Source of the DNA: Candidatus Tiamatella incendiivivens
GTDB taxonomy: Archaea > Thermoproteota > Thermoprotei_A > Sulfolobales > Acidilobaceae
NCBI GenBank assembly: GCA_015522635.1
Contig: WALW01000025.1
Coordinates: forward strand, 1-57,969
Direction of reading: 5' to 3'
Length of the DNA: 57,969 nucleotides
Positions 1 to 57,969 of the stretch are shown in pieces. The translations under genes were made by a program, and so were the position numbers. Numbering within the stretch: position 1 is the stretch's first letter; each line of letters starts with the position of its first letter. The notes beneath the pieces were generated by a model, which was given only the letters and a program-made list of their open reading frames with translations, searched no databases and was not told the origin of the DNA.

Positions 1-6
1 GGAATT

Positions 7-2658
7 ATGGGGAGTGACCTCGTCTTTATTCGGGGTGTGGAGATCTATAAGTCTATTCCTCTGGTTGGGAGTGAGGGTTATGTTGAGTGTTACCCGGCTA
101 ATAATCCCACGCAAGTTATAGCATATACTAAAGCTGGTGATGTTTTGATTGCTGATAGTCAGGGCAATGTTCTTTATAGAACCTTGGTGGGATTTGGAAC
201 ACTGAGTAAGGCATATTATTCTGGTGGAATTGTTTATATGCTAATCAATACACCGAGAGGCAAGGAGCTTTATGCGTACGATATTGATACTCGGTCTTGG
301 GGTTATATATCGACTATAGATCAGAATATAACTAATGCGAATAGATTGTTACTGGGAAGTGTTATAGATATGGTGCCTAATACTAATGGAATTACACTGC
401 TTTATGATCCTATTCTTCCACCAACAGTAAATGACTACACTACTATACCGTTGGTTATTGTGGATAGCAAAGGAAAACCAGTTAATAATGCTGAGATCCT
501 CATTTATTTTAAGGACTACGACTTCTCTTTCCAGACGCGTATATCCGGGTCAGGAGAGATATATGTACCTTTACCTATCAGCGAAATGGATATTTTTGTC
601 CAGTTTAATGAAACATGGTACTTGTATATATTCAATTCTACAAATATTAAGCAGACAGGTCTGGTAATAACAGTTCCAGGTAAAAACATGGTGCCACCGC
701 CCACAGGTCTAGCGAGGCATTACGCGGTGGTGATTCAAGGATTTACTGTCACTTATGTAAAACCTATTGGGCCGGCCTCCTATATAGTGAGTTCTACAGG
801 CTCGGAAATCGTTGTATACGACTCTACTCATTCAACCCTCATGTTTATAGATATGGTTACAGGGCGTTCAATGGGTATAGGTCTTGATTCCCCGCCCATT
901 AGTGCATCACTGTATAATGGGATCCTCGGTGTATTGACTTCCTCCGGGACATTATACATTTTCGATATTGGCTTTCAGAAACTTCTAACAACCATGTCGT
1001 TTCCCGGAGGAAGGTTTGTTGGTGTAAGTAAGGACTATGTTTTTGTGCAAACACCTACCTCTGTACACACGGTTTCAATTAAGAGCTTGAAAGACATCTT
1101 TATCTATGAAACAGCTGGTCTACCTGTCTCATCAGAGTATCTTTATGTTTCACCATATGACACGTTCATGTTCTCAACAAGTGACTCCACATTAATAGTT
1201 TCGGGACTACGCGCGGAAGAACCTTTCCCTATTAAAAGCTATATTCCGTACAAAGTCAATTTGACGGTCATAGATCCGTGGAGCCACAAAGTAGGCGACG
1301 CGAGGGTATTCGTAGATGGCGTCTATGCTGGTAGAACATCTAGTCATGGAACCATCGAGTTCTCATTGAACACAGGTTCCCATACTGTGTTGGTTGTTCC
1401 ACCTCCTGATTATTCAAATGTTACGCAAACACAGACAATATTAAATGTGACGGGAAACATGGTGGAAACCATTGTTCTCAATAGAACGATTTATCAGTTA
1501 TCTTTGCTAGTAAGGGATCCTCAATCGGTGCTCCTCAAGGATCCAGTTGTTCTCACGGTCAAATCCGGTAATGCTACTATTTTATCGGAAATCCTGAGGA
1601 AAAGCTCTATTGTGGTAGCTTGGGTTAAACCAGGTACTTATACTGTAAGCTTGGTTGATTCTGAGCTTGTGCCGTATTATAAGGACATTGCATTCGCAAT
1701 AAATGTAGGAAGCGATACAGCAACCAATCTAACACTTGAATACGTGTTGTATCCCTTGAAGTTAGAAGTTATTGACACGAGTACAGGCGAGCCTATCAAC
1801 TCGACGGTAATGGTTTGTACTAGTGGAGGATGCTCGACCAATACAACTGTATACTTATCTAAGGGTAAACATAGTTTGCAGGTAGAGCCGCTTGTTTATT
1901 ATAATGGTGTTAAACTCTATAAGAAGACTACTGTTATTGTTAACGTTCCGGAAGAGAAAGTGGTTAATGTTAAGGCAGAACGTCAATACTATATTGTTAA
2001 CCTGGTTTTATTGGATGATGTTACAAAACAATCGATTGGAAGCCCGGTTACAATTGAGGTTGGTGGGATTAAATATAAGCAGGTGAAGAATTTATCGCTT
2101 ATACTTCCTGCAGGTAGGAACATAGTATCGATTAGCGGTAACCAGCTCTATAATAGTATTAAGAAGGAAATCAATATTGATAGAGATGGGAATATCAATA
2201 TTACTGTTCCCAGGAAAACTAAAAGCATTCTAATAAAGGTTTCATCCGTTATCGGCAATGTTAGGAATGGAGTTCTACTCATAAGGTCAATATCCGGCAT
2301 ATACAAAGCTATGCCTGTTCCTCCTAGTGGAGAGGTTACTTTGACCCTTCCCGTTGACTGGTATACTGTTAAGTTTGAAAGTAACCTATACTCTACGGAG
2401 ACTATTTCATTTGACCTGGCAAACGAAAATAATGTTATCTTACTTACTAAACCAACATTGAAAGGATTGTTCGTATTGTATTCTAACTTGATTTTTGCTG
2501 GTGTCGGAGTTATCGCTGCTTTAGGGATTCTTTACTGGATGTCTAAGAAGACTGTCGAGCGGGTGAGGAGTATAAAGGAGATTTCAGAGCTCCTTGGCGA
2601 GGAGTATAAGGAAGAAGAGGGGGAGGAAAGTGAAGCTAGCACTGAGGAGGAAAAATAG
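7..2658 (+). CDS. Large membrane-anchored beta-rich surface protein (5' end may be incomplete)
   Basis: I do not recognise a named family. The N-terminal ~400 residues read like beta-propeller blades (repeated short strands such as GDVLIADSQGNVLYR and SGTLYIFDI). From about residue 410 there are several consecutive ~80-residue beta-sandwich units that start with patterns like YKVNLTVIDP, YQLSLLVRDP and YPLKLEVIDT and resemble PEGA or carboxypeptidase-regulatory-like folds. A single membrane helix (about 832-853) is followed by a positive patch and an acidic Glu-rich cytoplasmic tail, so most of the protein should be outside the cell. No stop codon precedes the first ATG inside the window, so the true start may lie upstream. 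The next gene, a TadC/FlaJ-like platform, overlaps its 3' end, which suggests a role in the same pilus or secretion machine. Function is inferred from context only. Confidence 0.6.
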   Translation: MGSDLVFIRGVEIYKSIPLVGSEGYVECYPANNPTQVIAYTKAGDVLIADSQGNVLYRTLVGFGTLSKAYYSGGIVYMLINTPRGKELYAYDIDTRSWGYISTIDQNITNANRLLLGSVIDMVPNTNGITLLYDPILPPTVNDYTTIPLVIVDSKGKPVNNAEILIYFKDYDFSFQTRISGSGEIYVPLPISEMDIFVQFNETWYLYIFNSTNIKQTGLVITVPGKNMVPPPTGLARHYAVVIQGFTVTYVKPIGPASYIVSSTGSEIVVYDSTHSTLMFIDMVTGRSMGIGLDSPPISASLYNGILGVLTSSGTLYIFDIGFQKLLTTMSFPGGRFVGVSKDYVFVQTPTSVHTVSIKSLKDIFIYETAGLPVSSEYLYVSPYDTFMFSTSDSTLIVSGLRAEEPFPIKSYIPYKVNLTVIDPWSHKVGDARVFVDGVYAGRTSSHGTIEFSLNTGSHTVLVVPPPDYSNVTQTQTILNVTGNMVETIVLNRTIYQLSLLVRDPQSVLLKDPVVLTVKSGNATILSEILRKSSIVVAWVKPGTYTVSLVDSELVPYYKDIAFAINVGSDTATNLTLEYVLYPLKLEVIDTSTGEPINSTVMVCTSGGCSTNTTVYLSKGKHSLQVEPLVYYNGVKLYKKTTVIVNVPEEKVVNVKAERQYYIVNLVLLDDVTKQSIGSPVTIEVGGIKYKQVKNLSLILPAGRNIVSISGNQLYNSIKKEINIDRDGNINITVPRKTKSILIKVSSVIGNVRNGVLLIRSISGIYKAMPVPPSGEVTLTLPVDWYTVKFESNLYSTETISFDLANENNVILLTKPTLKGLFVLYSNLIFAGVGVIAALGILYWMSKKTVERVRSIKEISELLGEEYKEEEGEESEASTEEEK

Positions 2659-4411
2659 GAAATCTAAAACCAGGAAAGGAAGGCGTATGGGTTTCTTATC
2701 TATCATAGACATTATTAGTGTAGCCGTTTTCGGCGGTATAGCACTTAAAATTGTTGAGAGTTTACAGCTTGATAGGAAGGCTATTGAGGGTAATATGAGG
2801 GTTCATCCGGTCTATTTGATAGCGAAGTATTTTTACTATACGTTTATTGCCGGTGTCTATGCAGTATTCGCTATTATTTATTTGTACCCGGTTATACCTT
2901 CGCCCTTCAATTTCATTACAGCTATATCTATTTTCTTAGTAATAGGAATGTTGCCTCTTGTGCCTGTTGTGAAAATATATAATGCTGTTGAGGAGAACAA
3001 GAGTAACATTTCCCGGGAACTACCGTATTTTATGTTTCATATGGCTGTACTGGCGAGGACCCGTTTATCCTTAGAGGACTTCTTGAATAGGATGAGCATC
3101 TCAACAGTATATCCTACTGTGGCCTCTTACATGAAGAGAATAACAGCTATATCAAAAACGCTTGGGTTCGATCTTCTGCATGCAATAGAGGAAGTAGGGT
3201 TGTCTATTCCCCATAAAGCTCTCAGCAGTACACTGACCGGGTTCGCTAATGTATTGAGAACTAGGGGAAATGTTACTGATTTTCTTGAGAGAGCTATGGA
3301 TCTAACTATGGAGGATCAGAGGAAGTATCTTGAACAATTGAAAGGTTCTGTTTCTATGATGGCAATGATGTATAGCGTTGTTATGATCTCAATTTTATTC
3401 CTTAATATTCTCCAAGTAACATCTGCTACAGGTAAACTAGCTCTTTCACTTCCCGTTTATGCGTTAACTTCTATTGTTTTAATACCCATGCTCTCATTTG
3501 CTATATTCTGGATGATATATCTTAAAGTGCCGAGAATGGAGGCTCCTAGTCGGTATCCACTATACATGTTTATAGCTTGGCTACCAATAGGCTTGATAGT
3601 AGGGTACGTGCTAGCTGATATGCTTAACGGATCTACTATTTTCTACAATGAGGTTGGGTTATCTATAGGCCTTGCCGTACCTTGTTTTGCAGCGTCTAGA
3701 GCTTATAGCAAACAAAATAAGGGTGAAGAGGCGTTAATGAGGAAGTTCACTGATTTCCTTCATAACATAGCTTCGGAGAGAAGGCTTGGTGTTCCTTTAG
3801 AGCAGATTCTTTTGAATATGGAACCTATCTATGGACCTCTAAATTCTGCCCTCAGGATTCTGAAGATGGGGATTCGTACTGGCATGCCTATGAGGCTGTC
3901 TATCGCCCTCGCGTTTTCTCAGTTACGGTCCAAGGTTGTTAGGTTTATGGCTGTTCTTTTAAGCGACGCCATAGTGTTGGGTTCTGCTACTGAAGAGACT
4001 TTTAATTTCATGGAGAGGATGGTAAGGGAGTTAATAGATGTTATTGATTCTATGAGAAGTGAGTTGAGGTCAATAAGTTTGACTCCTTATGTTATTATTA
4101 TAGTTGAAGTTGTGGGGATAGCTTTCTTCATAACGACTAACCCTGTTGCAGTGGTGAACACCGGGATACATGGTGGTGGAGCCGGGGGATTATTTGGATC
4201 CCAGTCAACTTATAATGCAGCAAACTTGGCGACTGTGTCTCACTACTTCGCGTATGGTACGATATTAACATCTTTCGTTGGGGCATTCATTATTGGACTT
4301 CTTAGGAGGCAGAATGTTTGGGCTGGGTTCTTTCATGCCGGTATTATACTGACAATTATAGCTATAACTCTTGCTTTAACAAATAAAATAGGGATCTATC
4401 ATCCAGTATGA
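2630..4411 (+). CDS. TadC/FlaJ-like type II secretion F-domain membrane platform protein
   Basis: About 593 residues with several hydrophobic membrane segments and two T2SSF-like cytoplasmic helical domains (one containing LSLEDFLNRM, the second LGVPLEQILLNM). This is the arrangement of archaeal FlaJ/TadC/PilC-type platforms, which sit in the membrane and couple the assembly ATPase to pilin polymerisation. I chose the GTG at 2630 because a strong GGGGGAGG ribosome binding site lies four to five bases upstream. That start overlaps the previous gene by 29 bases. An ATG at 2687 is the alternative and gives a protein beginning MGFLSIID. The partner ATPase is not in the window and probably lies upstream of base 1. 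Confidence 0.85.
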   Translation: MKLALRRKNRKSKTRKGRRMGFLSIIDIISVAVFGGIALKIVESLQLDRKAIEGNMRVHPVYLIAKYFYYTFIAGVYAVFAIIYLYPVIPSPFNFITAISIFLVIGMLPLVPVVKIYNAVEENKSNISRELPYFMFHMAVLARTRLSLEDFLNRMSISTVYPTVASYMKRITAISKTLGFDLLHAIEEVGLSIPHKALSSTLTGFANVLRTRGNVTDFLERAMDLTMEDQRKYLEQLKGSVSMMAMMYSVVMISILFLNILQVTSATGKLALSLPVYALTSIVLIPMLSFAIFWMIYLKVPRMEAPSRYPLYMFIAWLPIGLIVGYVLADMLNGSTIFYNEVGLSIGLAVPCFAASRAYSKQNKGEEALMRKFTDFLHNIASERRLGVPLEQILLNMEPIYGPLNSALRILKMGIRTGMPMRLSIALAFSQLRSKVVRFMAVLLSDAIVLGSATEETFNFMERMVRELIDVIDSMRSELRSISLTPYVIIIVEVVGIAFFITTNPVAVVNTGIHGGGAGGLFGSQSTYNAANLATVSHYFAYGTILTSFVGAFIIGLLRRQNVWAGFFHAGIILTIIAITLALTNKIGIYHPV

Positions 4412-4422
4412 GGGGATAAGGA

Positions 4423-5025
4423 GTGCTGAGACGTATGAAAGCGATGTCTACTATTATTGGCGAGGTTATCTTAGTGTCGTTCGCATTTGCAATTTCACTG
4501 GCATACCTAGGATATGTTAATTCGGCTTTCACGCAGCAGACTAGTAATGTGCCACCGAATATAGTAGCGGAGGCGCAGAAGAATATCCTTCAAGTGCTAG
4601 AGTTTGACCATACCAATCAAAGCTTGGAGTTCACTGTTAACATGGTTTTCAACGTTAAGATCAGGACACTCATAACCATAATAGGGTTTGATAGCAATGA
4701 TATCCCTGTTCCTATAACAATAGATGAAGCTAATAGTTTTAGCGGGTCAAGCGTGTTGTACCCTAATACTACTCTCTCAATATTGAAGCTGGATCCAGCT
4801 AAGGTGATCATATTGCAAAACGGTAAGTATTATAAGCTAAGTGACTTCGGGGTTTCCGGAGATGTTTACGCTGTAGAAATGCCGTATAATCCTCCTCTAA
4901 CACATATTAAGGCTACTATTAATAATCCATCTATTATGAAGGCGAGAATAATATCTCTGACACAGGTGGATACTAGGTTTTATGAATATGAATCCATTGA
5001 AACTAGCCTATCCACGTCAGGGTGA
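4423..5025 (+). CDS. Archaeal type IV pilin-like protein
   Basis: About 200 residues. The N-terminus has a short basic stretch (LRRMKAMST) followed by a hydrophobic helix (IIGEVILVSFAFAISLAYL), as in archaeal pilins processed by the PibD-type prepilin peptidase. The rest is beta-rich and should be extracellular. The gene starts 11 bases after the platform gene, and its stop overlaps the start of the next pilin-like gene (TGATG), so the three are clearly one operon. The start is GTG at 4423, or ATG at 4435. It is probably a minor or structural pilin of the machine encoded here; the exact pilin class is uncertain. Confidence 0.65.
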   Translation: MLRRMKAMSTIIGEVILVSFAFAISLAYLGYVNSAFTQQTSNVPPNIVAEAQKNILQVLEFDHTNQSLEFTVNMVFNVKIRTLITIIGFDSNDIPVPITIDEANSFSGSSVLYPNTTLSILKLDPAKVIILQNGKYYKLSDFGVSGDVYAVEMPYNPPLTHIKATINNPSIMKARIISLTQVDTRFYEYESIETSLSTSG

Positions 5026-6692
5026 TGGTGTTGAAGAAAAATAATCGTCTCAGGGTTAGAAGGAGTATTTCATCTTTAATAGTAGCGGTTATCCTATTAC
5101 CTGTCGTGTTCGGTGTATTAGCATATTCCGTGTATAATCTGAGAACACAATATGTTACTTATTCCAATTTACTCGCAAACCAAGAATACCGTGCGTTATC
5201 ACATGCAGAGTCAATTGATGGTGTCATTAAGACCTCTGCAAACCTTATAAACCTCAAAATGAAGAACTCTGGCCTGAGCACTTCTATCGTCAAGTATATT
5301 GTTGTGAAAGCTAACTTCACTACTGGCAGTAATATATTGTTCGTCATTAATTTAACGAGTACTACGTTTAGCGTTGCTGATCCTATAAAACAAATAAACG
5401 TGACTGGTACAATACAGCAAGGTAAAGGCCTAGTCCTACCTCCTGGAGCTGAATCTAGAATTGAAATACAATTAAACTACGATTTAGAAAGTGCGGAGGC
5501 TGGGGGCGTGACGCAATATGGTACATATATTCAGTTCAAACCCCCTGTTAGCACTGCAGCGTCTTCCCTTTCTACAACACTTATCATGTTCACAGTTCCC
5601 TCACTTACAGATCTACAAACTAGATCTGATGTACAAGTAGTCAACTCTTCAGAAGTCCTTGCACCGGGATCACCTGAGGATCCTGGTTATGGAATGACTG
5701 TTGCCTCGTCTGATTCCGGTTTATGGTGCTTATATAAAGAGTATAAGGATGCGGATGTTGTGGGAACTGTAAGTTATACTGTCGCAGCTGTAGGATTTAG
5801 TGGAGGCTGGTCGCTTACGAGAGAAGGCCCACCAATGTATTCTATATTGTTTTCAACAGATTATTTATATAACAGCAACTTAGTCATCAAAAACTCTACC
5901 AGTGTAACCGATCTCAGTTCACTTCTAGATAAATACGTTGCCGTTAGAGTCATATCATACGAGTACACCGGGTATATATCTATAAACGGCAGCGATAATA
6001 CGAACAACCCTGCAAATGTTGTTGGTATAAAACTATACGGTCAAGATCAGAATCCTGGGGATAAGCTTCAACTAAATGGTACTGCAAACAATGTATATGT
6101 ATATGTCAGAGAAAGTAGCTGTGGGTCATCTGGCAATGTTTCATACACTCCATATTTGGTTCTCGGTGATTTTGACAACAATGGGTATACAGAACTTTTA
6201 TTCATCACAGAAGATGGCTACTACAGCTATTATGGCTATGATGGTGATACTTGGAACAACTTGGATTTAAATGACTATAGTAAAATACCTCTAACACTCC
6301 TGTTCACAGGATACCCTATCGACAGTAATAAATATGTAGCTGTCGAGATTACTGTTAGATATTATTTCCATGATAATATAGGAGGAGATGAGCAAGCCAA
6401 TAATTATGATAGCTGGATACTAAATATCGGGTTATATGACCCGGAGAATAAAACACTCTCATCCTACTATACTCTAAGATATCAGTATTTGACTAAACTA
6501 GAAGACACATATCCTCCATCTTGGAACTACCAGATAGATACTATCCAACTTCTAGTACCGCAGACCGGTAAGACCTACTATGTAGCACTACAGTTCAGGG
6601 ATCCATTCCCAGCGCAACAATATGATGATATGGGGGATATCATGGTAGGAATAGAATATTTATCGATAGTCCTAATGCAACAACCATCATAA
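5025..6692 (+). CDS. Large pilin-like extracellular protein
   Basis: About 555 residues with a basic N-terminus (KKNNRLRVRRSISS) followed by one hydrophobic helix (LIVAVILLPVVFGVLAYSVY), which is a pilin-like or signal-anchor arrangement. The remainder is rich in Ser, Thr, Asn and Tyr and contains many NxS/T sequons, as expected for a glycosylated crenarchaeal surface protein. The C-terminal ~150 residues look like a beta-sandwich. The start is taken as ATG at 5025, overlapping the TGA of the previous gene by one base; a GTG three bases earlier is possible. It is the last gene of the appendage operon. It may be a tip adhesin or a very large pilin; no specific family is recognised. Confidence 0.6.
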   Translation: MVLKKNNRLRVRRSISSLIVAVILLPVVFGVLAYSVYNLRTQYVTYSNLLANQEYRALSHAESIDGVIKTSANLINLKMKNSGLSTSIVKYIVVKANFTTGSNILFVINLTSTTFSVADPIKQINVTGTIQQGKGLVLPPGAESRIEIQLNYDLESAEAGGVTQYGTYIQFKPPVSTAASSLSTTLIMFTVPSLTDLQTRSDVQVVNSSEVLAPGSPEDPGYGMTVASSDSGLWCLYKEYKDADVVGTVSYTVAAVGFSGGWSLTREGPPMYSILFSTDYLYNSNLVIKNSTSVTDLSSLLDKYVAVRVISYEYTGYISINGSDNTNNPANVVGIKLYGQDQNPGDKLQLNGTANNVYVYVRESSCGSSGNVSYTPYLVLGDFDNNGYTELLFITEDGYYSYYGYDGDTWNNLDLNDYSKIPLTLLFTGYPIDSNKYVAVEITVRYYFHDNIGGDEQANNYDSWILNIGLYDPENKTLSSYYTLRYQYLTKLEDTYPPSWNYQIDTIQLLVPQTGKTYYVALQFRDPFPAQQYDDMGDIMVGIEYLSIVLMQQPS

Positions 6693-6999
6693 ACAATTTT
6701 ATTAACATAATTATTAACCTTCATAATCAACAGCAATCCACAATATAGATAAAATTAAAAGATACTACTGGCTTAACTATCAAGCGAATAAAACCTATAA
6801 TACTGAAATAACGAACTGTTCCATTCCACTAGAAAAGAAAACGGCATTATTACACCCGCAAATACCAAATAAAATCAAAAGTAAACATAAATCAGAGTTA
6901 ATGAAAATAATATCATGCCGAATGTAAAAACACTTGATTTCAAGTCCGAAACTACAATAGAATTATAAGTATGCCCACATGAGAAACTGATAATGAATA
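6693..6999. other. AT-rich intergenic region without visible gene
   Basis: About 307 bases lie between the end of the appendage operon and the end of the convergent minus-strand gene. Stop codons are frequent in all frames, and I see no tRNA-like fold, repeat array or strong hairpin. The T-rich start (about 6693-6715) could serve as a weak terminator for the appendage operon. Confidence 0.5.
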
Positions 7000-8091
7000 C
7001 TAAGACCTCCTCTCCAGTAATCCCATCTTCCTAAATACCCTATAAACATCTACTGGCTCTGGAACCCATTCCTCTTTAAACGGGTCATAGTACTCGAAAG
7101 GAAGAGGGTAAACCCATCCTTTTGTAGGGATATCAAGGTTAACATCCCTACACTCGTTCAACTCATTCATGACAACTTCAAGAGCTTTTTTAGGAATTAG
7201 GCCAGAAGCAATAACTTCACCTTCAGTAAGAATCATCCTAGGAGAAGACAAATAGGAAGCCAAGATGCCATAAACTACGGGAGCACAGACTCGAGGAAGC
7301 TGAAGGAAAAAACTTACATGATCAAAATACCTATTGATGGGTAGCATAACTCGGCCAACAACTTTATGAGCTGATAAGACTTGATACCTTTTGAGGATAA
7401 ACCGATAACGAAGCTTCCTACGTAGAAACGACTTCTTATCACCAATAGATAACATTATATCACCGATAAACCTTGACTCTAAAATGTTAGAAATATTAGC
7501 TATATCCCGTAGCCTGCTAAACGGATTGTTATCCAGGACACTCATAATTACAAAATCCAACAAATGTGATCTCTCTATTTGAGGGGGATTTAAAACGTTA
7601 TAGTAATTTCTTTTGTTGCAATCTAAATCTCCATATTTACAGCAATTAAATATAGGAATAGACCTACCTATTTTAGCTTCTTTATAAACGTCACCGTATA
7701 GAATTTCAGTTAGAATATCTTGTATAAAGTCAGCTGGAATATAGTAGGAAACAATTGCCCTTCCAGACATCAATATAACTACACTTGAAATGAAAGAACT
7801 TGCTGGAAGGAAATCTAGGCCTTTTTTTGCTTTTTTTGTAGAAATATAATCCATGACTTTTCTCACTATATTTTTATCAGTTATTTTTGCGACAAGAAGA
7901 ACTAATTCAAATATCCTCAGGTCTCTTATATGATGTGCAAAGAATTTATTTTCAAGTCTCTTTATGTTCTTATAGACCGCCACCCTAGATATTCCGGGAG
8001 CCTCTTCTTTTCGGAAGTCATGGCATGTGAGCCAGGTTATAAAATCAGTTAGATTTGTTAACGTATTCAAGTCTTTTCGGTTTAACAACAT
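7000..8091 (-). CDS. Conserved-looking hypothetical protein with possible N-terminal winged helix
   Basis: About 363 residues, no signal peptide and no convincing membrane helix. Residues ~34-50 (GISRVAVYKNIKRLENK) resemble the recognition part of a helix-turn-helix. The remainder is basic, with a Cys-containing stretch (FNCCKYGDLDCNKR) and later segments rich in Arg and Lys. I recognise no family. A GAGGTG ribosome binding site lies about 11 bases before the ATG. The gene is divergent from the small membrane peptide gene at 8150, so the two start regions share about 58 bases. It could be a DNA-binding protein; this is only an inference from the helix-turn-helix-like segment and the basic composition. 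Confidence 0.55.
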   Translation of the reverse strand: MLLNRKDLNTLTNLTDFITWLTCHDFRKEEAPGISRVAVYKNIKRLENKFFAHHIRDLRIFELVLLVAKITDKNIVRKVMDYISTKKAKKGLDFLPASSFISSVVILMSGRAIVSYYIPADFIQDILTEILYGDVYKEAKIGRSIPIFNCCKYGDLDCNKRNYYNVLNPPQIERSHLLDFVIMSVLDNNPFSRLRDIANISNILESRFIGDIMLSIGDKKSFLRRKLRYRFILKRYQVLSAHKVVGRVMLPINRYFDHVSFFLQLPRVCAPVVYGILASYLSSPRMILTEGEVIASGLIPKKALEVVMNELNECRDVNLDIPTKGWVYPLPFEYYDPFKEEWVPEPVDVYRVFRKMGLLERRS

Positions 8092-8149
8092 TGATTCGTA
8101 AGCACCTCACATATTCTAATAAATGAAACCAACATAAAGGTGGTCAAAC

Positions 8150-8290
8150 TTGAAAATAGGAGAAAAACTATCCATGCTACTATCAGATCCACAGGCTCTA
8201 ACGATACTGGTTTTTGCGTTAGTTATAGCCGCTAAGACTGGCATGCTACTTGGCGGTGGATACCAAACAGATGGTGACGTTATAGGATAA
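8150..8290 (+). CDS. Small membrane peptide, 46 residues
   Basis: A TTG start follows an AGGTGG ribosome binding site with six bases of spacing and opens a 46-codon frame ending at TAA 8288-8290. The peptide has a short amphipathic beginning (MKIGEKLSMLLSDPQ), one hydrophobic helix (ALTILVFALVIAAKTGMLL), a GGG turn and a polar tail. A T-rich tract follows the stop (8291-8310) and could be the terminator. The opposite-strand reading frame here has no ribosome binding site and looks like a shadow. Function is unknown; a single-helix membrane peptide of this size could be a subunit or regulator of a membrane complex. Confidence 0.6.
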   Translation: MKIGEKLSMLLSDPQALTILVFALVIAAKTGMLLGGGYQTDGDVIG

Positions 8291-8448
8291 CCTTTTCTCT
8301 TTTTATCATTCATTTCTTATCTTAAACCCCCGTTTTTACTAATCCTAATTCTTGGGATGGATTGTCGAGTGCTCATATTTACGGCTCTATTGTATTTAAG
8401 CTGTGTAAAATAGTGTTGGTAGAGGAGAGATAAAAAAACATGTATTAT

Positions 8449-10203
8449 TTATTGTTTGAAGTCCTCTTCGAAGTATTCGTATTGTCCTCTTTCTCCTTTT
8501 TCTCTTCTCTGGCGTTCGAGTGCTCTTAGCTCTACTCTCCTTATTTTACCACTAATCGTTTTAGGCAGTTCATCCACGAATTCTATTATCCTAGGCCTCT
8601 TGTAGGGTGCCATATTCTGCTTTGACCACTGGAATATGTCTTTGGCTAGGTCCGGTGACGGTTGCATTCCCGGCTTCAGTTTTAGGAATGCCTTGGGTAT
8701 TGTCCATTTTATCGGGTGGGGTGATGAGACTACTGCTACTTCTGCAACTGCTGGGTGTTTTATTAGGTCGCTTTCGACTTCGAATGGGCTTATTCTATAG
8801 TCGCTGCTCTTAAATACGTCGTCTGCTCTGCCTACAAAGTATAGGTAACCGTCTTTCCCTAGGTATGCTACGTCTCCCGTCCAGTAGAGCCCTTGCCGGA
8901 ATACCTCCTTGTTCTTCTCAGGCGAATCATATGATCTTAGTAATCCGTAGGGTTTCTCTGGTTCTATTTTTATCGTTATCTGACCGTCATAGCCTGGTTG
9001 AACAGGGTTGCCATCTACGTCTGTGAGGACTATATGGTATCCTGGTGCTGGTTTACCCATGCTTCCGGGTTTTACTTCTATTCCAGGGAAGTATCCTATT
9101 TGTAGAGTTGTCTCCGTTTGGCCGTATCCTTCTCTCACCGTTATATCCATATCCTCTCTTACTTTGTTTATTACCTTCGGGTTCAATGGTTCACCAGCGC
9201 TTACTGCCTCCTTCAGTTGGTCGAAGTTGAATTTCTTGAGGTCTTCGAGTATGAACATTCTCCAAACTGTAGGCGGTGCGCACAGCGTGTTCACACCGTA
9301 TTCCGACGCGAATTTCAAGGCTCTAGATGCTGTGAACTTTGAGAAGCTGTATACCATGCTTGTCGCTGCACTGTCAAATGCTGTGAAGAATGTGCTCCAT
9401 GCCCATTTAGCCCATCCTGGGCTGGATATATTGTAGTGCTTGTCTCCCCATTGCGCACTTACCCAATACGTGGTAGTGAGGTGCCCAACTGGGTAGCTCG
9501 TCTGGGTGTGGAATACCATTTTTGGCTTTGCTGTTGTACCGCTTGTGAAGTATATTAGAGCATCATCCTCCGCGTTTGTTAGTATTTTATTGAAATTGGG
9601 GTTTCCAGAGGATAAGAGGTCGGTGAATAGTCTCCAACCTGGTTTCTCCTCTTCACCTATGTATATGAATTCTCTTACCCCAAGCTTTGCCAGATCCTCT
9701 CTTAGGAAGTTCATTTTCTCGAAACCATTTGAGTCCGTCATAACCATTTTGACGGCGGCTCTCTTCACTCGGTCTTCTATATCACTATGGCTGAGTAGTA
9801 CTGTTGCTGGAACTATCTTTATCCCAGTCTTCAGTAGGCCTAGGAATATTGTGAATAGCTCAGGTATATTACCTGTCATAACTAGTATTGAGTCACCAGG
9901 CTTATAGCCTGATTCTAGTAATGCAGTCGCCAGCTTATTCGAGTCCTCCCTTAAACCGTGGAATGTAAGGACTTTCTTATCGCCCGTGTCGAGCAGCTCA
10001 TCGTCGACCCATATGACCGCTGGGTGAGTGGCTTTCTCAGCTAGGTATCCGTCGAAGTATTGTACCGCCCAGTTCCATCTCCCTAGTTTAGGCCATTTGA
10101 ACTCTTTCGCCGCTATATCATATAATGGTTTGGATGTTAGAAAATCTCTTGCTTTTAGGAAGTTATTCAAGGATTCTTGAGGAGTAAGGGGTTCCTCACT
10201 CAA
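8449..10203 (-). CDS. AMP-forming acyl-CoA synthetase (acetyl/medium-chain type)
   Basis: 584 residues, the normal length for a short- to medium-chain acyl-CoA synthetase, which activates a carboxylic acid to acyl-CoA with ATP. Seen motifs: the phosphate loop TSGTTAKPK at ~220-228 (with Ala where the usual motif has Gly), the adenine motif GYGQTE at ~359-364, the hinge region (YWTGD, GRADDVFKSS) and the catalytic C-terminal Lys in SGKIRR (~551-556). The TTG start sits behind GAGGTGA with seven bases of spacing. The enzyme probably feeds acyl-CoA or propionyl-CoA to the CoA-transferase and methylmalonyl-CoA mutase genes in this window; its true substrate cannot be read from the sequence. Confidence 0.9.
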   Translation of the reverse strand: MSEEPLTPQESLNNFLKARDFLTSKPLYDIAAKEFKWPKLGRWNWAVQYFDGYLAEKATHPAVIWVDDELLDTGDKKVLTFHGLREDSNKLATALLESGYKPGDSILVMTGNIPELFTIFLGLLKTGIKIVPATVLLSHSDIEDRVKRAAVKMVMTDSNGFEKMNFLREDLAKLGVREFIYIGEEEKPGWRLFTDLLSSGNPNFNKILTNAEDDALIYFTSGTTAKPKMVFHTQTSYPVGHLTTTYWVSAQWGDKHYNISSPGWAKWAWSTFFTAFDSAATSMVYSFSKFTASRALKFASEYGVNTLCAPPTVWRMFILEDLKKFNFDQLKEAVSAGEPLNPKVINKVREDMDITVREGYGQTETTLQIGYFPGIEVKPGSMGKPAPGYHIVLTDVDGNPVQPGYDGQITIKIEPEKPYGLLRSYDSPEKNKEVFRQGLYWTGDVAYLGKDGYLYFVGRADDVFKSSDYRISPFEVESDLIKHPAVAEVAVVSSPHPIKWTIPKAFLKLKPGMQPSPDLAKDIFQWSKQNMAPYKRPRIIEFVDELPKTISGKIRRVELRALERQRREKGERGQYEYFEEDFKQ

Positions 10204-10278
10204 ATTCAGTTCACCTCTAAACAGGATTTTGGGGGTTTACCTCTAGGTTGGTTTGTAATATATATTTATGTAACTTAT

Positions 10279-10290
10279 CATATAAAAATT
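10279..10290 (+). promoter_or_regulatory. Putative TATA box of the peroxiredoxin gene
   Basis: CATATAAAAATT lies about 45 bases before the ATG at 10325, which would place the transcript start near 10312 and leave a short leader containing the GGTGGG ribosome binding site. A second AT-rich box (10256-10269) is also possible. Confidence 0.4.
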
Positions 10291-10324
10291 AACCATTATA
10301 ATAGTAGGAATACTGGTGGGAAAT

Positions 10325-10789
10325 ATGCCTCCTCTGAAGCCGGGGGATAAGGCGCCTAGTTTCAGCGTATTATCGCATAAAGGTAGGGAGGTGTGCCTAG
10401 TGGATTTCCAGGGGAGAATAGTTGTACTCTATTTTTACCCTAGAGCCCTGACACCTGGTTGTAGCAGAGAGGCTGTGAGATTCGATGAATTATCCAAAGA
10501 GTTTGAGGAGTGTGGCGCTGTTATTATAGGTATATCCACGGACCCTCCTGAGAGGAATAGGAGGTTTGCAGAGAAATTGAATGTGACGCGGATAATATTC
10601 CTCAGTGACCCTGATGGGAGTATTGCCAGGGAATACGGCGTTTTGAAGGAAGGTACTAAGAAACCTAGTGCTCGCAGAGTAACTTTCGTACTTAATACTG
10701 ATCTGACTGTTAGAGAGGTTTTGAAGAATGTTAAGCCAGCTGAAAGGCATGCTGATGAAGCTTTAAGAATTGTTAAGAGTATGTGTTAA
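10325..10789 (+). CDS. Peroxiredoxin, BCP/AhpC-TSA type
   Basis: About 154 residues with the thioredoxin-fold peroxiredoxin signature FYPRALTPGCSREA. The peroxidatic Cys is C46. The protein reduces hydrogen peroxide and organic peroxides in the cytoplasm. The usual BCP resolving Cys five residues later is missing (C46-S-R-E-A-V), so it would act as a one-Cys enzyme or use a distant Cys such as the C-terminal one. I start at ATG 10325 because GGTGGG lies four bases upstream; a GTG at 10316 is in frame but badly placed for that site. It is divergent from the acyl-CoA synthetase and convergent with the next gene. Confidence 0.88.
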   Translation: MPPLKPGDKAPSFSVLSHKGREVCLVDFQGRIVVLYFYPRALTPGCSREAVRFDELSKEFEECGAVIIGISTDPPERNRRFAEKLNVTRIIFLSDPDGSIAREYGVLKEGTKKPSARRVTFVLNTDLTVREVLKNVKPAERHADEALRIVKSMC

Positions 10790-10796
10790 AAACTAC

Positions 10797-11111
10797 TTAC
10801 GGGTGATCATCTAATTTTTCATATACTTTCCTAGGCATATCATCGATAACGAGAGGCTTATCTAGGCGTTCGTCTATTTTTATCTCAACTATGATCCTGT
10901 AGAGTTCTCCTGTTATTTCAACAGCCTCGACTGCGTCGGCGATAGTGTTTAAGGCGTCTCTGACTGTAGGTGCTTCGAACACTGTGGCGGTTGGAGTGAC
11001 TTGGAACTTGTATCCCTTATCTTTTACGGTTTTCACTGCTTTTGCTATTAAGTGGCTGACGCTCGGTTTCCCTGTGATGGGGACTATGTAGAACATTGCT
11101 ATTACAGGCAT
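10797..11111 (-). CDS. MTH1187-family (DUF77/YkoF-like) thiamine-binding protein
   Basis: 104 residues with the family pattern: a ferredoxin-like fold, the PTATVFEAPTVRDAL segment equivalent to the conserved PMxTxIEG loop, and a repeated VSHLIAKAVKTVK helix. Members are small cytoplasmic proteins that bind thiamine or hydroxymethylpyrimidine; their physiological role is not settled. The gene ends eight bases from the convergent peroxiredoxin gene. No strong ribosome binding site precedes the ATG, so the transcript may be leaderless. Confidence 0.8.
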   Translation of the reverse strand: MPVIAMFYIVPITGKPSVSHLIAKAVKTVKDKGYKFQVTPTATVFEAPTVRDALNTIADAVEAVEITGELYRIIVEIKIDERLDKPLVIDDMPRKVYEKLDDHP

Positions 11112-11232
11112 TCCATACGCCCATGCTTTTTTAGTTATTTTCTTTTTCTATATAATATTTTGTTTATTTTTAGTGAAAATAATATGAATTAACATAGTTT
11201 ATTACCCTTTTTCTCGTAAACAGGAAGTTACT

Positions 11233-11242
11233 ATTATATATT
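11233..11242 (+). promoter_or_regulatory. Putative TATA box of the sulfur/polysulfide reductase operon
   Basis: ATTATATATT lies 49 bases upstream of the GTG start of the NrfD-type gene. Transcription would start near 11263 and include the AGGTGAT ribosome binding site. No clear ModE-type palindrome is visible beside it. Confidence 0.45.
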
Positions 11243-11290
11243 AGAATAAAGGTGTGTTTCTAAATGCAGAATTAACCTAGGTGATATAGC

Positions 11291-12508
11291 GTGAGTAAAG
11301 CAGCCCTCTATCTCTGGTTAATAATCCTGCTGATAATAATAGGAGCAACAATATCATATCTACCGGCATACTATCATAACATGGAGCCATGGCAATCCAA
11401 GGACGCTATTGCCTGGGGCGTAATGGTACCTACATACGCTTACTTCGCCTTAATAGCAACAGGGGCAAGCACTGTAAACAGCCTCTACACTGTTTTCGGC
11501 TATAAAGGCCCTAAGAACGTGTTTGAAAAAATCATTAAGCATGCGATATGGCTTTCACTCATTTCACTAATACCTGCATGGACGCCTATCCTCATAGACC
11601 TTGGTAGACTAGACCATTTCACAGCCATGCTGACAAGCTTCAACTACACGTCTAGAATCGCGTGGATGGGAGCATTATACGTTTTCTTCGCAATAATGGT
11701 TCTCATAGAACTCATACACCACATCCTGGAAGATGCGCATGAGCCTAGTAAACTAGAGAAAGCTGGAGCCCTTGGATTAACCATCAGCCTCATCACACTG
11801 CTAGCAGACTTACTGTTAGACGGTAACCTGGGAGCAGTATTCGGCTCCAGCACAGCAGTACCAGCCTGGAGTGGAGCATACGTCTCAGTGTTATTCGTGG
11901 TTATGGCGATATTCATGGGTGCAGCCTGGCTAACAATATACCTCCCCATACTCTATGCTTCCATGGGAAAGGAAGTGAATGGACTGAGAGAACTTATCGC
12001 GAAAACATATGGGAAAGTATTAATGATAGTGATACTGGCAGTAGGATTCATCATAGGCTGGGAGGCCATAACCTCTTATGACTACCCGCCAAGATGGGAG
12101 TATTTCCACGAAATATTCCATGGAAGCTTCTCCGGGTACTTCTGGTGGTTCTCTGTAGGATTAGGACTCGTCTTACCGTTCTTCCTAGCAGTCTGGGGTT
12201 ACATTAGGAACAATATGGGGCCAACGTTTGTTGCTTCAATCATATCAGCCATAAGCGGATACATTTTCGTTTACACATTTGTTATAGCAGGGCAAATGGC
12301 TAGAATAACATTCAGCTACGGAGGATTAACAAATAACTTTAACCCATACCACGTCAGGTACTATCCCTACCAATTCGCACTCGATAGAGTAGAAGTGTAC
12401 CTGGTAGCGTTTTCAGTCGCGTTATGGGCCTTCCTCGTGACTATCGGGGAAATGATCCTCCCATTAGAAAAGGGTGAGAAACCTAAACACTTATGGATAT
12501 TTAAGTAA
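11291..12508 (+). CDS. NrfD/PsrC-type polysulfide reductase membrane subunit
   Basis: 405 residues and about eight to ten hydrophobic helices, matching the NrfD/PsrC family of integral quinone-oxidising subunits. It should take electrons from the quinol pool and pass them through the Fe-S subunit to the molybdenum subunit encoded next. The GTG start has an AGGTGAT site six bases upstream, and a TATA-like box precedes it. It is the first gene of the operon, 22 bases before the catalytic gene. In bacterial psrABC clusters the membrane subunit usually comes last, so the order here is rearranged. Confidence 0.87.
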   Translation: MSKAALYLWLIILLIIIGATISYLPAYYHNMEPWQSKDAIAWGVMVPTYAYFALIATGASTVNSLYTVFGYKGPKNVFEKIIKHAIWLSLISLIPAWTPILIDLGRLDHFTAMLTSFNYTSRIAWMGALYVFFAIMVLIELIHHILEDAHEPSKLEKAGALGLTISLITLLADLLLDGNLGAVFGSSTAVPAWSGAYVSVLFVVMAIFMGAAWLTIYLPILYASMGKEVNGLRELIAKTYGKVLMIVILAVGFIIGWEAITSYDYPPRWEYFHEIFHGSFSGYFWWFSVGLGLVLPFFLAVWGYIRNNMGPTFVASIISAISGYIFVYTFVIAGQMARITFSYGGLTNNFNPYHVRYYPYQFALDRVEVYLVAFSVALWAFLVTIGEMILPLEKGEKPKHLWIFK

Positions 12509-12530
12509 AGTAGGGTGAGGTGAGTTTGAG

Positions 12531-15314
12531 ATGAGTGGAGGTATAACCAGAAGAGACTTCCTCAAGATCGCTGGGATAACGGGCTTACTAGTCGGTATCA
12601 GTGGAGTAAGCTATGAAACACTCAAGAAAGCAGATACTTTAAGTATGGAAGCTGCGAGTAAGCCGAAAATACAGTACAAGCCAGGGCATTGTGGAATGTG
12701 CCCACAAGGCTGTAGCATAATGACAAGAGTAGTGAATGGCAGGGCAGAGAGGATATTCGGTAATCCCTACGGGTTCGTCTTTAATAGGGGGACAGTATGT
12801 GCGAGAGGGAACATGGGTATATACCGCCTATACAATCCTGATAGGCTAATGAAACCTCTAATCAGAAGTGGAGGCGAGAGAGGGACCTGGCGGTTCAGAG
12901 ATGCAGGCTGGAATGAGGCGTTTGACAAAGTAGTGAGTGCAGTGAAACCTATATACCAGAATATGATGCAGGAATATCAGAAAGTCTACCAGCAAACTGG
13001 AGACCAGTTCAAAGCTGCAGCAGCAATGGCTCAGAAAGACAAGGTTATATGGAGTGCAGGATGGTTCGGATGCGATATATATAGACCGCAAATATTCGCC
13101 TTATTAATAAGTCTAGGCTTCAGTAACGCGTTCAGCCAACCCATAGCAACGTGCTTCCTACCTAAAGTCCTAGGGTGGAGCAGTGTAGTAGGAGTAGGAG
13201 TACAGGGATCTATAATAATAGACTATGATAATGTGAAATACTTGTTGTCCATTAGGAGGAACCCGTTCGGGAGTATAAGCGTCAGCCATGCAAGCAGAGT
13301 AGGACAGGATCTCAGGAAGTTCAAGCTAGTAGTCGTCGATCCAAGGCTTAGTGAGGAAGCAGCAAGAGCGGATGAGTGGGTTCCCATTAAACCTGGGACT
13401 GACCTAGCATTCCTCCTCGGTTTAATGTATGTAATACTTGACGGAAAGCTTTACGACGAGGATTACCTGAGGGAATACAGTGACGCTTCAATGCTCGTAG
13501 ATCCGGAGACGCTTGAACCATTAAACGTTGAATGGGTTCAGGGAAGGGAGCCCAATGAAAACATGCCATATCCGAGGCCGTGGAGTGTTAAATGCTTCAA
13601 AGTATATGACCTATTCACCAATAACGTAGTCTGTAATACTGAAGCGAAAATGCCAGCCCTAAGAGGAGAATATGATGTAGACGGTAAGAAATACGTGCCA
13701 GCTCTAGAAGCCCTGTATAGGCACCTTGATAAGAACGGGTATACCCCGGAGTGGGCTGAGAAAATAACAGGTATACCTGCTAAGAAGATAGAGGAAATAG
13801 CTGTCGAATTTGCTACAACGAAACCAGCGGCAATTGACACAGGATGGCATGGAACCAAGACTTATAATAGCTTCCAATCGTGGAGAGCTATGGGTATCCT
13901 TAACGCACTAGTAGGTAGCTACTGTAATAGGGGAGGCTTCCTAATTAGCGCTTCTGCCCTCGAGGATATTCAGAGTGATTTAAACCCGGCTGGAATGCCG
14001 GCGCCTGCGTGGAACCCGTTGAAATTCATGGGACCTCCGTGGAGCCCTATATGGCAGGTAATGAGTAACCAGGAGTTAAAGCTTAGTGACGGTAGTACTA
14101 CCAAAGGAGTTCTCTTCAATCTTGGAAGGAGCTTTATGCCGTTGAAAGATCTTATAAAGAAGGAGCCTGGATGGGTGATACTCAATGTGGGTGCGAATAT
14201 AGCTAGGACGACCATAGATGGTGATGACTGGTTTGAGAATACATTGAAGAGTAAAAATGTTAACCTAGTTATGAACTACGATGTACTTCCTACAGACACT
14301 TCTCTATACTCGGATGTAGTACTAAATGATTGCATATACCTAGAATCTTATGACCTTATTAGACCGGTGGAATTCGTACCATATGGGGCGCTATACACTG
14401 GTGTACCTGCAGTTGAGAACCCTGTAGGAAACTGTGTGCCTTTCACAGTATTCGCTGGATTATTCGCTAAAGAGCTAGGGAAAGCCAAAGAATATGGTAC
14501 AGTGTTTGCTAGATTACTCGGATTACCTGAGAAACAGCAGAATGAAATGGCGGCATTATTCGAGTCCCTTGATAGAAGCTATCTTGGAGATAGTAAGAAA
14601 GGCATCGAGTTCCTAGCGAAAATCCAGGAGATTCAGGCTGAGGGTCTTGCTGCTAAGTTCGGGTTGTCAAAGAATGGGATTCTAGAGGATCTTAGAACTA
14701 AGGGATTCGTAGTATTCAAGGATAAGGAGGACGTTCTGAAGGAGAATATGGAAGTTCTGGAAAACCACAAGCTCTACACGGCAACAGGATTGTTAGAGAT
14801 CTACAGTATAACGTTGCAGGTTGTAGCTAAGAACATTAAGGGTGAAATAAAGCCTGAATGGCATCCTCTAATAGACTGGGTGCCTCCTAGAGTTGAGCAG
14901 GTAAATGAAGAGTTGAATGGTAATGAATTCTACGTTATATACGGGAAAGTCCCTACAATGACTCATACGAGTACCGCTGATAACCCTCTTCTCGAGAGGC
15001 TAACTCGCGAGAACTATAGGAGGATATGGATTCATCCGAGTAGGGCAGCCTACTTGGGGGTTTCTGAAGGTGATATGGTAGAGGTATGCAGTGTCCTTGG
15101 AAAATGTTATAATACGAGAGTGCATGTAACGGAAAGAGTAAGGCCTGACACGGTATTCGTTCCATTCGCCTATGGCCTTGAAAGCCCTAGACTGAGGTTC
15201 GCTCCTGGACCTGATGAGACTGTGCCTTATAATAAGATTGTGCCACCCGAGATTGACCCTGTTACAGGGAGTGCGATCCTAGGTGACATAGTCGTGTCTA
15301 TAAAGAAGGCTTGA
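12531..15314 (+). CDS. Tat-exported molybdopterin oxidoreductase, sulfur/polysulfide reductase-like catalytic subunit
   Basis: 927 residues. The N-terminus carries a twin-arginine signal (TRRDFLKIAG, ~6-15) and then a [4Fe-4S] motif with C54, C57, C61 and C90. The rest matches the DMSO-reductase superfamily, including a candidate metal-ligand Cys (C208, in PIATCF) and the C-terminal cofactor-binding domain (YVIYGKVPTMTHTST). It should bind Mo or W bis-MGD and reduce polysulfide, sulfur or a related acceptor on the outer face of the membrane. It is longer than typical PsrA (~765) because of insertions. A GAGGTGAG ribosome binding site precedes the ATG. The NrfD and Fe-S neighbours favour a polysulfide, sulfur or thiosulfate reductase; tetrathionate or arsenate reductase cannot be excluded. 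Confidence 0.87.
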   Translation: MSGGITRRDFLKIAGITGLLVGISGVSYETLKKADTLSMEAASKPKIQYKPGHCGMCPQGCSIMTRVVNGRAERIFGNPYGFVFNRGTVCARGNMGIYRLYNPDRLMKPLIRSGGERGTWRFRDAGWNEAFDKVVSAVKPIYQNMMQEYQKVYQQTGDQFKAAAAMAQKDKVIWSAGWFGCDIYRPQIFALLISLGFSNAFSQPIATCFLPKVLGWSSVVGVGVQGSIIIDYDNVKYLLSIRRNPFGSISVSHASRVGQDLRKFKLVVVDPRLSEEAARADEWVPIKPGTDLAFLLGLMYVILDGKLYDEDYLREYSDASMLVDPETLEPLNVEWVQGREPNENMPYPRPWSVKCFKVYDLFTNNVVCNTEAKMPALRGEYDVDGKKYVPALEALYRHLDKNGYTPEWAEKITGIPAKKIEEIAVEFATTKPAAIDTGWHGTKTYNSFQSWRAMGILNALVGSYCNRGGFLISASALEDIQSDLNPAGMPAPAWNPLKFMGPPWSPIWQVMSNQELKLSDGSTTKGVLFNLGRSFMPLKDLIKKEPGWVILNVGANIARTTIDGDDWFENTLKSKNVNLVMNYDVLPTDTSLYSDVVLNDCIYLESYDLIRPVEFVPYGALYTGVPAVENPVGNCVPFTVFAGLFAKELGKAKEYGTVFARLLGLPEKQQNEMAALFESLDRSYLGDSKKGIEFLAKIQEIQAEGLAAKFGLSKNGILEDLRTKGFVVFKDKEDVLKENMEVLENHKLYTATGLLEIYSITLQVVAKNIKGEIKPEWHPLIDWVPPRVEQVNEELNGNEFYVIYGKVPTMTHTSTADNPLLERLTRENYRRIWIHPSRAAYLGVSEGDMVEVCSVLGKCYNTRVHVTERVRPDTVFVPFAYGLESPRLRFAPGPDETVPYNKIVPPEIDPVTGSAILGDIVVSIKKA

Positions 15315-15328
15315 GGAGGTGAGGTGAA

Positions 15329-16123
15329 ATGACTAGATATGCTATGGTTATAGATATAGATAGATGTATGGGTTGTGGTGCTTGTGAGGCGGCATGTGTA
15401 GCTGAGAACCTTAATAGTGACGTGAGAGAGCTAGAGTTCCAGCCTAAACCAAGCTTTCTCTCAGGACTACTAGGTCTCCATACAGAGATGCCCCCGGCTG
15501 AGTATATTGTTGAGAAAGCTGCGGAAGAAAGCGAAGGCTTCTTAGATAGCAACCCGGAGAAAGCTAAAGAGAAAGCGAGAGAGCTGGTTGATAAACTCTG
15601 GTTAAGAACAGAGATATATGAAATAGAAGGCGGCAAGTTCCCTGAGCCGGGAATGATGCTGTATCACAGGATATGCCAGCACTGTGATAATGCCCCCTGT
15701 GTAACAGTATGCCCTACACACGCTAGCTTCCAGACGAAGGAAGGAATCGTATTAGTAGATCCAAACAAGTGTATATTATGTGGCGCCTGTATAACGGCAT
15801 GTCCATATGCAGCTAGACAAGTTAATTTAATGACGAAAACTATAGACAAATGTACTTTCTGCTACCACCGTGTCGAGAAAGGATTACTACCGGCATGTGT
15901 AGAAACCTGTCCAGCTCATGTAAGAATATTCGGTGACCTAGACGACTCGAACAGCGAGGTCTACCAGATAGTGCAGAGGAACAATGCCATACCAGGTACC
16001 CCTCACGGTCCAGTGAGGCATACAGCAGCTAGAGTCTACTATGTGACATCAGGGCACTACAAGCCTAATGTCGAGGAAATACAGCAGGAGAAGCTGAAGG
16101 AAACCAAGGCTTGGGGAGACTAA
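15329..16123 (+). CDS. Four-cluster ferredoxin subunit of the reductase (PsrB/NrfC-like)
   Basis: 264 residues with four Cys groups: CMGCGACEAAC (C13-C23), CQHCDNAPCVTVC, CILCGACITAC, and CTFC...CVETC. This is the standard four [4Fe-4S] electron wire between an NrfD subunit and a molybdopterin subunit. An extra segment of about 75 residues separates the first two Cys groups and is longer than in typical PsrB. There is no Tat signal of its own, so it probably hitchhikes through Tat with the catalytic subunit. A strong GAGGAGGTGAGG ribosome binding site lies upstream, 15 bases after the catalytic gene. Confidence 0.9.
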   Translation: MTRYAMVIDIDRCMGCGACEAACVAENLNSDVRELEFQPKPSFLSGLLGLHTEMPPAEYIVEKAAEESEGFLDSNPEKAKEKARELVDKLWLRTEIYEIEGGKFPEPGMMLYHRICQHCDNAPCVTVCPTHASFQTKEGIVLVDPNKCILCGACITACPYAARQVNLMTKTIDKCTFCYHRVEKGLLPACVETCPAHVRIFGDLDDSNSEVYQIVQRNNAIPGTPHGPVRHTAARVYYVTSGHYKPNVEEIQQEKLKETKAWGD

Positions 16124-16135
16124 GAACACTGCATC

Positions 16136-16171
16136 GAGTTTTTTCCATTACGAGTTTTTTACTCCTTTTTT
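16136..16171 (+). terminator. Triple oligo-T terminator of the reductase operon
   Basis: Three T6 runs (16139-16144, 16155-16160, 16166-16171) follow the stop of the Fe-S subunit. The first two lie in a repeated CGAGTTTTTT unit (16135-16144 and 16151-16160). Archaeal transcription ends on oligo-T, so this should stop most transcripts before the TorD-like gene. Confidence 0.6.
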
Positions 16172-16178
16172 GTATTAA

Positions 16179-16188
16179 TTATATAAAC
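16179..16188 (+). promoter_or_regulatory. Putative TATA box of the TorD-like gene
   Basis: TTATATAAAC lies directly after the terminator and about 45 bases before the TTG start at 16225, so the chaperone gene probably has its own transcript. Confidence 0.5.
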
Positions 16189-16224
16189 ACCCCCATTTGA
16201 GGCTATTCCTTATGGTGTTAAGTT

Positions 16225-16899
16225 TTGGAGAAGCTTCATGAAACGTATTCAAAGGCATATAGGCTGTTAAGCATGGCCTTCCTCCCCCCATCAACGTCTA
16301 AACCGTTACTAGAGTCACACACTAATGATATTATAGATGAGTTAATTGGTATAGAGCTGGAATTAGAGGGATGGCATCCTAAAATAAGTGAGGCATTGGG
16401 TAATGCTGAAATCTTTGTAGGAGAATTGAATGAATGTTTGGGAAACAGGGATTGCTGGGAAAAGTTTGCCATGGAATTCTCCTCCCTAACCGTTTCAGGG
16501 TTCAAACACGTTAAGTGCCCGCCCTTCGAAAGTATATATGTCGTAAAAGGAGGATACAAGATGATTGAGGTTCCCGCTGTTGCGGAAAGCCTAGATAGAT
16601 ATTATTCGATGCTAGGTCTTGAGGCTGATAAACAGAAAGCCTTCGGCTCTGACCATATTAGCGTTGAACTTGAGTTCCTAGCTGCACTACATGATGCTGA
16701 AGCCCTAGCTTTGAAAGGCTCGTTGAGCGATGTTAACCCTATAGATATAAGCGAGCTTAGAAACGCTTTCCTTGAGGACCATCTTTTAAAATGGGTTACT
16801 GAACTAGGCTCATGCCTCAGAGAACACGGTAGAAACAGCCTTATTGTAAAAACAGTTGATACAGTTGAATCCCTATTGTTTTCCGAGAGATATTTGTGA
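16225..16899 (+). CDS. TorD/DmsD-family molybdoenzyme chaperone
   Basis: About 224 residues, all-helical composition, with the CPPFESIYV segment that matches the conserved (Y/C)PP(Y/F)ES motif of TorD/NarJ-type proteins. Such chaperones bind the Tat signal of the molybdenum subunit, help insert the cofactor and delay export until folding is complete. The TTG start has a GGTG site about seven bases upstream. It follows the reductase operon behind a terminator and its own TATA box. It corresponds in role to the SreE-like gene of known archaeal sulfur reductase clusters. Confidence 0.82.
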   Translation: MEKLHETYSKAYRLLSMAFLPPSTSKPLLESHTNDIIDELIGIELELEGWHPKISEALGNAEIFVGELNECLGNRDCWEKFAMEFSSLTVSGFKHVKCPPFESIYVVKGGYKMIEVPAVAESLDRYYSMLGLEADKQKAFGSDHISVELEFLAALHDAEALALKGSLSDVNPIDISELRNAFLEDHLLKWVTELGSCLREHGRNSLIVKTVDTVESLLFSERYL

Positions 16900-16972
16900 G
16901 TACTATATTCATCCTTTTTACCATCAATCCTGAACCAGATATTATAACAGGTGTAACGGAGGCTCCTATGGA

Positions 16973-17989
16973 TTGAAAAACCCTAGGATACGCTATGATA
17001 TTATAGTGGAAGTAGACGGTAAAGAAGTTCTTGACAGCTTAACATCCAAGTTATTACTTGGAGTTAAGAATAAGGGATCACTCCTTAAAGCATCTCAATC
17101 ACTCGGAGTGCCATATTCCAAGGCGTGGGATATGTTAAATAGAGCAGAACGGGTTCTAGGTGAAAGGTTGCTAGAAGCTTGGAAGGGCGGGGGAGGTAGG
17201 GGCGGCGCCCGGCTTACCCAGGTAGCAGAGGAGTTGCTTAATGCTTACTTAGCTGGAGAGAAAAAACTCATTGAGTGTTTAGGCCCATTGTTCCCTAGAA
17301 GTAGCGCTCAAGTAGAGCCGTCCCTCATAGTTGCCTATAGCCACGATCATATTATAGAGATCCTAGTAGAGAGGGTGAGGGGTAAGCTCCCGGTTGAGGG
17401 GGTTTGTAGTGGTTCCCTCAGAGCTCTAGCAATGCTCTCACTAGGAGAGAGTGATGTGTCATGTATGCATCTCTACGATCCGGAGGAAGACGCTTATAAT
17501 TATTCATATCTACGTAAATACTATATAGAGAATCCTATTCGCCTCGGAGGCTTCGAGAGAGAAGTTGTCTTTGCTGTGAATCCCAGTCTAGATGCATCTA
17601 GTGTACAGGATGTACTTGAGCTTATCGGTTCAGGGAAGGCTAGAATTGTGAATAGAAATGCTGGTAGTGGTACAAGACTATACCTTGACTTACTCCTAGA
17701 AAAAAACGGAATAGAGAGATCCCGAGTTATGGGTTATGACAATGTCAAGTTTACGCACGAAGAAGTCGCCCGTGAAATAGCTTCAGGCAGAGTTGACGCT
17801 GGAATAACCATTAGATACTATAGCGAGCTTTACGGCTTGAAAGGTATTAATATTAAATGGGAGAAATACGAGTGCTTTACAACAAGTGAGAGGAGAGGTT
17901 CTGAAGGAGTGAAAGCCTTCTATGAAACCCTCAATTCCGATTTGACAAACGAGTTAATCGGGAAACTACCTGGTTACAAGCAGATATAG
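16973..17989 (+). CDS. ModE-like regulator: winged helix fused to a periplasmic-binding-protein-like domain
   Basis: 338 residues. The N-terminal ~90 residues are a ModE-type winged helix (GVKNKGSLLKASQSLGVPYSKAWDMLN, then the GGGRGGARLT wing signature). The C-terminal ~220 residues resemble the COG1910 solute-binding domain (GSLRALAMLSLGESDV; NRNAGSGTRLYLDLLL; GRVDAGITIRYYSELYGL). The family senses molybdate or tungstate, or a related ligand, and regulates molybdenum genes. The GGAGG at 16958-16962 and a TTG at 16973 set the start; the nearer ATG at 16968 runs straight into a stop. It is convergent with the polyferredoxin gene and likely controls the reductase and maturation genes around it. 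Confidence 0.82.
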   Translation: MKNPRIRYDIIVEVDGKEVLDSLTSKLLLGVKNKGSLLKASQSLGVPYSKAWDMLNRAERVLGERLLEAWKGGGGRGGARLTQVAEELLNAYLAGEKKLIECLGPLFPRSSAQVEPSLIVAYSHDHIIEILVERVRGKLPVEGVCSGSLRALAMLSLGESDVSCMHLYDPEEDAYNYSYLRKYYIENPIRLGGFEREVVFAVNPSLDASSVQDVLELIGSGKARIVNRNAGSGTRLYLDLLLEKNGIERSRVMGYDNVKFTHEEVAREIASGRVDAGITIRYYSELYGLKGINIKWEKYECFTTSERRGSEGVKAFYETLNSDLTNELIGKLPGYKQI

Positions 17990-17996
17990 TGGAAAA

Positions 17997-19475
17997 TTAG
18001 TTAGACTCTTCTCTAGACCCCCCGAGTAATTGGCGTTCAATCAGTGTCTTCATTTTGCATTCCTGGCAAAGCCATAGTTGCTCGAGAACCCATTCGTCAA
18101 CTCCTGATTCCTTGAGTTTTCTCTCCAGTGCAAGTAAATGCTTTTTCGATCCTATTGGTTTCCCACAGCGTTTACATTTTGCTATTTCATCTCTTGCTAA
18201 TATGTGCGCCTCTTCTTTCAGTATATCCCTATTAAACTCATAGTCTAGCTTTAAAGCATCATATGGGCATGTTTTTTCGCATATCCCGCATGCCGTACAT
18301 CTATCCGGGTGAAAAATTAACTGAGTTTCATCTCCATCATTTACTCTTTCAAGCGCCCTGAAAGGGCATAGATTAGAGCAAGCATCACATACCAAGCATT
18401 TTTCATCATCGACCTTCACAAGGCCTACAACAGGATCTGTAAACTTTACTCTTTCAACCCCTAATGCAGACAAGATCTTATAGGCGTCTGTTTTTTCCTT
18501 AACAACAGAATAATCCTCTTCCAAAATCTTTATAGTAGGAGGCTTGCTCAGCGCCTCAGCTAACTCACTTGGTTGTATCAGTATTTTTGGCAAGGTTCCT
18601 AGCGGTTCCATGTTCCTTAGCCTCGGCTCAAACATCTCCCTACTCCCACAAGAGTTTATCTCTTCCCCACTACAGTATACCAATACTTGGAATCCCTTAG
18701 AGGCTGAAGCCAGTATATGATAGTCTGAGAACCAGCCTGGACACTCAACGTTAACGAAAACAGTTGGGTAACTGACTCTTATTTCTTGCTTACTTAGCTT
18801 AGCAAGTAAATCATTACACACACCAACAACATAACCCGGTTGTGAGGAGTACCTCCGAATTATCGAAAGAAGGTAGGTTAGAGATTCTATGTTCCATTGA
18901 GGCATAAGTATTAATCCAAACGGGCATGATCCCGTGCATAACCCGCATCCCGTGCATTTATCCAGATTAACTTGCGGGGGTTTCCCTGAAAGGGCTTCGA
19001 AGGGGCATGTTTCTACACATGCATTACAATATTTCCATGATTTACAGGTTTCTGGCTGTATTAACATGGGAGCAGGATAGTAGTCAAATAATGACTTAAA
19101 CGGGGATGTCAGCATTGCTCTTCTATCCACCGTCTTTGTTGGCCTAATTTTATAGAGGGCTTTCTGCGCCATGAAGGATAATAGGGCAGAGTGTTTCGCA
19201 TGAACAAGGTGGCGTGGATCTATACCTGGTATATAATTAAATTCCAGTGTATCCAGAGGATGATATAGATAAAAGTTCGATCCCTTTTTCTCTATCTCCT
19301 TACGGATATTAGGATAGTTTTCCCATGCCCTAGAGTATAATCCTAGAACAGGCTGATCCTTAGTTGCATTTGATATTATAGAGTCCTCTAACTCATCCTC
19401 ACTATCATAAATGAGGGTGTATACGTTTAATTGCCCGATTTCTTCTATTACCTTCTTAGTCGTTATTACAACCAA
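17997..19475 (-). CDS. Multi-cluster ferredoxin protein (SreD-like polyferredoxin)
   Basis: 492 residues with four [4Fe-4S] groups in two pairs: C144/150/153/157 with C174/177/180/184, and C360/363/366/370 with C393/396/399/403. Two further CxxC pairs near the C-terminus (C434/C437 and C470/C473) look like a zinc or rubredoxin-like knuckle. The first group has an unusual C-x5-C-x2-C-x3-C spacing. No signal peptide is present, so it should act in the cytoplasm. The TTG start follows AGGTGT. It is the last gene of a minus-strand run after MobA, TatA and TatC. A polyferredoxin is also part of the known Acidianus sulfur reductase cluster (sreABCDE); homology is my inference. Confidence 0.7.
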   Translation of the reverse strand: MVVITTKKVIEEIGQLNVYTLIYDSEDELEDSIISNATKDQPVLGLYSRAWENYPNIRKEIEKKGSNFYLYHPLDTLEFNYIPGIDPRHLVHAKHSALLSFMAQKALYKIRPTKTVDRRAMLTSPFKSLFDYYPAPMLIQPETCKSWKYCNACVETCPFEALSGKPPQVNLDKCTGCGLCTGSCPFGLILMPQWNIESLTYLLSIIRRYSSQPGYVVGVCNDLLAKLSKQEIRVSYPTVFVNVECPGWFSDYHILASASKGFQVLVYCSGEEINSCGSREMFEPRLRNMEPLGTLPKILIQPSELAEALSKPPTIKILEEDYSVVKEKTDAYKILSALGVERVKFTDPVVGLVKVDDEKCLVCDACSNLCPFRALERVNDGDETQLIFHPDRCTACGICEKTCPYDALKLDYEFNRDILKEEAHILARDEIAKCKRCGKPIGSKKHLLALERKLKESGVDEWVLEQLWLCQECKMKTLIERQLLGGSREESN

Positions 19476-19573
19476 TATTAATCACACCTAGATGCGTCTA
19501 TGTGATAGGAATATTAATCCATTCTCTATAGATTCCACAGGGTAGAACCCCGGGCTTACACCGGATTCTCCAT

Positions 19574-20485
19574 TTAAGCATCCTTGTTCTGATCCTGAAG
19601 GACGATAGGTTCAGGGGATATAACTTCAGTCGGCACTGGTATCCCATCATTTCCGCGTCTTTTGTGTTTAGCTCCAAGCTTTGCTGCCAACATTATTGCA
19701 GCAAACATGCCTGTACCTATTACAACCATTCCCAATCCACTAGGATCCGGGCTTATAGCTGCTCCTAAAACCATGCTTAGAAAGAAAATATATTTTTTAT
19801 TCTCGCCGACGAACCATTTATCTTCTACAACATTAAACGACACCAACAGATATACTATCAATGGGACTTCGAAGGCTACTCCCGTAGCTAGTGCTATCAG
19901 TATTATTGTGGAAAAGAGCTGCTCTACATCTGAAAATGCTATTAATGTGTTACTTCCTACTACAGCGGCTGATGTTATTATCATTATTCTGAAAGCAAAT
20001 GGGAGAACTATAAAGAAGGCAATCGCGATACCTACTAGAAATAATCCTATCGCCGCGATTGCAAGAGACTTTATCCTACCTTTCTCACTGGGATATAACG
20101 CCGGTTCCACATAGGCATATATTTCATGTGCTATTACAGGGCTTGCACCTAAAAGCCCTAGAAGTAACGCTGTCTTTATTAAGAGGTTAAATCCTGCAAA
20201 CGGATTATACTGTGCTATATGCACAGCAAACGTTTTCCCGTGCCAAGTAACAGTTTTAGGTAGAACATAGCTTATAACTGCATTTGGAAAGTAACTGACT
20301 AGTGGAATATAGTATTTAAAGTCGACAGGAATGAATGATAGTACTCCTGCAGTAACTATTACCGCTATAAAAATTCTTCTCAGACGTATTGAGAGTTCTA
20401 CCAAGTGATCCATTATAGGTTTTTCCCTATCATGAGGTGGTATACCGTCTTCAACTCTCTCCCTCCTTAGTTCATTCAATATCAC
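19574..20485 (-). CDS. tatC: Sec-independent protein translocase TatC
   Basis: 303 residues with six predicted membrane helices and the TatC N-terminal signature IMDHLVELSIRLRR (HLxELxxRL). TatC is the receptor for twin-arginine signals in the cytoplasmic membrane. The N-terminus has a longer charged extension (~25 residues) than bacterial TatC. The GTG start is 98 bases downstream of tatA. It serves the Tat-exported reductase encoded on the other strand, the only obvious Tat substrate in the window. Confidence 0.93.
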   Translation of the reverse strand: MILNELRRERVEDGIPPHDREKPIMDHLVELSIRLRRIFIAVIVTAGVLSFIPVDFKYYIPLVSYFPNAVISYVLPKTVTWHGKTFAVHIAQYNPFAGFNLLIKTALLLGLLGASPVIAHEIYAYVEPALYPSEKGRIKSLAIAAIGLFLVGIAIAFFIVLPFAFRIMIITSAAVVGSNTLIAFSDVEQLFSTIILIALATGVAFEVPLIVYLLVSFNVVEDKWFVGENKKYIFFLSMVLGAAISPDPSGLGMVVIGTGMFAAIMLAAKLGAKHKRRGNDGIPVPTEVISPEPIVLQDQNKDA

Positions 20486-20583
20486 GCACCATTATTATTC
20501 ATCACAAAAACTATGTTATCTATAGGTTCAGCGAATTCGAATGTAGTTATAACGTGGCTCAGCTCTATTACTTGTATATATTT

Positions 20584-20916
20584 TTAGATAATACCTTTCT
20601 CTTTAGCTTTTGCCAGTACCTCTTTCACAAGTTCAGCATTACTCTTGCCTTCAGTAGATACCTCTAGTTTGCTAGCCAGCTTCTTAACTAAATCCATATC
20701 AATATCGCTTGATGATTCACTTGACTCAGAGGCAGCGTGAAGCTTTTTAGCTTGACCTATGGTTTCCTCGTCATACAATCCTTGGCTGGCTTTTTTGAAT
20801 TCCCTCATAGCCTGTCCTAGACCTTTAGCTAGTTGGGGGAGCTTTGTTGGCCCCAGTATTAGGAGCAGTATAACCAGTAGAATTAATAGCTCGTCTCCTT
20901 GGAGAAACGCACCCAC
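20584..20916 (-). CDS. tatA: Tat translocase subunit TatA/E
   Basis: About 110 residues. A short GDELLILLVILLLILGPTK helix is followed by the amphipathic LPQLAKGLGQAMREFKKA helix, the hallmark of TatA, and then an acidic Ser-rich and Lys-rich tail. I place the start at GTG 20914-20916 because a GAGGTG site lies six to seven bases upstream, giving MGAFLQGDELL; a TTG at 20952 would add 12 residues that do not fit the family. It lies between mobA and tatC on the same strand. Confidence 0.9.
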   Translation of the reverse strand: MGAFLQGDELLILLVILLLILGPTKLPQLAKGLGQAMREFKKASQGLYDEETIGQAKKLHAASESSESSSDIDMDLVKKLASKLEVSTEGKSNAELVKEVLAKAKEKGII

Positions 20917-20967
20917 TCCAGACACCTCTTTTGTCCGTATTTCATGTTTCAACTTGTGGTAATAAGC

Positions 20968-21816
20968 TTATATACGGTTTTCCATCTGATTTTCATTAGC
21001 CATTAGGACTAGTTTTTCTAGCTCTGCAACCCGATGAGCGTCTTTTCTTGCGTGAATAGAAAACAGTGTGAGCCCCAAAGACTTGTACTGTTCTGATTCT
21101 ACTATATACATAACTCTAGCAGTCAGATATTTCTTGCCTTTTATATATGAAAGTGCTTTAGAGAAAAAATTGCCTTGACCGAGAATAAGTTGTTCCTGAA
21201 TAGGAGGTGAGACTCTAATATTATGCATACCAGGATCGTTTACATTTAAGAATTCTTTATAGGAATCCGTGAAGTAAGACCATTCAGGGTACATGGAAAT
21301 TCCTGCGCCTCTATAGAGATCGGTTGTTCTCGTTAAATGCCTACGAGTTATACAAGAGTCTCGGATAGCTTGAAGCGCATTACCCTTTACGTACCCTACT
21401 GTGACAGCTGGGTATCCCCCGGGGAGTAGAGGCGATAACGCTTCAACACCTGTTTTATCAGCTATCTCAGCCAGTCTACTCAAAGTATCAGCCTTTATAT
21501 AGGGGTAATCAACTGCAACTATCCAGTATGACGTATATATAGGATCAAGTGACATTATGCTTGAAAGCCCTCTTGGAGGCCCGCTGCATGGTAGTTCTTG
21601 ATCTTTGACTAGGTTCCCTCCTAGTTGAACAGCTAGTTCAACCGCTTCTCTAGGAGTCCTCTCCGAGTATGATATTAGTATGCTACTTGTGAGCTCTGAT
21701 AATTCTTTGAATACTCTTTCTAGGAATGTTTTCCCCTCAATCTTCTCTAGGGCCTTCGGCCTGCCATACCTTTCCGATGACCCCCCTACTAGTATTATGC
21801 CAGCCGCATCCTTCAT
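20968..21816 (-). CDS. mobA: MobA-like molybdenum cofactor guanylyltransferase with C-terminal extension
   Basis: 282 residues. The N-terminus has the nucleotidyltransferase signature LVGGSSERYGRPKAL (catalytic Lys K21), and DYPYIKADTL fits the metal-binding D-x-P region. MobA attaches GMP to molybdopterin to make MGD, needed by the reductase across the strand. Typical MobA is about 190-200 residues; here ~75 extra residues follow (after about position 205) with no recognised domain. It heads the minus-strand tatA-tatC-polyferredoxin run. Other MobA-like nucleotidyltransferases (for example MocA) are possible, but the context strongly favours MobA. Confidence 0.8.
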   Translation of the reverse strand: MKDAAGIILVGGSSERYGRPKALEKIEGKTFLERVFKELSELTSSILISYSERTPREAVELAVQLGGNLVKDQELPCSGPPRGLSSIMSLDPIYTSYWIVAVDYPYIKADTLSRLAEIADKTGVEALSPLLPGGYPAVTVGYVKGNALQAIRDSCITRRHLTRTTDLYRGAGISMYPEWSYFTDSYKEFLNVNDPGMHNIRVSPPIQEQLILGQGNFFSKALSYIKGKKYLTARVMYIVESEQYKSLGLTLFSIHARKDAHRVAELEKLVLMANENQMENRI

Positions 21817-21884
21817 AGCTTATCCTTGTATAACGCGTGTAGTATGTAGAGGTAATTATTATTGGTGACGTTTCTAACCAACCT

Positions 21885-22514
21885 TTGTCGGTGTATTCCT
21901 TGGTGTATAAGCGGGTTAGTGATAGGGAACTAAGATTGCTGAGGCCGTTACCTGTTTTCTTATTGTTTACCGGTTCTATGGTTGAGGGTGACTTAGACGT
22001 CATGACGTTGAGCTGGGTTACCCCTCTATCTAAAAGGCAGAGGAAGATAGGGATTGTGGTTGAGAAGGGTAATTACTCCTGGTCTCTTCTTGAGAAGTAT
22101 CCTTGGTTTTCTATAGCTATCCCGGATTCCTCTCAAGTAGACCTCGTTAAGTATGTTGGAACTAGGAGCAAGCGGGAAAGTGATAAGATCTCGACAACTG
22201 GGATTAAACTGCGTTCTTGGGATGTAGATGAGAATATTCCTTTTCCAGAAGGATTCATGGGGGTTTTAGTAGGTAGGATTATACGAGAAGTCGACTTCGA
22301 TTCTTCTACAATGTTTGTAGGTCATGTTGAGGCTGCATATGCGGATAGTGATGCTTACGATGATGAAAACGGCTGGATTATAGAGGAGAAAAAACCCGTT
22401 CTTCACCTGGTTAAACATTATTTTGCCTTTCCTTGTAGTAGAGTTTCAGTAGTCAATACTCGATGGGGGATTGGTATAAAGAAGCCATGGAGAAATATGT
22501 TTGACTCAAAGTAG
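21885..22514 (+). CDS. Flavin reductase-like FMN-binding protein (flavoredoxin type)
   Basis: About 209 residues with the split-barrel flavin reductase pattern: LLRPLPVFLLFTG, then VMTLSWVTPLSKRQRKIGIVV, YPWFSIAIPDSSQVDLVKYVGTRSKRESDK. Such proteins bind FMN and either reduce flavin for partner enzymes or act as flavoredoxins. No good ribosome binding site marks the start; TTG 21885 and GTG 21891 are both possible and the conserved region begins near residue 18. It is divergent from mobA and its 3' end overlaps the amidohydrolase gene by nine bases. Confidence 0.75.
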   Translation: MSVYSLVYKRVSDRELRLLRPLPVFLLFTGSMVEGDLDVMTLSWVTPLSKRQRKIGIVVEKGNYSWSLLEKYPWFSIAIPDSSQVDLVKYVGTRSKRESDKISTTGIKLRSWDVDENIPFPEGFMGVLVGRIIREVDFDSSTMFVGHVEAAYADSDAYDDENGWIIEEKKPVLHLVKHYFAFPCSRVSVVNTRWGIGIKKPWRNMFDSK

Positions 22515-23972
22515 CTTATCCTGTAGAACTAATGGTAGTAACCTCGCCGGCCCCCTCCATTCCTTATTGGAAGGGTCATTAGGACTCCACGCTATTGAGC
22601 TTATATTAGTGTTAACTTCGAGTTTTCCTAGTTCAGATACTGTTCCACCGGAAGCTTTTGCAGCCATAATTGTATAGGCTTTGAATGCTTCTTTGGGGCT
22701 TAGTGACTCGTTTTCATTACAGAGTATTGTATCACAATCAGAGTAAGCTGCTCTAAGTGTCTCCCAAGGCTGGTAAGGGTCTACAGGAGAGTCAGTTGAA
22801 AACGATAGTTTTACTCTGTTTCTTAGCATTGTTCTATATCTGTAAGTTTCTAACGCTCTGCCTATGCCCAACCTTTTATCAAGCCACCAGTCCCCGATCC
22901 TAAAGTAGGGTTGAACAACTATATGGACTCCTAAAGCTGAAGCCCTGACAATATCACCATCATCCGCCAAACTGAAATGTTCTATTCTACCATGATCACT
23001 CAATCCTAGTCTCTCATAGGCTTCTAAGACTTCTGATATTGCAAGATCCCCTATTGCATGGATTGCTACTCGGAGATTTCTGGAGAGGGCTTCTCTAGCT
23101 ATTTTCTCTATTTCCTTTGAGGTTAGAAGTAATTGACCATGTGTTTCCTTATCCGCATACGGTTCCTCGAGTGCTGCGGTGTGAGCCCCAAAGCTGCCAT
23201 CTGCATATAACTTGATCCCTGCTAAAGATATATTTGGATCAGGTATCTCTTGGAATTCGTTTATCCTATAATAGTCCGGGTAACATGAGACTTTTTGAAG
23301 AATATTCCGTTGCCGAGATATGGTTATGAGAGAACGGTATTCGCTTGGAGTGCAACTCATACTAGACAATCCCGCTATTCCCGTTTCAGCGAGTTCTTTT
23401 AGGGCAGCATGTACATACTCTATCGTATTTCCATTCCTTTCCAGTAGCGTGTTAACCGTATATTCTACTGCATCCTCCAGCAGTATTCCTTTCTCAGCGT
23501 CAACGAATTTTGGATACTTCTTTTGCGGCTCAACTATTCTGAGAGCCAAAGTGTTAGCAACTGCCATGTGACCACATACCCTCACTGCAATAGCAGGTCT
23601 ATCCTGAACGTACTTGTCGAGAATTCTCCTAGTGGGGATTGTTCCAGGAGTGTTAAAAGACTCTTGATCCCAGCCTCTGCCATAAACTATGCTTCCACTC
23701 ACGCCTGCCAACAGTCTACCTATTTCCTCGGGATCCCTCGTATTCTCTAGGCTTGCGCCCAAGAGTTTTATTCCTGTACCTGTTAGATGTATATGTGCAT
23801 CGATAAAACCTGGAAAAACGTATCCTTTTATCTTGACGGTTTTGGCATAGCTTATCTCTCCCCTATCTATGCCTATTACCACTCCGGTTGCCGTGTCTAC
23901 AGCTATGTTGTTTCCAATATGATGTAAGCTGTTGTCTAATACGCTATCAGCTTCGATGACCAGTGTAGGCAT
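22506..23972 (-). CDS. Amidohydrolase family 3 metal-dependent hydrolase
   Basis: 488 residues. The metal-binding start PGFIDAHIHLTGTG, the mid-domain RGWDQESF motif, AIHAIGDLAISEVLEAYE and the late FSTDSPVDPYQPW segment match YtcJ/Amidohydro_3 proteins (TIM barrel with HxH and a late catalytic Asp). The substrate cannot be read from the sequence; members hydrolyse formamides, N-acyl groups or cyclic amides. It is a single-gene unit on the minus strand, convergent with the flavin reductase. Confidence 0.85.
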   Translation of the reverse strand: MPTLVIEADSVLDNSLHHIGNNIAVDTATGVVIGIDRGEISYAKTVKIKGYVFPGFIDAHIHLTGTGIKLLGASLENTRDPEEIGRLLAGVSGSIVYGRGWDQESFNTPGTIPTRRILDKYVQDRPAIAVRVCGHMAVANTLALRIVEPQKKYPKFVDAEKGILLEDAVEYTVNTLLERNGNTIEYVHAALKELAETGIAGLSSMSCTPSEYRSLITISRQRNILQKVSCYPDYYRINEFQEIPDPNISLAGIKLYADGSFGAHTAALEEPYADKETHGQLLLTSKEIEKIAREALSRNLRVAIHAIGDLAISEVLEAYERLGLSDHGRIEHFSLADDGDIVRASALGVHIVVQPYFRIGDWWLDKRLGIGRALETYRYRTMLRNRVKLSFSTDSPVDPYQPWETLRAAYSDCDTILCNENESLSPKEAFKAYTIMAAKASGGTVSELGKLEVNTNISSIAWSPNDPSNKEWRGPARLLPLVLQDKLL

Positions 23973-24083
23973 TGTTTATACACTATTCATCAGAATAATA
24001 TGTAAACAAGTATATTATTATAGACCTTGTACTTATTTCACCCTTGAGATTACAGCTATAAATGGTTAGGGAGTGTGAAGAGT

Positions 24084-25268
24084 ATGGTTGACAAGAAAAT
24101 TATGATACCAACTGAAGAGGAAATAAAGAAAGGATTAGTTACTGATATTTACTTCTATCGTACAAAGAGAATCCTTGAAGAATCCGGCTTATCGGATGTT
24201 AGAGTTAGAATGGAGGTTCACTCGTACAAGCTTCCGAGCAACTATAAGTGGGCTGTTTTCGCCGGGTTATCAGAGACGATTAGCATTCTAGAAAACAAGG
24301 ATTTGACTGTTTACGCCATACCAGAAGGCACCTTTTACAAGGAGAAAGAGCCCCTAATGATAATAGAAGGCAAGTATGTTGATATGGCTATGTTCGAAAC
24401 GGCTATTCTCGGTATACTAAGGCATGCAACTAGTGTCGCAACTAAGTCATCAAGAATTAAGAAACTTGCAGGGAATAAAACTGTTCTATTCTTTGGCCTA
24501 AGAAGTAGTCACCCCGCAATCTCACTGGTCCTCGATAAATATAGCTACCTAGGAGGGCTGGATGCGGTAAGTGGTTTACTAGCTGAGAAGTATTTAGGAT
24601 TAAAACCTAAGGGCACAATGCCTCATGCTTTGATTATAGTATTTGGTAATCAAGTAGAGGCATGGAAATGGTATGCCAAAATATATGGGCAGGACTCGCC
24701 TATCATTGCTCTAGTAGATACCTTTATGGATGAAAGATATGAATCCCTACTGGCTGCTAGGGAGCTAGGTGAGAAGCTAGGGGGAGTAAGACTGGATACC
24801 CCTGGAAGCAGGAGGGGGAGGATGAGGGATATAGTTGAAGAGGTTAGGTGGACCCTTGATATTAACGGATATAAGAATGTGAATATAATCGTAAGCGGAG
24901 GCATAAATGAGGCGGATATCACGGAGCTGAGAGACGTAGTTGACGGTTTCGGCGTGGGTACTAGTATAGCGTGGCCTAAGAATGTTGATATAAGCATGGA
25001 TATAGTCGAGGTAGACAGGGGAAACGGGTGGGAGAAAATAACGAAGAGGGGGAAACTACCGGGGGCAAAAGCACTTTACCGTTGCTTAGGAATGCATGAT
25101 CACATTACACTACTTGACGAGGAACCCCCAGAGAAATGCCCAGACGGGTCTAAACCCGTTAAAATGACAAGGAAGATTATGGAGAACGGTAGACTATTAG
25201 AAGAGTTGCCTGGGCTGGTTGAAACCAGGGAATACGTGCTTAAGCAATTAGAGGAGACAGACATTTGA
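24084..25268 (+). CDS. pncB: Nicotinate phosphoribosyltransferase
   Basis: About 394 residues. LVTDIYFYRTKRILEESG, FFGLRSSHPAISLVLDKYSYLGGLDAVSG, LVDTFMDE and the phosphate loop IIVSGGINEADI match the archaeal nicotinate phosphoribosyltransferase family of NAD salvage. Four Cys/His residues near the C-terminus (CLGMHDH...CPDG) could form the zinc site seen in several archaeal members. The ATG at 24084 has GGGAG ten bases upstream; a GTG at 24075 is the alternative. Its stop overlaps the start of the MoaB-like gene. Confidence 0.88.
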   Translation: MVDKKIMIPTEEEIKKGLVTDIYFYRTKRILEESGLSDVRVRMEVHSYKLPSNYKWAVFAGLSETISILENKDLTVYAIPEGTFYKEKEPLMIIEGKYVDMAMFETAILGILRHATSVATKSSRIKKLAGNKTVLFFGLRSSHPAISLVLDKYSYLGGLDAVSGLLAEKYLGLKPKGTMPHALIIVFGNQVEAWKWYAKIYGQDSPIIALVDTFMDERYESLLAARELGEKLGGVRLDTPGSRRGRMRDIVEEVRWTLDINGYKNVNIIVSGGINEADITELRDVVDGFGVGTSIAWPKNVDISMDIVEVDRGNGWEKITKRGKLPGAKALYRCLGMHDHITLLDEEPPEKCPDGSKPVKMTRKIMENGRLLEELPGLVETREYVLKQLEETDI

Positions 25269-25759
25269 AAACAGACGATAAAATTATCTGCAGAATAGTG
25301 ACTAGTGACAGTATAGTTAATGGAGAGAAGCCTGACTCTTCTTTAGAGTTTTTTAACAATAAAGCCAACGAACTAGGCTTGACGCCCTACACTATCTATA
25401 CTTCCAACAGTCTTGTTAAAATACGCGATGCAGTACACAGGTTATTGTTGAGCGGATGTAGAGTAATAATAGTGACAGGTGGAACCGGGGCATCTCCCTG
25501 GGATTTAAGCATCCAGGCAGTAGAGCCCTTAGCTGGCAAAGAACTGCCCGGTGTAGGGGATTTACATAGGGTTTTTTCATTTAATAATGGCGTGAAGGCT
25601 GCTTGGGCTTCTAGGGTAACAGGATTTATTTCAGGTTCTTCTATAGTATTTGTCGTTCCCGGTAATCCCGATGCTCTAAAAGTTTTATTTGATATAATCG
25701 AGGATAAACTATTGCACGTACTCCGTGAGATTTGGGGAGAAAAAGTCCACAATAATTAA
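25265..25759 (+). CDS. moaB: MoaB/MogA-type molybdopterin adenylyltransferase
   Basis: 164 residues with the TGGTG motif at 71-75 (TGGTGASPWDL) and the second conserved block ELPGVGDLHRVFSF, the MoaB/MogA signature. The enzyme adenylates molybdopterin before metal insertion. The TTG start overlaps the previous stop (TTGA) and has GAGGAG just upstream, so it is co-transcribed with pncB. It complements mobA and the ModE-like gene 4-8 kb away. Confidence 0.88.
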   Translation: MKTDDKIICRIVTSDSIVNGEKPDSSLEFFNNKANELGLTPYTIYTSNSLVKIRDAVHRLLLSGCRVIIVTGGTGASPWDLSIQAVEPLAGKELPGVGDLHRVFSFNNGVKAAWASRVTGFISGSSIVFVVPGNPDALKVLFDIIEDKLLHVLREIWGEKVHNN

Positions 25760-25895
25760 GGATAATACGAGTCAGCATATAATCGTTTATGCCCGGAGGA
25801 AACTGATTTATTTGTTATTCTCGACCATTATTTTTCTCAAGGTACATGTTTAAGACGGCTTTCGAAAAGGCTGAGACTCTTGAAGGTGGAATAGA

Positions 25896-27116
25896 ATGGT
25901 TCAAAATCTATTCATAGAGGAATACAGGCATCCTCCTATTTACAAACTTGAAACAGAACTCGTGGAGAGGAAAGGCCTTGGCCACCCTGATTACATAGCT
26001 GACTCTGCAAGTGAAATAGCTAGCAGAGAGTTGAGCAAGTATTATCTTAGAGAATACGGTAGGATCCTGCACCACAACTTGGATAAAACACTCCTAGTCG
26101 GAGGTCAAGCTAAAGTCTACTTCGGAGGAGGTCAAATAATACACCCTATATATATAATAGTATCTGGGAGAGCAGTAACCACCGTGAAAACAAATAATGG
26201 AGTAGACGAAGTTCCTGTAGGGTCTATTATTCTAGGAGCAGTCAAAAAATGGATAAAAGAAAACATGAGATTCCTTGAACCCGAGGAACATGTTATAGTG
26301 GATTATAAGATTGGTAAAGGAAGTGCTGATCTAGTTGGAATATTTGACACCGCGAGATCAGCTCCTAGATCCAATGATACGAGCTTTGGAGTAGGTTATG
26401 CACCACTTTCACCACTAGAATCCCTCGTATTTGAAACAGAGAGGCTTCTAAATAGCAAGGAAGTTAAGAGTAGGATTCCCGCTGTAGGTGAGGACGTTAA
26501 AGTGATGGGGCTAAGGGAAGGCGACACTATAGATTTAACTATAGCTATGGCTGTCGTATCCAGCCTCGTCGCAGATAAAGAGGATTATCTGTCTGTGAAG
26601 GAAGAAGTTAGAGAGAAAGTCTTGGATCTAGCCTCAAAAATCGTGCCAGACTACAATGTAAACGTGTATATAAACACTGGAGACACCCCAGAGAAAGGTA
26701 TCTTCTACCTAACATACACGGGAACCAGCAGTGAACATGGAGATGATGGAATGACCGGGCGTGGAAATAGAGTTAATGGGTTAATAACACCGCTAAGACC
26801 CATGAGTTTAGAGGCCACAGCCGGTAAAAACCCTGTGAGCCATGTCGGTAAGATATACAACGTCGCAGCTATGCTAGCTGCTAACAAGATCGCAGACGTT
26901 GTTAGTGACGCTGAGGAGGTTTATGTAAAACTGCTAAGCCAGATTGGAAGACCTATTGATGAGCCCTTGGCAGCTAGCGTAATGGTCAATCCGGGAGAGG
27001 GGAGAGAGCTTACGTCCAGTGAGAAGGAAGAGATACGTGGAATCATCAATGAGATAGTGGGTAATATAATGGGCATTACTGATATCATTCTCAATGGAGA
27101 AACTATACTCTTCTAG
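25896..27116 (+). CDS. mat: Archaeal S-adenosylmethionine synthetase
   Basis: 406 residues, the usual length of the archaeal AdoMet synthetase family (COG1812), which differs strongly from bacterial MetK. Seen: [18 protein letters not shown] at the N-terminus, [21 protein letters not shown], and the C-terminal [21 protein letters not shown] block. It makes AdoMet from methionine and ATP in the cytoplasm. A GGTGG ribosome binding site is seven bases before the ATG. It is convergent with the Liv transporter operon. Confidence 0.95.
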
Positions 27117-27152
27117 CGAATTAACCCTTTCTTCCAGCATGTTAGTATGTAA

Positions 27153-27172
27153 TAGGCACCCGGCTAAGCCTA
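27153..27172. repeat. Short inverted repeat between AdoMet synthetase and livF
   Basis: TAGGC at 27153-27157 pairs with GCCTA at 27168-27172 across a ten-base loop, in the 129-base convergent gap. It may help to separate the two transcripts, but the stem is only five pairs. Confidence 0.3.
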
Positions 27173-27245
27173 CCTTAATTATAAAATAGGAGATGAAGAC
27201 GCTCAGAGATCCTGTAAAAGTGAAATATAAAAAGAAATGAGTGAA

Positions 27246-27962
27246 TTACATTCCTAAGTAGGCTTCTTTGAACTTCGGGTTCTCAGTTAACTCGCTTATT
27301 GCTCCTTCTAAAACAATCCTGCCATTCTCCATTACATAACCGTAGTCTCCTATGCTGACAGCCATTTGAACACTTTGCTCCACAAGTAGCACCGTGAGCC
27401 CCTCCTCGTCTCTAAGTCTTCTAATTACATTTCCTATGTCTTGAACTAATTTCGGCGCTAAGCCTAGACTGGGCTCATCCATCATTAGTATCTCCGGGTT
27501 TGACACTAACCCTCTTGCAATTGCTAGCATTTGTTGCTCACCACCACTGAGCGTGCCTGCTTTCTGGTTTAATCGTTCTTTTAGTCTGGGGAAGAGGTTG
27601 AAAGCCTTCTCCAAGTTCTCATCAAATTTCTCCTTAGCCCTTTTCGTAAACGAAGCCAAGTATAGGTTTTCATATACTGACAACTGAGGCCACAGTCTTC
27701 TGCCTTCAGGAACAAGAATTAAGCCTGTTTCAGCTCTATGGTGTGCTGGCAATTTGGTTACATCTTCTCCGTTAAACTCTATCATCCCATCCCAGGCTTT
27801 TAATACTCCCGATATCGTCCATAATGTAGTGGTCTTTCCGACACCATTTGAGCCTAGTAAAGTAGTAATTGTTCCTTTTTCTACCCTGAGGTTCACACCA
27901 TGGAGTACTTCTGTTTCACCATAACCAGAAACCAGATTTTCAACTCTTAACACGACGCTCAT
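27246..27962 (-). CDS. livF: Branched-chain amino acid-type ABC transporter ATPase LivF
   Basis: 238 residues. Walker A GSNGVGKTT (37-45), signature LSGGEQQMLAIARGL and Walker B EILMMDEPSLGL mark an ABC ATPase of the LivF group (short, ending in EAYLGM). It powers uptake from the cytoplasmic side with LivG. It is the last gene of the transporter run, six bases after livG. Confidence 0.92.
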   Translation of the reverse strand: MSVVLRVENLVSGYGETEVLHGVNLRVEKGTITTLLGSNGVGKTTTLWTISGVLKAWDGMIEFNGEDVTKLPAHHRAETGLILVPEGRRLWPQLSVYENLYLASFTKRAKEKFDENLEKAFNLFPRLKERLNQKAGTLSGGEQQMLAIARGLVSNPEILMMDEPSLGLAPKLVQDIGNVIRRLRDEEGLTVLLVEQSVQMAVSIGDYGYVMENGRIVLEGAISELTENPKFKEAYLGM

Positions 27963-27968
27963 TTCTAA

Positions 27969-28730
27969 TCACCTTTTCTGAACAAATTTCAACGCTAACT
28001 CAGGGTTACCTAGATAAGCAGCAATAACCTCTGGATTGTTAGCTATCTCAGTCGGCGATCCCTCAGCTATCTTCCTACCGAAATCCAGTACAATCATTCT
28101 CTCCGCGAAATTCATTATAGCATGCATAACATGTTCTATCATAACAATCGTAATCCCTTTCTCCTCGTTTATTTTCTTCAATAACCCTATCATCACATCA
28201 ATCTCACTTGGAACTAAGCCTGCAAGAACCTCATCGAGTAACAGGAGATCCGGTTGAGAGGACAATGCTCTAGCCAACTCGAGTCTTTTCTTCTCTTGAA
28301 CATTCAACAAACTAGCAGGCAGATTCTCTTTTTCTCTTAAATCAACAAAATCAAGCGTATCTAATGCTATCTCCCTAGCCTCGTCTTCACTTATAGAATC
28401 ATGCCTTGGCCCAAACAATGCACCAATCATAGCATTTTCTAGAACGGTTAAATCACTAAAAGGTTTAACAACCTGGTGTGTTCTAGCCATACCATACCTT
28501 GCCCTTTTATGAGGAGACCAATTAGTCACATCAGTATCTTTAAATATAACCTTTCCAACATCTGGTCTATATACCCCGTTTATCACATTAAACAGTGTTG
28601 TTTTACCTGCCCCATTAGGACCTATTATACCAAATCTCTCCCCTTCCCTCACTCTAAAAGACACCTGGCTTAAAGCAGTTAATCCCCCAAACCGTTTCGT
28701 CACGTTATCCACTACCAGAATATCAGCCAC
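27969..28730 (-). CDS. livG: Branched-chain amino acid-type ABC transporter ATPase LivG
   Basis: 253 residues. Walker A GPNGAGKTT (37-45) and Walker B DLLLLDEVLAGL are clear. The signature LLNVQEKKRLELARAL is atypical: the usual LSxGxQ reads LLNVQEK, so the first Ser/Gly positions are altered. The C-terminal IANNPEVIAAYLG motif is characteristic of LivG. It lies 12 bases downstream of livM. Confidence 0.9.
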   Translation of the reverse strand: MADILVVDNVTKRFGGLTALSQVSFRVREGERFGIIGPNGAGKTTLFNVINGVYRPDVGKVIFKDTDVTNWSPHKRARYGMARTHQVVKPFSDLTVLENAMIGALFGPRHDSISEDEAREIALDTLDFVDLREKENLPASLLNVQEKKRLELARALSSQPDLLLLDEVLAGLVPSEIDVMIGLLKKINEEKGITIVMIEHVMHAIMNFAERMIVLDFGRKIAEGSPTEIANNPEVIAAYLGNPELALKFVQKR

Positions 28731-28742
28731 AACACATCACCT

Positions 28743-29765
28743 TTACTCTAACCATCTTCTTAGCCTAGGTAATTTCTTCTTCAGCAATCCAACTACTCCT
28801 TCAGGAAAGAAAGCAATTATAACAACAACTGTAGCCCCAAGTATAACATAAGTAAGTTCTCCAACTGTAGTTAAAAGAGACCAGTCAAGAATATAGTATA
28901 TAACTGCACCAATAATAGGTCCTATGAATGAGCCAATTCCACCTACAGCAACCATTATGATCATTTTTATACTGAATAGAAGGCTAAAATCATGTGCAGC
29001 ATAAGATTTCCTGAATTCACTAGCAACCCCCCATAGACTTCCTATTAACCCTGCAAGGATGAAAGCATATATCTTGTATCTGAACGTATCAACTCCCATG
29101 ACTTCAGCGGCATCCTCGTTTTCTCTAATAGCTGCAAGTCCGTATCCAAACTTACTTATACGTATAAAATATGCCAGATATATTGTTATAATGAATAAAA
29201 TGAAGTGCATCCAGTAGAAAGTAGTATCAGAAAGCCCCATGTTTGGATTTGTTAGTTCCTTCCCTCCAAATGGTGAAAGCATTGAGGTAATGTATATTAT
29301 TAAAAACATCACTACATAGTCTAATCCTATCGTAGCAATAGCGAAAAATGCTCCTCTCAACCTCAAAACAGCATACCCGACAATCCATGCTATCAGTACC
29401 GACAAAACGACCGCTAATAATATGCTTTCCGAAAAGAAAACTGCTAGCATCTCATTGCTAATCCTACCATGCATAGAAACATAAGACAAAATACGAGATC
29501 TATTAGCTATAGCCAAGATATATGCTGTAGAGAACGATCCTAATCCCACGAACACGGAGTGCCCGAAACTTACATATCCAGTATAACTCATTATAACAGC
29601 CATTGCCAATGCTATACCAATATAGAACATTAAATCTGATCCGTTTGCAATGTATACTCTAGGAATCAAATTACTACTGCCTAAATAACCCAATAAAAGG
29701 AAGAATATTACAATCAGTGTTGACATTAGAAATCCTGGACGCTTTATAACACTAGTCAATTTCAT
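28743..29765 (-). CDS. livM: Branched-chain amino acid-type ABC transporter permease LivM
   Basis: 340 residues with about nine to ten membrane helices and the LivM landmarks GYVSFGHSVFVGLGSF and FGYGLAAIRENEDAAEVMGV (the ATPase-coupling EAA-like loop), plus VGGIGSFIGPIIGA. It overlaps livH by four bases and forms the membrane channel with it. Confidence 0.92.
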   Translation of the reverse strand: MKLTSVIKRPGFLMSTLIVIFFLLLGYLGSSNLIPRVYIANGSDLMFYIGIALAMAVIMSYTGYVSFGHSVFVGLGSFSTAYILAIANRSRILSYVSMHGRISNEMLAVFFSESILLAVVLSVLIAWIVGYAVLRLRGAFFAIATIGLDYVVMFLIIYITSMLSPFGGKELTNPNMGLSDTTFYWMHFILFIITIYLAYFIRISKFGYGLAAIRENEDAAEVMGVDTFRYKIYAFILAGLIGSLWGVASEFRKSYAAHDFSLLFSIKMIIMVAVGGIGSFIGPIIGAVIYYILDWSLLTTVGELTYVILGATVVVIIAFFPEGVVGLLKKKLPRLRRWLE

Positions 29766-30742
29766 TCACCTTTTCTCCATGCATGTAACTTGTGTTCTAT
29801 ATCTCCGAACACACCATTTGGTTTCAGTACCAATGCAATTATGAGCGCGGCGAATGCCACTGCGAAAGCTATCTGCTGGGTGTTACCGGTTAATTCTAGT
29901 GTTAGCATATAGATTATCCCGAGCAATATGCCTCCCAAGTATGTTCCGAGTACACTTCCTAATCCTCCTAAAACTACTATCACGAAGCATAAAGGCGCAA
30001 TGATGCTTTCACTGTCAGGCGAAATAGAGTTAGAATACCCCAAGAAAAGCGCGCCTGACGCCATTGCAAACGCAGTGGCAACTATGGCAGTCATTACCTT
30101 TACTCTTACAGGGTTTATCCCTACGATTGAAAGCGCTCTAGCGTCCTGAGCTACAGCTCTTATTTTTAAACCCATAGATGTCCAGTTCATAACCCCGTAT
30201 GCTAAGATAACTAGCACGAAACCCAAAGCAGACATTAGTAATTTTGATTTCTCTAATGTTACTCCTAGAAAATTAATATAGGTATGCCCAAATCCTCCTA
30301 TCGAATATCCTATGGAAGGAGTGGTACTGTATGTATGTACGAAGTCTGAGATAACGTAGTGTATTCCATATAAGGCTATTCCAAAACCGAACGTAGCCAT
30401 TAGACTAGACATCTCGTATTTTAGAGTCATTGTATCTACGTGTCCTATGATAGGGTGTAGTGTAACAAAGTAGAAGAAGGCACCGAATGCTGCGCCTAAC
30501 AATCCCATCCATAGGAAGGCCATTGGTGGAGAAAACCATAATGATCCTTCATATGTTAGGTATAGAAATGCTGTTAGCATTCCAGCGAATACAACAAGGT
30601 GTCCATGAGCTAGGTTTACTACTTTCATTACACCCCATATTATTGTAAGTCCTATTGCAACCGATCCGAGTAAACTACCATACACTAGACCGACTATTAG
30701 ACCTCTTGCTATAGCGTTACCCGTAATTGTTAACTCTAACAT
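29762..30742 (-). CDS. livH: Branched-chain amino acid-type ABC transporter permease LivH
   Basis: 326 residues, about eight helices, with LivH landmarks GLTIIWGVMKVVNLAHGHLV, MGLKIRAVAQDARALSIVGI and VLGGLGSVLGTYLGG. Its start lies 161 bases downstream of the binding-protein gene, leaving room for a terminator and a second promoter, so expression can differ from that of the binding protein. Confidence 0.92.
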   Translation of the reverse strand: MLELTITGNAIARGLIVGLVYGSLLGSVAIGLTIIWGVMKVVNLAHGHLVVFAGMLTAFLYLTYEGSLWFSPPMAFLWMGLLGAAFGAFFYFVTLHPIIGHVDTMTLKYEMSSLMATFGFGIALYGIHYVISDFVHTYSTTPSIGYSIGGFGHTYINFLGVTLEKSKLLMSALGFVLVILAYGVMNWTSMGLKIRAVAQDARALSIVGINPVRVKVMTAIVATAFAMASGALFLGYSNSISPDSESIIAPLCFVIVVLGGLGSVLGTYLGGILLGIIYMLTLELTGNTQQIAFAVAFAALIIALVLKPNGVFGDIEHKLHAWRKGE

Positions 30743-30845
30743 TCATCTATCCCCCTACATAATTCATGCTACCACTTTTTATCCACTAAATAATAGCAGT
30801 ATAAAAATGTTTATCAAATATTACTTTTCTTAAAAGTATATTGAT

Positions 30846-30885
30846 TTGAAATACCAAAAATAAAAAAACAAAAAAGATTAAGTTA
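30846..30885 (-). terminator. Oligo-T terminator after the Liv-type binding-protein gene
   Basis: On the minus strand the stretch just after the stop reads as several T5-T7 tracts (A-runs on the plus strand). It would attenuate transcription between the binding protein and livHMGF, which fits the common surplus of binding protein over permease. Confidence 0.5.
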
Positions 30886-30903
30886 ATACTAATATCTTAT
30901 ACT

Positions 30904-32361
30904 TTATTTCTTCATAGCCCACCAAGCAGCCGCAATTATTATTATGATTATTATTACGATGACGCTTGCCCATAGTGCTGCATTACTCTTCTTTGGTGTG
31001 GTTGTTGTCTGTGTAGGTGAAGGCGTCGGTGAGCTTGTAGCTGTGCTCGTAGTAGTTGTCGTAGTTGTGGTTGTCTGAGGCCACCAAGAAGGCGCCATAA
31101 ATAGCGGTTTAGCGGTAGCTACGTCAGTCGGATAAATTACATACTGTTTGCCGTTCTGCCATTGAACCACAACAATCTTGTGACCTATCTGTAGGCCTGT
31201 TTGAGGATCTATTTTCAGTCTTCCAAAGAATGTCATGAGGTCTAAGTTGTTCATTGATTGTCTAACAGCAGTACTATCCAGACTGTTAGCTGTTTCTATA
31301 GCTTTTACAAGGAACACTACAGCTGCACCGGCTTCCGCCGTATGGTATGATGCTTCTTCCATGTTAGGGCAGTCCTGTTTAAAGTACTTTAAGAATTCGT
31401 CTTTAGTGGGTCCAAACCAAGTTAAGCCCAACTTCTTGGCATAGTTCTGGTCAAAGTTTATTGATACATCCCACTGTGAGGGGTAAGCGACTCCATTCGC
31501 GACGTCCTTAAGATCCGTATAGAACTGAGGTTCTGCTGGTGCTACCAATATTCCGATGAACTTAAGATGCCATCCGAGATTATGTGCCTGACTTACTAGC
31601 GCCTCACCATCCTTAAAGTGGCCTCCTCCTATTAACACGTTTGCTCCTGCAGCCTTGGCTGCAGATATAAAGCTCGAGTAGTCTGTGGTGCCTGACTCGT
31701 ATTTCTTATTATAAACAACATCCAACCCGAGTTTTTGAGCTTCCTTCATTGCACCGTTCATAACAGCGTTAGCAAATGCATTATCATTATAGATAAATGC
31801 TATTTTAACCGTTCCTATCTGACTCTGGTATTCCTTGAGCATTTCTAGAGAAGTAGCGAAATACTGACTAGCAGGAGCTAGAATTTGCACGATATACTTG
31901 TATCCCTGTTGAAATATTGAGTCACTTGCACCACCATGGCTTAGCATTACCTTTTTATATTGTTCAGCAAGAGGTGCTGCTGCAGCTGTTAGTCCACTAC
32001 TATAAGGTGCTAGCAGGAAGTCCACTTTATCGCTTGTTATCAGTTTAGCATATAAGCTAGAGACTAAGGTTTTGCTTGATTGATCATCATAATAGACTAG
32101 TTGTAACTTATATGTTTTCCCATTAACCTGTACTCCTCCATTATTATTGAAATAATCTATGGCAGCCTCAACACCACATAAAGATTGCTTTCCCTCTATC
32201 GAGAATTTACCAGTTAAACTAATACTCATACCAATTTTTATCACATTTCCAGAAACCGTTTGGGGGTGCGTATCTGCAATGGCTGTCAACGGAGATGCTA
32301 CAGATGCCAACATGACTATTAGAGCTATGCTAACTAAAACTCTACTAACGAGTTTGTTCAT
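30904..32361 (-). CDS. Liv-type ABC transporter substrate-binding protein, membrane-anchored
   Basis: 485 residues. An N-terminal signal peptide (RVLVSIALIVMLASVASPLTAIA) is followed by a type I periplasmic-binding fold (IKIGMSISLTGKFSIEGKQS). A Thr/Ser/Pro stalk (~425-455) and a C-terminal helix ending WWAMKK anchor the protein in the membrane, as usual for archaeal binding proteins that lack a periplasm. It should deliver branched-chain amino acids, other amino acids or a related small organic ligand to LivHMGF. GGAGGTG precedes the ATG. Its C-terminal anchor is almost identical to that of the unrelated binding protein at 52307. Confidence 0.9.
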   Translation of the reverse strand: MNKLVSRVLVSIALIVMLASVASPLTAIADTHPQTVSGNVIKIGMSISLTGKFSIEGKQSLCGVEAAIDYFNNNGGVQVNGKTYKLQLVYYDDQSSKTLVSSLYAKLITSDKVDFLLAPYSSGLTAAAAPLAEQYKKVMLSHGGASDSIFQQGYKYIVQILAPASQYFATSLEMLKEYQSQIGTVKIAFIYNDNAFANAVMNGAMKEAQKLGLDVVYNKKYESGTTDYSSFISAAKAAGANVLIGGGHFKDGEALVSQAHNLGWHLKFIGILVAPAEPQFYTDLKDVANGVAYPSQWDVSINFDQNYAKKLGLTWFGPTKDEFLKYFKQDCPNMEEASYHTAEAGAAVVFLVKAIETANSLDSTAVRQSMNNLDLMTFFGRLKIDPQTGLQIGHKIVVVQWQNGKQYVIYPTDVATAKPLFMAPSWWPQTTTTTTTTTSTATSSPTPSPTQTTTTPKKSNAALWASVIVIIIIIIIAAAWWAMKK

Positions 32362-32399
32362 ACTGTTTTACACCTCCATTAGCGAGAATGGGTATATCT

Positions 32400-32412
32400 G
32401 TATTTTATAAAT
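32400..32412 (-). promoter_or_regulatory. Putative TATA box of the Liv binding-protein gene
   Basis: The AT-rich TTTATAAAATA (minus-strand sense) lies about 45 bases before the start codon and would place the transcript start near 32380, just ahead of the GGAGGTG site. A second TATA-like box (about 32428-32437) lies farther upstream. Confidence 0.4.
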
Positions 32413-32529
32413 TTAGATTAATTGTATATAAACATATCAATCAGAAAATGTTGATGTGAACAATAAAAACAGAAGTCAAAATAAGGGAACACAAAGAATA
32501 CTGTATATTACTTCTCAGAGGTGTGTAGA

Positions 32530-34017
32530 ATGAGTTTGACCTCAAGCGATTACATGTTTTCGGATCCTGAGAAACTAGCTTCGACTGTTATAGATAAAGC
32601 AGTGGATAACAGTCTTGTAATAGGGACGAGTGGTTTTGGGAGTGTTGGTTATCCGAAGACTATGCCTAAGTATCTGGCTGAGAAGGCTGAATCAAAGAGT
32701 GTTAAGATATCTATTCTAACCGGAGCTAGTGCTTATGCTATGGACGGTATTTTTGCTGAGAAACGGGTTGCGGTTAGAAGGTATCCTTATCAGAACAATC
32801 CTGTTATGAGGAAAATGATAAATGAGGGGCTTGTCGAGTTCATGGATTATCATTTAGGTGAGTGGCCTTTCCTTGTTAGGTATGGTTGGCTTGATGAAGT
32901 TGTTGGGAATATAGATCTTGCTATTGTTGAAGCAGCCCAAGTACTTGATGACGGATTCGTACCTACTGGTAGTATTGGTGCTATAACTGCTTTCGTGGAA
33001 AAGGCTAGATATGTGATTGTTGAAGTTAATAGAGATGTTAGTGAGGAAATGAATGGTATACATGACATATATGTACCCCAACCAGGAGAGCCTATACCCT
33101 TGAGAAACGTTGAAGACAGGATAGGATCCCCTATAGTCAGGTTACCGAAAGGAAAGCTCCTAGGCATAGTAGAATCTAGCGGAATCGATGTTGGTGGAAA
33201 ACCGGTTGAGCCTGGTAAAGTTGAGAAAGCCATTGCCGAGAACTTACTTGAGTTCTTCCAAAAGGAGATTGAGAATGGGCGATTACCAGGAAATCTCTAC
33301 CCATTAGAAAGTGGTGTTGGAGCCGTTAACGATGCTGTTTTCAAAGCTGTGGGTGAAGCGGGGTTCAAAGGATTAAAAGCATGGACAGAGGTTATTCAGG
33401 ATAGTCTCTTAAACATGTACCTGGAAGAGAAAATGGATGCTTTGTCAGCTACTAGTCTCATGCTTTCTCCAAAAAACTTGGAAAGAGTCTATCAGGAGGC
33501 TGAAGAGATCAAGAAAGATATTGTTTTGAGGCCGCAGGATATAACCAATAACATTGAGTTGATTAGGCGCCTCCGCGTTATAGCAATAAACACTGCGGTG
33601 GAGGTGGACATACTAGGAAACGTGAATTCCACTCACATTCTAGGGAAAAACATGATCAATGGCATAGGTGGTAGCGGCGACTATTCTAGAGGAGCCTTCC
33701 TAAGCATATTCATCACACCCTCAATAAGGAAGAATGGGAGAATCTCCACAATAGTACCTCTCGTTACACACGTAGATACAGTAGACCACGATGTAGACGT
33801 AATAGTGACAGATCAAGGGTACTGTGACCTCAGGGGTCTAAGCCTGCGGGAGAGGGCTAAGGTGATCATAGAAAGATGCTCACATCCTACATATAAGAAT
33901 CAACTATGGAGTTACTATAATGAAGCAGTCAAGAGTGAAGGTCACTCCCCATCCATCTTGGAAAAAGCTTTCAGCTTCCACTTAAACTACATTAAGAATG
34001 GAGATATGAGGGAATAA
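32530..34017 (+). CDS. Acetyl-CoA hydrolase/CoA-transferase (succinyl-, propionyl- or acetyl-CoA class)
   Basis: About 495 residues. Landmarks: TSGFGSVGYPKTMPKYLAE at the N-terminus, the AWTEVIQDS segment whose Glu matches the catalytic residue of class I CoA-transferases, and GIGGSGDYSRGAFLS. These enzymes move CoA between acetate, propionate and succinate or hydrolyse acetyl-CoA. With the methylmalonyl-CoA mutase six kilobases downstream, a propionyl-CoA/succinyl-CoA exchange role is plausible. I start at ATG 32530, where GAGGTG is six bases upstream; the GTG at 32521 lies inside that site. The gene ends five bases before the next one. Confidence 0.87.
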   Translation: MSLTSSDYMFSDPEKLASTVIDKAVDNSLVIGTSGFGSVGYPKTMPKYLAEKAESKSVKISILTGASAYAMDGIFAEKRVAVRRYPYQNNPVMRKMINEGLVEFMDYHLGEWPFLVRYGWLDEVVGNIDLAIVEAAQVLDDGFVPTGSIGAITAFVEKARYVIVEVNRDVSEEMNGIHDIYVPQPGEPIPLRNVEDRIGSPIVRLPKGKLLGIVESSGIDVGGKPVEPGKVEKAIAENLLEFFQKEIENGRLPGNLYPLESGVGAVNDAVFKAVGEAGFKGLKAWTEVIQDSLLNMYLEEKMDALSATSLMLSPKNLERVYQEAEEIKKDIVLRPQDITNNIELIRRLRVIAINTAVEVDILGNVNSTHILGKNMINGIGGSGDYSRGAFLSIFITPSIRKNGRISTIVPLVTHVDTVDHDVDVIVTDQGYCDLRGLSLRERAKVIIERCSHPTYKNQLWSYYNEAVKSEGHSPSILEKAFSFHLNYIKNGDMRE

Positions 34018-34022
34018 CGGTA

Positions 34023-34571
34023 TTGAATGCCGGAAACATCTTCTCCTTCAACGGTAAAACCCCTCGAATACACCCCACTGCATTTATAGATCCTTCTGCT
34101 AGAATAGTCGGAGACGTCACTATCGAGGAAAACGTTGGAATTCTATATGGAACAATCATACGAGGAGACGATGATAGAATTGATATAGGGAAAAGTAGCG
34201 TAGTACTAGAGAATTCGCTCGTGGAGGCTCCCCCAGGGAAACCCGTCAGTATAAGAGAAAACTCCCTGGTAAGCCACGGAGCCATCATACATGGTGCAAT
34301 AGTAGGAGACTGTAGTCTAGTGGGAATAGGAGCTATAGTATTGGATGGAGCCGTTATCGGAGAGGAATCAATCATTGCTGCTGGAGCACTTATTCCTCCT
34401 GGTAAAATAATTCCAAGGAGAAGTCTTGTTATCGGGATTCCCGGCAAGACTATTAGAAACATTACAGACGAAGATTTAGAAGTCGTTAAAAAGGAACTCG
34501 AGGCTGTTCATAGAAAAATACCAGTATATAAAAGACTTTTTTCAAACCGGCGCGATAAATGTAACGATTAA
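34023..34571 (+). CDS. Gamma-carbonic-anhydrase-like left-handed beta-helix protein with altered metal site
   Basis: 182 residues made of hexapeptide repeats (NPSARIVGDVTIEENVGI-like periodicity) and a C-terminal helix, as in Cam/YrdA/PaaY proteins. Two zinc-ligand histidines are present in the SHGAIIHGA block, five residues apart. The third, normally in an NVQDxxxxH segment, aligns with Glu in VVLENSLVEA, and the Gln/Asp of that segment are also lost. It may bind metal differently or be inactive as a carbonic anhydrase. TTG start; five bases after the CoA-transferase, so probably co-transcribed with it. PaaY-like acyl-CoA thioesterase activity is another option. Confidence 0.78.
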   Translation: MNAGNIFSFNGKTPRIHPTAFIDPSARIVGDVTIEENVGILYGTIIRGDDDRIDIGKSSVVLENSLVEAPPGKPVSIRENSLVSHGAIIHGAIVGDCSLVGIGAIVLDGAVIGEESIIAAGALIPPGKIIPRRSLVIGIPGKTIRNITDEDLEVVKKELEAVHRKIPVYKRLFSNRRDKCND

Positions 34572-34727
34572 TTCTAGAATAAACTAGGAACGTTGAATCT
34601 GGGAACCGTAAAACCAGTCTTCTAACAATATATAGTAGTTAAAGGTCAGCCAGCCACCGCCTAATCATCCAGGCTTCATTGAGATTTGACTGTCTGAACC
34701 GGCTCTCTTCATCCCTATATATAGGAT

Positions 34728-35093
34728 TTATGAATACTCCTCTATAACATTGTCTATATTCTGGTATACATCCATGACGCTGTCCAAGTCTTTTTCTACT
34801 CTGCATGTTGGGCTTATAATTCTCCCAATATAGTCCGCTTGAACCAGTAGTTCATCAACAGTCCTCTGCATATTCTCTATAAATTCCTCGTCAGGATTAA
34901 CGTCAATTAATGATTTTATGTCAAACCCCAGAGAGATTATTATACGGTCTCCACATGATCTTATTTCCAGGAACACTTGTGGTGCGGTTTCCTCTATTAC
35001 CCTTACCGTGTTGGATACAGTTTCAACTCGGTATCCTTTTTCTGATAACAATTTCCTGAGCTCGTCGAGGATTATCCTGTCACATCCTTGCAA
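34728..35093 (-). CDS. Hypothetical protein, 121 residues
   Basis: No family recognised. The sequence is a mixed alpha/beta, acidic, soluble protein (MQGCDRIILDELRKLLSEKGYRV at the start, one internal Cys pair region CGDR/PTCR). The TTG start has GGTGG about eight bases upstream. It is the last member of a minus-strand run after the metallophosphoesterase gene, 22 bases away, and may be co-transcribed with it. Confidence 0.55.
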   Translation of the reverse strand: MQGCDRIILDELRKLLSEKGYRVETVSNTVRVIEETAPQVFLEIRSCGDRIIISLGFDIKSLIDVNPDEEFIENMQRTVDELLVQADYIGRIISPTCRVEKDLDSVMDVYQNIDNVIEEYS

Positions 35094-35115
35094 GCCTAAG
35101 CCACCGCTTACATGT

Positions 35116-35706
35116 CTATAAATGTTTTAGGGAGGGATATGTTTTCTCTCCTACATCTATTAACGCATAATAACCTTGTAATAAAGGGCCAGGATTAACT
35201 ATGAGGGTATTACCCAGTTCAATATATCCTCTTGATTCATGTATGTGGCCGCATAACACTATTCGAGGTTGATATTTACCTATGAATCTCATTATATTCT
35301 TCGAACCTACATGTACTCCAAATATAGTTTTATCCAACATCTGATACGGAGGATAGTGAGTCAATAAAATGTCTAGTCCCTTCTCCCCCTCCAGTAAGGA
35401 TTCAAGCTTCTCTAAACTATACCCCGGTTCTATTCCTCCGATTCCTCCCACTCTCAGTCCGTAAATAGTGATTATTCTACCTCCAACATTCCATTCGAAC
35501 TCTTTAAGCTTCCTAGCTATATGAGGAGAATCAGTATTACCCGTGACGGCTAATACGTTAGTTCCGGCTTCATATAATATCTCTAGAGATTCCATGCATT
35601 CGAAATCGCCTGTAGCAATGACCATATCAAACTCTTCTCTATCAAGAACGGATCTAAGCTTTCTAGTTTCGCAGTGTATGTCTGTTATGTGAATTATTCT
35701 AACCAA
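35116..35706 (-). CDS. Calcineurin-like metallophosphoesterase (YfcE/MJ0936 type)
   Basis: 196 residues with the family motifs in order: ITDIHCE (D-x-H), ATGDFE, VTGNTDSP (GNxD), LLTHYPP and LCGHIHESRG (GHxH). These bind two metal ions and hydrolyse phosphodiesters or phosphomonoesters in the cytoplasm. The natural substrate is unknown. It overlaps the membrane-protein gene upstream by eight bases. Confidence 0.88.
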   Translation of the reverse strand: MVRIIHITDIHCETRKLRSVLDREEFDMVIATGDFECMESLEILYEAGTNVLAVTGNTDSPHIARKLKEFEWNVGGRIITIYGLRVGGIGGIEPGYSLEKLESLLEGEKGLDILLTHYPPYQMLDKTIFGVHVGSKNIMRFIGKYQPRIVLCGHIHESRGYIELGNTLIVNPGPLLQGYYALIDVGEKTYPSLKHL

Positions 35707-36304
35707 TGAGTAACCCCATAGTTTTATTCTTTACAATGTAAAATGATGTCACTAAGGGTATGAGGAGTATAGATATTGCCAAGAATACTACGTAGTTTGT
35801 GGCTTGTTCTAGTGTAAACACCTCGAATAGGAATTCTATTATAGAGCCGGCTAGTATTGAGTATGCACCTAGTCTGTATTTGTATAATGATAACCCGCTT
35901 ACGATGAGTGCAAGAACAATCGCGTATACTGATATATTGTATATGGATAAGCCTTGAACTGTAACAGCTAACATTATAGAGGAAAGAGCAGCTGTGAATG
36001 ATGCTATATAGAGGGATTTTAGCAAGTTAGTATTGTATGATAGCTTCCTGTAACATTTTAGTATTTTATCGTATAGATCGGATAATAGACTGTAAATTTC
36101 CTCAGTGTTAGTGAATTTATCGTCTATAACTACCTGAGGCTTCCCACAATATTCTTCTATGTTCATCGTGAGTGTCTCTATACTTCCAAGTAAATCATAT
36201 ATTACCCTCGCCTTTTCCAGGATTATTGTTTTAGTCTCGTCTGATACTTCAGGATCCCCCTTAATCTGTGTCACAGCTTTTCTAAGCAAACTGTAGTAGC
36301 TCAT
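35699..36304 (-). CDS. Membrane protein with four C-terminal helices
   Basis: 201 residues. The first ~95 are helical, charged and probably cytoplasmic; the rest contains about four hydrophobic helices. No family recognised. Its start codon overlaps the stop of the M42 peptidase gene (ATGA) and its end overlaps the metallophosphoesterase gene, so it belongs to that operon. Confidence 0.6.
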   Translation of the reverse strand: MSYYSLLRKAVTQIKGDPEVSDETKTIILEKARVIYDLLGSIETLTMNIEEYCGKPQVVIDDKFTNTEEIYSLLSDLYDKILKCYRKLSYNTNLLKSLYIASFTAALSSIMLAVTVQGLSIYNISVYAIVLALIVSGLSLYKYRLGAYSILAGSIIEFLFEVFTLEQATNYVVFLAISILLIPLVTSFYIVKNKTMGLLIG

Positions 36305-37344
36305 ACTGTTATTCCCTTCTCTAAATATTCCTCAACAACTCTTTCGAGTAACTCGTATGAGAGTTCTATGTCCCTTTTATAGGCCTTCTCAACAGTGGAG
36401 TGAGTATTTTCTGTCGCAACAGTTATAGCTGTAGAGCATATGCCTGCATGCGTGCCTGCAGCTGCATCTGTGCCTCCCTGTGCTACCGCTATCTGTAAGC
36501 TGAGTCTTGAATCTTTTGCCTGTTGCATGATCCACTTCGAGAGGGGGATGCAGGATACGTATGCCCTATCAACCAGTCTTAATACCGGCCCTTTACCCAG
36601 CCCATATCCACCCGTATAGGGCGGCCTGCAACATGTGATCGTGTCTATTGCTATCATGTAGTCTGCATTTAACATATGAGATAAAGCGTACGCTCCTTTC
36701 AAACCTATTTCTTCCTGAACTGTCCATGCGAGAATGATTTTCCTATTCTTTACTCTCTTATCTTTTAGAATACCCGCTAGCTTTAGGAGAATTGCTACTC
36801 CTACTCTATCATCTAACGGTCTCCCGGCTATTACTTCCCCTCCTCGTAGTTCAACATATTTGTGCTCGAGTACAGCAGGGCTAGGGGGTTCGATGCCTAG
36901 ATCGGCTGCTTCATCCTTTGCCTCGGCTCCTATATCAATTCTGTAATCTTCTAATTTAGAAGGCTGTTTATCATCTCTCTTGAGGTGAGGTGGAATTATA
37001 CCTATAATGCCTGGAACATATCCGTTCTCGGTTTTCACTTTTACATGCATAGAATCCAGCATGTTCAGTGGTACTCCTCCTAGTGTTATAAAGTATAGTT
37101 TGCCTTTCTCATCTATACCTGTAACAAGTAAACCTATCTCGTCCATGTGTGCCGCGATTACTAGAGTCTCCTCATAATCTTTTTGGCCTAGAGACAGGTA
37201 AACGTTCCCCATATTATCTTGTGATGGTTGTAATCCTATTTCTTCTAGTTTCCTAGTTATATAGGATCTTATTTCATCCTCGAATCCTGAAGGACCTGGA
37301 GGGATCATTGACTCCTTCAGGAGTTTGATTAATTCGGCTACCAT
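36301..37344 (-). CDS. M42-family aminopeptidase
   Basis: 347 residues. Metal ligands and catalytic residues of the M42 (TET/deblocking aminopeptidase) family are visible: AAHMDEIGLLV, RPLDDRVGVAILL, TVQEEIGLKGA, IAIDT and the C-terminal GGTDAAAGTHAG. The enzyme trims peptides in the cytoplasm, usually as a dodecamer, with two metal ions. It fits a peptide-using lifestyle. It lies 12 bases after the cobalamin-binding-like gene. Confidence 0.93.
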   Translation of the reverse strand: MVAELIKLLKESMIPPGPSGFEDEIRSYITRKLEEIGLQPSQDNMGNVYLSLGQKDYEETLVIAAHMDEIGLLVTGIDEKGKLYFITLGGVPLNMLDSMHVKVKTENGYVPGIIGIIPPHLKRDDKQPSKLEDYRIDIGAEAKDEAADLGIEPPSPAVLEHKYVELRGGEVIAGRPLDDRVGVAILLKLAGILKDKRVKNRKIILAWTVQEEIGLKGAYALSHMLNADYMIAIDTITCCRPPYTGGYGLGKGPVLRLVDRAYVSCIPLSKWIMQQAKDSRLSLQIAVAQGGTDAAAGTHAGICSTAITVATENTHSTVEKAYKRDIELSYELLERVVEEYLEKGITV

Positions 37345-37356
37345 CTTCCATCACGG

Positions 37357-38166
37357 TTAGATTATTCTGTACTTTATTTCTTTTAAAATATCGAGTAGAG
37401 CTGGGCCATAATGCGCTAGGCTGTTTGGTTCTATTATTATTAACCTGTCTTCCTTTAAGGCTCTTAACTTCTGTAAACCCCTTTCCCTCAACCTATGAAT
37501 AATACTCTCTTGGGTGTACTTGGAGTAAGGTTTCGGCTCATATATTATGTAATCGGGATCTTTTTCAAGTATTTGCTTGGGATCAGGATTAATTATCCAT
37601 GTAATTCTCTGATCTCCAAAAATATTGTTAAGCCCTATAGTTCTCAGCGCATGATCTATATATGTTATTCCACCTATGCTGGTTGGCCCTCCTAGATCTA
37701 CTTCATAGTAAACAGTGCCTATAGACTGCTCAGCTGCTAGATTATGTATCTTACTCATCATTTTCTGGGCTAACAGCCTACCCTCCGACATTTTATTTAT
37801 GACTATCCCCACCGTTACCGTGTTTGAAAGTATATCATAGAGGTTCACTGGAAGCGGAATTGGCACGGTGGTATAACCTTTCTCCTCCAGTTCATAAATC
37901 TTATCTCTCTGTGCTCCTGTCGTTACTAGTATGAGATCCGGTTTTAGTTGTTCTAGAATTCTATAGTTCACTTTATAGTAAGAACCGACCTTAGGTTTCT
38001 CTTTGGCTTCTGGGGGTTTATCACAAAATACGCTTACACCAGCTAGTTTGTCTTCTGCTCCTAATGAGTATATAGTGTCTGTTATTGCTGGTGCTAGGCT
38101 AACTATTCTCTGCGGATCATCGGGTAATTGTATATGTTTTCCTAAGATCTCGGAGTAAATTTTCAT
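37357..38166 (-). CDS. BtuF/FepB-like substrate-binding domain protein without signal peptide
   Basis: About 269 residues of the helical-backbone (class III) binding-protein fold: PQRIVSLAPAITDTIYSLGAEDKLAGVS at the N-terminus and LKPDLILVTTGAQRDKIYELE afterwards, as in cobalamin/iron-siderophore binders. There is no signal peptide, no lipobox and no C-terminal anchor, unlike the other binding proteins here, so it seems cytoplasmic. I start at ATG 38166 (GGTG six bases upstream); a GTG at 38178 is also open. It is divergent from the B12-dependent mutase genes, which suggests handling of cobalamin; this link is an inference. Confidence 0.75.
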   Translation of the reverse strand: MKIYSEILGKHIQLPDDPQRIVSLAPAITDTIYSLGAEDKLAGVSVFCDKPPEAKEKPKVGSYYKVNYRILEQLKPDLILVTTGAQRDKIYELEEKGYTTVPIPLPVNLYDILSNTVTVGIVINKMSEGRLLAQKMMSKIHNLAAEQSIGTVYYEVDLGGPTSIGGITYIDHALRTIGLNNIFGDQRITWIINPDPKQILEKDPDYIIYEPKPYSKYTQESIIHRLRERGLQKLRALKEDRLIIIEPNSLAHYGPALLDILKEIKYRII

Positions 38167-38215
38167 TCCCGACACCACTGTTTACTCTTATTGGTTATGT
38201 AGTATTTTTATTGTT

Positions 38216-38234
38216 GTTGGATATCTTATCCAAC
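38216..38234. promoter_or_regulatory. Perfect palindrome in the mutase divergent promoter region
   Basis: GTTGGATATCTTATCCAAC: eight-base arms with a three-base centre and no mismatch, between the divergent cobalamin-binding-like gene and the methylmalonyl-CoA mutase gene. It lies just upstream of AT-rich boxes for both directions, as expected for an operator of a dimeric regulator. Confidence 0.6.
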
Positions 38235-38277
38235 ACTCACCATATAGTGGAAAACATGCTGTAAAAACTTTATTTCC

Positions 38278-38287
38278 CTTTATAAAC
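38278..38287 (+). promoter_or_regulatory. Putative TATA box of the methylmalonyl-CoA mutase operon
   Basis: CTTTATAAAC lies about 45 bases before the TTG start at 38332. The transcript would start near 38310 and carry the AGGTGG ribosome binding site. Confidence 0.5.
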
Positions 38288-38331
38288 AAGAAACCAATTA
38301 GTGGATAATTCTATTTATAGGTGGATAAACC

Positions 38332-40032
38332 TTGCCCCGTTTATTCAAAGAAGAAGCTGTGAAGAAAATAGAAGAAGACCTGAAAAGGTGGGAAAAGGAG
38401 ACTCTGCCAAAAAGCCTAAAACGTTATCCTGAAAGGATGGATGAATTCACGACACTAAGTGACATAGAAGTAGGCAGAATATATACTCCTGCACACATCA
38501 ATGATTTTGACTACTATGAAAAACTAGGATTCCCTGGAGAGTATCCCTATACTAGAGGAGTACACGCCACTATGTATAGGGGAAGATTATGGACTATGCG
38601 GATGTTCTCTGGCTTCGGAGGGCCTGAAGAAACCAATCAGAGGCTAAAATTCCTCATATCACACGGAGAAACAGGGTTAAGCCTAGCATTCGACTATCCT
38701 ACACTAGTAGGTATCGACTCGGACGACCCCATGGCTAGAGGCGAAGTAGGTATAGTGGGAGTCGCTGTAGATACATTGAGGGATATGGAGATAATATTCG
38801 ACAACATCAATATGGGCGAAGTAACTACCAATATGACGATAAATCCACCAGCTCCTGTGTTACTTGCAATGTATGTTGCAGTAGCAGAGAAGCAAGGGGT
38901 ACCTTACGAGAAAGTAGGGGGTACAACTCAAAACGATCCTCTTAAAGAGTTCATAGCTCAGAAAAGCTATGTCTTTCCTCCCGAACCAGCTGTTAAAGTA
39001 GCAATGGACTTGATTGAGTGGAGTGTAAAGAACCTTCCGAAATGGAATCCAATAAGCATCAGTGGCTACCATATTAGAGAGGCCGGTTCAGATGCTGTTC
39101 AGGAACTAGCGTTCACAATAGCTGATGGAATAGAATACGTCCGTCAATTAATATCAAGAGGATTGGATGTAGACAGCTTTGCTCATAGGCTTAGCTTCTT
39201 CTGGGATTCGCATATAAACTTTTTCGAGGAGATCGCGAAGTTCAGAGCAGCCAGAAGGATGTGGGCTAAAATAATGAAGGAATGGTTCCATGCGAAAAAG
39301 GAGAGGAGCCTATGGATGAGATTTCATACACAAACTGCCGGTGTAAGCCTAACGGCTCAGCAGCCATGGAATAACATTGTCAGAACAACCATCGAGGCTC
39401 TGGCGGCAGTGCTAGGGGGAACCCAAAGCCTTCACACTAATAGCTTCGATGAGCCTTTCAGGGTACCCAGCGAATTCGCTGCAAAGATAGCTCTTCGTAC
39501 ACAGCAAATAATAGCATACGAGTCGGGCGCTGCAGACACCATTGATCCCTTAGCAGGTAGCTACTATGTTGAGTGGCTAACCGATGAAATAGAAGAGAGA
39601 GCCTGGAGATATATAGATAGGATAGAAAGAATGGGAGGTATGCTTGAAGCAGTAAAGAAAGGATTCCCGCAGAGAGAGCTTACCGAGACATCGTATAAAT
39701 TCCAGAAGGACGTAGACGAAGGCAAGAAGTTCATTGTAGGCGTGAATATATTCGTAGATGAAGATGTTGATGAGATTAGAAACGTCCCTCTACTTGACTT
39801 TAACCAAGAAGAAATAGAGAAGAGGCAAACTGAAAGGCTGAAGTTTATAAAATCTATGAGGAGTAAAGAGAAGGTTGAAAATGCGTTAGCTGAGCTCGAG
39901 AGAACAGCTACTCGTGGAGAAAATGTTATGCCTTATATACTAGAAGCTGTCAGAGCTTATGCTACACTAGGAGAGATTATGAATGCGCTGAAAAGAGTAT
40001 ATGGCGTTTATGTGGAACCTCCTATTTACTGA
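38332..40032 (+). CDS. mcmA1: Methylmalonyl-CoA mutase, large (catalytic) subunit
   Basis: 566 residues, the length of the separate catalytic chain found in archaea. Landmarks: [49 protein letters not shown] and the long [13 protein letters not shown] segment. It converts (R)-methylmalonyl-CoA to succinyl-CoA with adenosylcobalamin in the cytoplasm, linking propionyl-CoA, Val, Ile and Met breakdown to the citric acid cycle. The B12 domain is not fused; it is encoded by the next gene. The TTG start has AGGTGG seven bases upstream. Confidence 0.95.
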
Positions 40033-40045
40033 GGTGTCAGTGAAT

Positions 40046-40468
40046 ATGGAAAAGAAGCCTGTTAAGGTGCTAGTAGCTAAAATAGGTCTCGACGGTCATG
40101 ATAGAGGAGCTAAGGTTATTGCTAGAGCACTGAAGGATGCAGGTATGGAAGTGGTATATACTGGGATAAGGCAGACGCCTGATCAAGTTGTTCTATCAGC
40201 CATAGAAGAAGATGTGGATGTTATTGGAGTAAGTATACTCAGCGGCGCGCACGTCCATCATGTTAAGAGACTTATAGAATTGTTAAAACGAGAGGGTGGA
40301 TCGGATATTCCAGTAGTAGTCGGGGGAACCATACCGATCCCTGATGTTGATACCTTGAAGCTGATAGGAGTTAAAGAGGTATTCTTGCCTGGGACTTCTC
40401 TAAAATACATTGTAGATACTGTTAGGAGGCTCTATGAGGAGAGGAATTCTGTTGAGGGACATAATTGA
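40046..40468 (+). CDS. mcmA2: Methylmalonyl-CoA mutase, small B12-binding subunit
   Basis: About 140 residues with the cobalamin signature D-x-H-x-x-G (LDGHDRG; D16, H18, G21), the SVILSGAH-like loop (SILSGAH) and VVGGTIP. The His replaces the lower axial ligand of B12. I begin at ATG 40046, 13 bases after the large-subunit stop, with GAGGTG nine bases upstream; longer in-frame versions would overlap the previous gene and add residues foreign to the family. The 3' end overlaps the GTPase gene by up to 35 bases. Confidence 0.93.
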
Positions 40469-41429
40469 GTTATTTGAAGAGGCAAAGAAGGGGAAACTAA
40501 GAGCTATAGGTCGTCTTTTAACTATCGTAGAAAACTCCAGTGTAGACGTGCTTGAACTACTTGAATACATGTCAAGCCATGGTGGCAACGCGCAAGTAAT
40601 AGGTATAACTGGTATTCCGGGAGCTGGAAAGTCAACATTGATCTCTAAAATGATAGGTGAATATAGGAAACAGAATTATAAAGTGGCTGTAGTTGCTATC
40701 GATCCCTCTAGCCCTATCACGCAAGGATCACTTATGGGTGATAGGCTTAGGATGCAACAGTTTGCTACGGATAGAGGTGTCTTCATAAGGAGCATGTCAA
40801 CCAGAGGATTGAAGGGAGGGCTAAGCATAGCTAGCATGTCAACTATAGAAGTCTTTGACGCATTGGGCTATGACAAAATTTTAGTTGAGACTGTCGGCGT
40901 GGGCCAGTCGGATGTCGATATAATGAATGCTGCCCACACGATTATCGTTGTTACAATGCCTGGGGCAGGAGACGATATTCAAGCTTTGAAAGCTGGCGTG
41001 ATGGAAATAGGGAACATATATGTTATCAATAAGAGTGATAAACCTGAGGCTTCTAGGACCTTCGAGTACTTGAAGTTCTCTTTAGATAAGGGGGACATTG
41101 GCCTTATCGAAAAGGATTGGGTGCCTAGAATAGTCAAAACATCTGCTATAATGGGACAGGGTATTAAAGAATTAGTCAATATTATTGAGGAGCACTGGAA
41201 TCATGTTAAGAGCAAGGGATTGGCTAAAGAGAAACTTGTCTCGAGGAGGCTGTTACTTTCTAAGCTTTTGCTTGAGCGTGTTTTCTCGGAGAGTTTGCAG
41301 GAATCTTTTAGAGATTTAGATGGTACGTTAAAGAAAAGGATAGTTGAAGGCAAAGATTATCGTTCTGTTACCCGTATGCTAGCGAAGAAAGCTGTTTCAA
41401 AAATGATAGATAGGGTTGACCAGTCATAG
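40434..41429 (+). CDS. meaB: MeaB/ArgK-type G-protein chaperone of methylmalonyl-CoA mutase
   Basis: About 331 residues. Walker [10 protein letters not shown] (60-68), [27 protein letters not shown] and the GTP-specificity motif NKSD are present. The protein loads and protects the cofactor of the mutase. The ATG at 40434 has AGGAGG four bases upstream; a TTG at 40452 with GAGGAGAGG six bases upstream is an equally good start and would shorten the overlap. It ends the mutase operon and is convergent with the IMP dehydrogenase gene (six-base overlap). Confidence 0.95.
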
Positions 41430-42659
41430 AAGCAGGTCATGAGGTTTTATTTCTCTCTTAGCTGACTCTGATAATATTCCTAGTCTCGCATTCCACGCTT
41501 CTTTTATGGAGGATGCTCCTGCATATCCTAGGCTTGCCTGTAGTGTGTTAATAATTCTTTCAATTACTTCTGTGAGACACCCGGAATACTCGACAAACCC
41601 CTCTACTCCCTCTGAGATTCTTTTCACTGTTCTACCGTATCTATCTGCGGCATACCTTCTATGAACAGCTGATGAACTGGCCATACCTCTGTATAACTTA
41701 TAGTTCTTCCCTCCAATAGTTACTATGGGGGATGCAGCTTCCTTTGTTCCTGCTAGGAATCTCCCTAGCATAACTGCTGATGCACCAGCGATTAAGGATT
41801 TGGCTATATCAGAAGGATTTCTTATGCCTCCATCGGCCACTATAGGTGTTTTTCCATGCAGACCAAGCTCTTCTAGAGCCTCCCTAACCTGCATTACTGC
41901 CCATAGGGTGGGTGCAGCTGCACCAGTTACTTCTCCTGTACTGCAAATGCTTCCACTGGAAACACCTACACGTAATCCGCTTACATTTTCTATTCTAGAA
42001 ATCACATCCAATGTAGCCTGTTTTGTACCAATGTTTCCTATTATGAGATCGGACTCTAATTGAGGGGATAATTTGGCAAGCGAAGATATAACGTTTTCAT
42101 TATGCGCGTGAGCAACGTCTACTACAAGTACATTTGCTTTACCGTTTAACCTCTCTATTCTCTTACTATCAAAAGGCGATACTGCAGCTCCTACCACGAG
42201 TTTCCCGTCATCGTCTACTGCTGGCTTACCTTTATATTCCATCATTACCCTGAGATAGGCTGATATTTCTACTATTTCATCGAGCGTAACGTTTTCAGGG
42301 TTCTCTATAACTATTCTATATCCCGAACTAGTTTTTTCAAGCCTAACAAACCTATTAGGATTCATGTAATCCTCGATGAGATTCGTGGCTTCAGTTTCTT
42401 TTACTTTTAGGATCTGGTTCTCCTGTTCCTCTATACTAATATTTCTATGAATAACGCCTAGTCCTCCTAGTTGAGATAATTTAATCGCTAGTTCTGCTTC
42501 AGTAACCGTATCCATAGGACTAGAGACTATCGGGATACTTAGCTTGATTTTATCCGTCAGATTGGTTGTCAAGTCAACTTGGTTAGGTTCTACCTTAGAT
42601 AGCCCTGGTATTATTACAACATCGTCGAATACTAGTATTCTATCACTTAATCGATTCAT
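41424..42659 (-). CDS. guaB: IMP dehydrogenase with shortened regulatory region
   Basis: 411 residues. The catalytic loop SSGSICSTGEVTGAAAPT (C239), the DGGIRNPSDIAKSLIAGA phosphate site, YRGMASSSAV and the flap with an Arg-Tyr pair (DRYGRTV, EGVEGFVEYSG) identify IMP dehydrogenase, which makes XMP for GMP synthesis. Usual enzymes are about 485 residues with two CBS domains; here only ~80 residues separate the halves (about 80-160), with one weak CBS-like remnant (KPAVDDDGKLVVGAAVS). GMP reductase is less likely because of the Arg-Tyr flap. Confidence 0.82.
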   Translation of the reverse strand: MNRLSDRILVFDDVVIIPGLSKVEPNQVDLTTNLTDKIKLSIPIVSSPMDTVTEAELAIKLSQLGGLGVIHRNISIEEQENQILKVKETEATNLIEDYMNPNRFVRLEKTSSGYRIVIENPENVTLDEIVEISAYLRVMMEYKGKPAVDDDGKLVVGAAVSPFDSKRIERLNGKANVLVVDVAHAHNENVISSLAKLSPQLESDLIIGNIGTKQATLDVISRIENVSGLRVGVSSGSICSTGEVTGAAAPTLWAVMQVREALEELGLHGKTPIVADGGIRNPSDIAKSLIAGASAVMLGRFLAGTKEAASPIVTIGGKNYKLYRGMASSSAVHRRYAADRYGRTVKRISEGVEGFVEYSGCLTEVIERIINTLQASLGYAGASSIKEAWNARLGILSESAKREIKPHDLLL

Positions 42660-42685
42660 TTACAAAACCTCCTTGATTTCCGGTT

Positions 42686-44005
42686 TCAATGGACATTGTT
42701 GATTTTAAATATTGTTATTCTATCGGGTTTAAAATGCCCATTTCTAAGGACTATAGCTTGAAACTTTAATCGAGTGTTCAAACTAGATAACTCCTCTATA
42801 CCTAGTCCAGTTATCTCTGAAACCCCTCTAATGTATGTTAGATTTTGATTAGCAAAAACTATGAAGGTACCTGTATTGGAGTAAACCGTCGAACTCAGAT
42901 CCCAGGGGTTTTGCGTTGCGTATATTATTCTTAGCTTCTTGCTTCTAGATTCCCTGAAGAGATGATGGGCTTTATTAGATTTGAATATGCCAGGTAAGAC
43001 TCTCCATGCCTCATCTATTATCAGAACCTTTTCTATACTAGGTTTATCCTCGACGAGTTTCTTTACGGTGTTTTCATCGAATTCATTTAATATGTTGAGA
43101 TTTGTATAACTTGTTAAATGTTTATCTTTCAGTAGCATCAATAAATCTCCTTTCGGATCTATAATGTTAACATTTACTTTCTTTTTGAGAAAACTCGAGC
43201 TGATTATGTAGAGTAGCGTTGTTTTACCTGCTCCGGTGGGTCCGATGATTCCCACATGCCTTTCGAAATCATCAACCCATTTCAAACAGTATAGCAAACC
43301 TTCGATGCCTCTTCCAATACATATGTTATTAGAGGATTCAGGGGCTCCTGGAGTCACTAGGGCTTCGAAATCATCGTATATTGTGTTTTTCCTTATTGCG
43401 ATCTGGTTCTTTATTAGATCGACGATAAGGTTTGGATCGCGAAAAATTTCTTTTTCAACGATTTTCTTTGGATGTGATCCGAGTAATGATGATAACTCTA
43501 CTCCTAGGAACTCTATGTGTTTTTCCAGCTCGTTAGTATCATTAGAGCATAGAATGATTACTTTTGTATTGTGAAAACCTATATCATTTATTTTACTTAT
43601 AAGATGATCGTATTCATCGCTGGTTTTCGATTTAATAAATTCCTCATACCTTTTAATGTTGACTAGTTTCTTAGCGGTTCTCCGTTTATCTAGCGGAACA
43701 TACGTATCGATTATATATGAGTAAATTTTTTCATTTATTGTTGATAGGTGAGCTATTTTCCTCGATATTTGTGAAAATTTGTCCGCAGAAACTAATGTAG
43801 TATATGGAAGGTTCAGTTTGATTTTTATGCAGAACAAACTGTTAGTTGAAGAGAGAAAAGAGCTTTCCAGTCTTAATATCCCATCTGCATTGATCGAGTA
43901 TTTCTTGGGAGATACTCTGGATCCTATGACTGGTTTGCCCGATTTATAGATATTTCTAATTATCAATATAAGTGACAATGCAATGATGAGGGATACATAG
44001 TTCAC
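42686..44005 (-). CDS. cedB: VirB4/HerA-like ATPase, CedB candidate
   Basis: 439 residues. One N-terminal membrane helix (YVSLIIALSLILIIRNIY) precedes a cytoplasmic ATPase with Walker A GPTGAGKT (255-262) and Walker B VLIIDEA (327-333), then a sensor-like ATQNPWDLSS region, as in HerA/VirB4/TraC ATPases. In the crenarchaeal Ced system such an ATPase (CedB) powers DNA import. It starts with GTG, nine bases after the polytopic membrane gene. It may be shorter than the Sulfolobus CedB. Gene neighbours support the call; homology itself cannot be tested here. Confidence 0.7.
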   Translation of the reverse strand: MNYVSLIIALSLILIIRNIYKSGKPVIGSRVSPKKYSINADGILRLESSFLSSTNSLFCIKIKLNLPYTTLVSADKFSQISRKIAHLSTINEKIYSYIIDTYVPLDKRRTAKKLVNIKRYEEFIKSKTSDEYDHLISKINDIGFHNTKVIILCSNDTNELEKHIEFLGVELSSLLGSHPKKIVEKEIFRDPNLIVDLIKNQIAIRKNTIYDDFEALVTPGAPESSNNICIGRGIEGLLYCLKWVDDFERHVGIIGPTGAGKTTLLYIISSSFLKKKVNVNIIDPKGDLLMLLKDKHLTSYTNLNILNEFDENTVKKLVEDKPSIEKVLIIDEAWRVLPGIFKSNKAHHLFRESRSKKLRIIYATQNPWDLSSTVYSNTGTFIVFANQNLTYIRGVSEITGLGIEELSSLNTRLKFQAIVLRNGHFKPDRITIFKINNVH

Positions 44006-44014
44006 TTATCGAAT

Positions 44015-45460
44015 TCACCCCCGTATGGGTATGTATGGGAATACCCTGCTTCCTAGAAGCTTAGCCAGCTGTCTCGCTATCAGTACAAGTATGGCTATAT
44101 ACAGGATTGGCATGAGCATTAGTTGGAAGAACACGTTTGATATAATGAAATATATTGAGTCTGTAGTTACTCCCAGGAAGTCCTTGACATAATAGTATCT
44201 TAATTTATCGTAGTTTGGAGTTCCTGTTTTCTTTCCCTCTAGGCGAATAATTAAGTTGCTAGTGTTTGCTTGGTTGACGGATGTTATCCTATATGAGGTG
44301 CCGGATAATCCTAACCACTCCCATTTACCATTACTGGAAAAGTTGCAGTTTTCGCAAGATATAACATCAATTCTTATGCCATCTGGTATTCTAAGGCCAA
44401 TATAAGCTTGACTGGGCCCGCTATATTTTATTGAGATCATGCAACCGGTAGAGGATTTTTCATCTATGGATATTGATGAGATTTTTACTTCGAGTAAGCT
44501 TCTATATATAATTGCATAGTTAGAGTCCATCCACAGGATGAAGGGAGATACTATATCAAGAGTTACCCTGGATTCCTTAATGGAATAATCTGTGGAGGGA
44601 TCTACTGGATATGGAGTTGCAGGGAACGAAATTCCGTCAATAATAAAGTAGGTATAAAACTCCTTGTTCGAAGGAAGGCCTTTCTCAGCTAAACTAGCGT
44701 CAATATATCCTCCGTCTGAAAGATATCTAGCAATCAAAACCCGTCCTCCGTTTTCCATAACCTTAAACTCCACAGGAAATGACGTATTAATGGGTGGTTC
44801 AGCGTTATAGAAGCTTGTTCTAACTATCGGGTAGCTTATCCCCCAATTCAGAAGATCATTCGGGTGAGTTGAGATTGGAGACATTGGCGGTGTAAATGCT
44901 TGTGTGAAAGCTGGTAGTAATGGTAAACCAATGTAGAATATTATGGAGAGCGAGATAAGCCATGCTCCTGCAGATCTACCGAGTCGGAAAGGCATTGCAA
45001 TAAGCATTATTCCCATAGCGATAAGAGCAAACCAATAAGATTGGAAGAAATAACCCGATATTTTCATGAAACTTATTGTTATCATATTATAGGATACTAG
45101 CCTTATTACGGGGCCTAATATATCTCCGTATAGGATTAAGGATTTCAAAGCCTTAAATGCTGTGTAATAAGCTATTAGGAGAAGCCGTTGCTGGCCTAGG
45201 AAATCCAGTGTAGTGTCCGTCCATGCATAGAAGCCTTCCCAGCTGGATCCCAGTATTTTGGCTAGTTCAATTATTCCTGTTTTAATGAAGTCTATGGATA
45301 CCAATAAAGTGAAAGTTAGGATAGAGTCTTTAATTAGGTTTGGCCCCCATCTCTTCAAGGAATAAATAGGAAAAGGTAGTGCATAGATTAGCACTCCTAG
45401 ATAATAAGTTAAAAAGGACAGATAAAAGGCTACTTCAACGAAGTCATCGACGTTTAACAT
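44015..45460 (-). CDS. cedA: Polytopic membrane protein, CedA (VirB6-like) candidate
   Basis: 481 residues. About six helices in the first ~190 residues (including MPFRLGRSAGAWLISLSIIF), then a ~230-residue beta-rich outside domain with NxS/T sites, and one or two helices at the C-terminus. This fits a CedA/VirB6-type channel with a large exterior loop. The N-terminal hairpin loop FPIYSLKRWGPNLIKDSI closely resembles the loop of the small pilin candidate encoded upstream. The ATG has GGTGAT eight bases upstream. DNA translocation is inferred from gene order with the VirB4-like ATPase and two-helix small protein. Confidence 0.7.
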   Translation of the reverse strand: MLNVDDFVEVAFYLSFLTYYLGVLIYALPFPIYSLKRWGPNLIKDSILTFTLLVSIDFIKTGIIELAKILGSSWEGFYAWTDTTLDFLGQQRLLLIAYYTAFKALKSLILYGDILGPVIRLVSYNMITISFMKISGYFFQSYWFALIAMGIMLIAMPFRLGRSAGAWLISLSIIFYIGLPLLPAFTQAFTPPMSPISTHPNDLLNWGISYPIVRTSFYNAEPPINTSFPVEFKVMENGGRVLIARYLSDGGYIDASLAEKGLPSNKEFYTYFIIDGISFPATPYPVDPSTDYSIKESRVTLDIVSPFILWMDSNYAIIYRSLLEVKISSISIDEKSSTGCMISIKYSGPSQAYIGLRIPDGIRIDVISCENCNFSSNGKWEWLGLSGTSYRITSVNQANTSNLIIRLEGKKTGTPNYDKLRYYYVKDFLGVTTDSIYFIISNVFFQLMLMPILYIAILVLIARQLAKLLGSRVFPYIPIRG

Positions 45461-45470
45461 TACTTAACTA

Positions 45471-45710
45471 TCACCCTGTTACTGATCGAACGACATAACT
45501 GACTAATGCAAAAACTGTTGTCCCCATAGCCAACCAGAAAGATGCCCATATAGAATCTTCTACGAGGCTATCGCCTGCTCTTTTTAGTTTAGTGAATGGT
45601 ATTGGTGAGCCTTTCAGAGTCCAGCCGATACTCCACGTTAATATGAAGAGTGACCATGCTATAGTAGTAACCTTCGTTGTCAGGTCTTGTATAAATTGTA
45701 CTGCATCCAC
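45471..45710 (-). CDS. cedA1: Two-helix small membrane protein, CedA1-type pilin candidate
   Basis: 79 residues. Two hydrophobic helices (about 17-32 and 54-74) flank a positively charged loop (PIPFTKLKRAGDSL). This is the VirB2/CedA1-like pilin topology: a short protein inserted in the membrane and then polymerised into a conjugation-type pilus. GTG start with GGTGAG six bases upstream. It lies ten bases before the CedA-like gene and 31 bases after the large extracellular protein. I cannot exclude that it is instead the CedA2-like accessory protein. Confidence 0.68.
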   Translation of the reverse strand: MDAVQFIQDLTTKVTTIAWSLFILTWSIGWTLKGSPIPFTKLKRAGDSLVEDSIWASFWLAMGTTVFALVSYVVRSVTG

Positions 45711-45741
45711 ATTTTCTCACCGTTCAATGACGCTGAAGATA

Positions 45742-47679
45742 TTAGGGAGTCGTTTGCGATAGTGTTGTAAAAGGCATTGCAACAGTACCGTTTGCAGGTA
45801 TTTTTGCAACGATATAATTGTCTCCGATAATAACTCCATTAACTCCTTGCGGTACTATTTCACTAGGCTTTACTAGGTATACCATCGAATAAGGGTAGCC
45901 TCTTATAACGATGTATCCCCTGTAATTCGAGTTGAAACATAGCTTTGCTTCCTCGATACTACCGTTGATGGCTTTATACTGAACTAATCTTAGAGACTTA
46001 GTGTCTGAGAGGTTAAGGTATCGGACTGGTAGGATTACAATATTGTCTCCACCGGATAGAGCTTGGGGGTAATTGAGGAGGAGATTACCTATAATTGGCA
46101 TGTAATTGTATACAGCTAACGCCTCATTTTCCGTTGAGTGAGTATAAAGCTTCTGAAGGAAAATAGTGGAAATTGAACAAGTGCATATAGAATTGTTATT
46201 GGAGAAAGCTTTGGTGAATAACAGTTTTGAAACGGTATCCTTAACTATCTCTAAAACAGGAGAATCATTTGACACATACGGGATTACAAAGTAATTAAGA
46301 TACCGGGAGTATCCATTATATGCTAGACCAATGACTCCTAAAAATGGGCCGTGGGTTACTGTGAAATGATAATTATTCTTGTATGAGTAGAACAATATTA
46401 ATGGTTTGTTTAACTCATTGCTGTATACTAAACTTCCATTTCCTTTTAACCTGAAACCTCTTGTAATAAGCGATATGTAACTAGGATATATGTGCATAGA
46501 ATAATACTGGAAGACGTTTCGAACATTAGCGTAAATGGGGGTTGTTCCGTTTAACTGCAATGCAAACTCGGTATCTAATGGCGGAGGCACTATTACAATG
46601 GAGGGATATAGTTTTATGGTTGTATTAATTTCGATTGATCCTATTTTAACACCTGTTCCAAGTGATAGGACTGTATTCGAGGAATACGGGATAATCCTAT
46701 TATAGTTAGCATTTCTAGCCTTCAGAAGAAATAGTAGCTGATGTATACCTATACGTTTTATAGTTACATTAAAGGTTGAACCCATTGAGAAGTAATTTCC
46801 ACTAGATATGGTATCGTATAATTCCCCATTAACATATAAGTAAAGCCTAGATATTAGTGAAGAGTAATGGATGTGATAGGTGACTGTCGCGTTTTCATCG
46901 TCTAAAACCACCGAACCTAGTATAGGAATTAAGTCGATTTCCTTTACATCTTCTAAGTACTTGCTCGAATTAAAATCGTATACGTAGTTCTTTTTATAAC
47001 TAGTTTCAAAGCCAGCTTTAGTTACATTTATAATTAAAGTTTCATTATTGAATCCGTGGAAATTGCTTGTTATAAAAGTAGAATTCCTTTTTATGTATGC
47101 TACATCGAATCTTAAGCTATTTATTTTACTTAAATCAACTTGAAGGTAATTATCCAGAGAATAATCAGCATATTTTCTTAGCACGATACTATTGATAGCT
47201 GGATATACGACATATTGAAATACCTTTGATAAATAACCATCTCCTATACCTACTTGCAGATCCCTCTTTAAAGGGATACAAGATTGGTATAGCTCGTTAC
47301 TTAATATGGGAATAGGCTTTTTCGGGACTATGATGACGTGCGAATCATCAGTTATCAATGCAGTGACATCGCTTTCATTTAATAGAATGTTACTTTTCGG
47401 GTTTATCTGAAAATCTGTTTTCTTATAGGAGGAGTTGGAGTAAATTATATATCTAATTCTAATTATTCTGTCTTCATTATTGTAGACTAATACGGTTCCA
47501 TTAGACAGTCTGATCGTCTCTAGGTTCGTGGGAATATTACTGCGAACCTCTTCTTCTATCACACCTGTGGAGTAGTTAGTATATTTTTGTAATACAACTA
47601 TAGAGTTGACTAATATAATTATTAGTAAAAGAGCACTTATTAGATTGGATAATCCCTTTTTATGGAGTGACTTACTCAT
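45742..47679 (-). CDS. Large extracellular protein with pilin-type N-terminus, first gene of the Ced-like operon
   Basis: About 645 residues. The N-terminus SKSLHKKGLSNLISALLLII has a basic stretch, a Gly at the expected cleavage point and a long hydrophobic helix, as in proteins cut by archaeal prepilin peptidase (PibD). The remainder is beta-rich, has many NxS/T sites and no C-terminal anchor, so it should be outside the cell. I choose the ATG at 47679 because GGGG sits just ahead of it; an ATG at 47691 is also open. No family recognised. It may be a surface adhesin or cap of the DNA-transfer apparatus; this is an inference from the operon. Confidence 0.55.
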   Translation of the reverse strand: MSKSLHKKGLSNLISALLLIIILVNSIVVLQKYTNYSTGVIEEEVRSNIPTNLETIRLSNGTVLVYNNEDRIIRIRYIIYSNSSYKKTDFQINPKSNILLNESDVTALITDDSHVIIVPKKPIPILSNELYQSCIPLKRDLQVGIGDGYLSKVFQYVVYPAINSIVLRKYADYSLDNYLQVDLSKINSLRFDVAYIKRNSTFITSNFHGFNNETLIINVTKAGFETSYKKNYVYDFNSSKYLEDVKEIDLIPILGSVVLDDENATVTYHIHYSSLISRLYLYVNGELYDTISSGNYFSMGSTFNVTIKRIGIHQLLFLLKARNANYNRIIPYSSNTVLSLGTGVKIGSIEINTTIKLYPSIVIVPPPLDTEFALQLNGTTPIYANVRNVFQYYSMHIYPSYISLITRGFRLKGNGSLVYSNELNKPLILFYSYKNNYHFTVTHGPFLGVIGLAYNGYSRYLNYFVIPYVSNDSPVLEIVKDTVSKLLFTKAFSNNNSICTCSISTIFLQKLYTHSTENEALAVYNYMPIIGNLLLNYPQALSGGDNIVILPVRYLNLSDTKSLRLVQYKAINGSIEEAKLCFNSNYRGYIVIRGYPYSMVYLVKPSEIVPQGVNGVIIGDNYIVAKIPANGTVAMPFTTLSQTTP

Positions 47680-47684
47680 TTGAT

Positions 47685-47705
47685 GCCCCATATGTATTAA
47701 GGGGC
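47685..47705. repeat. Inverted repeat over the start region of the Ced-like operon
   Basis: GCCCC (47685-47689) pairs with GGGGC (47701-47705) around an AT-rich 11-base centre containing TATGTATTAA. On the minus strand it lies just before the chosen ATG and could hide the GGGG ribosome-binding sequence or act as an operator. Confidence 0.4.
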
Positions 47706-47752
47706 ACTAGCTAGAGAAGGTTGTTTAAAGTATGAAATATTAATAATGAAAG

Positions 47753-48658
47753 TTAGGAGATCTCCTTGGAAAGTTTGTAAATGGTGTTATCCTCTTTTTC
47801 ATATTCATAATAACCTATGAGTTCATAGAATTCTTGCCTAGTCATCATTCTATCCAGTATGTTTCTCTGGGTTCCTTCCGATTTTATTACTCTCAGAGCA
47901 TCTCTCATAGCTCCTAAGGATATTCTGAGTAGAGTTACCGGGAATAAGACTAGTTTGTATCCCCATTTGCTGAAGTCTTCAACAGTGAAATATGGAGTTT
48001 TCCCGAACTCTGTCATGTTCGCTAAGAGTGGTATATTGATTTTCTTTGAAAACTCTCTGAATTCTTCTTCATTTGTTAGTGCTTCAGGGAAAATTATGTC
48101 AGCTCCTGCCTGCTCGTAAAGCTTGGCTCTTCTTAAGGCTTCGTCTAGGCCTTCAACACCTCTAGCATCAGTCCTCGCAATGATAAGCATTTTATCTTTG
48201 GCAATCCTTTTTGCAGCAATTATTTTCCTGGTCATTTCTTCGGCTGGAGCTAGTTTCTTGCCCTTTAAATGACCGCATTTCTTCGGAAGGACTTGGTCTT
48301 CTATTTGAATGGCTGCTGCTCCAGCGCCGATTAAATCTCTCACCGTTCTTTGAACGTTAATGGTTTCACCAAAGCCTGTGTCCGTATCAACGATCAAAGG
48401 TAGATTAGTTATCCTTGTTATGTACCGGGTTGACTTGACTAATTCGGTGAGTGTTATAAGCCCTAAATCGGGCATCGCTAGACTACCTGTTAAGGCTGCA
48501 CCACTCAGGTATATTGCATCAAAACCCATCGATTCCACTAGCAAAGCACTGGCAGGGTTGAATACACCTATTACAGGGGTTGTTTTCTTTCTCTGCATTA
48601 GTTCCTTGAGCATTCCAGCTGGATTCTCTTGGGGTTTATCCCGGAAAAGGAAAGCCAT
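47753..48658 (-). CDS. prpB: Methylisocitrate lyase/PEP mutase family protein (PrpB-like)
   Basis: 301 residues. Isocitrate-lyase-superfamily features: LIVDTDTGFGE, IQIEDQVLPKKCGHLKGK (the KKCGH catalytic loop), and IIARTDARGVEGLDEA. PrpB cleaves 2-methylisocitrate to pyruvate and succinate in the methylcitrate cycle of propionate use. It suits the propionyl-CoA theme of the window, but no methylcitrate synthase or dehydratase is nearby. Other members (oxaloacetate hydrolase, PEP mutase) are less likely given the Cys loop. An in-frame Met at residue 16 could be the start. Confidence 0.85.
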   Translation of the reverse strand: MAFLFRDKPQENPAGMLKELMQRKKTTPVIGVFNPASALLVESMGFDAIYLSGAALTGSLAMPDLGLITLTELVKSTRYITRITNLPLIVDTDTGFGETINVQRTVRDLIGAGAAAIQIEDQVLPKKCGHLKGKKLAPAEEMTRKIIAAKRIAKDKMLIIARTDARGVEGLDEALRRAKLYEQAGADIIFPEALTNEEEFREFSKKINIPLLANMTEFGKTPYFTVEDFSKWGYKLVLFPVTLLRISLGAMRDALRVIKSEGTQRNILDRMMTRQEFYELIGYYEYEKEDNTIYKLSKEIS

Positions 48659-48747
48659 CGCCTTACACCGATTGATACTTAATGTAAAAACAGAAATATA
48701 ACCTTATTAAATATGCTCCAGCCATGCTTTATTACTTGGTGATATAA

Positions 48748-48876
48748 ATGGGAGGTAGACAGAAAACTACACTGTTCATGGATTCAACGAGGAAAGAAGT
48801 TGAAGAAGAAGCTAGGAAGAAAGCTGCGATGGTAGGAACCCAAGAGAAAAAGAAGCGGAAGAAAGGGAGACGCTAA
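48748..48876 (+). CDS. Small basic protein, 42 residues
   Basis: The frame starts at ATG 48748 with GGTGAT four bases upstream and ends at TAA 48874-48876. It encodes MGGRQKTTLFMDSTRKEVE, a charged helix and a basic tail (QEKKKRKKGRR). Composition suggests a ribosome- or nucleic-acid-associated small protein. The MGG-x-K start and Lys/Glu helix resemble the N-terminal tail of archaeal S25e, but the globular part is missing. It sits divergent to the PrpB-like gene and 28 bases before the SPOUT methyltransferase gene. Confidence 0.55.
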   Translation: MGGRQKTTLFMDSTRKEVEEEARKKAAMVGTQEKKKRKKGRR

Positions 48877-48904
48877 CCAAAGAACCTACTAGGTTCCTAT
48901 AAAT

Positions 48905-49714
48905 ATGCCAGTAAAGAATATTTTAAAGAACAATCCGTTTTCAGATATAATAATCATACCATCTTCTATACTCTCTGTTGAACCTACACTGGAATTAAAG
49001 ACTCTGACTGTATCAAGAATTGCAAGGATTCTAGGAATCTTCCAAGCTGACGGTGTTATAATATATTGTGACGAGAGGAAAAATGGAAACTTCAAAACTT
49101 TCTGTAGTGTTCTTAAATATTTACTAATGCCACCGTACCTTAAGAAGTATGTTAAGAAAAGTGAAACTCTTAGAAAGGTAGGAATAGCGTATCCTCTCAA
49201 CTTAGCCATACATAATGTAACAACAAATCTAAAACTAGACCCTATAAGACTTGGGTTGGTAGTTGAATCAAGCGATAGGCGAGTCGAGGTAGATATAGGG
49301 TTAGATAAGCCTATTGGTATAAAGACAAACTCAAGATATCGCTTAAATTCTTTAATCCTAGTAAACGTTAATGAAGGAAGAATCATAAATGAAGAGAAGT
49401 ATTATACTGGTTTCACCATACATTGTGTAAATAGAATACAGGACTTGCACAAAATTATCCTTAACATTAAGCCAGATGGTATATTTGGAACAAGTGTTAA
49501 AGGAACCCCCCTAGAGAGGTGCTCGAAGTGTTGGATCGCAAAGAAACGAGCCTTTGTATTCGGAGGACCAAGTAAAGGAATCAAGTCCATCTACAAAGGT
49601 ATAGAATACGATGAAGTACTAAACACGCTAAAAGACCAGGGAACTACAACGATCAGAACAGAAGAAGCCATATGTATAACTCTTTCAAAGCTGGTTAAGG
49701 TGATATCAAACTGA
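48905..49714 (+). CDS. Archaeal SPOUT-class RNA methyltransferase (COG2106/DUF171)
   Basis: 269 residues. The N-terminal half binds RNA (LSVEPTLELKTLTVSRIARILGIFQADGVIIYCDE), and the C-terminal knot region FVFGGPSKGIKSI...DQGTTTIRTEEAICITLSKL matches the trefoil knot of the family. These enzymes are putative AdoMet-dependent rRNA methyltransferases. An OB-like insert lies in the middle. The ribosome binding site is weak. The next gene starts inside its stop codon. Confidence 0.88.
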   Translation: MPVKNILKNNPFSDIIIIPSSILSVEPTLELKTLTVSRIARILGIFQADGVIIYCDERKNGNFKTFCSVLKYLLMPPYLKKYVKKSETLRKVGIAYPLNLAIHNVTTNLKLDPIRLGLVVESSDRRVEVDIGLDKPIGIKTNSRYRLNSLILVNVNEGRIINEEKYYTGFTIHCVNRIQDLHKIILNIKPDGIFGTSVKGTPLERCSKCWIAKKRAFVFGGPSKGIKSIYKGIEYDEVLNTLKDQGTTTIRTEEAICITLSKLVKVISN

Positions 49715-50274
49715 AAAAGGAAAAAGCATACAAATGCTATGATACGTATATAGAAACAATTGCAGTCTTATGTAATTCCAACTACTTTATGCCATTAGGC
49801 GTGAAATGCACAGACAACTATATATATGCTAGAATATTCAACGACTCTAGACTCTATTCAAAAATAAACGATGGAATTAGAATATTCATCTATCCCGTTT
49901 TAGATGCAAGAATATTCTATCAGTCCCTGAAAGGAGAACTAAAAACAATATACACCGCAGATTCGCAGTGCTATATTATCCCTGATATCCATACCTATGT
50001 GGAAGGGATCATTAAAAGAGTAACACACTCTAAAAATTACAAGAGGATAGAAGTCAAACCGTTAAACAAGTCTAGTGCTTTAGAGTTATTAGATAAAGGA
50101 TACTCGAGAGCTGATGGCTGTCTCATAGAATTAATGGTATATTACACTAAACTGCAGGCAGATGTTATAGAGAAAAATGACTACTGTAAAATCTATTACG
50201 TCTGCTCGGAATCAGTAAAAAGATCCACTTCGAGAGAATATTATCTGAAGATACTAGATGAATTGAGATGCTAA
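49711..50274 (+). CDS. DUF447-like protein with probable CTG start
   Basis: About 187 residues. The family core YIETIAVLCNSNYFMPLGVK and the late KGYSRADGCLIELMVYYTKL match the DUF447 (putative flavoprotein) family. The conserved core begins before the first in-frame ATG (49789), and between that ATG and the upstream stop (49696-49698) there is no ATG, GTG or TTG. A CTG at 49711 lies six bases after AGGTGAT and overlaps the previous stop as CTGA, so I choose it. Biochemical role unknown. It overlaps the MptE-like gene by seven bases. Confidence 0.7.
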   Translation: MKKEKAYKCYDTYIETIAVLCNSNYFMPLGVKCTDNYIYARIFNDSRLYSKINDGIRIFIYPVLDARIFYQSLKGELKTIYTADSQCYIIPDIHTYVEGIIKRVTHSKNYKRIEVKPLNKSSALELLDKGYSRADGCLIELMVYYTKLQADVIEKNDYCKIYYVCSESVKRSTSREYYLKILDELRC

Positions 50275-50984
50275 ACAAACATTCAAATAATTACTTCAAG
50301 GATTTTTATCTCACGACCGGTTATAAACTGCTGAATCTCGACCCTTCTAGGGATAGAATTGCCGTACAATATATTTATTCGTTAATCAACTGTAGAAAAG
50401 TCAACGAAATATGGCTTAACTTAAGAGAAATGGCTTCCTATAGGAAAACAGCTGTCATAATAGGCCCTGAATTGAGTCAGCTTCAAAAGCTCCAGTCAAC
50501 ATTATCAGAAAATAATGTTCTCATAGGAGTGGACGGAGCTTCATATACATTCTTCCTTAAAACGGGAACCCTACCGGATATAGTAGTCTCTGACCTTGAT
50601 GGCCCTCTTAGGCTGTACTATCTTATCCAGGAAATGAATAAATATATAGCTATACATCCTCACGGTGATAATATTTACCGTATTACAACCCTGAATTCGC
50701 TACTACAGTATAGTAGATTGATCGTAACCTCCCAGACAGAAGATTACGAGTGTATACGCAATATCGGTGGATTCACAGATGGCGATAGAGCGGTTTTACT
50801 TGCCGTAGAAATGGGGTTTGAAAGTATAATTATCTGCTGTTTCTCTAGGGAACCTGTTTTCTTTCACAAGGAAATAATCTATTCTCGAGATAGTAAAACG
50901 AAGAAAATTAAGGTGGAAATCCTTTATGGATTACTGGAAAAAATAAAGGAATTGTATGGGGATAGGGTTAAATTCATTTCTTGA
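50268..50984 (+). CDS. mptE: MptE-like 6-hydroxymethyl-dihydropterin diphosphokinase (DUF115)
   Basis: 238 residues. TAVIIGPELSQLQ, VSDLDGPL, IHPHGDNIYRI and the GGFTDGDRAVLLAVEMGFESI block match archaeal MptE, which pyrophosphorylates 6-hydroxymethyl-7,8-dihydropterin for tetrahydrofolate- or methanopterin-type cofactors. It overlaps the DUF447-like gene and is co-transcribed with it and the SPOUT gene. Its 3' end overlaps the convergent surface-protein gene by 11 bases. Confidence 0.85.
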   Translation: MLNKHSNNYFKDFYLTTGYKLLNLDPSRDRIAVQYIYSLINCRKVNEIWLNLREMASYRKTAVIIGPELSQLQKLQSTLSENNVLIGVDGASYTFFLKTGTLPDIVVSDLDGPLRLYYLIQEMNKYIAIHPHGDNIYRITTLNSLLQYSRLIVTSQTEDYECIRNIGGFTDGDRAVLLAVEMGFESIIICCFSREPVFFHKEIIYSRDSKTKKIKVEILYGLLEKIKELYGDRVKFIS

Positions 50985-52161
50985 GTATATATGCAGCTGC
51001 TACTATAGCTATAAACACTATAATAGCTGCACCTATAACTGCACCGGTATTTGATTTCTCGGCGGTAAGTGTTGTCTGTGAAACTTGTGTTGTAGTTGAC
51101 GTAGCTGTGTGAGTTATGGTATTGGTGACTGTTTGTGTAGTTGTTTTTGTCTGGGTAACTGACTGAGTTACTGTATGAGTCACAGTTACAGTCGCTGCTA
51201 CGGGAGGCGTGTATGTCTGGACGAAATTATAGGCCCACTTGAATACATTATAGATGAACTTAGGCCCATCTAAGGTCACACCATAATATGATGGAGCGAA
51301 TGTTGGTTCATAGTCTCCATATGGTGATTCGCCGCTAACTATAACTAGCGAAGCTTTATGGCTAGACGTTGGTAGTACTTCAGCTGCAATGAACGTGTAG
51401 TTGGCGTTTGAACAGCCAGTTACTGCTTCAGCAGTTGCACCTGTACCAGGAGCTAATCCGGCAGCGAATATCTGGTTTATAGCAAGTGGAGGTGGTGGAT
51501 TGTTATCAGCTATATAGGCAGTAGGATAATATCTAGCTATTCTTATCACATTATCTGGTGGTGTTGAGCAGGCAAGTAGATCTACTGTACCATTATCGTA
51601 GGCGTAGACAACGTTGTCCGGCCCGTGGGCTAGTATAGGATTTGTTATACCCTCAGCTACTGCTGAGGCTTCCTTGTCAGGGTATACCTGAGCTAGAACC
51701 CTATAGAATTTCTGTGCATCATGTGTGTTGTCGTATATTGCACTTTCATCTACTCTTAGGTGTGATCCAACATACTCAGCTACAGCATTGACTGCAGCTT
51801 GTGTAACGTTTCCACTTCCATAATCAGAGTCTCCTGCTAACCATAATACCTTACCGCCCGTGTTGAGCCAGTTAACTAGGGCATCCATTTCATCTGGATT
51901 CAGATAGGATGTTGGTTGTCCTACTACAATAATATTAAACTGATTTAAATCCACCTGGTCGAATGACTCATTTATTAGTATGATCTTTGCATAGTCAAGC
52001 GTCTTTGATATGTTAGTCACATACTTTGCGTTTTCACCATGCGCCATGTCAAATCCTATCACTATTGTTGAAGTCTCAGCGTTTGCTGGATGCGGTACCA
52101 GTGCTAACATGGATACTCCTATTACCAGGATTAAGAGAATTGTTACTGTTTTCATATTCAT
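50974..52161 (-). CDS. Secreted protein with Thr-rich stalk and C-terminal anchor
   Basis: 395 residues. A signal peptide (VTILLILVIGVSMLALVPHPANA) precedes a Rossmann-like domain (IVIGFDMAHGENAKYV; NIIVVGQPTSYLNPDEMDALVNWLNTGGKVLWL resembles GATase1/DUF4350-type segments), then a Thr/Val-rich stalk (about 325-370) and a C-terminal helix ending AAAYILKK. It should be tethered outside the membrane. Function unknown; it could be a sensor or binding domain of the S-layer region. It is divergent from the binding protein at 52307. Confidence 0.72.
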   Translation of the reverse strand: MNMKTVTILLILVIGVSMLALVPHPANAETSTIVIGFDMAHGENAKYVTNISKTLDYAKIILINESFDQVDLNQFNIIVVGQPTSYLNPDEMDALVNWLNTGGKVLWLAGDSDYGSGNVTQAAVNAVAEYVGSHLRVDESAIYDNTHDAQKFYRVLAQVYPDKEASAVAEGITNPILAHGPDNVVYAYDNGTVDLLACSTPPDNVIRIARYYPTAYIADNNPPPPLAINQIFAAGLAPGTGATAEAVTGCSNANYTFIAAEVLPTSSHKASLVIVSGESPYGDYEPTFAPSYYGVTLDGPKFIYNVFKWAYNFVQTYTPPVAATVTVTHTVTQSVTQTKTTTQTVTNTITHTATSTTTQVSQTTLTAEKSNTGAVIGAAIIVFIAIVAAAYILKK

Positions 52162-52306
52162 TTATATTACACCCCATAATAGGTATTTCTAGGTAATCCT
52201 TGGAAATAGTTGTTACTTATAAATAATTACTATCTAATAAGAGGAAAATATTTTGTTACCAACCATTACACTATATATTCCCTGAAAATGCCTCGAGGGA
52301 TGGAGG

Positions 52307-54136
52307 ATGAATAAAATTCTAAGATTAGCTTCCATAATCCTAATAGTAGGTCTAGTATTCTCGATAGCAGCACCTATTACCGTAATTAATACCAAAGCAT
52401 CCGATAATACGTGGCCTTGGGGAAATGCACAAGAGCCTTATCCTTGGCTTGACTACCTAGTACAGTTATGGAAACAGAGCGGTGATACAGGCCCTGTCAA
52501 ACTGCTTATTATAACCAGGCATGACATAGCTATACAGCAAAAGACAAAGGAACTATTCCTTAACAGTCCGGTTGCGAAAAAATTAAACATAGTAGGGCTA
52601 AACTTCGTACAAGTAGGACCGACATTATTTGAGTACTATATGAGTAAAGCACCTATTGACGTAGCTTGGGGTGGCGGTCCTACACTCTTCGATTATCTAT
52701 ACAACGACGGTTACTTGGCTCCGATTAGCCCTGATAATAATAAAGCAGCATATGCCGCTCTCTACGAAGCCAGCAAGTTCCCTGATACCATACATGGAAT
52801 ACCATTAAAGAGATTCGGTTCGGACGGTAAGATATATTGGATTGCTGCTGCTTTAAGTAGTTTCGGCTTCACAGTCAACCATGACAAGCTGAAGGAATGG
52901 AATCTACCTACACCTAGTACATGGGTAGACCTATCGAACCCTATATTCGCCACTACACCACAGTTAAGCGTAGGAGGGGCTGATCCAACAAAATCCACGA
53001 GCAACACAAGGATATACGAGATAATGCTCCAGGTGTATGGATGGGATTTAGGGTGGATGATTCTGACAGGATTTGCAGGTAACTCTAAGATTTACGATGC
53101 AAGTGATGCTGTAAGAGAAGGAGTAATCCAAGGAGAGATTGCAGTAGGTGTGACAATAGACTTCTACGGCTATATTGCTATGCAGATAAACCCGCATACC
53201 GAGTATATAATGCCGCAAAAACAAACGGCTATCAATGGAGATCCGATTGCCTTATCTAAGAAAACAAGGCACCCTATTCAAGCTCTAGCGTTCATAGCAT
53301 GGGTACTTAGCGAGTATGGTGGACAGCAGGTTTGGCTTGACAAAGACATAAACAGGCTTCCTATAAATCCAGCAGTATTCAAAGTTGCCCCACCTGATTT
53401 GAAGAGACCTGACCTCCAACAGAGTTACGAGAATGCTTTAGGGAATATAGGCTTCATTTTCAACGATACAAGAGCAGCTAGCTGGGAGTTCGTTATGCAA
53501 CAGTACTTCTCAGCTGCTCTAGTAGGGAATGCCCACCAGGATCTTCAGACTACATGGAGCGAAATAGCAAATGCATGGATCAACCATAAGATAAGTGATG
53601 AATGGATGGCATATTACTCGTGGAAACTGTTGAGCCCGCTATCTTTCAAGGATCCTGCTACTGGTAAGAATGTAACATTCTCAGAGAAATATGCTGCAAG
53701 CATGAACAATAAGATGCGTAGTGATGCAACATTACTCAACCAGCTGAAACTTGAATGGGAGAATGCTATGATAAATAGAGCGGACAGCTTGCTTAAACAG
53801 TTCGAGTCTACAGATCATAGCAAACCGGCACCGCAAGTTCCATGTATAGCATACCAACTCGTTAACATGTGGAAGAAGTTCCTGAACGAGACGCCTATGA
53901 ATCTGCCAGCAGATTGTCAGACCACATCAACACAGTCATCAAGTACGACACAAACCACCACAACGAGTACGACAACTACAACACCGCCCGTACAAACAAG
54001 TACAACTACTCAGACGTCAACGTCTTCTTCAACTTCAACTGCTCCGAAGAAGAGTAACGCTGCCCTCCTATGGACTACAGTAATCATAATAATCATAATA
54101 ATCATAGCTGCAGCATGGTGGGCTATGAAGAAGTAG
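52307..54136 (+). CDS. ABC-type solute-binding protein, membrane-anchored (iron or sugar class)
   Basis: 609 residues. A signal peptide (LASIILIVGLVFSIAAP) is followed by a type II binding-protein fold (VDVAWGGGPTLFDYLYNDGYLAPI; GFTVNHDKLKEWNLPTPSTWVDL; VGVTIDFYGY), close to Fe3+/AfuA or sugar binders. A Thr/Ser stalk and a C-terminal helix ending WWAMKK anchor it. No permease or ATPase gene is adjacent; three CBS-domain genes follow on the same strand. The substrate cannot be deduced. Confidence 0.78.
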   Translation: MNKILRLASIILIVGLVFSIAAPITVINTKASDNTWPWGNAQEPYPWLDYLVQLWKQSGDTGPVKLLIITRHDIAIQQKTKELFLNSPVAKKLNIVGLNFVQVGPTLFEYYMSKAPIDVAWGGGPTLFDYLYNDGYLAPISPDNNKAAYAALYEASKFPDTIHGIPLKRFGSDGKIYWIAAALSSFGFTVNHDKLKEWNLPTPSTWVDLSNPIFATTPQLSVGGADPTKSTSNTRIYEIMLQVYGWDLGWMILTGFAGNSKIYDASDAVREGVIQGEIAVGVTIDFYGYIAMQINPHTEYIMPQKQTAINGDPIALSKKTRHPIQALAFIAWVLSEYGGQQVWLDKDINRLPINPAVFKVAPPDLKRPDLQQSYENALGNIGFIFNDTRAASWEFVMQQYFSAALVGNAHQDLQTTWSEIANAWINHKISDEWMAYYSWKLLSPLSFKDPATGKNVTFSEKYAASMNNKMRSDATLLNQLKLEWENAMINRADSLLKQFESTDHSKPAPQVPCIAYQLVNMWKKFLNETPMNLPADCQTTSTQSSSTTQTTTTSTTTTTPPVQTSTTTQTSTSSSTSTAPKKSNAALLWTTVIIIIIIIIAAAWWAMKK

Positions 54137-54173
54137 TTTTATTAGAAACTAACTACCTATTATTTTTTGGTGA

Positions 54174-54992
54174 ATGCTTCTGCACACCTTATCCCTTTCT
54201 CTTAAAGAGATAAAGGATTCATATTTCCTTGAACTCAAACCGGACTACCCGTTAACCAAAGCTAGAAGGGAGTTCCGGAAATATGCACCTAGAATAGCTC
54301 TTGTGACAGATGAACGTCAGTTACTTAGCGGAATAATCTATAGAGCTACAATAATCACCTTGACCTCCACCAAATCAAACCTATACGTAAGGAGTTTGAT
54401 GGAGAGACCAAAGATTTTAGTTGAAAGTTTGGATAATGCCCCGACTACACTAAAACTAATGGTCGACGAGGATGAATGGACTGTTCCCTTGATTAACAAA
54501 GATGGGAATCCCACAGGCACCATAAGCCTTGAGGCCTTCATTAGATGGATCTACGGAAATAGGCTCTTGAAGGAAAAATTATCCAAAAATAAAGTTTCAG
54601 AAGTCATGTCATCAACCAACTTGATATATGTCACTCAAGATAACGCGATTTCACATACGATAAGGAAGTTAGTTAAAGAAAAATTTGCGGGACTCCCCGT
54701 TGTCGATTCTAAATTAAAATGTATAGGCATCCTTACTCAATATGATATCCTGCGGAAACGTTCATCTGGAATAGTACTTGACTCAGAATCTGGGCCTGCT
54801 AGAAATGTGAAAGTGAAAGAAATAATGTCTACCCCTGCTATCACTGTTAAACCCAGCCAAGATTTATGGAGGCTCATTGAAATAATGGCTTCAACAGGCT
54901 TTGGCAGGATACCAGTTACAGAGGAACACAGCAAGTTAGTAGGAATAATTGATAGATCAGATATAACAAGATTTATTCTGGAAGACACATAA
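54174..54992 (+). CDS. CBS-domain protein (four CBS motifs)
   Basis: 272 residues made almost only of CBS motifs. The first two are diverged; the last two are clear (VSEVMSSTNLIYVTQDNAI...FAGLPVVD; VKEIMSTPAITVKPSQD...GRIPVT). Pairs of CBS motifs bind adenosine nucleotides or AdoMet and act as energy sensors. No fused enzyme domain is present. The start is uncertain: ATG 54174 has a GGTGA touching it, while CTG 54180 has better spacing. Confidence 0.85.
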   Translation: MLLHTLSLSLKEIKDSYFLELKPDYPLTKARREFRKYAPRIALVTDERQLLSGIIYRATIITLTSTKSNLYVRSLMERPKILVESLDNAPTTLKLMVDEDEWTVPLINKDGNPTGTISLEAFIRWIYGNRLLKEKLSKNKVSEVMSSTNLIYVTQDNAISHTIRKLVKEKFAGLPVVDSKLKCIGILTQYDILRKRSSGIVLDSESGPARNVKVKEIMSTPAITVKPSQDLWRLIEIMASTGFGRIPVTEEHSKLVGIIDRSDITRFILEDT

Positions 54993-55035
54993 TCCATTCA
55001 TTAATAGATCCAAGCTTATAACGAGGTGATAACTC

Positions 55036-55974
55036 ATGACTCATCATATTCCGCCTCCGATTAGGCGTAGAGTAGAAGGTTACAGATGGGTTAGAAGCGA
55101 TGGGCAACCTAACTGGAACCAACACATCGTGGAGAAGCTGGGGGAGGCTCTTCTGATAGCTTCTAAACCTCCTATAACAATATTGAAAGACTCTAATGTC
55201 CTTGAAGCAATAGGGGAAATAGCGTCAAATAACGTTAGAGGATTACCTGTAGTTGAGTCTAACGGTAGACTCTATGGTGTACTAACTAGTAGTGATCTGA
55301 TCAACTACCTAGGAGGCGGAAGTCTCTTTGATATAGTTAGCAAAAAGTTCAAGTTCAATATATACGAGTCGCTGGAAAAGGTGAACATTGAAGCACTAGT
55401 TTACAAATCACCTATCTTCATAGAGGATACTGCAAAGATCGATGAAGCCCTTAAAATCATGGTTGAACATGGAGTCGGATTCCTACCTGTTACAGATCAG
55501 GAAAACAATGTAAACGGTGTTCTAACAGAGCACGATTTAGTAAAGCATCTTGCCGGTAAAACTACCGGGAGGACGGTTGCCGAAGTTATGAGTAAAACGG
55601 TAGTAGGTATAAATAAAGAAGAAACTCTCTGGAAAACAATGAAGCTTATCGTTAAGTACGGATTCAGAAGGCTGTTAGTGTTTGACAGAGATAAATTAGC
55701 TGGATTTATTACAGCCAAGGGAATAATTTCCTTCTTCGGGTCTCATAAAGCATTCGATTACGTCAAAACGGGAGATATAAGAGACGTATTAAATATCCCT
55801 ATAGCTGAAATCTATACTCCATATTACAGTGCTGCCCATCCCAACGAAGACATCGGAGAAGTTGCAGAAAGAATGATAAAAACAGGGCTAAGCGGATTGC
55901 CTGTCATAGAGCAGGAATCTATTGTTGGCGTAATCACTGAACGCGATGTCTTATATGGCCTGCTAGCCAGGTGA
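55036..55974 (+). CDS. CBS-domain protein (four CBS motifs)
   Basis: 312 residues. Four CBS motifs, for example PPITILKDSNVLEAIGEI...GLPVVESNGRLYGVLTSSDL and TPYYSAAHPNEDIGEV...GLPVIEQESIVGVITERDV. The first ~35 residues (HHIPPPIRRRVEGYRWVR) are a short basic lead. GAGGTGAT five bases before the ATG. It is 43 bases after the first CBS gene and touches the third. Confidence 0.88.
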   Translation: MTHHIPPPIRRRVEGYRWVRSDGQPNWNQHIVEKLGEALLIASKPPITILKDSNVLEAIGEIASNNVRGLPVVESNGRLYGVLTSSDLINYLGGGSLFDIVSKKFKFNIYESLEKVNIEALVYKSPIFIEDTAKIDEALKIMVEHGVGFLPVTDQENNVNGVLTEHDLVKHLAGKTTGRTVAEVMSKTVVGINKEETLWKTMKLIVKYGFRRLLVFDRDKLAGFITAKGIISFFGSHKAFDYVKTGDIRDVLNIPIAEIYTPYYSAAHPNEDIGEVAERMIKTGLSGLPVIEQESIVGVITERDVLYGLLAR

Positions 55975-55979
55975 ATTTC

Positions 55980-56831
55980 ATGCCGAAAATTCACCTATAC
56001 GATAGGATAGCGAGGTTTTATCGCAGAGATGTCCTTACAGTCCCTATGAAAACAAGCTTCACAAAAGCTTTAGACCTTATAGAAAGAACTCAATTGAAAA
56101 CAATATATGTTCTAGATGAGGGTAAACTGGAAGGATTCGTACACACAGACCTAGTAGGAAATAAGTTTATGGACAAGAAACTCTACCAAAAACCTCTTAC
56201 CAAAGTAAGAATTGAAGATTTAATGGAGCCTTATGGAGATAACGATGAAAGAATAGTTCGAACTCGGCAAACGTTAAAGACTGCAGCCAGTCAGATCGTC
56301 AATAACCTGTACCTAGACGAACTTCCTGTAGTAGATTACCAAGGGAAACTAATCGGTAGGATAACTTTATGGGATCTTTTAATAGCCATACAATCGAAAG
56401 TTGATGCAAGCTTAAAGGTTAGATCCATCGCCTCGTCGAACGTTATCACGTGCAATAAGGATCATAGCATTTACTATGTTGCTGCTAATATCCGTGCTAG
56501 TAATCATAACGCTATAATTGTAACTGACGATAATAATAAACCAGTGGGTATTGCTTACAGACATAGTCTTGCCAGAGAGATTTTGGTGACTCCTTGTAAG
56601 AAAGGTGTTAAATGTAGAAACATGATGATCTTCAGCAACACGGCATTTTTCATTACAGCACAAGAAGTAATGTCTAGGAACTTCATAGAAGTACACGAAA
56701 ACGAGGATTTGAAACGGATTATTGGGTGGATGGTTCAGACAAGATCGGAGATATACCCTGTAGTAGATGATGATGGTAGGCTTATCAAAATAGTTTCAGC
56801 AAGGGATATTATTAGTAAACTTCTCGAGTAA
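55980..56831 (+). CDS. CBS-domain protein (four CBS motifs, with a Cys pair)
   Basis: About 283 residues. Four CBS motifs (DVLTVPMKTSFTKALDLI; VRIEDLM...LDELPVVDYQGKLIGRITLWDL; SSNVITCNKDHSIYYV; QEVMSRNFIEVHENED...YPVVDDDGRLIKIVSARDI). A CKKGVKC insert before the last motif could bind metal. ATG 55980 has AGGTGA five bases upstream, so I prefer it to the GTG at 55971 that overlaps the previous stop. Confidence 0.85.
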   Translation: MPKIHLYDRIARFYRRDVLTVPMKTSFTKALDLIERTQLKTIYVLDEGKLEGFVHTDLVGNKFMDKKLYQKPLTKVRIEDLMEPYGDNDERIVRTRQTLKTAASQIVNNLYLDELPVVDYQGKLIGRITLWDLLIAIQSKVDASLKVRSIASSNVITCNKDHSIYYVAANIRASNHNAIIVTDDNNKPVGIAYRHSLAREILVTPCKKGVKCRNMMIFSNTAFFITAQEVMSRNFIEVHENEDLKRIIGWMVQTRSEIYPVVDDDGRLIKIVSARDIISKLLE

Positions 56832-56842
56832 ATTTTTTGTTA

Positions 56843-57772
56843 CTAAGAGAATATCTTCTCAACTAGGTCTGCTGGAACGAATAGTTCTAAATTATCATAT
56901 TCCTGACCGGTTCCTACAAATATTACTGGTTTGCCTGACATTGTTATGACAGAAACTGCTGTTCCACCTTTTACATCTGCATCCATTTTCGTTAATATTA
57001 TACCGTTAATAGAGACGGCTTCGTCGAAAAATCTAACTTGATCCAATGCATCATTACCTGTAAGGGAATCGATAACTAATACCTTGTAGTCAGGCCTAGT
57101 AATCCTCGTCACTTTTTTCAATTCATCCATTAAGTCTTGATCAACGTGAAGTCTCCCAGCCGTATCGATAAGGACAACACAATATCCTCTAGCTTCAGCA
57201 TATTTTATAGCATCATACCCTACAGAGGCTGGGTCAGCCCCGTACTTACCTCCTATAAAAGGTAATCCTAGTTTTTCCGAATGAAGCTTCAACTGTTCCT
57301 GAGCTCCAGCCCTAAATGTATCTGTAGCTGCTATGACAGGTGTTATTCCTTTTTTCTTTAAGAGATAGGCTATTTTTGCTATAGTAGTTGTTTTACCGAC
57401 TCCATTCACACCCAGAAACATTATCTTAGTTAGCTGCTTCCGTTTACATCTCATATCTATTTCATCTAGAAGATCTATTTGTTCTGGTTTTGACAAAACT
57501 TTTAGTACGGCTTCTCTAAAAGTTTCTTCAACAAGTCTCTTCACGTTTGTCCCTCTCTTGACTTTAACTCCTAAAAGTCCCCTCTTAACATTCTCAACTA
57601 TTTCTACAGCTACATCGTATGCTATATCGCTTCCAGCAAGTTCAAGTATGAGTTCTTCTTCCATTCCTTCAAAATCCTCTTCTGATAATTCCTTATATGT
57701 TATCTTCTTTGCAACCTTCTCGCTGACCGTCTCAACCCCTTTTTTAAGGGCAGATCTCAGCTTCCCAAACAA
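56843..57772 (-). CDS. ftsY: Signal recognition particle receptor FtsY
   Basis: 309 residues. An N-terminal helical domain precedes the GTPase with G1 GVNGVGKTTT (121-130), DTFRAGAQEQL, DTAGR and TKMD motifs typical of SRP GTPases. The absence of an M domain and the short N-terminus mark FtsY rather than Ffh. It docks the SRP-ribosome complex at the membrane. A TTG start with GAGGTGGT upstream. The neighbour prefoldin alpha is its usual crenarchaeal partner. Confidence 0.95.
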   Translation of the reverse strand: MFGKLRSALKKGVETVSEKVAKKITYKELSEEDFEGMEEELILELAGSDIAYDVAVEIVENVKRGLLGVKVKRGTNVKRLVEETFREAVLKVLSKPEQIDLLDEIDMRCKRKQLTKIMFLGVNGVGKTTTIAKIAYLLKKKGITPVIAATDTFRAGAQEQLKLHSEKLGLPFIGGKYGADPASVGYDAIKYAEARGYCVVLIDTAGRLHVDQDLMDELKKVTRITRPDYKVLVIDSLTGNDALDQVRFFDEAVSINGIILTKMDADVKGGTAVSVITMSGKPVIFVGTGQEYDNLELFVPADLVEKIFS

Positions 57773-57860
57773 CTACACCACCTCTCTAAGTAAATAATAG
57801 GGTCATTGCTGGAGAGACATTGAAGGTGGTTCTATTTGGTATATATTGAAGTAGTGTACT

Positions 57861-57969
57861 CTATTTTTGGCTTTTCTCAGGTTCAGACTGAGCCGGTGTG
57901 TTCTGAGCTTGCTGTAGCATGCCCGATAGGTTAGATTGAAGCCTGTTTCTCTCCGAGACAAGTTCACTA
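57861..57969 (-). CDS. Prefoldin alpha subunit, C-terminal end (partial)
   Basis: Only the last 35 codons are in the window. The minus-strand frame reads SELVSERNRLQSNLSGMLQQ followed by AQNTPAQSEPEKSQK and a TAG stop at 57861-57863. A coiled-coil end plus a polar Gln/Pro/Glu tail and the position upstream of ftsY match archaeal prefoldin alpha (GimC alpha), a chaperone that passes unfolded chains to the thermosome. The gene continues beyond the window. Confidence 0.65.
   Translation of the reverse strand, partial: SELVSERNRLQSNLSGMLQQAQNTPAQSEPEKSQK

Follow-up and report, generated by a model that had tools for sequence, protein, structure and literature searches.

The locus described here raises the question of why a set of genes for DNA exchange should begin with a gene for a large pilin-like surface protein, and to which of two machineries that protein belongs. 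Sulfolobales encode the Ups machinery for cell contact separately from the Ced machinery for DNA transfer. The tube formed by CedA1 consists of two-helix pilins of the VirB2-like type. The Ced system CedA1-CedA-CedB was reportedly described by van Wolferen in 2016. The window, i.e., the whole stretch of 57,969 nucleotides that was analysed, represents one entire 58-kb contig of the 1.45-Mb genome of the heat-loving archaeon Candidatus Tiamatella incendiivivens. From its letters, the original prediction had recognized four minus-strand genes with a spacing of 31, 10 and 9 bases, the last three being the CedA1-CedA-CedB set and the first, with a pilin-like N-terminus, possibly a new structural component of a conjugation-like pilus.

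Examination of the open reading frames reproduced this description exactly, with four tandem genes on the minus strand between 42686 and 47679 and gaps of 31, 10 and 9 bases; the first gene will be referred to as orfP (Table 1). The long reading frame containing orfP extends from 45742 to 47691 (649 aa) and has an alternative start at 47679 yielding 645 aa, which was chosen because the alignment of the genus members begins at this position. Since prpB (47753-48658) is located on the same strand only 73 bases upstream of orfP, the transcript start could be further up. The order cedA1-cedA-cedB recurs across the class and orfP is intact in the genus, which argues against a chance arrangement. 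Judged from the sequence, orfP, cedA1, cedA and cedB form one operon-like layout, a chromosomal Ced DNA-exchange locus, and they are presumably co-transcribed.

Table 1. Features of the Ced locus and of the pilus operon in the window.
Feature	Coordinates	Strand	Basis or remark
orfP, large type IV pilin-like surface protein, 645 aa	45742..47679	-	first Ced-operon gene
Class III (type IV prepilin) signal peptide and first part of hydrophobic helix	47605..47679	-	sequence, relatives' alignment
UpsC-like N-terminal pilin domain of orfP, residues 1-120, predicted long helix and 7 strands	47320..47679	-	hhalign, model
C-terminal ectodomain of orfP, ~525 residues, mostly strands in low-confidence model	45742..47319	-	
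cedA1, VirB2-like pilin, 79 aa, GTG start	45471..45710	-	NF041797, PDB 8dfu
cedA, VirB6-like channel, 481 aa, long outside loop	44015..45460	-	NF041796, syntenic relatives
cedB, VirB4/HerA-superfamily ATPase, 439 aa, GTG start, N-terminal hydrophobic segment	42686..44005	-	tree, NF041017
Type IV pilus assembly platform (UpsF/ArlJ-like)	2594..4411	+	putative assembly partner of orfP
Pilin-like protein, 200 aa, weak UpsA match (E 6e-4)	4423..5025	+	same pilus operon
Second large protein, 556 aa, class III-like N-terminus (RRSISSLIVAVILL)	5022..6692	+	same pilus operon

Profiles, a structure match and a tree agreed with the predicted identity of all three downstream genes. CedA1 scored 128.2 bits against the NCBIfam model NF041797 (cut-off 100) and, by sequence, matched the CedA1 pilus of Aeropyrum pernix (PDB 8dfu) with an E-value of 2.1e-30. 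CedA matched NF041796 over residues 1-191 (E 1.9e-38); this 259-position model has a curated cut-off of 330, which the score of 132.6 bits did not reach. As most syntenic relatives of CedA comprise 450-490 aa, compared to about 260 aa for the Sulfolobaceae forms, the long outside loop is normal in the order. The best NCBIfam match of CedB, NF041017, was weak (E 8.6e-11, 41 bits versus a cut-off of 700), a threshold that seven syntenic relatives examined alongside also failed to reach. A tree built from 58 ATPases placed CedB with the syntenic copies and with Sulfolobaceae CedB, and HerA, CedD and other relatives were separated from this clade with an SH-aLRT of 100. The grouping with HerA that the original prediction had named as evidence against itself was looked for in this tree and did not occur; on the same support, the 439-aa ATPase is ruled out as HerA or CedD. 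CedA1 matches were obtained in 177 of 229 genomes of the class and cedA1-cedA-cedB synteny is common throughout it, so the three-gene part was already known; DNA import between cells is the predicted function of the set here. Two further ATPases of the VirB4/HerA superfamily were observed elsewhere in the genome, one CedD-like with 549 aa (L002, G000:C27; CedD E 2.7e-71) and one with 594 aa and several predicted helices (L004, G000:C19).

The orfP product starts with MSKSLHKKG/LSNLISALLLIIILV, the slash marking the predicted PibD cut after Gly9, and its class III signal KKG/LSNLIS aligns with 24 relatives. Modelling of the N-terminal domain (pLDDT 84.6) yielded a long helix with seven strands. 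The best PDB match of this model was 8fk7, a Pyrobaculum archaeal type IV pilus subunit (prob 1.00), and the eighth was 8q30 (Sulfolobus Aap), the E-values of the fold matches being weak (best 5.6e-3). The model tests fold and not kinship, because its input alignment contained UpsC sequences. The pilin-like N-terminus originally proposed was confirmed, with a class III signal and a predicted pilin fold. AlphaFold modelling of the complete protein gave a poor result (pLDDT 40), and the fold matches of this model were set aside except as a hint. No relatives of the C-terminal ~520 residues were detected outside the genus by profile search of 229 genomes, orfP had no family in Pfam, NCBIfam or PHROGs, and a PDB sequence search gave nothing useful. 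The protein carries 18 N-glycosylation sequons, compared to 9 ± 2.7 obtained by shuffling.

Profile comparisons point to UpsC as the closest kin of the N-terminal domain. Residues 2-120 of orfP matched the UpsC family with a hhalign probability of 95.5% (E 1.5e-8), and a depth-matched test yielded 97.3% over 113 columns for UpsC, compared to 79% for UpsB and, covering the helix only, 65% for other pilins and 42% for UpsA; the reversed UpsC control gave 0.2%. Beyond the genus, the orfP profile obtained only N-terminal matches in the 229 genomes. Where both the orfP profile and the UpsC model match a Sulfolobaceae genome, they pick the same gene in seven out of eight cases (G197, G198, G199, G200, G214, G215 and G217, with G191 differing); G192 and G193 were matched by the orfP profile and had no UpsC-model match. 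The NCBIfam UpsC model NF053659 did not match orfP (0 families at E ≤ 1) and had no match in the window's own genome at E 0.01. In these comparisons the likeness to UpsC is that of the N-terminal domain and not of the whole protein, with no full-length UpsC homology. Altogether, the Ced identity of the three genes, the class III signal and the N-terminal kinship to UpsC are borne out at the sequence level. UpsC, a type IV pilin that works together with Ups, is required in Sulfolobales for both aggregation and DNA exchange; its deletion in Sa. islandicus abolished import, cut export to about 10% and lowered aggregation (PMC11868833).

Intact orfP genes (643-646 aa) were found in three further members of the genus with identities of 63%, 38% and 38%, and a profile of the genus members detected full-length relatives among 229 genomes only within this genus. 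The genus is represented here by assemblies of metagenome type only. The gene order was prpB, orfP, cedA1 in all full-length cases, with a gap of about 31 bases between orfP and cedA1 in every one. Constant neighbourhood to cedA1, raised in the original prediction as a point to follow across genomes, thus holds for the full-length homologues, but these are confined to one genus. Among 14 neighbouring genes compared within the genus, orfP was the least conserved in both comparisons (63% and 38%), and cedA1, with 95% and 89%, was the best conserved in one and second or near-best in the other. The low conservation and the sequon richness would both suit a surface protein recognizing the partner. 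Other genera in the family have prpB or a different gene next to cedA1, and no orfP there. Within genus g5, one genome (G039) shows prpB followed by an orfP-like start running off the contig, and another (G038) lacks orfP, no remnants being seen by eye in the 392-base gap. Most relatives carry a housekeeping gene upstream of cedA1, and orfP therefore does not belong to the Ced set in general. A contig labelled as the bacterium Nitratiruptor (L098, JALWCE010000049.1) carries a Tiamatella-type orfP-cedA1-cedA arrangement and is probably a mis-binned archaeal contig.

For the upstream survey, 157 cedA1 loci were used that had 700 bases or more of sequence before the gene; some of these loci were extracted more than once from the same genome. 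Among them, only the genus of the window and the families f3 (three genera), f11 (two) and f14 (one) showed, directly before cedA1, a large protein with an N-terminal helix. The large proteins of f3 and f11, two other families of the order, are preceded by a small pilin-like protein of 107-140 aa; the large ones have 604-726 aa in the pairs L050, L122, L128, L081 and L138, and the small proteins of f11 resemble UpsB (89% in profile comparison). No profile similarity to orfP was detected for the large proteins of f3 and f11, the architecture alone being alike, and the idea that orfP combines the small and the large protein in one fused chain drew no support from profile comparison of the large parts (0.1%) and little from that of the small parts (12-53%). 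Large proteins at the head of Ced operons in other families appear to be unrelated to orfP or very distant from it. Just upstream of cedA1 in G005 (L092), and 290 bases upstream of it in G182 (L068), proteins of roughly 1,500 aa were observed that have a signal peptide and a C-terminal helix.

With respect to the machinery required, the assembly platform in the window was the only PF00482 protein found in the genome, and its match to UpsF is hardly better than that to ArlJ. The platform gene belongs to an operon for type IV pili that lies at the edge of the contig (window positions 7-6692, plus strand) and also includes an 883-aa PEGA-containing membrane protein; the 556-aa protein of this operon had no profile similarity to orfP. 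Genes for a PibD-family peptidase, the platform and a pilus-type ATPase are all present in the genome, the ATPase of the right kind being located on another contig and not in the 2594-6692 operon. One type IV pilus-type ATPase (L193, G000:C10, around 553-2547) is apparently interrupted by an intein, with a frame of about 948 aa and a splicing and endonuclease-like insert; its contig appears to differ from the window in sequence composition and could represent contamination.

That the first gene is of pilin type held, but for its role a cell-contact arm is more likely than the new structural component of the conjugation-like pilus originally suggested. A type IV pilus arm is favoured because signal and fold are of type IV and UpsC is the closest match of the N-terminal domain, the CedA1 tube by contrast being VirB2-like. 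A protein built directly into the CedA1 conjugation-type pilus, such as a VirB5-like tip or base protein, would fit the position about 31 bases ahead of cedA1 in every full-length case as well as the large extracellular domain, and large proteins with an N-terminal transmembrane segment precede cedA1 in other families too. We nevertheless regard this as improbable, since the class III signal and the type IV pilin fold indicate a different assembly route and the nearest relative, UpsC, works together with Ups pili and in aggregation rather than with the CedA1 tube (PMC11868833). It appears equally unlikely that orfP encodes a general surface glycoprotein or a substrate-binding or adhesion pilin without a role in DNA exchange, adjoining cedA1 by chance: stand-alone class III-signal pilin genes occur in archaeal genomes (PMC4858521), full-length relatives exist in one genus only, and orfP is absent before cedA1 in most relatives, but members sharing only 38% identity in orfP still have the order prpB-orfP-cedA1, the N-terminal domain prefers UpsC over other pilins, and similar operon heads exist in other families. 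CedA2, a small two-helix membrane protein, is ruled out by the 645 aa and the single N-terminal helix of orfP.

We therefore favour, with moderate confidence, a Ced operon headed by a large type IV pilin-like gene with a UpsC-like N-terminal domain, which would supply an adhesin for mating contact. orfP is probably a fast-evolving adhesive pilin built by the type IV pilus machinery and not a subunit of the CedA1 tube; we infer its assembly, its adhesive role and its coupling to import. orfP would be made on one transcript with cedA1-cedA-cedB. Cleavage by PibD, here after Gly9, and assembly by a type IV platform are expected from the type of the N-terminal domain, and the platform might incorporate the protein as a minor or tip pilin. 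The exposed ectodomain of ~520 residues, sequon-rich and fast-evolving, would bind the surface of the partner cell. Once this contact is secured, single-stranded DNA would be imported by the CedA1 tube, the CedA channel and CedB, the CedD-like ATPase encoded elsewhere possibly working with CedB.

According to the 2025 Ced/Ups paper (PMC11868833), species lacking Ups must rely on a different appendage unless they can do without aggregation. The UpsC-like pilin at the head of the Ced operon represents a concrete candidate for such an alternative appendage and a genetic handle on it, and the parts for cell contact and DNA transfer may here come from one operon. We tentatively put forward that, outside Sulfolobaceae, several crenarchaeal lineages have independently wired Ups-type pilins into the Ced operon, one transcript then providing both adhesin and conduit. 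No description of the orfP-Ced arrangement was found in the open papers searched, a set to which the 2016 PNAS original on Ced did not belong. The new element appears to be the head gene with a UpsC-like domain beside cedA1, the DNA-exchange operon itself being known.

Compared to known systems, the operon at 2594-6692 shares a UpsF-like platform and a weak UpsA-like pilin with the Ups type IV pili (UpsX-E-F-A-B) but differs in that the ATPase is not part of this operon on the contig. The pairs in f3 and f11 resemble orfP in their position ahead of cedA1 and in a large protein with an N-terminal helix, whereas their small pilin is separate and their large proteins are without profile similarity to it. 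UpsC (NF053659; SiRe_1957, PMC11868833) is likewise large, with a class III signal and a homologous N-terminal pilin domain of ~120 residues, but its C-terminal ectodomain differs, its NCBIfam model does not match orfP, and it lies upstream of cedA1 at none of the Sulfolobaceae loci examined, whereas orfP adjoins cedA1. With the Ced system, including the CedA1 pilus (Beltran 2023, PMC9905601), the locus shares three genes in the usual order for a VirB2-like pilin, a VirB6-like channel and a VirB4-like ATPase; it differs in its short CedB (439 aa), far below the cut-off, and in the extra type IV pilin-like gene at its head.
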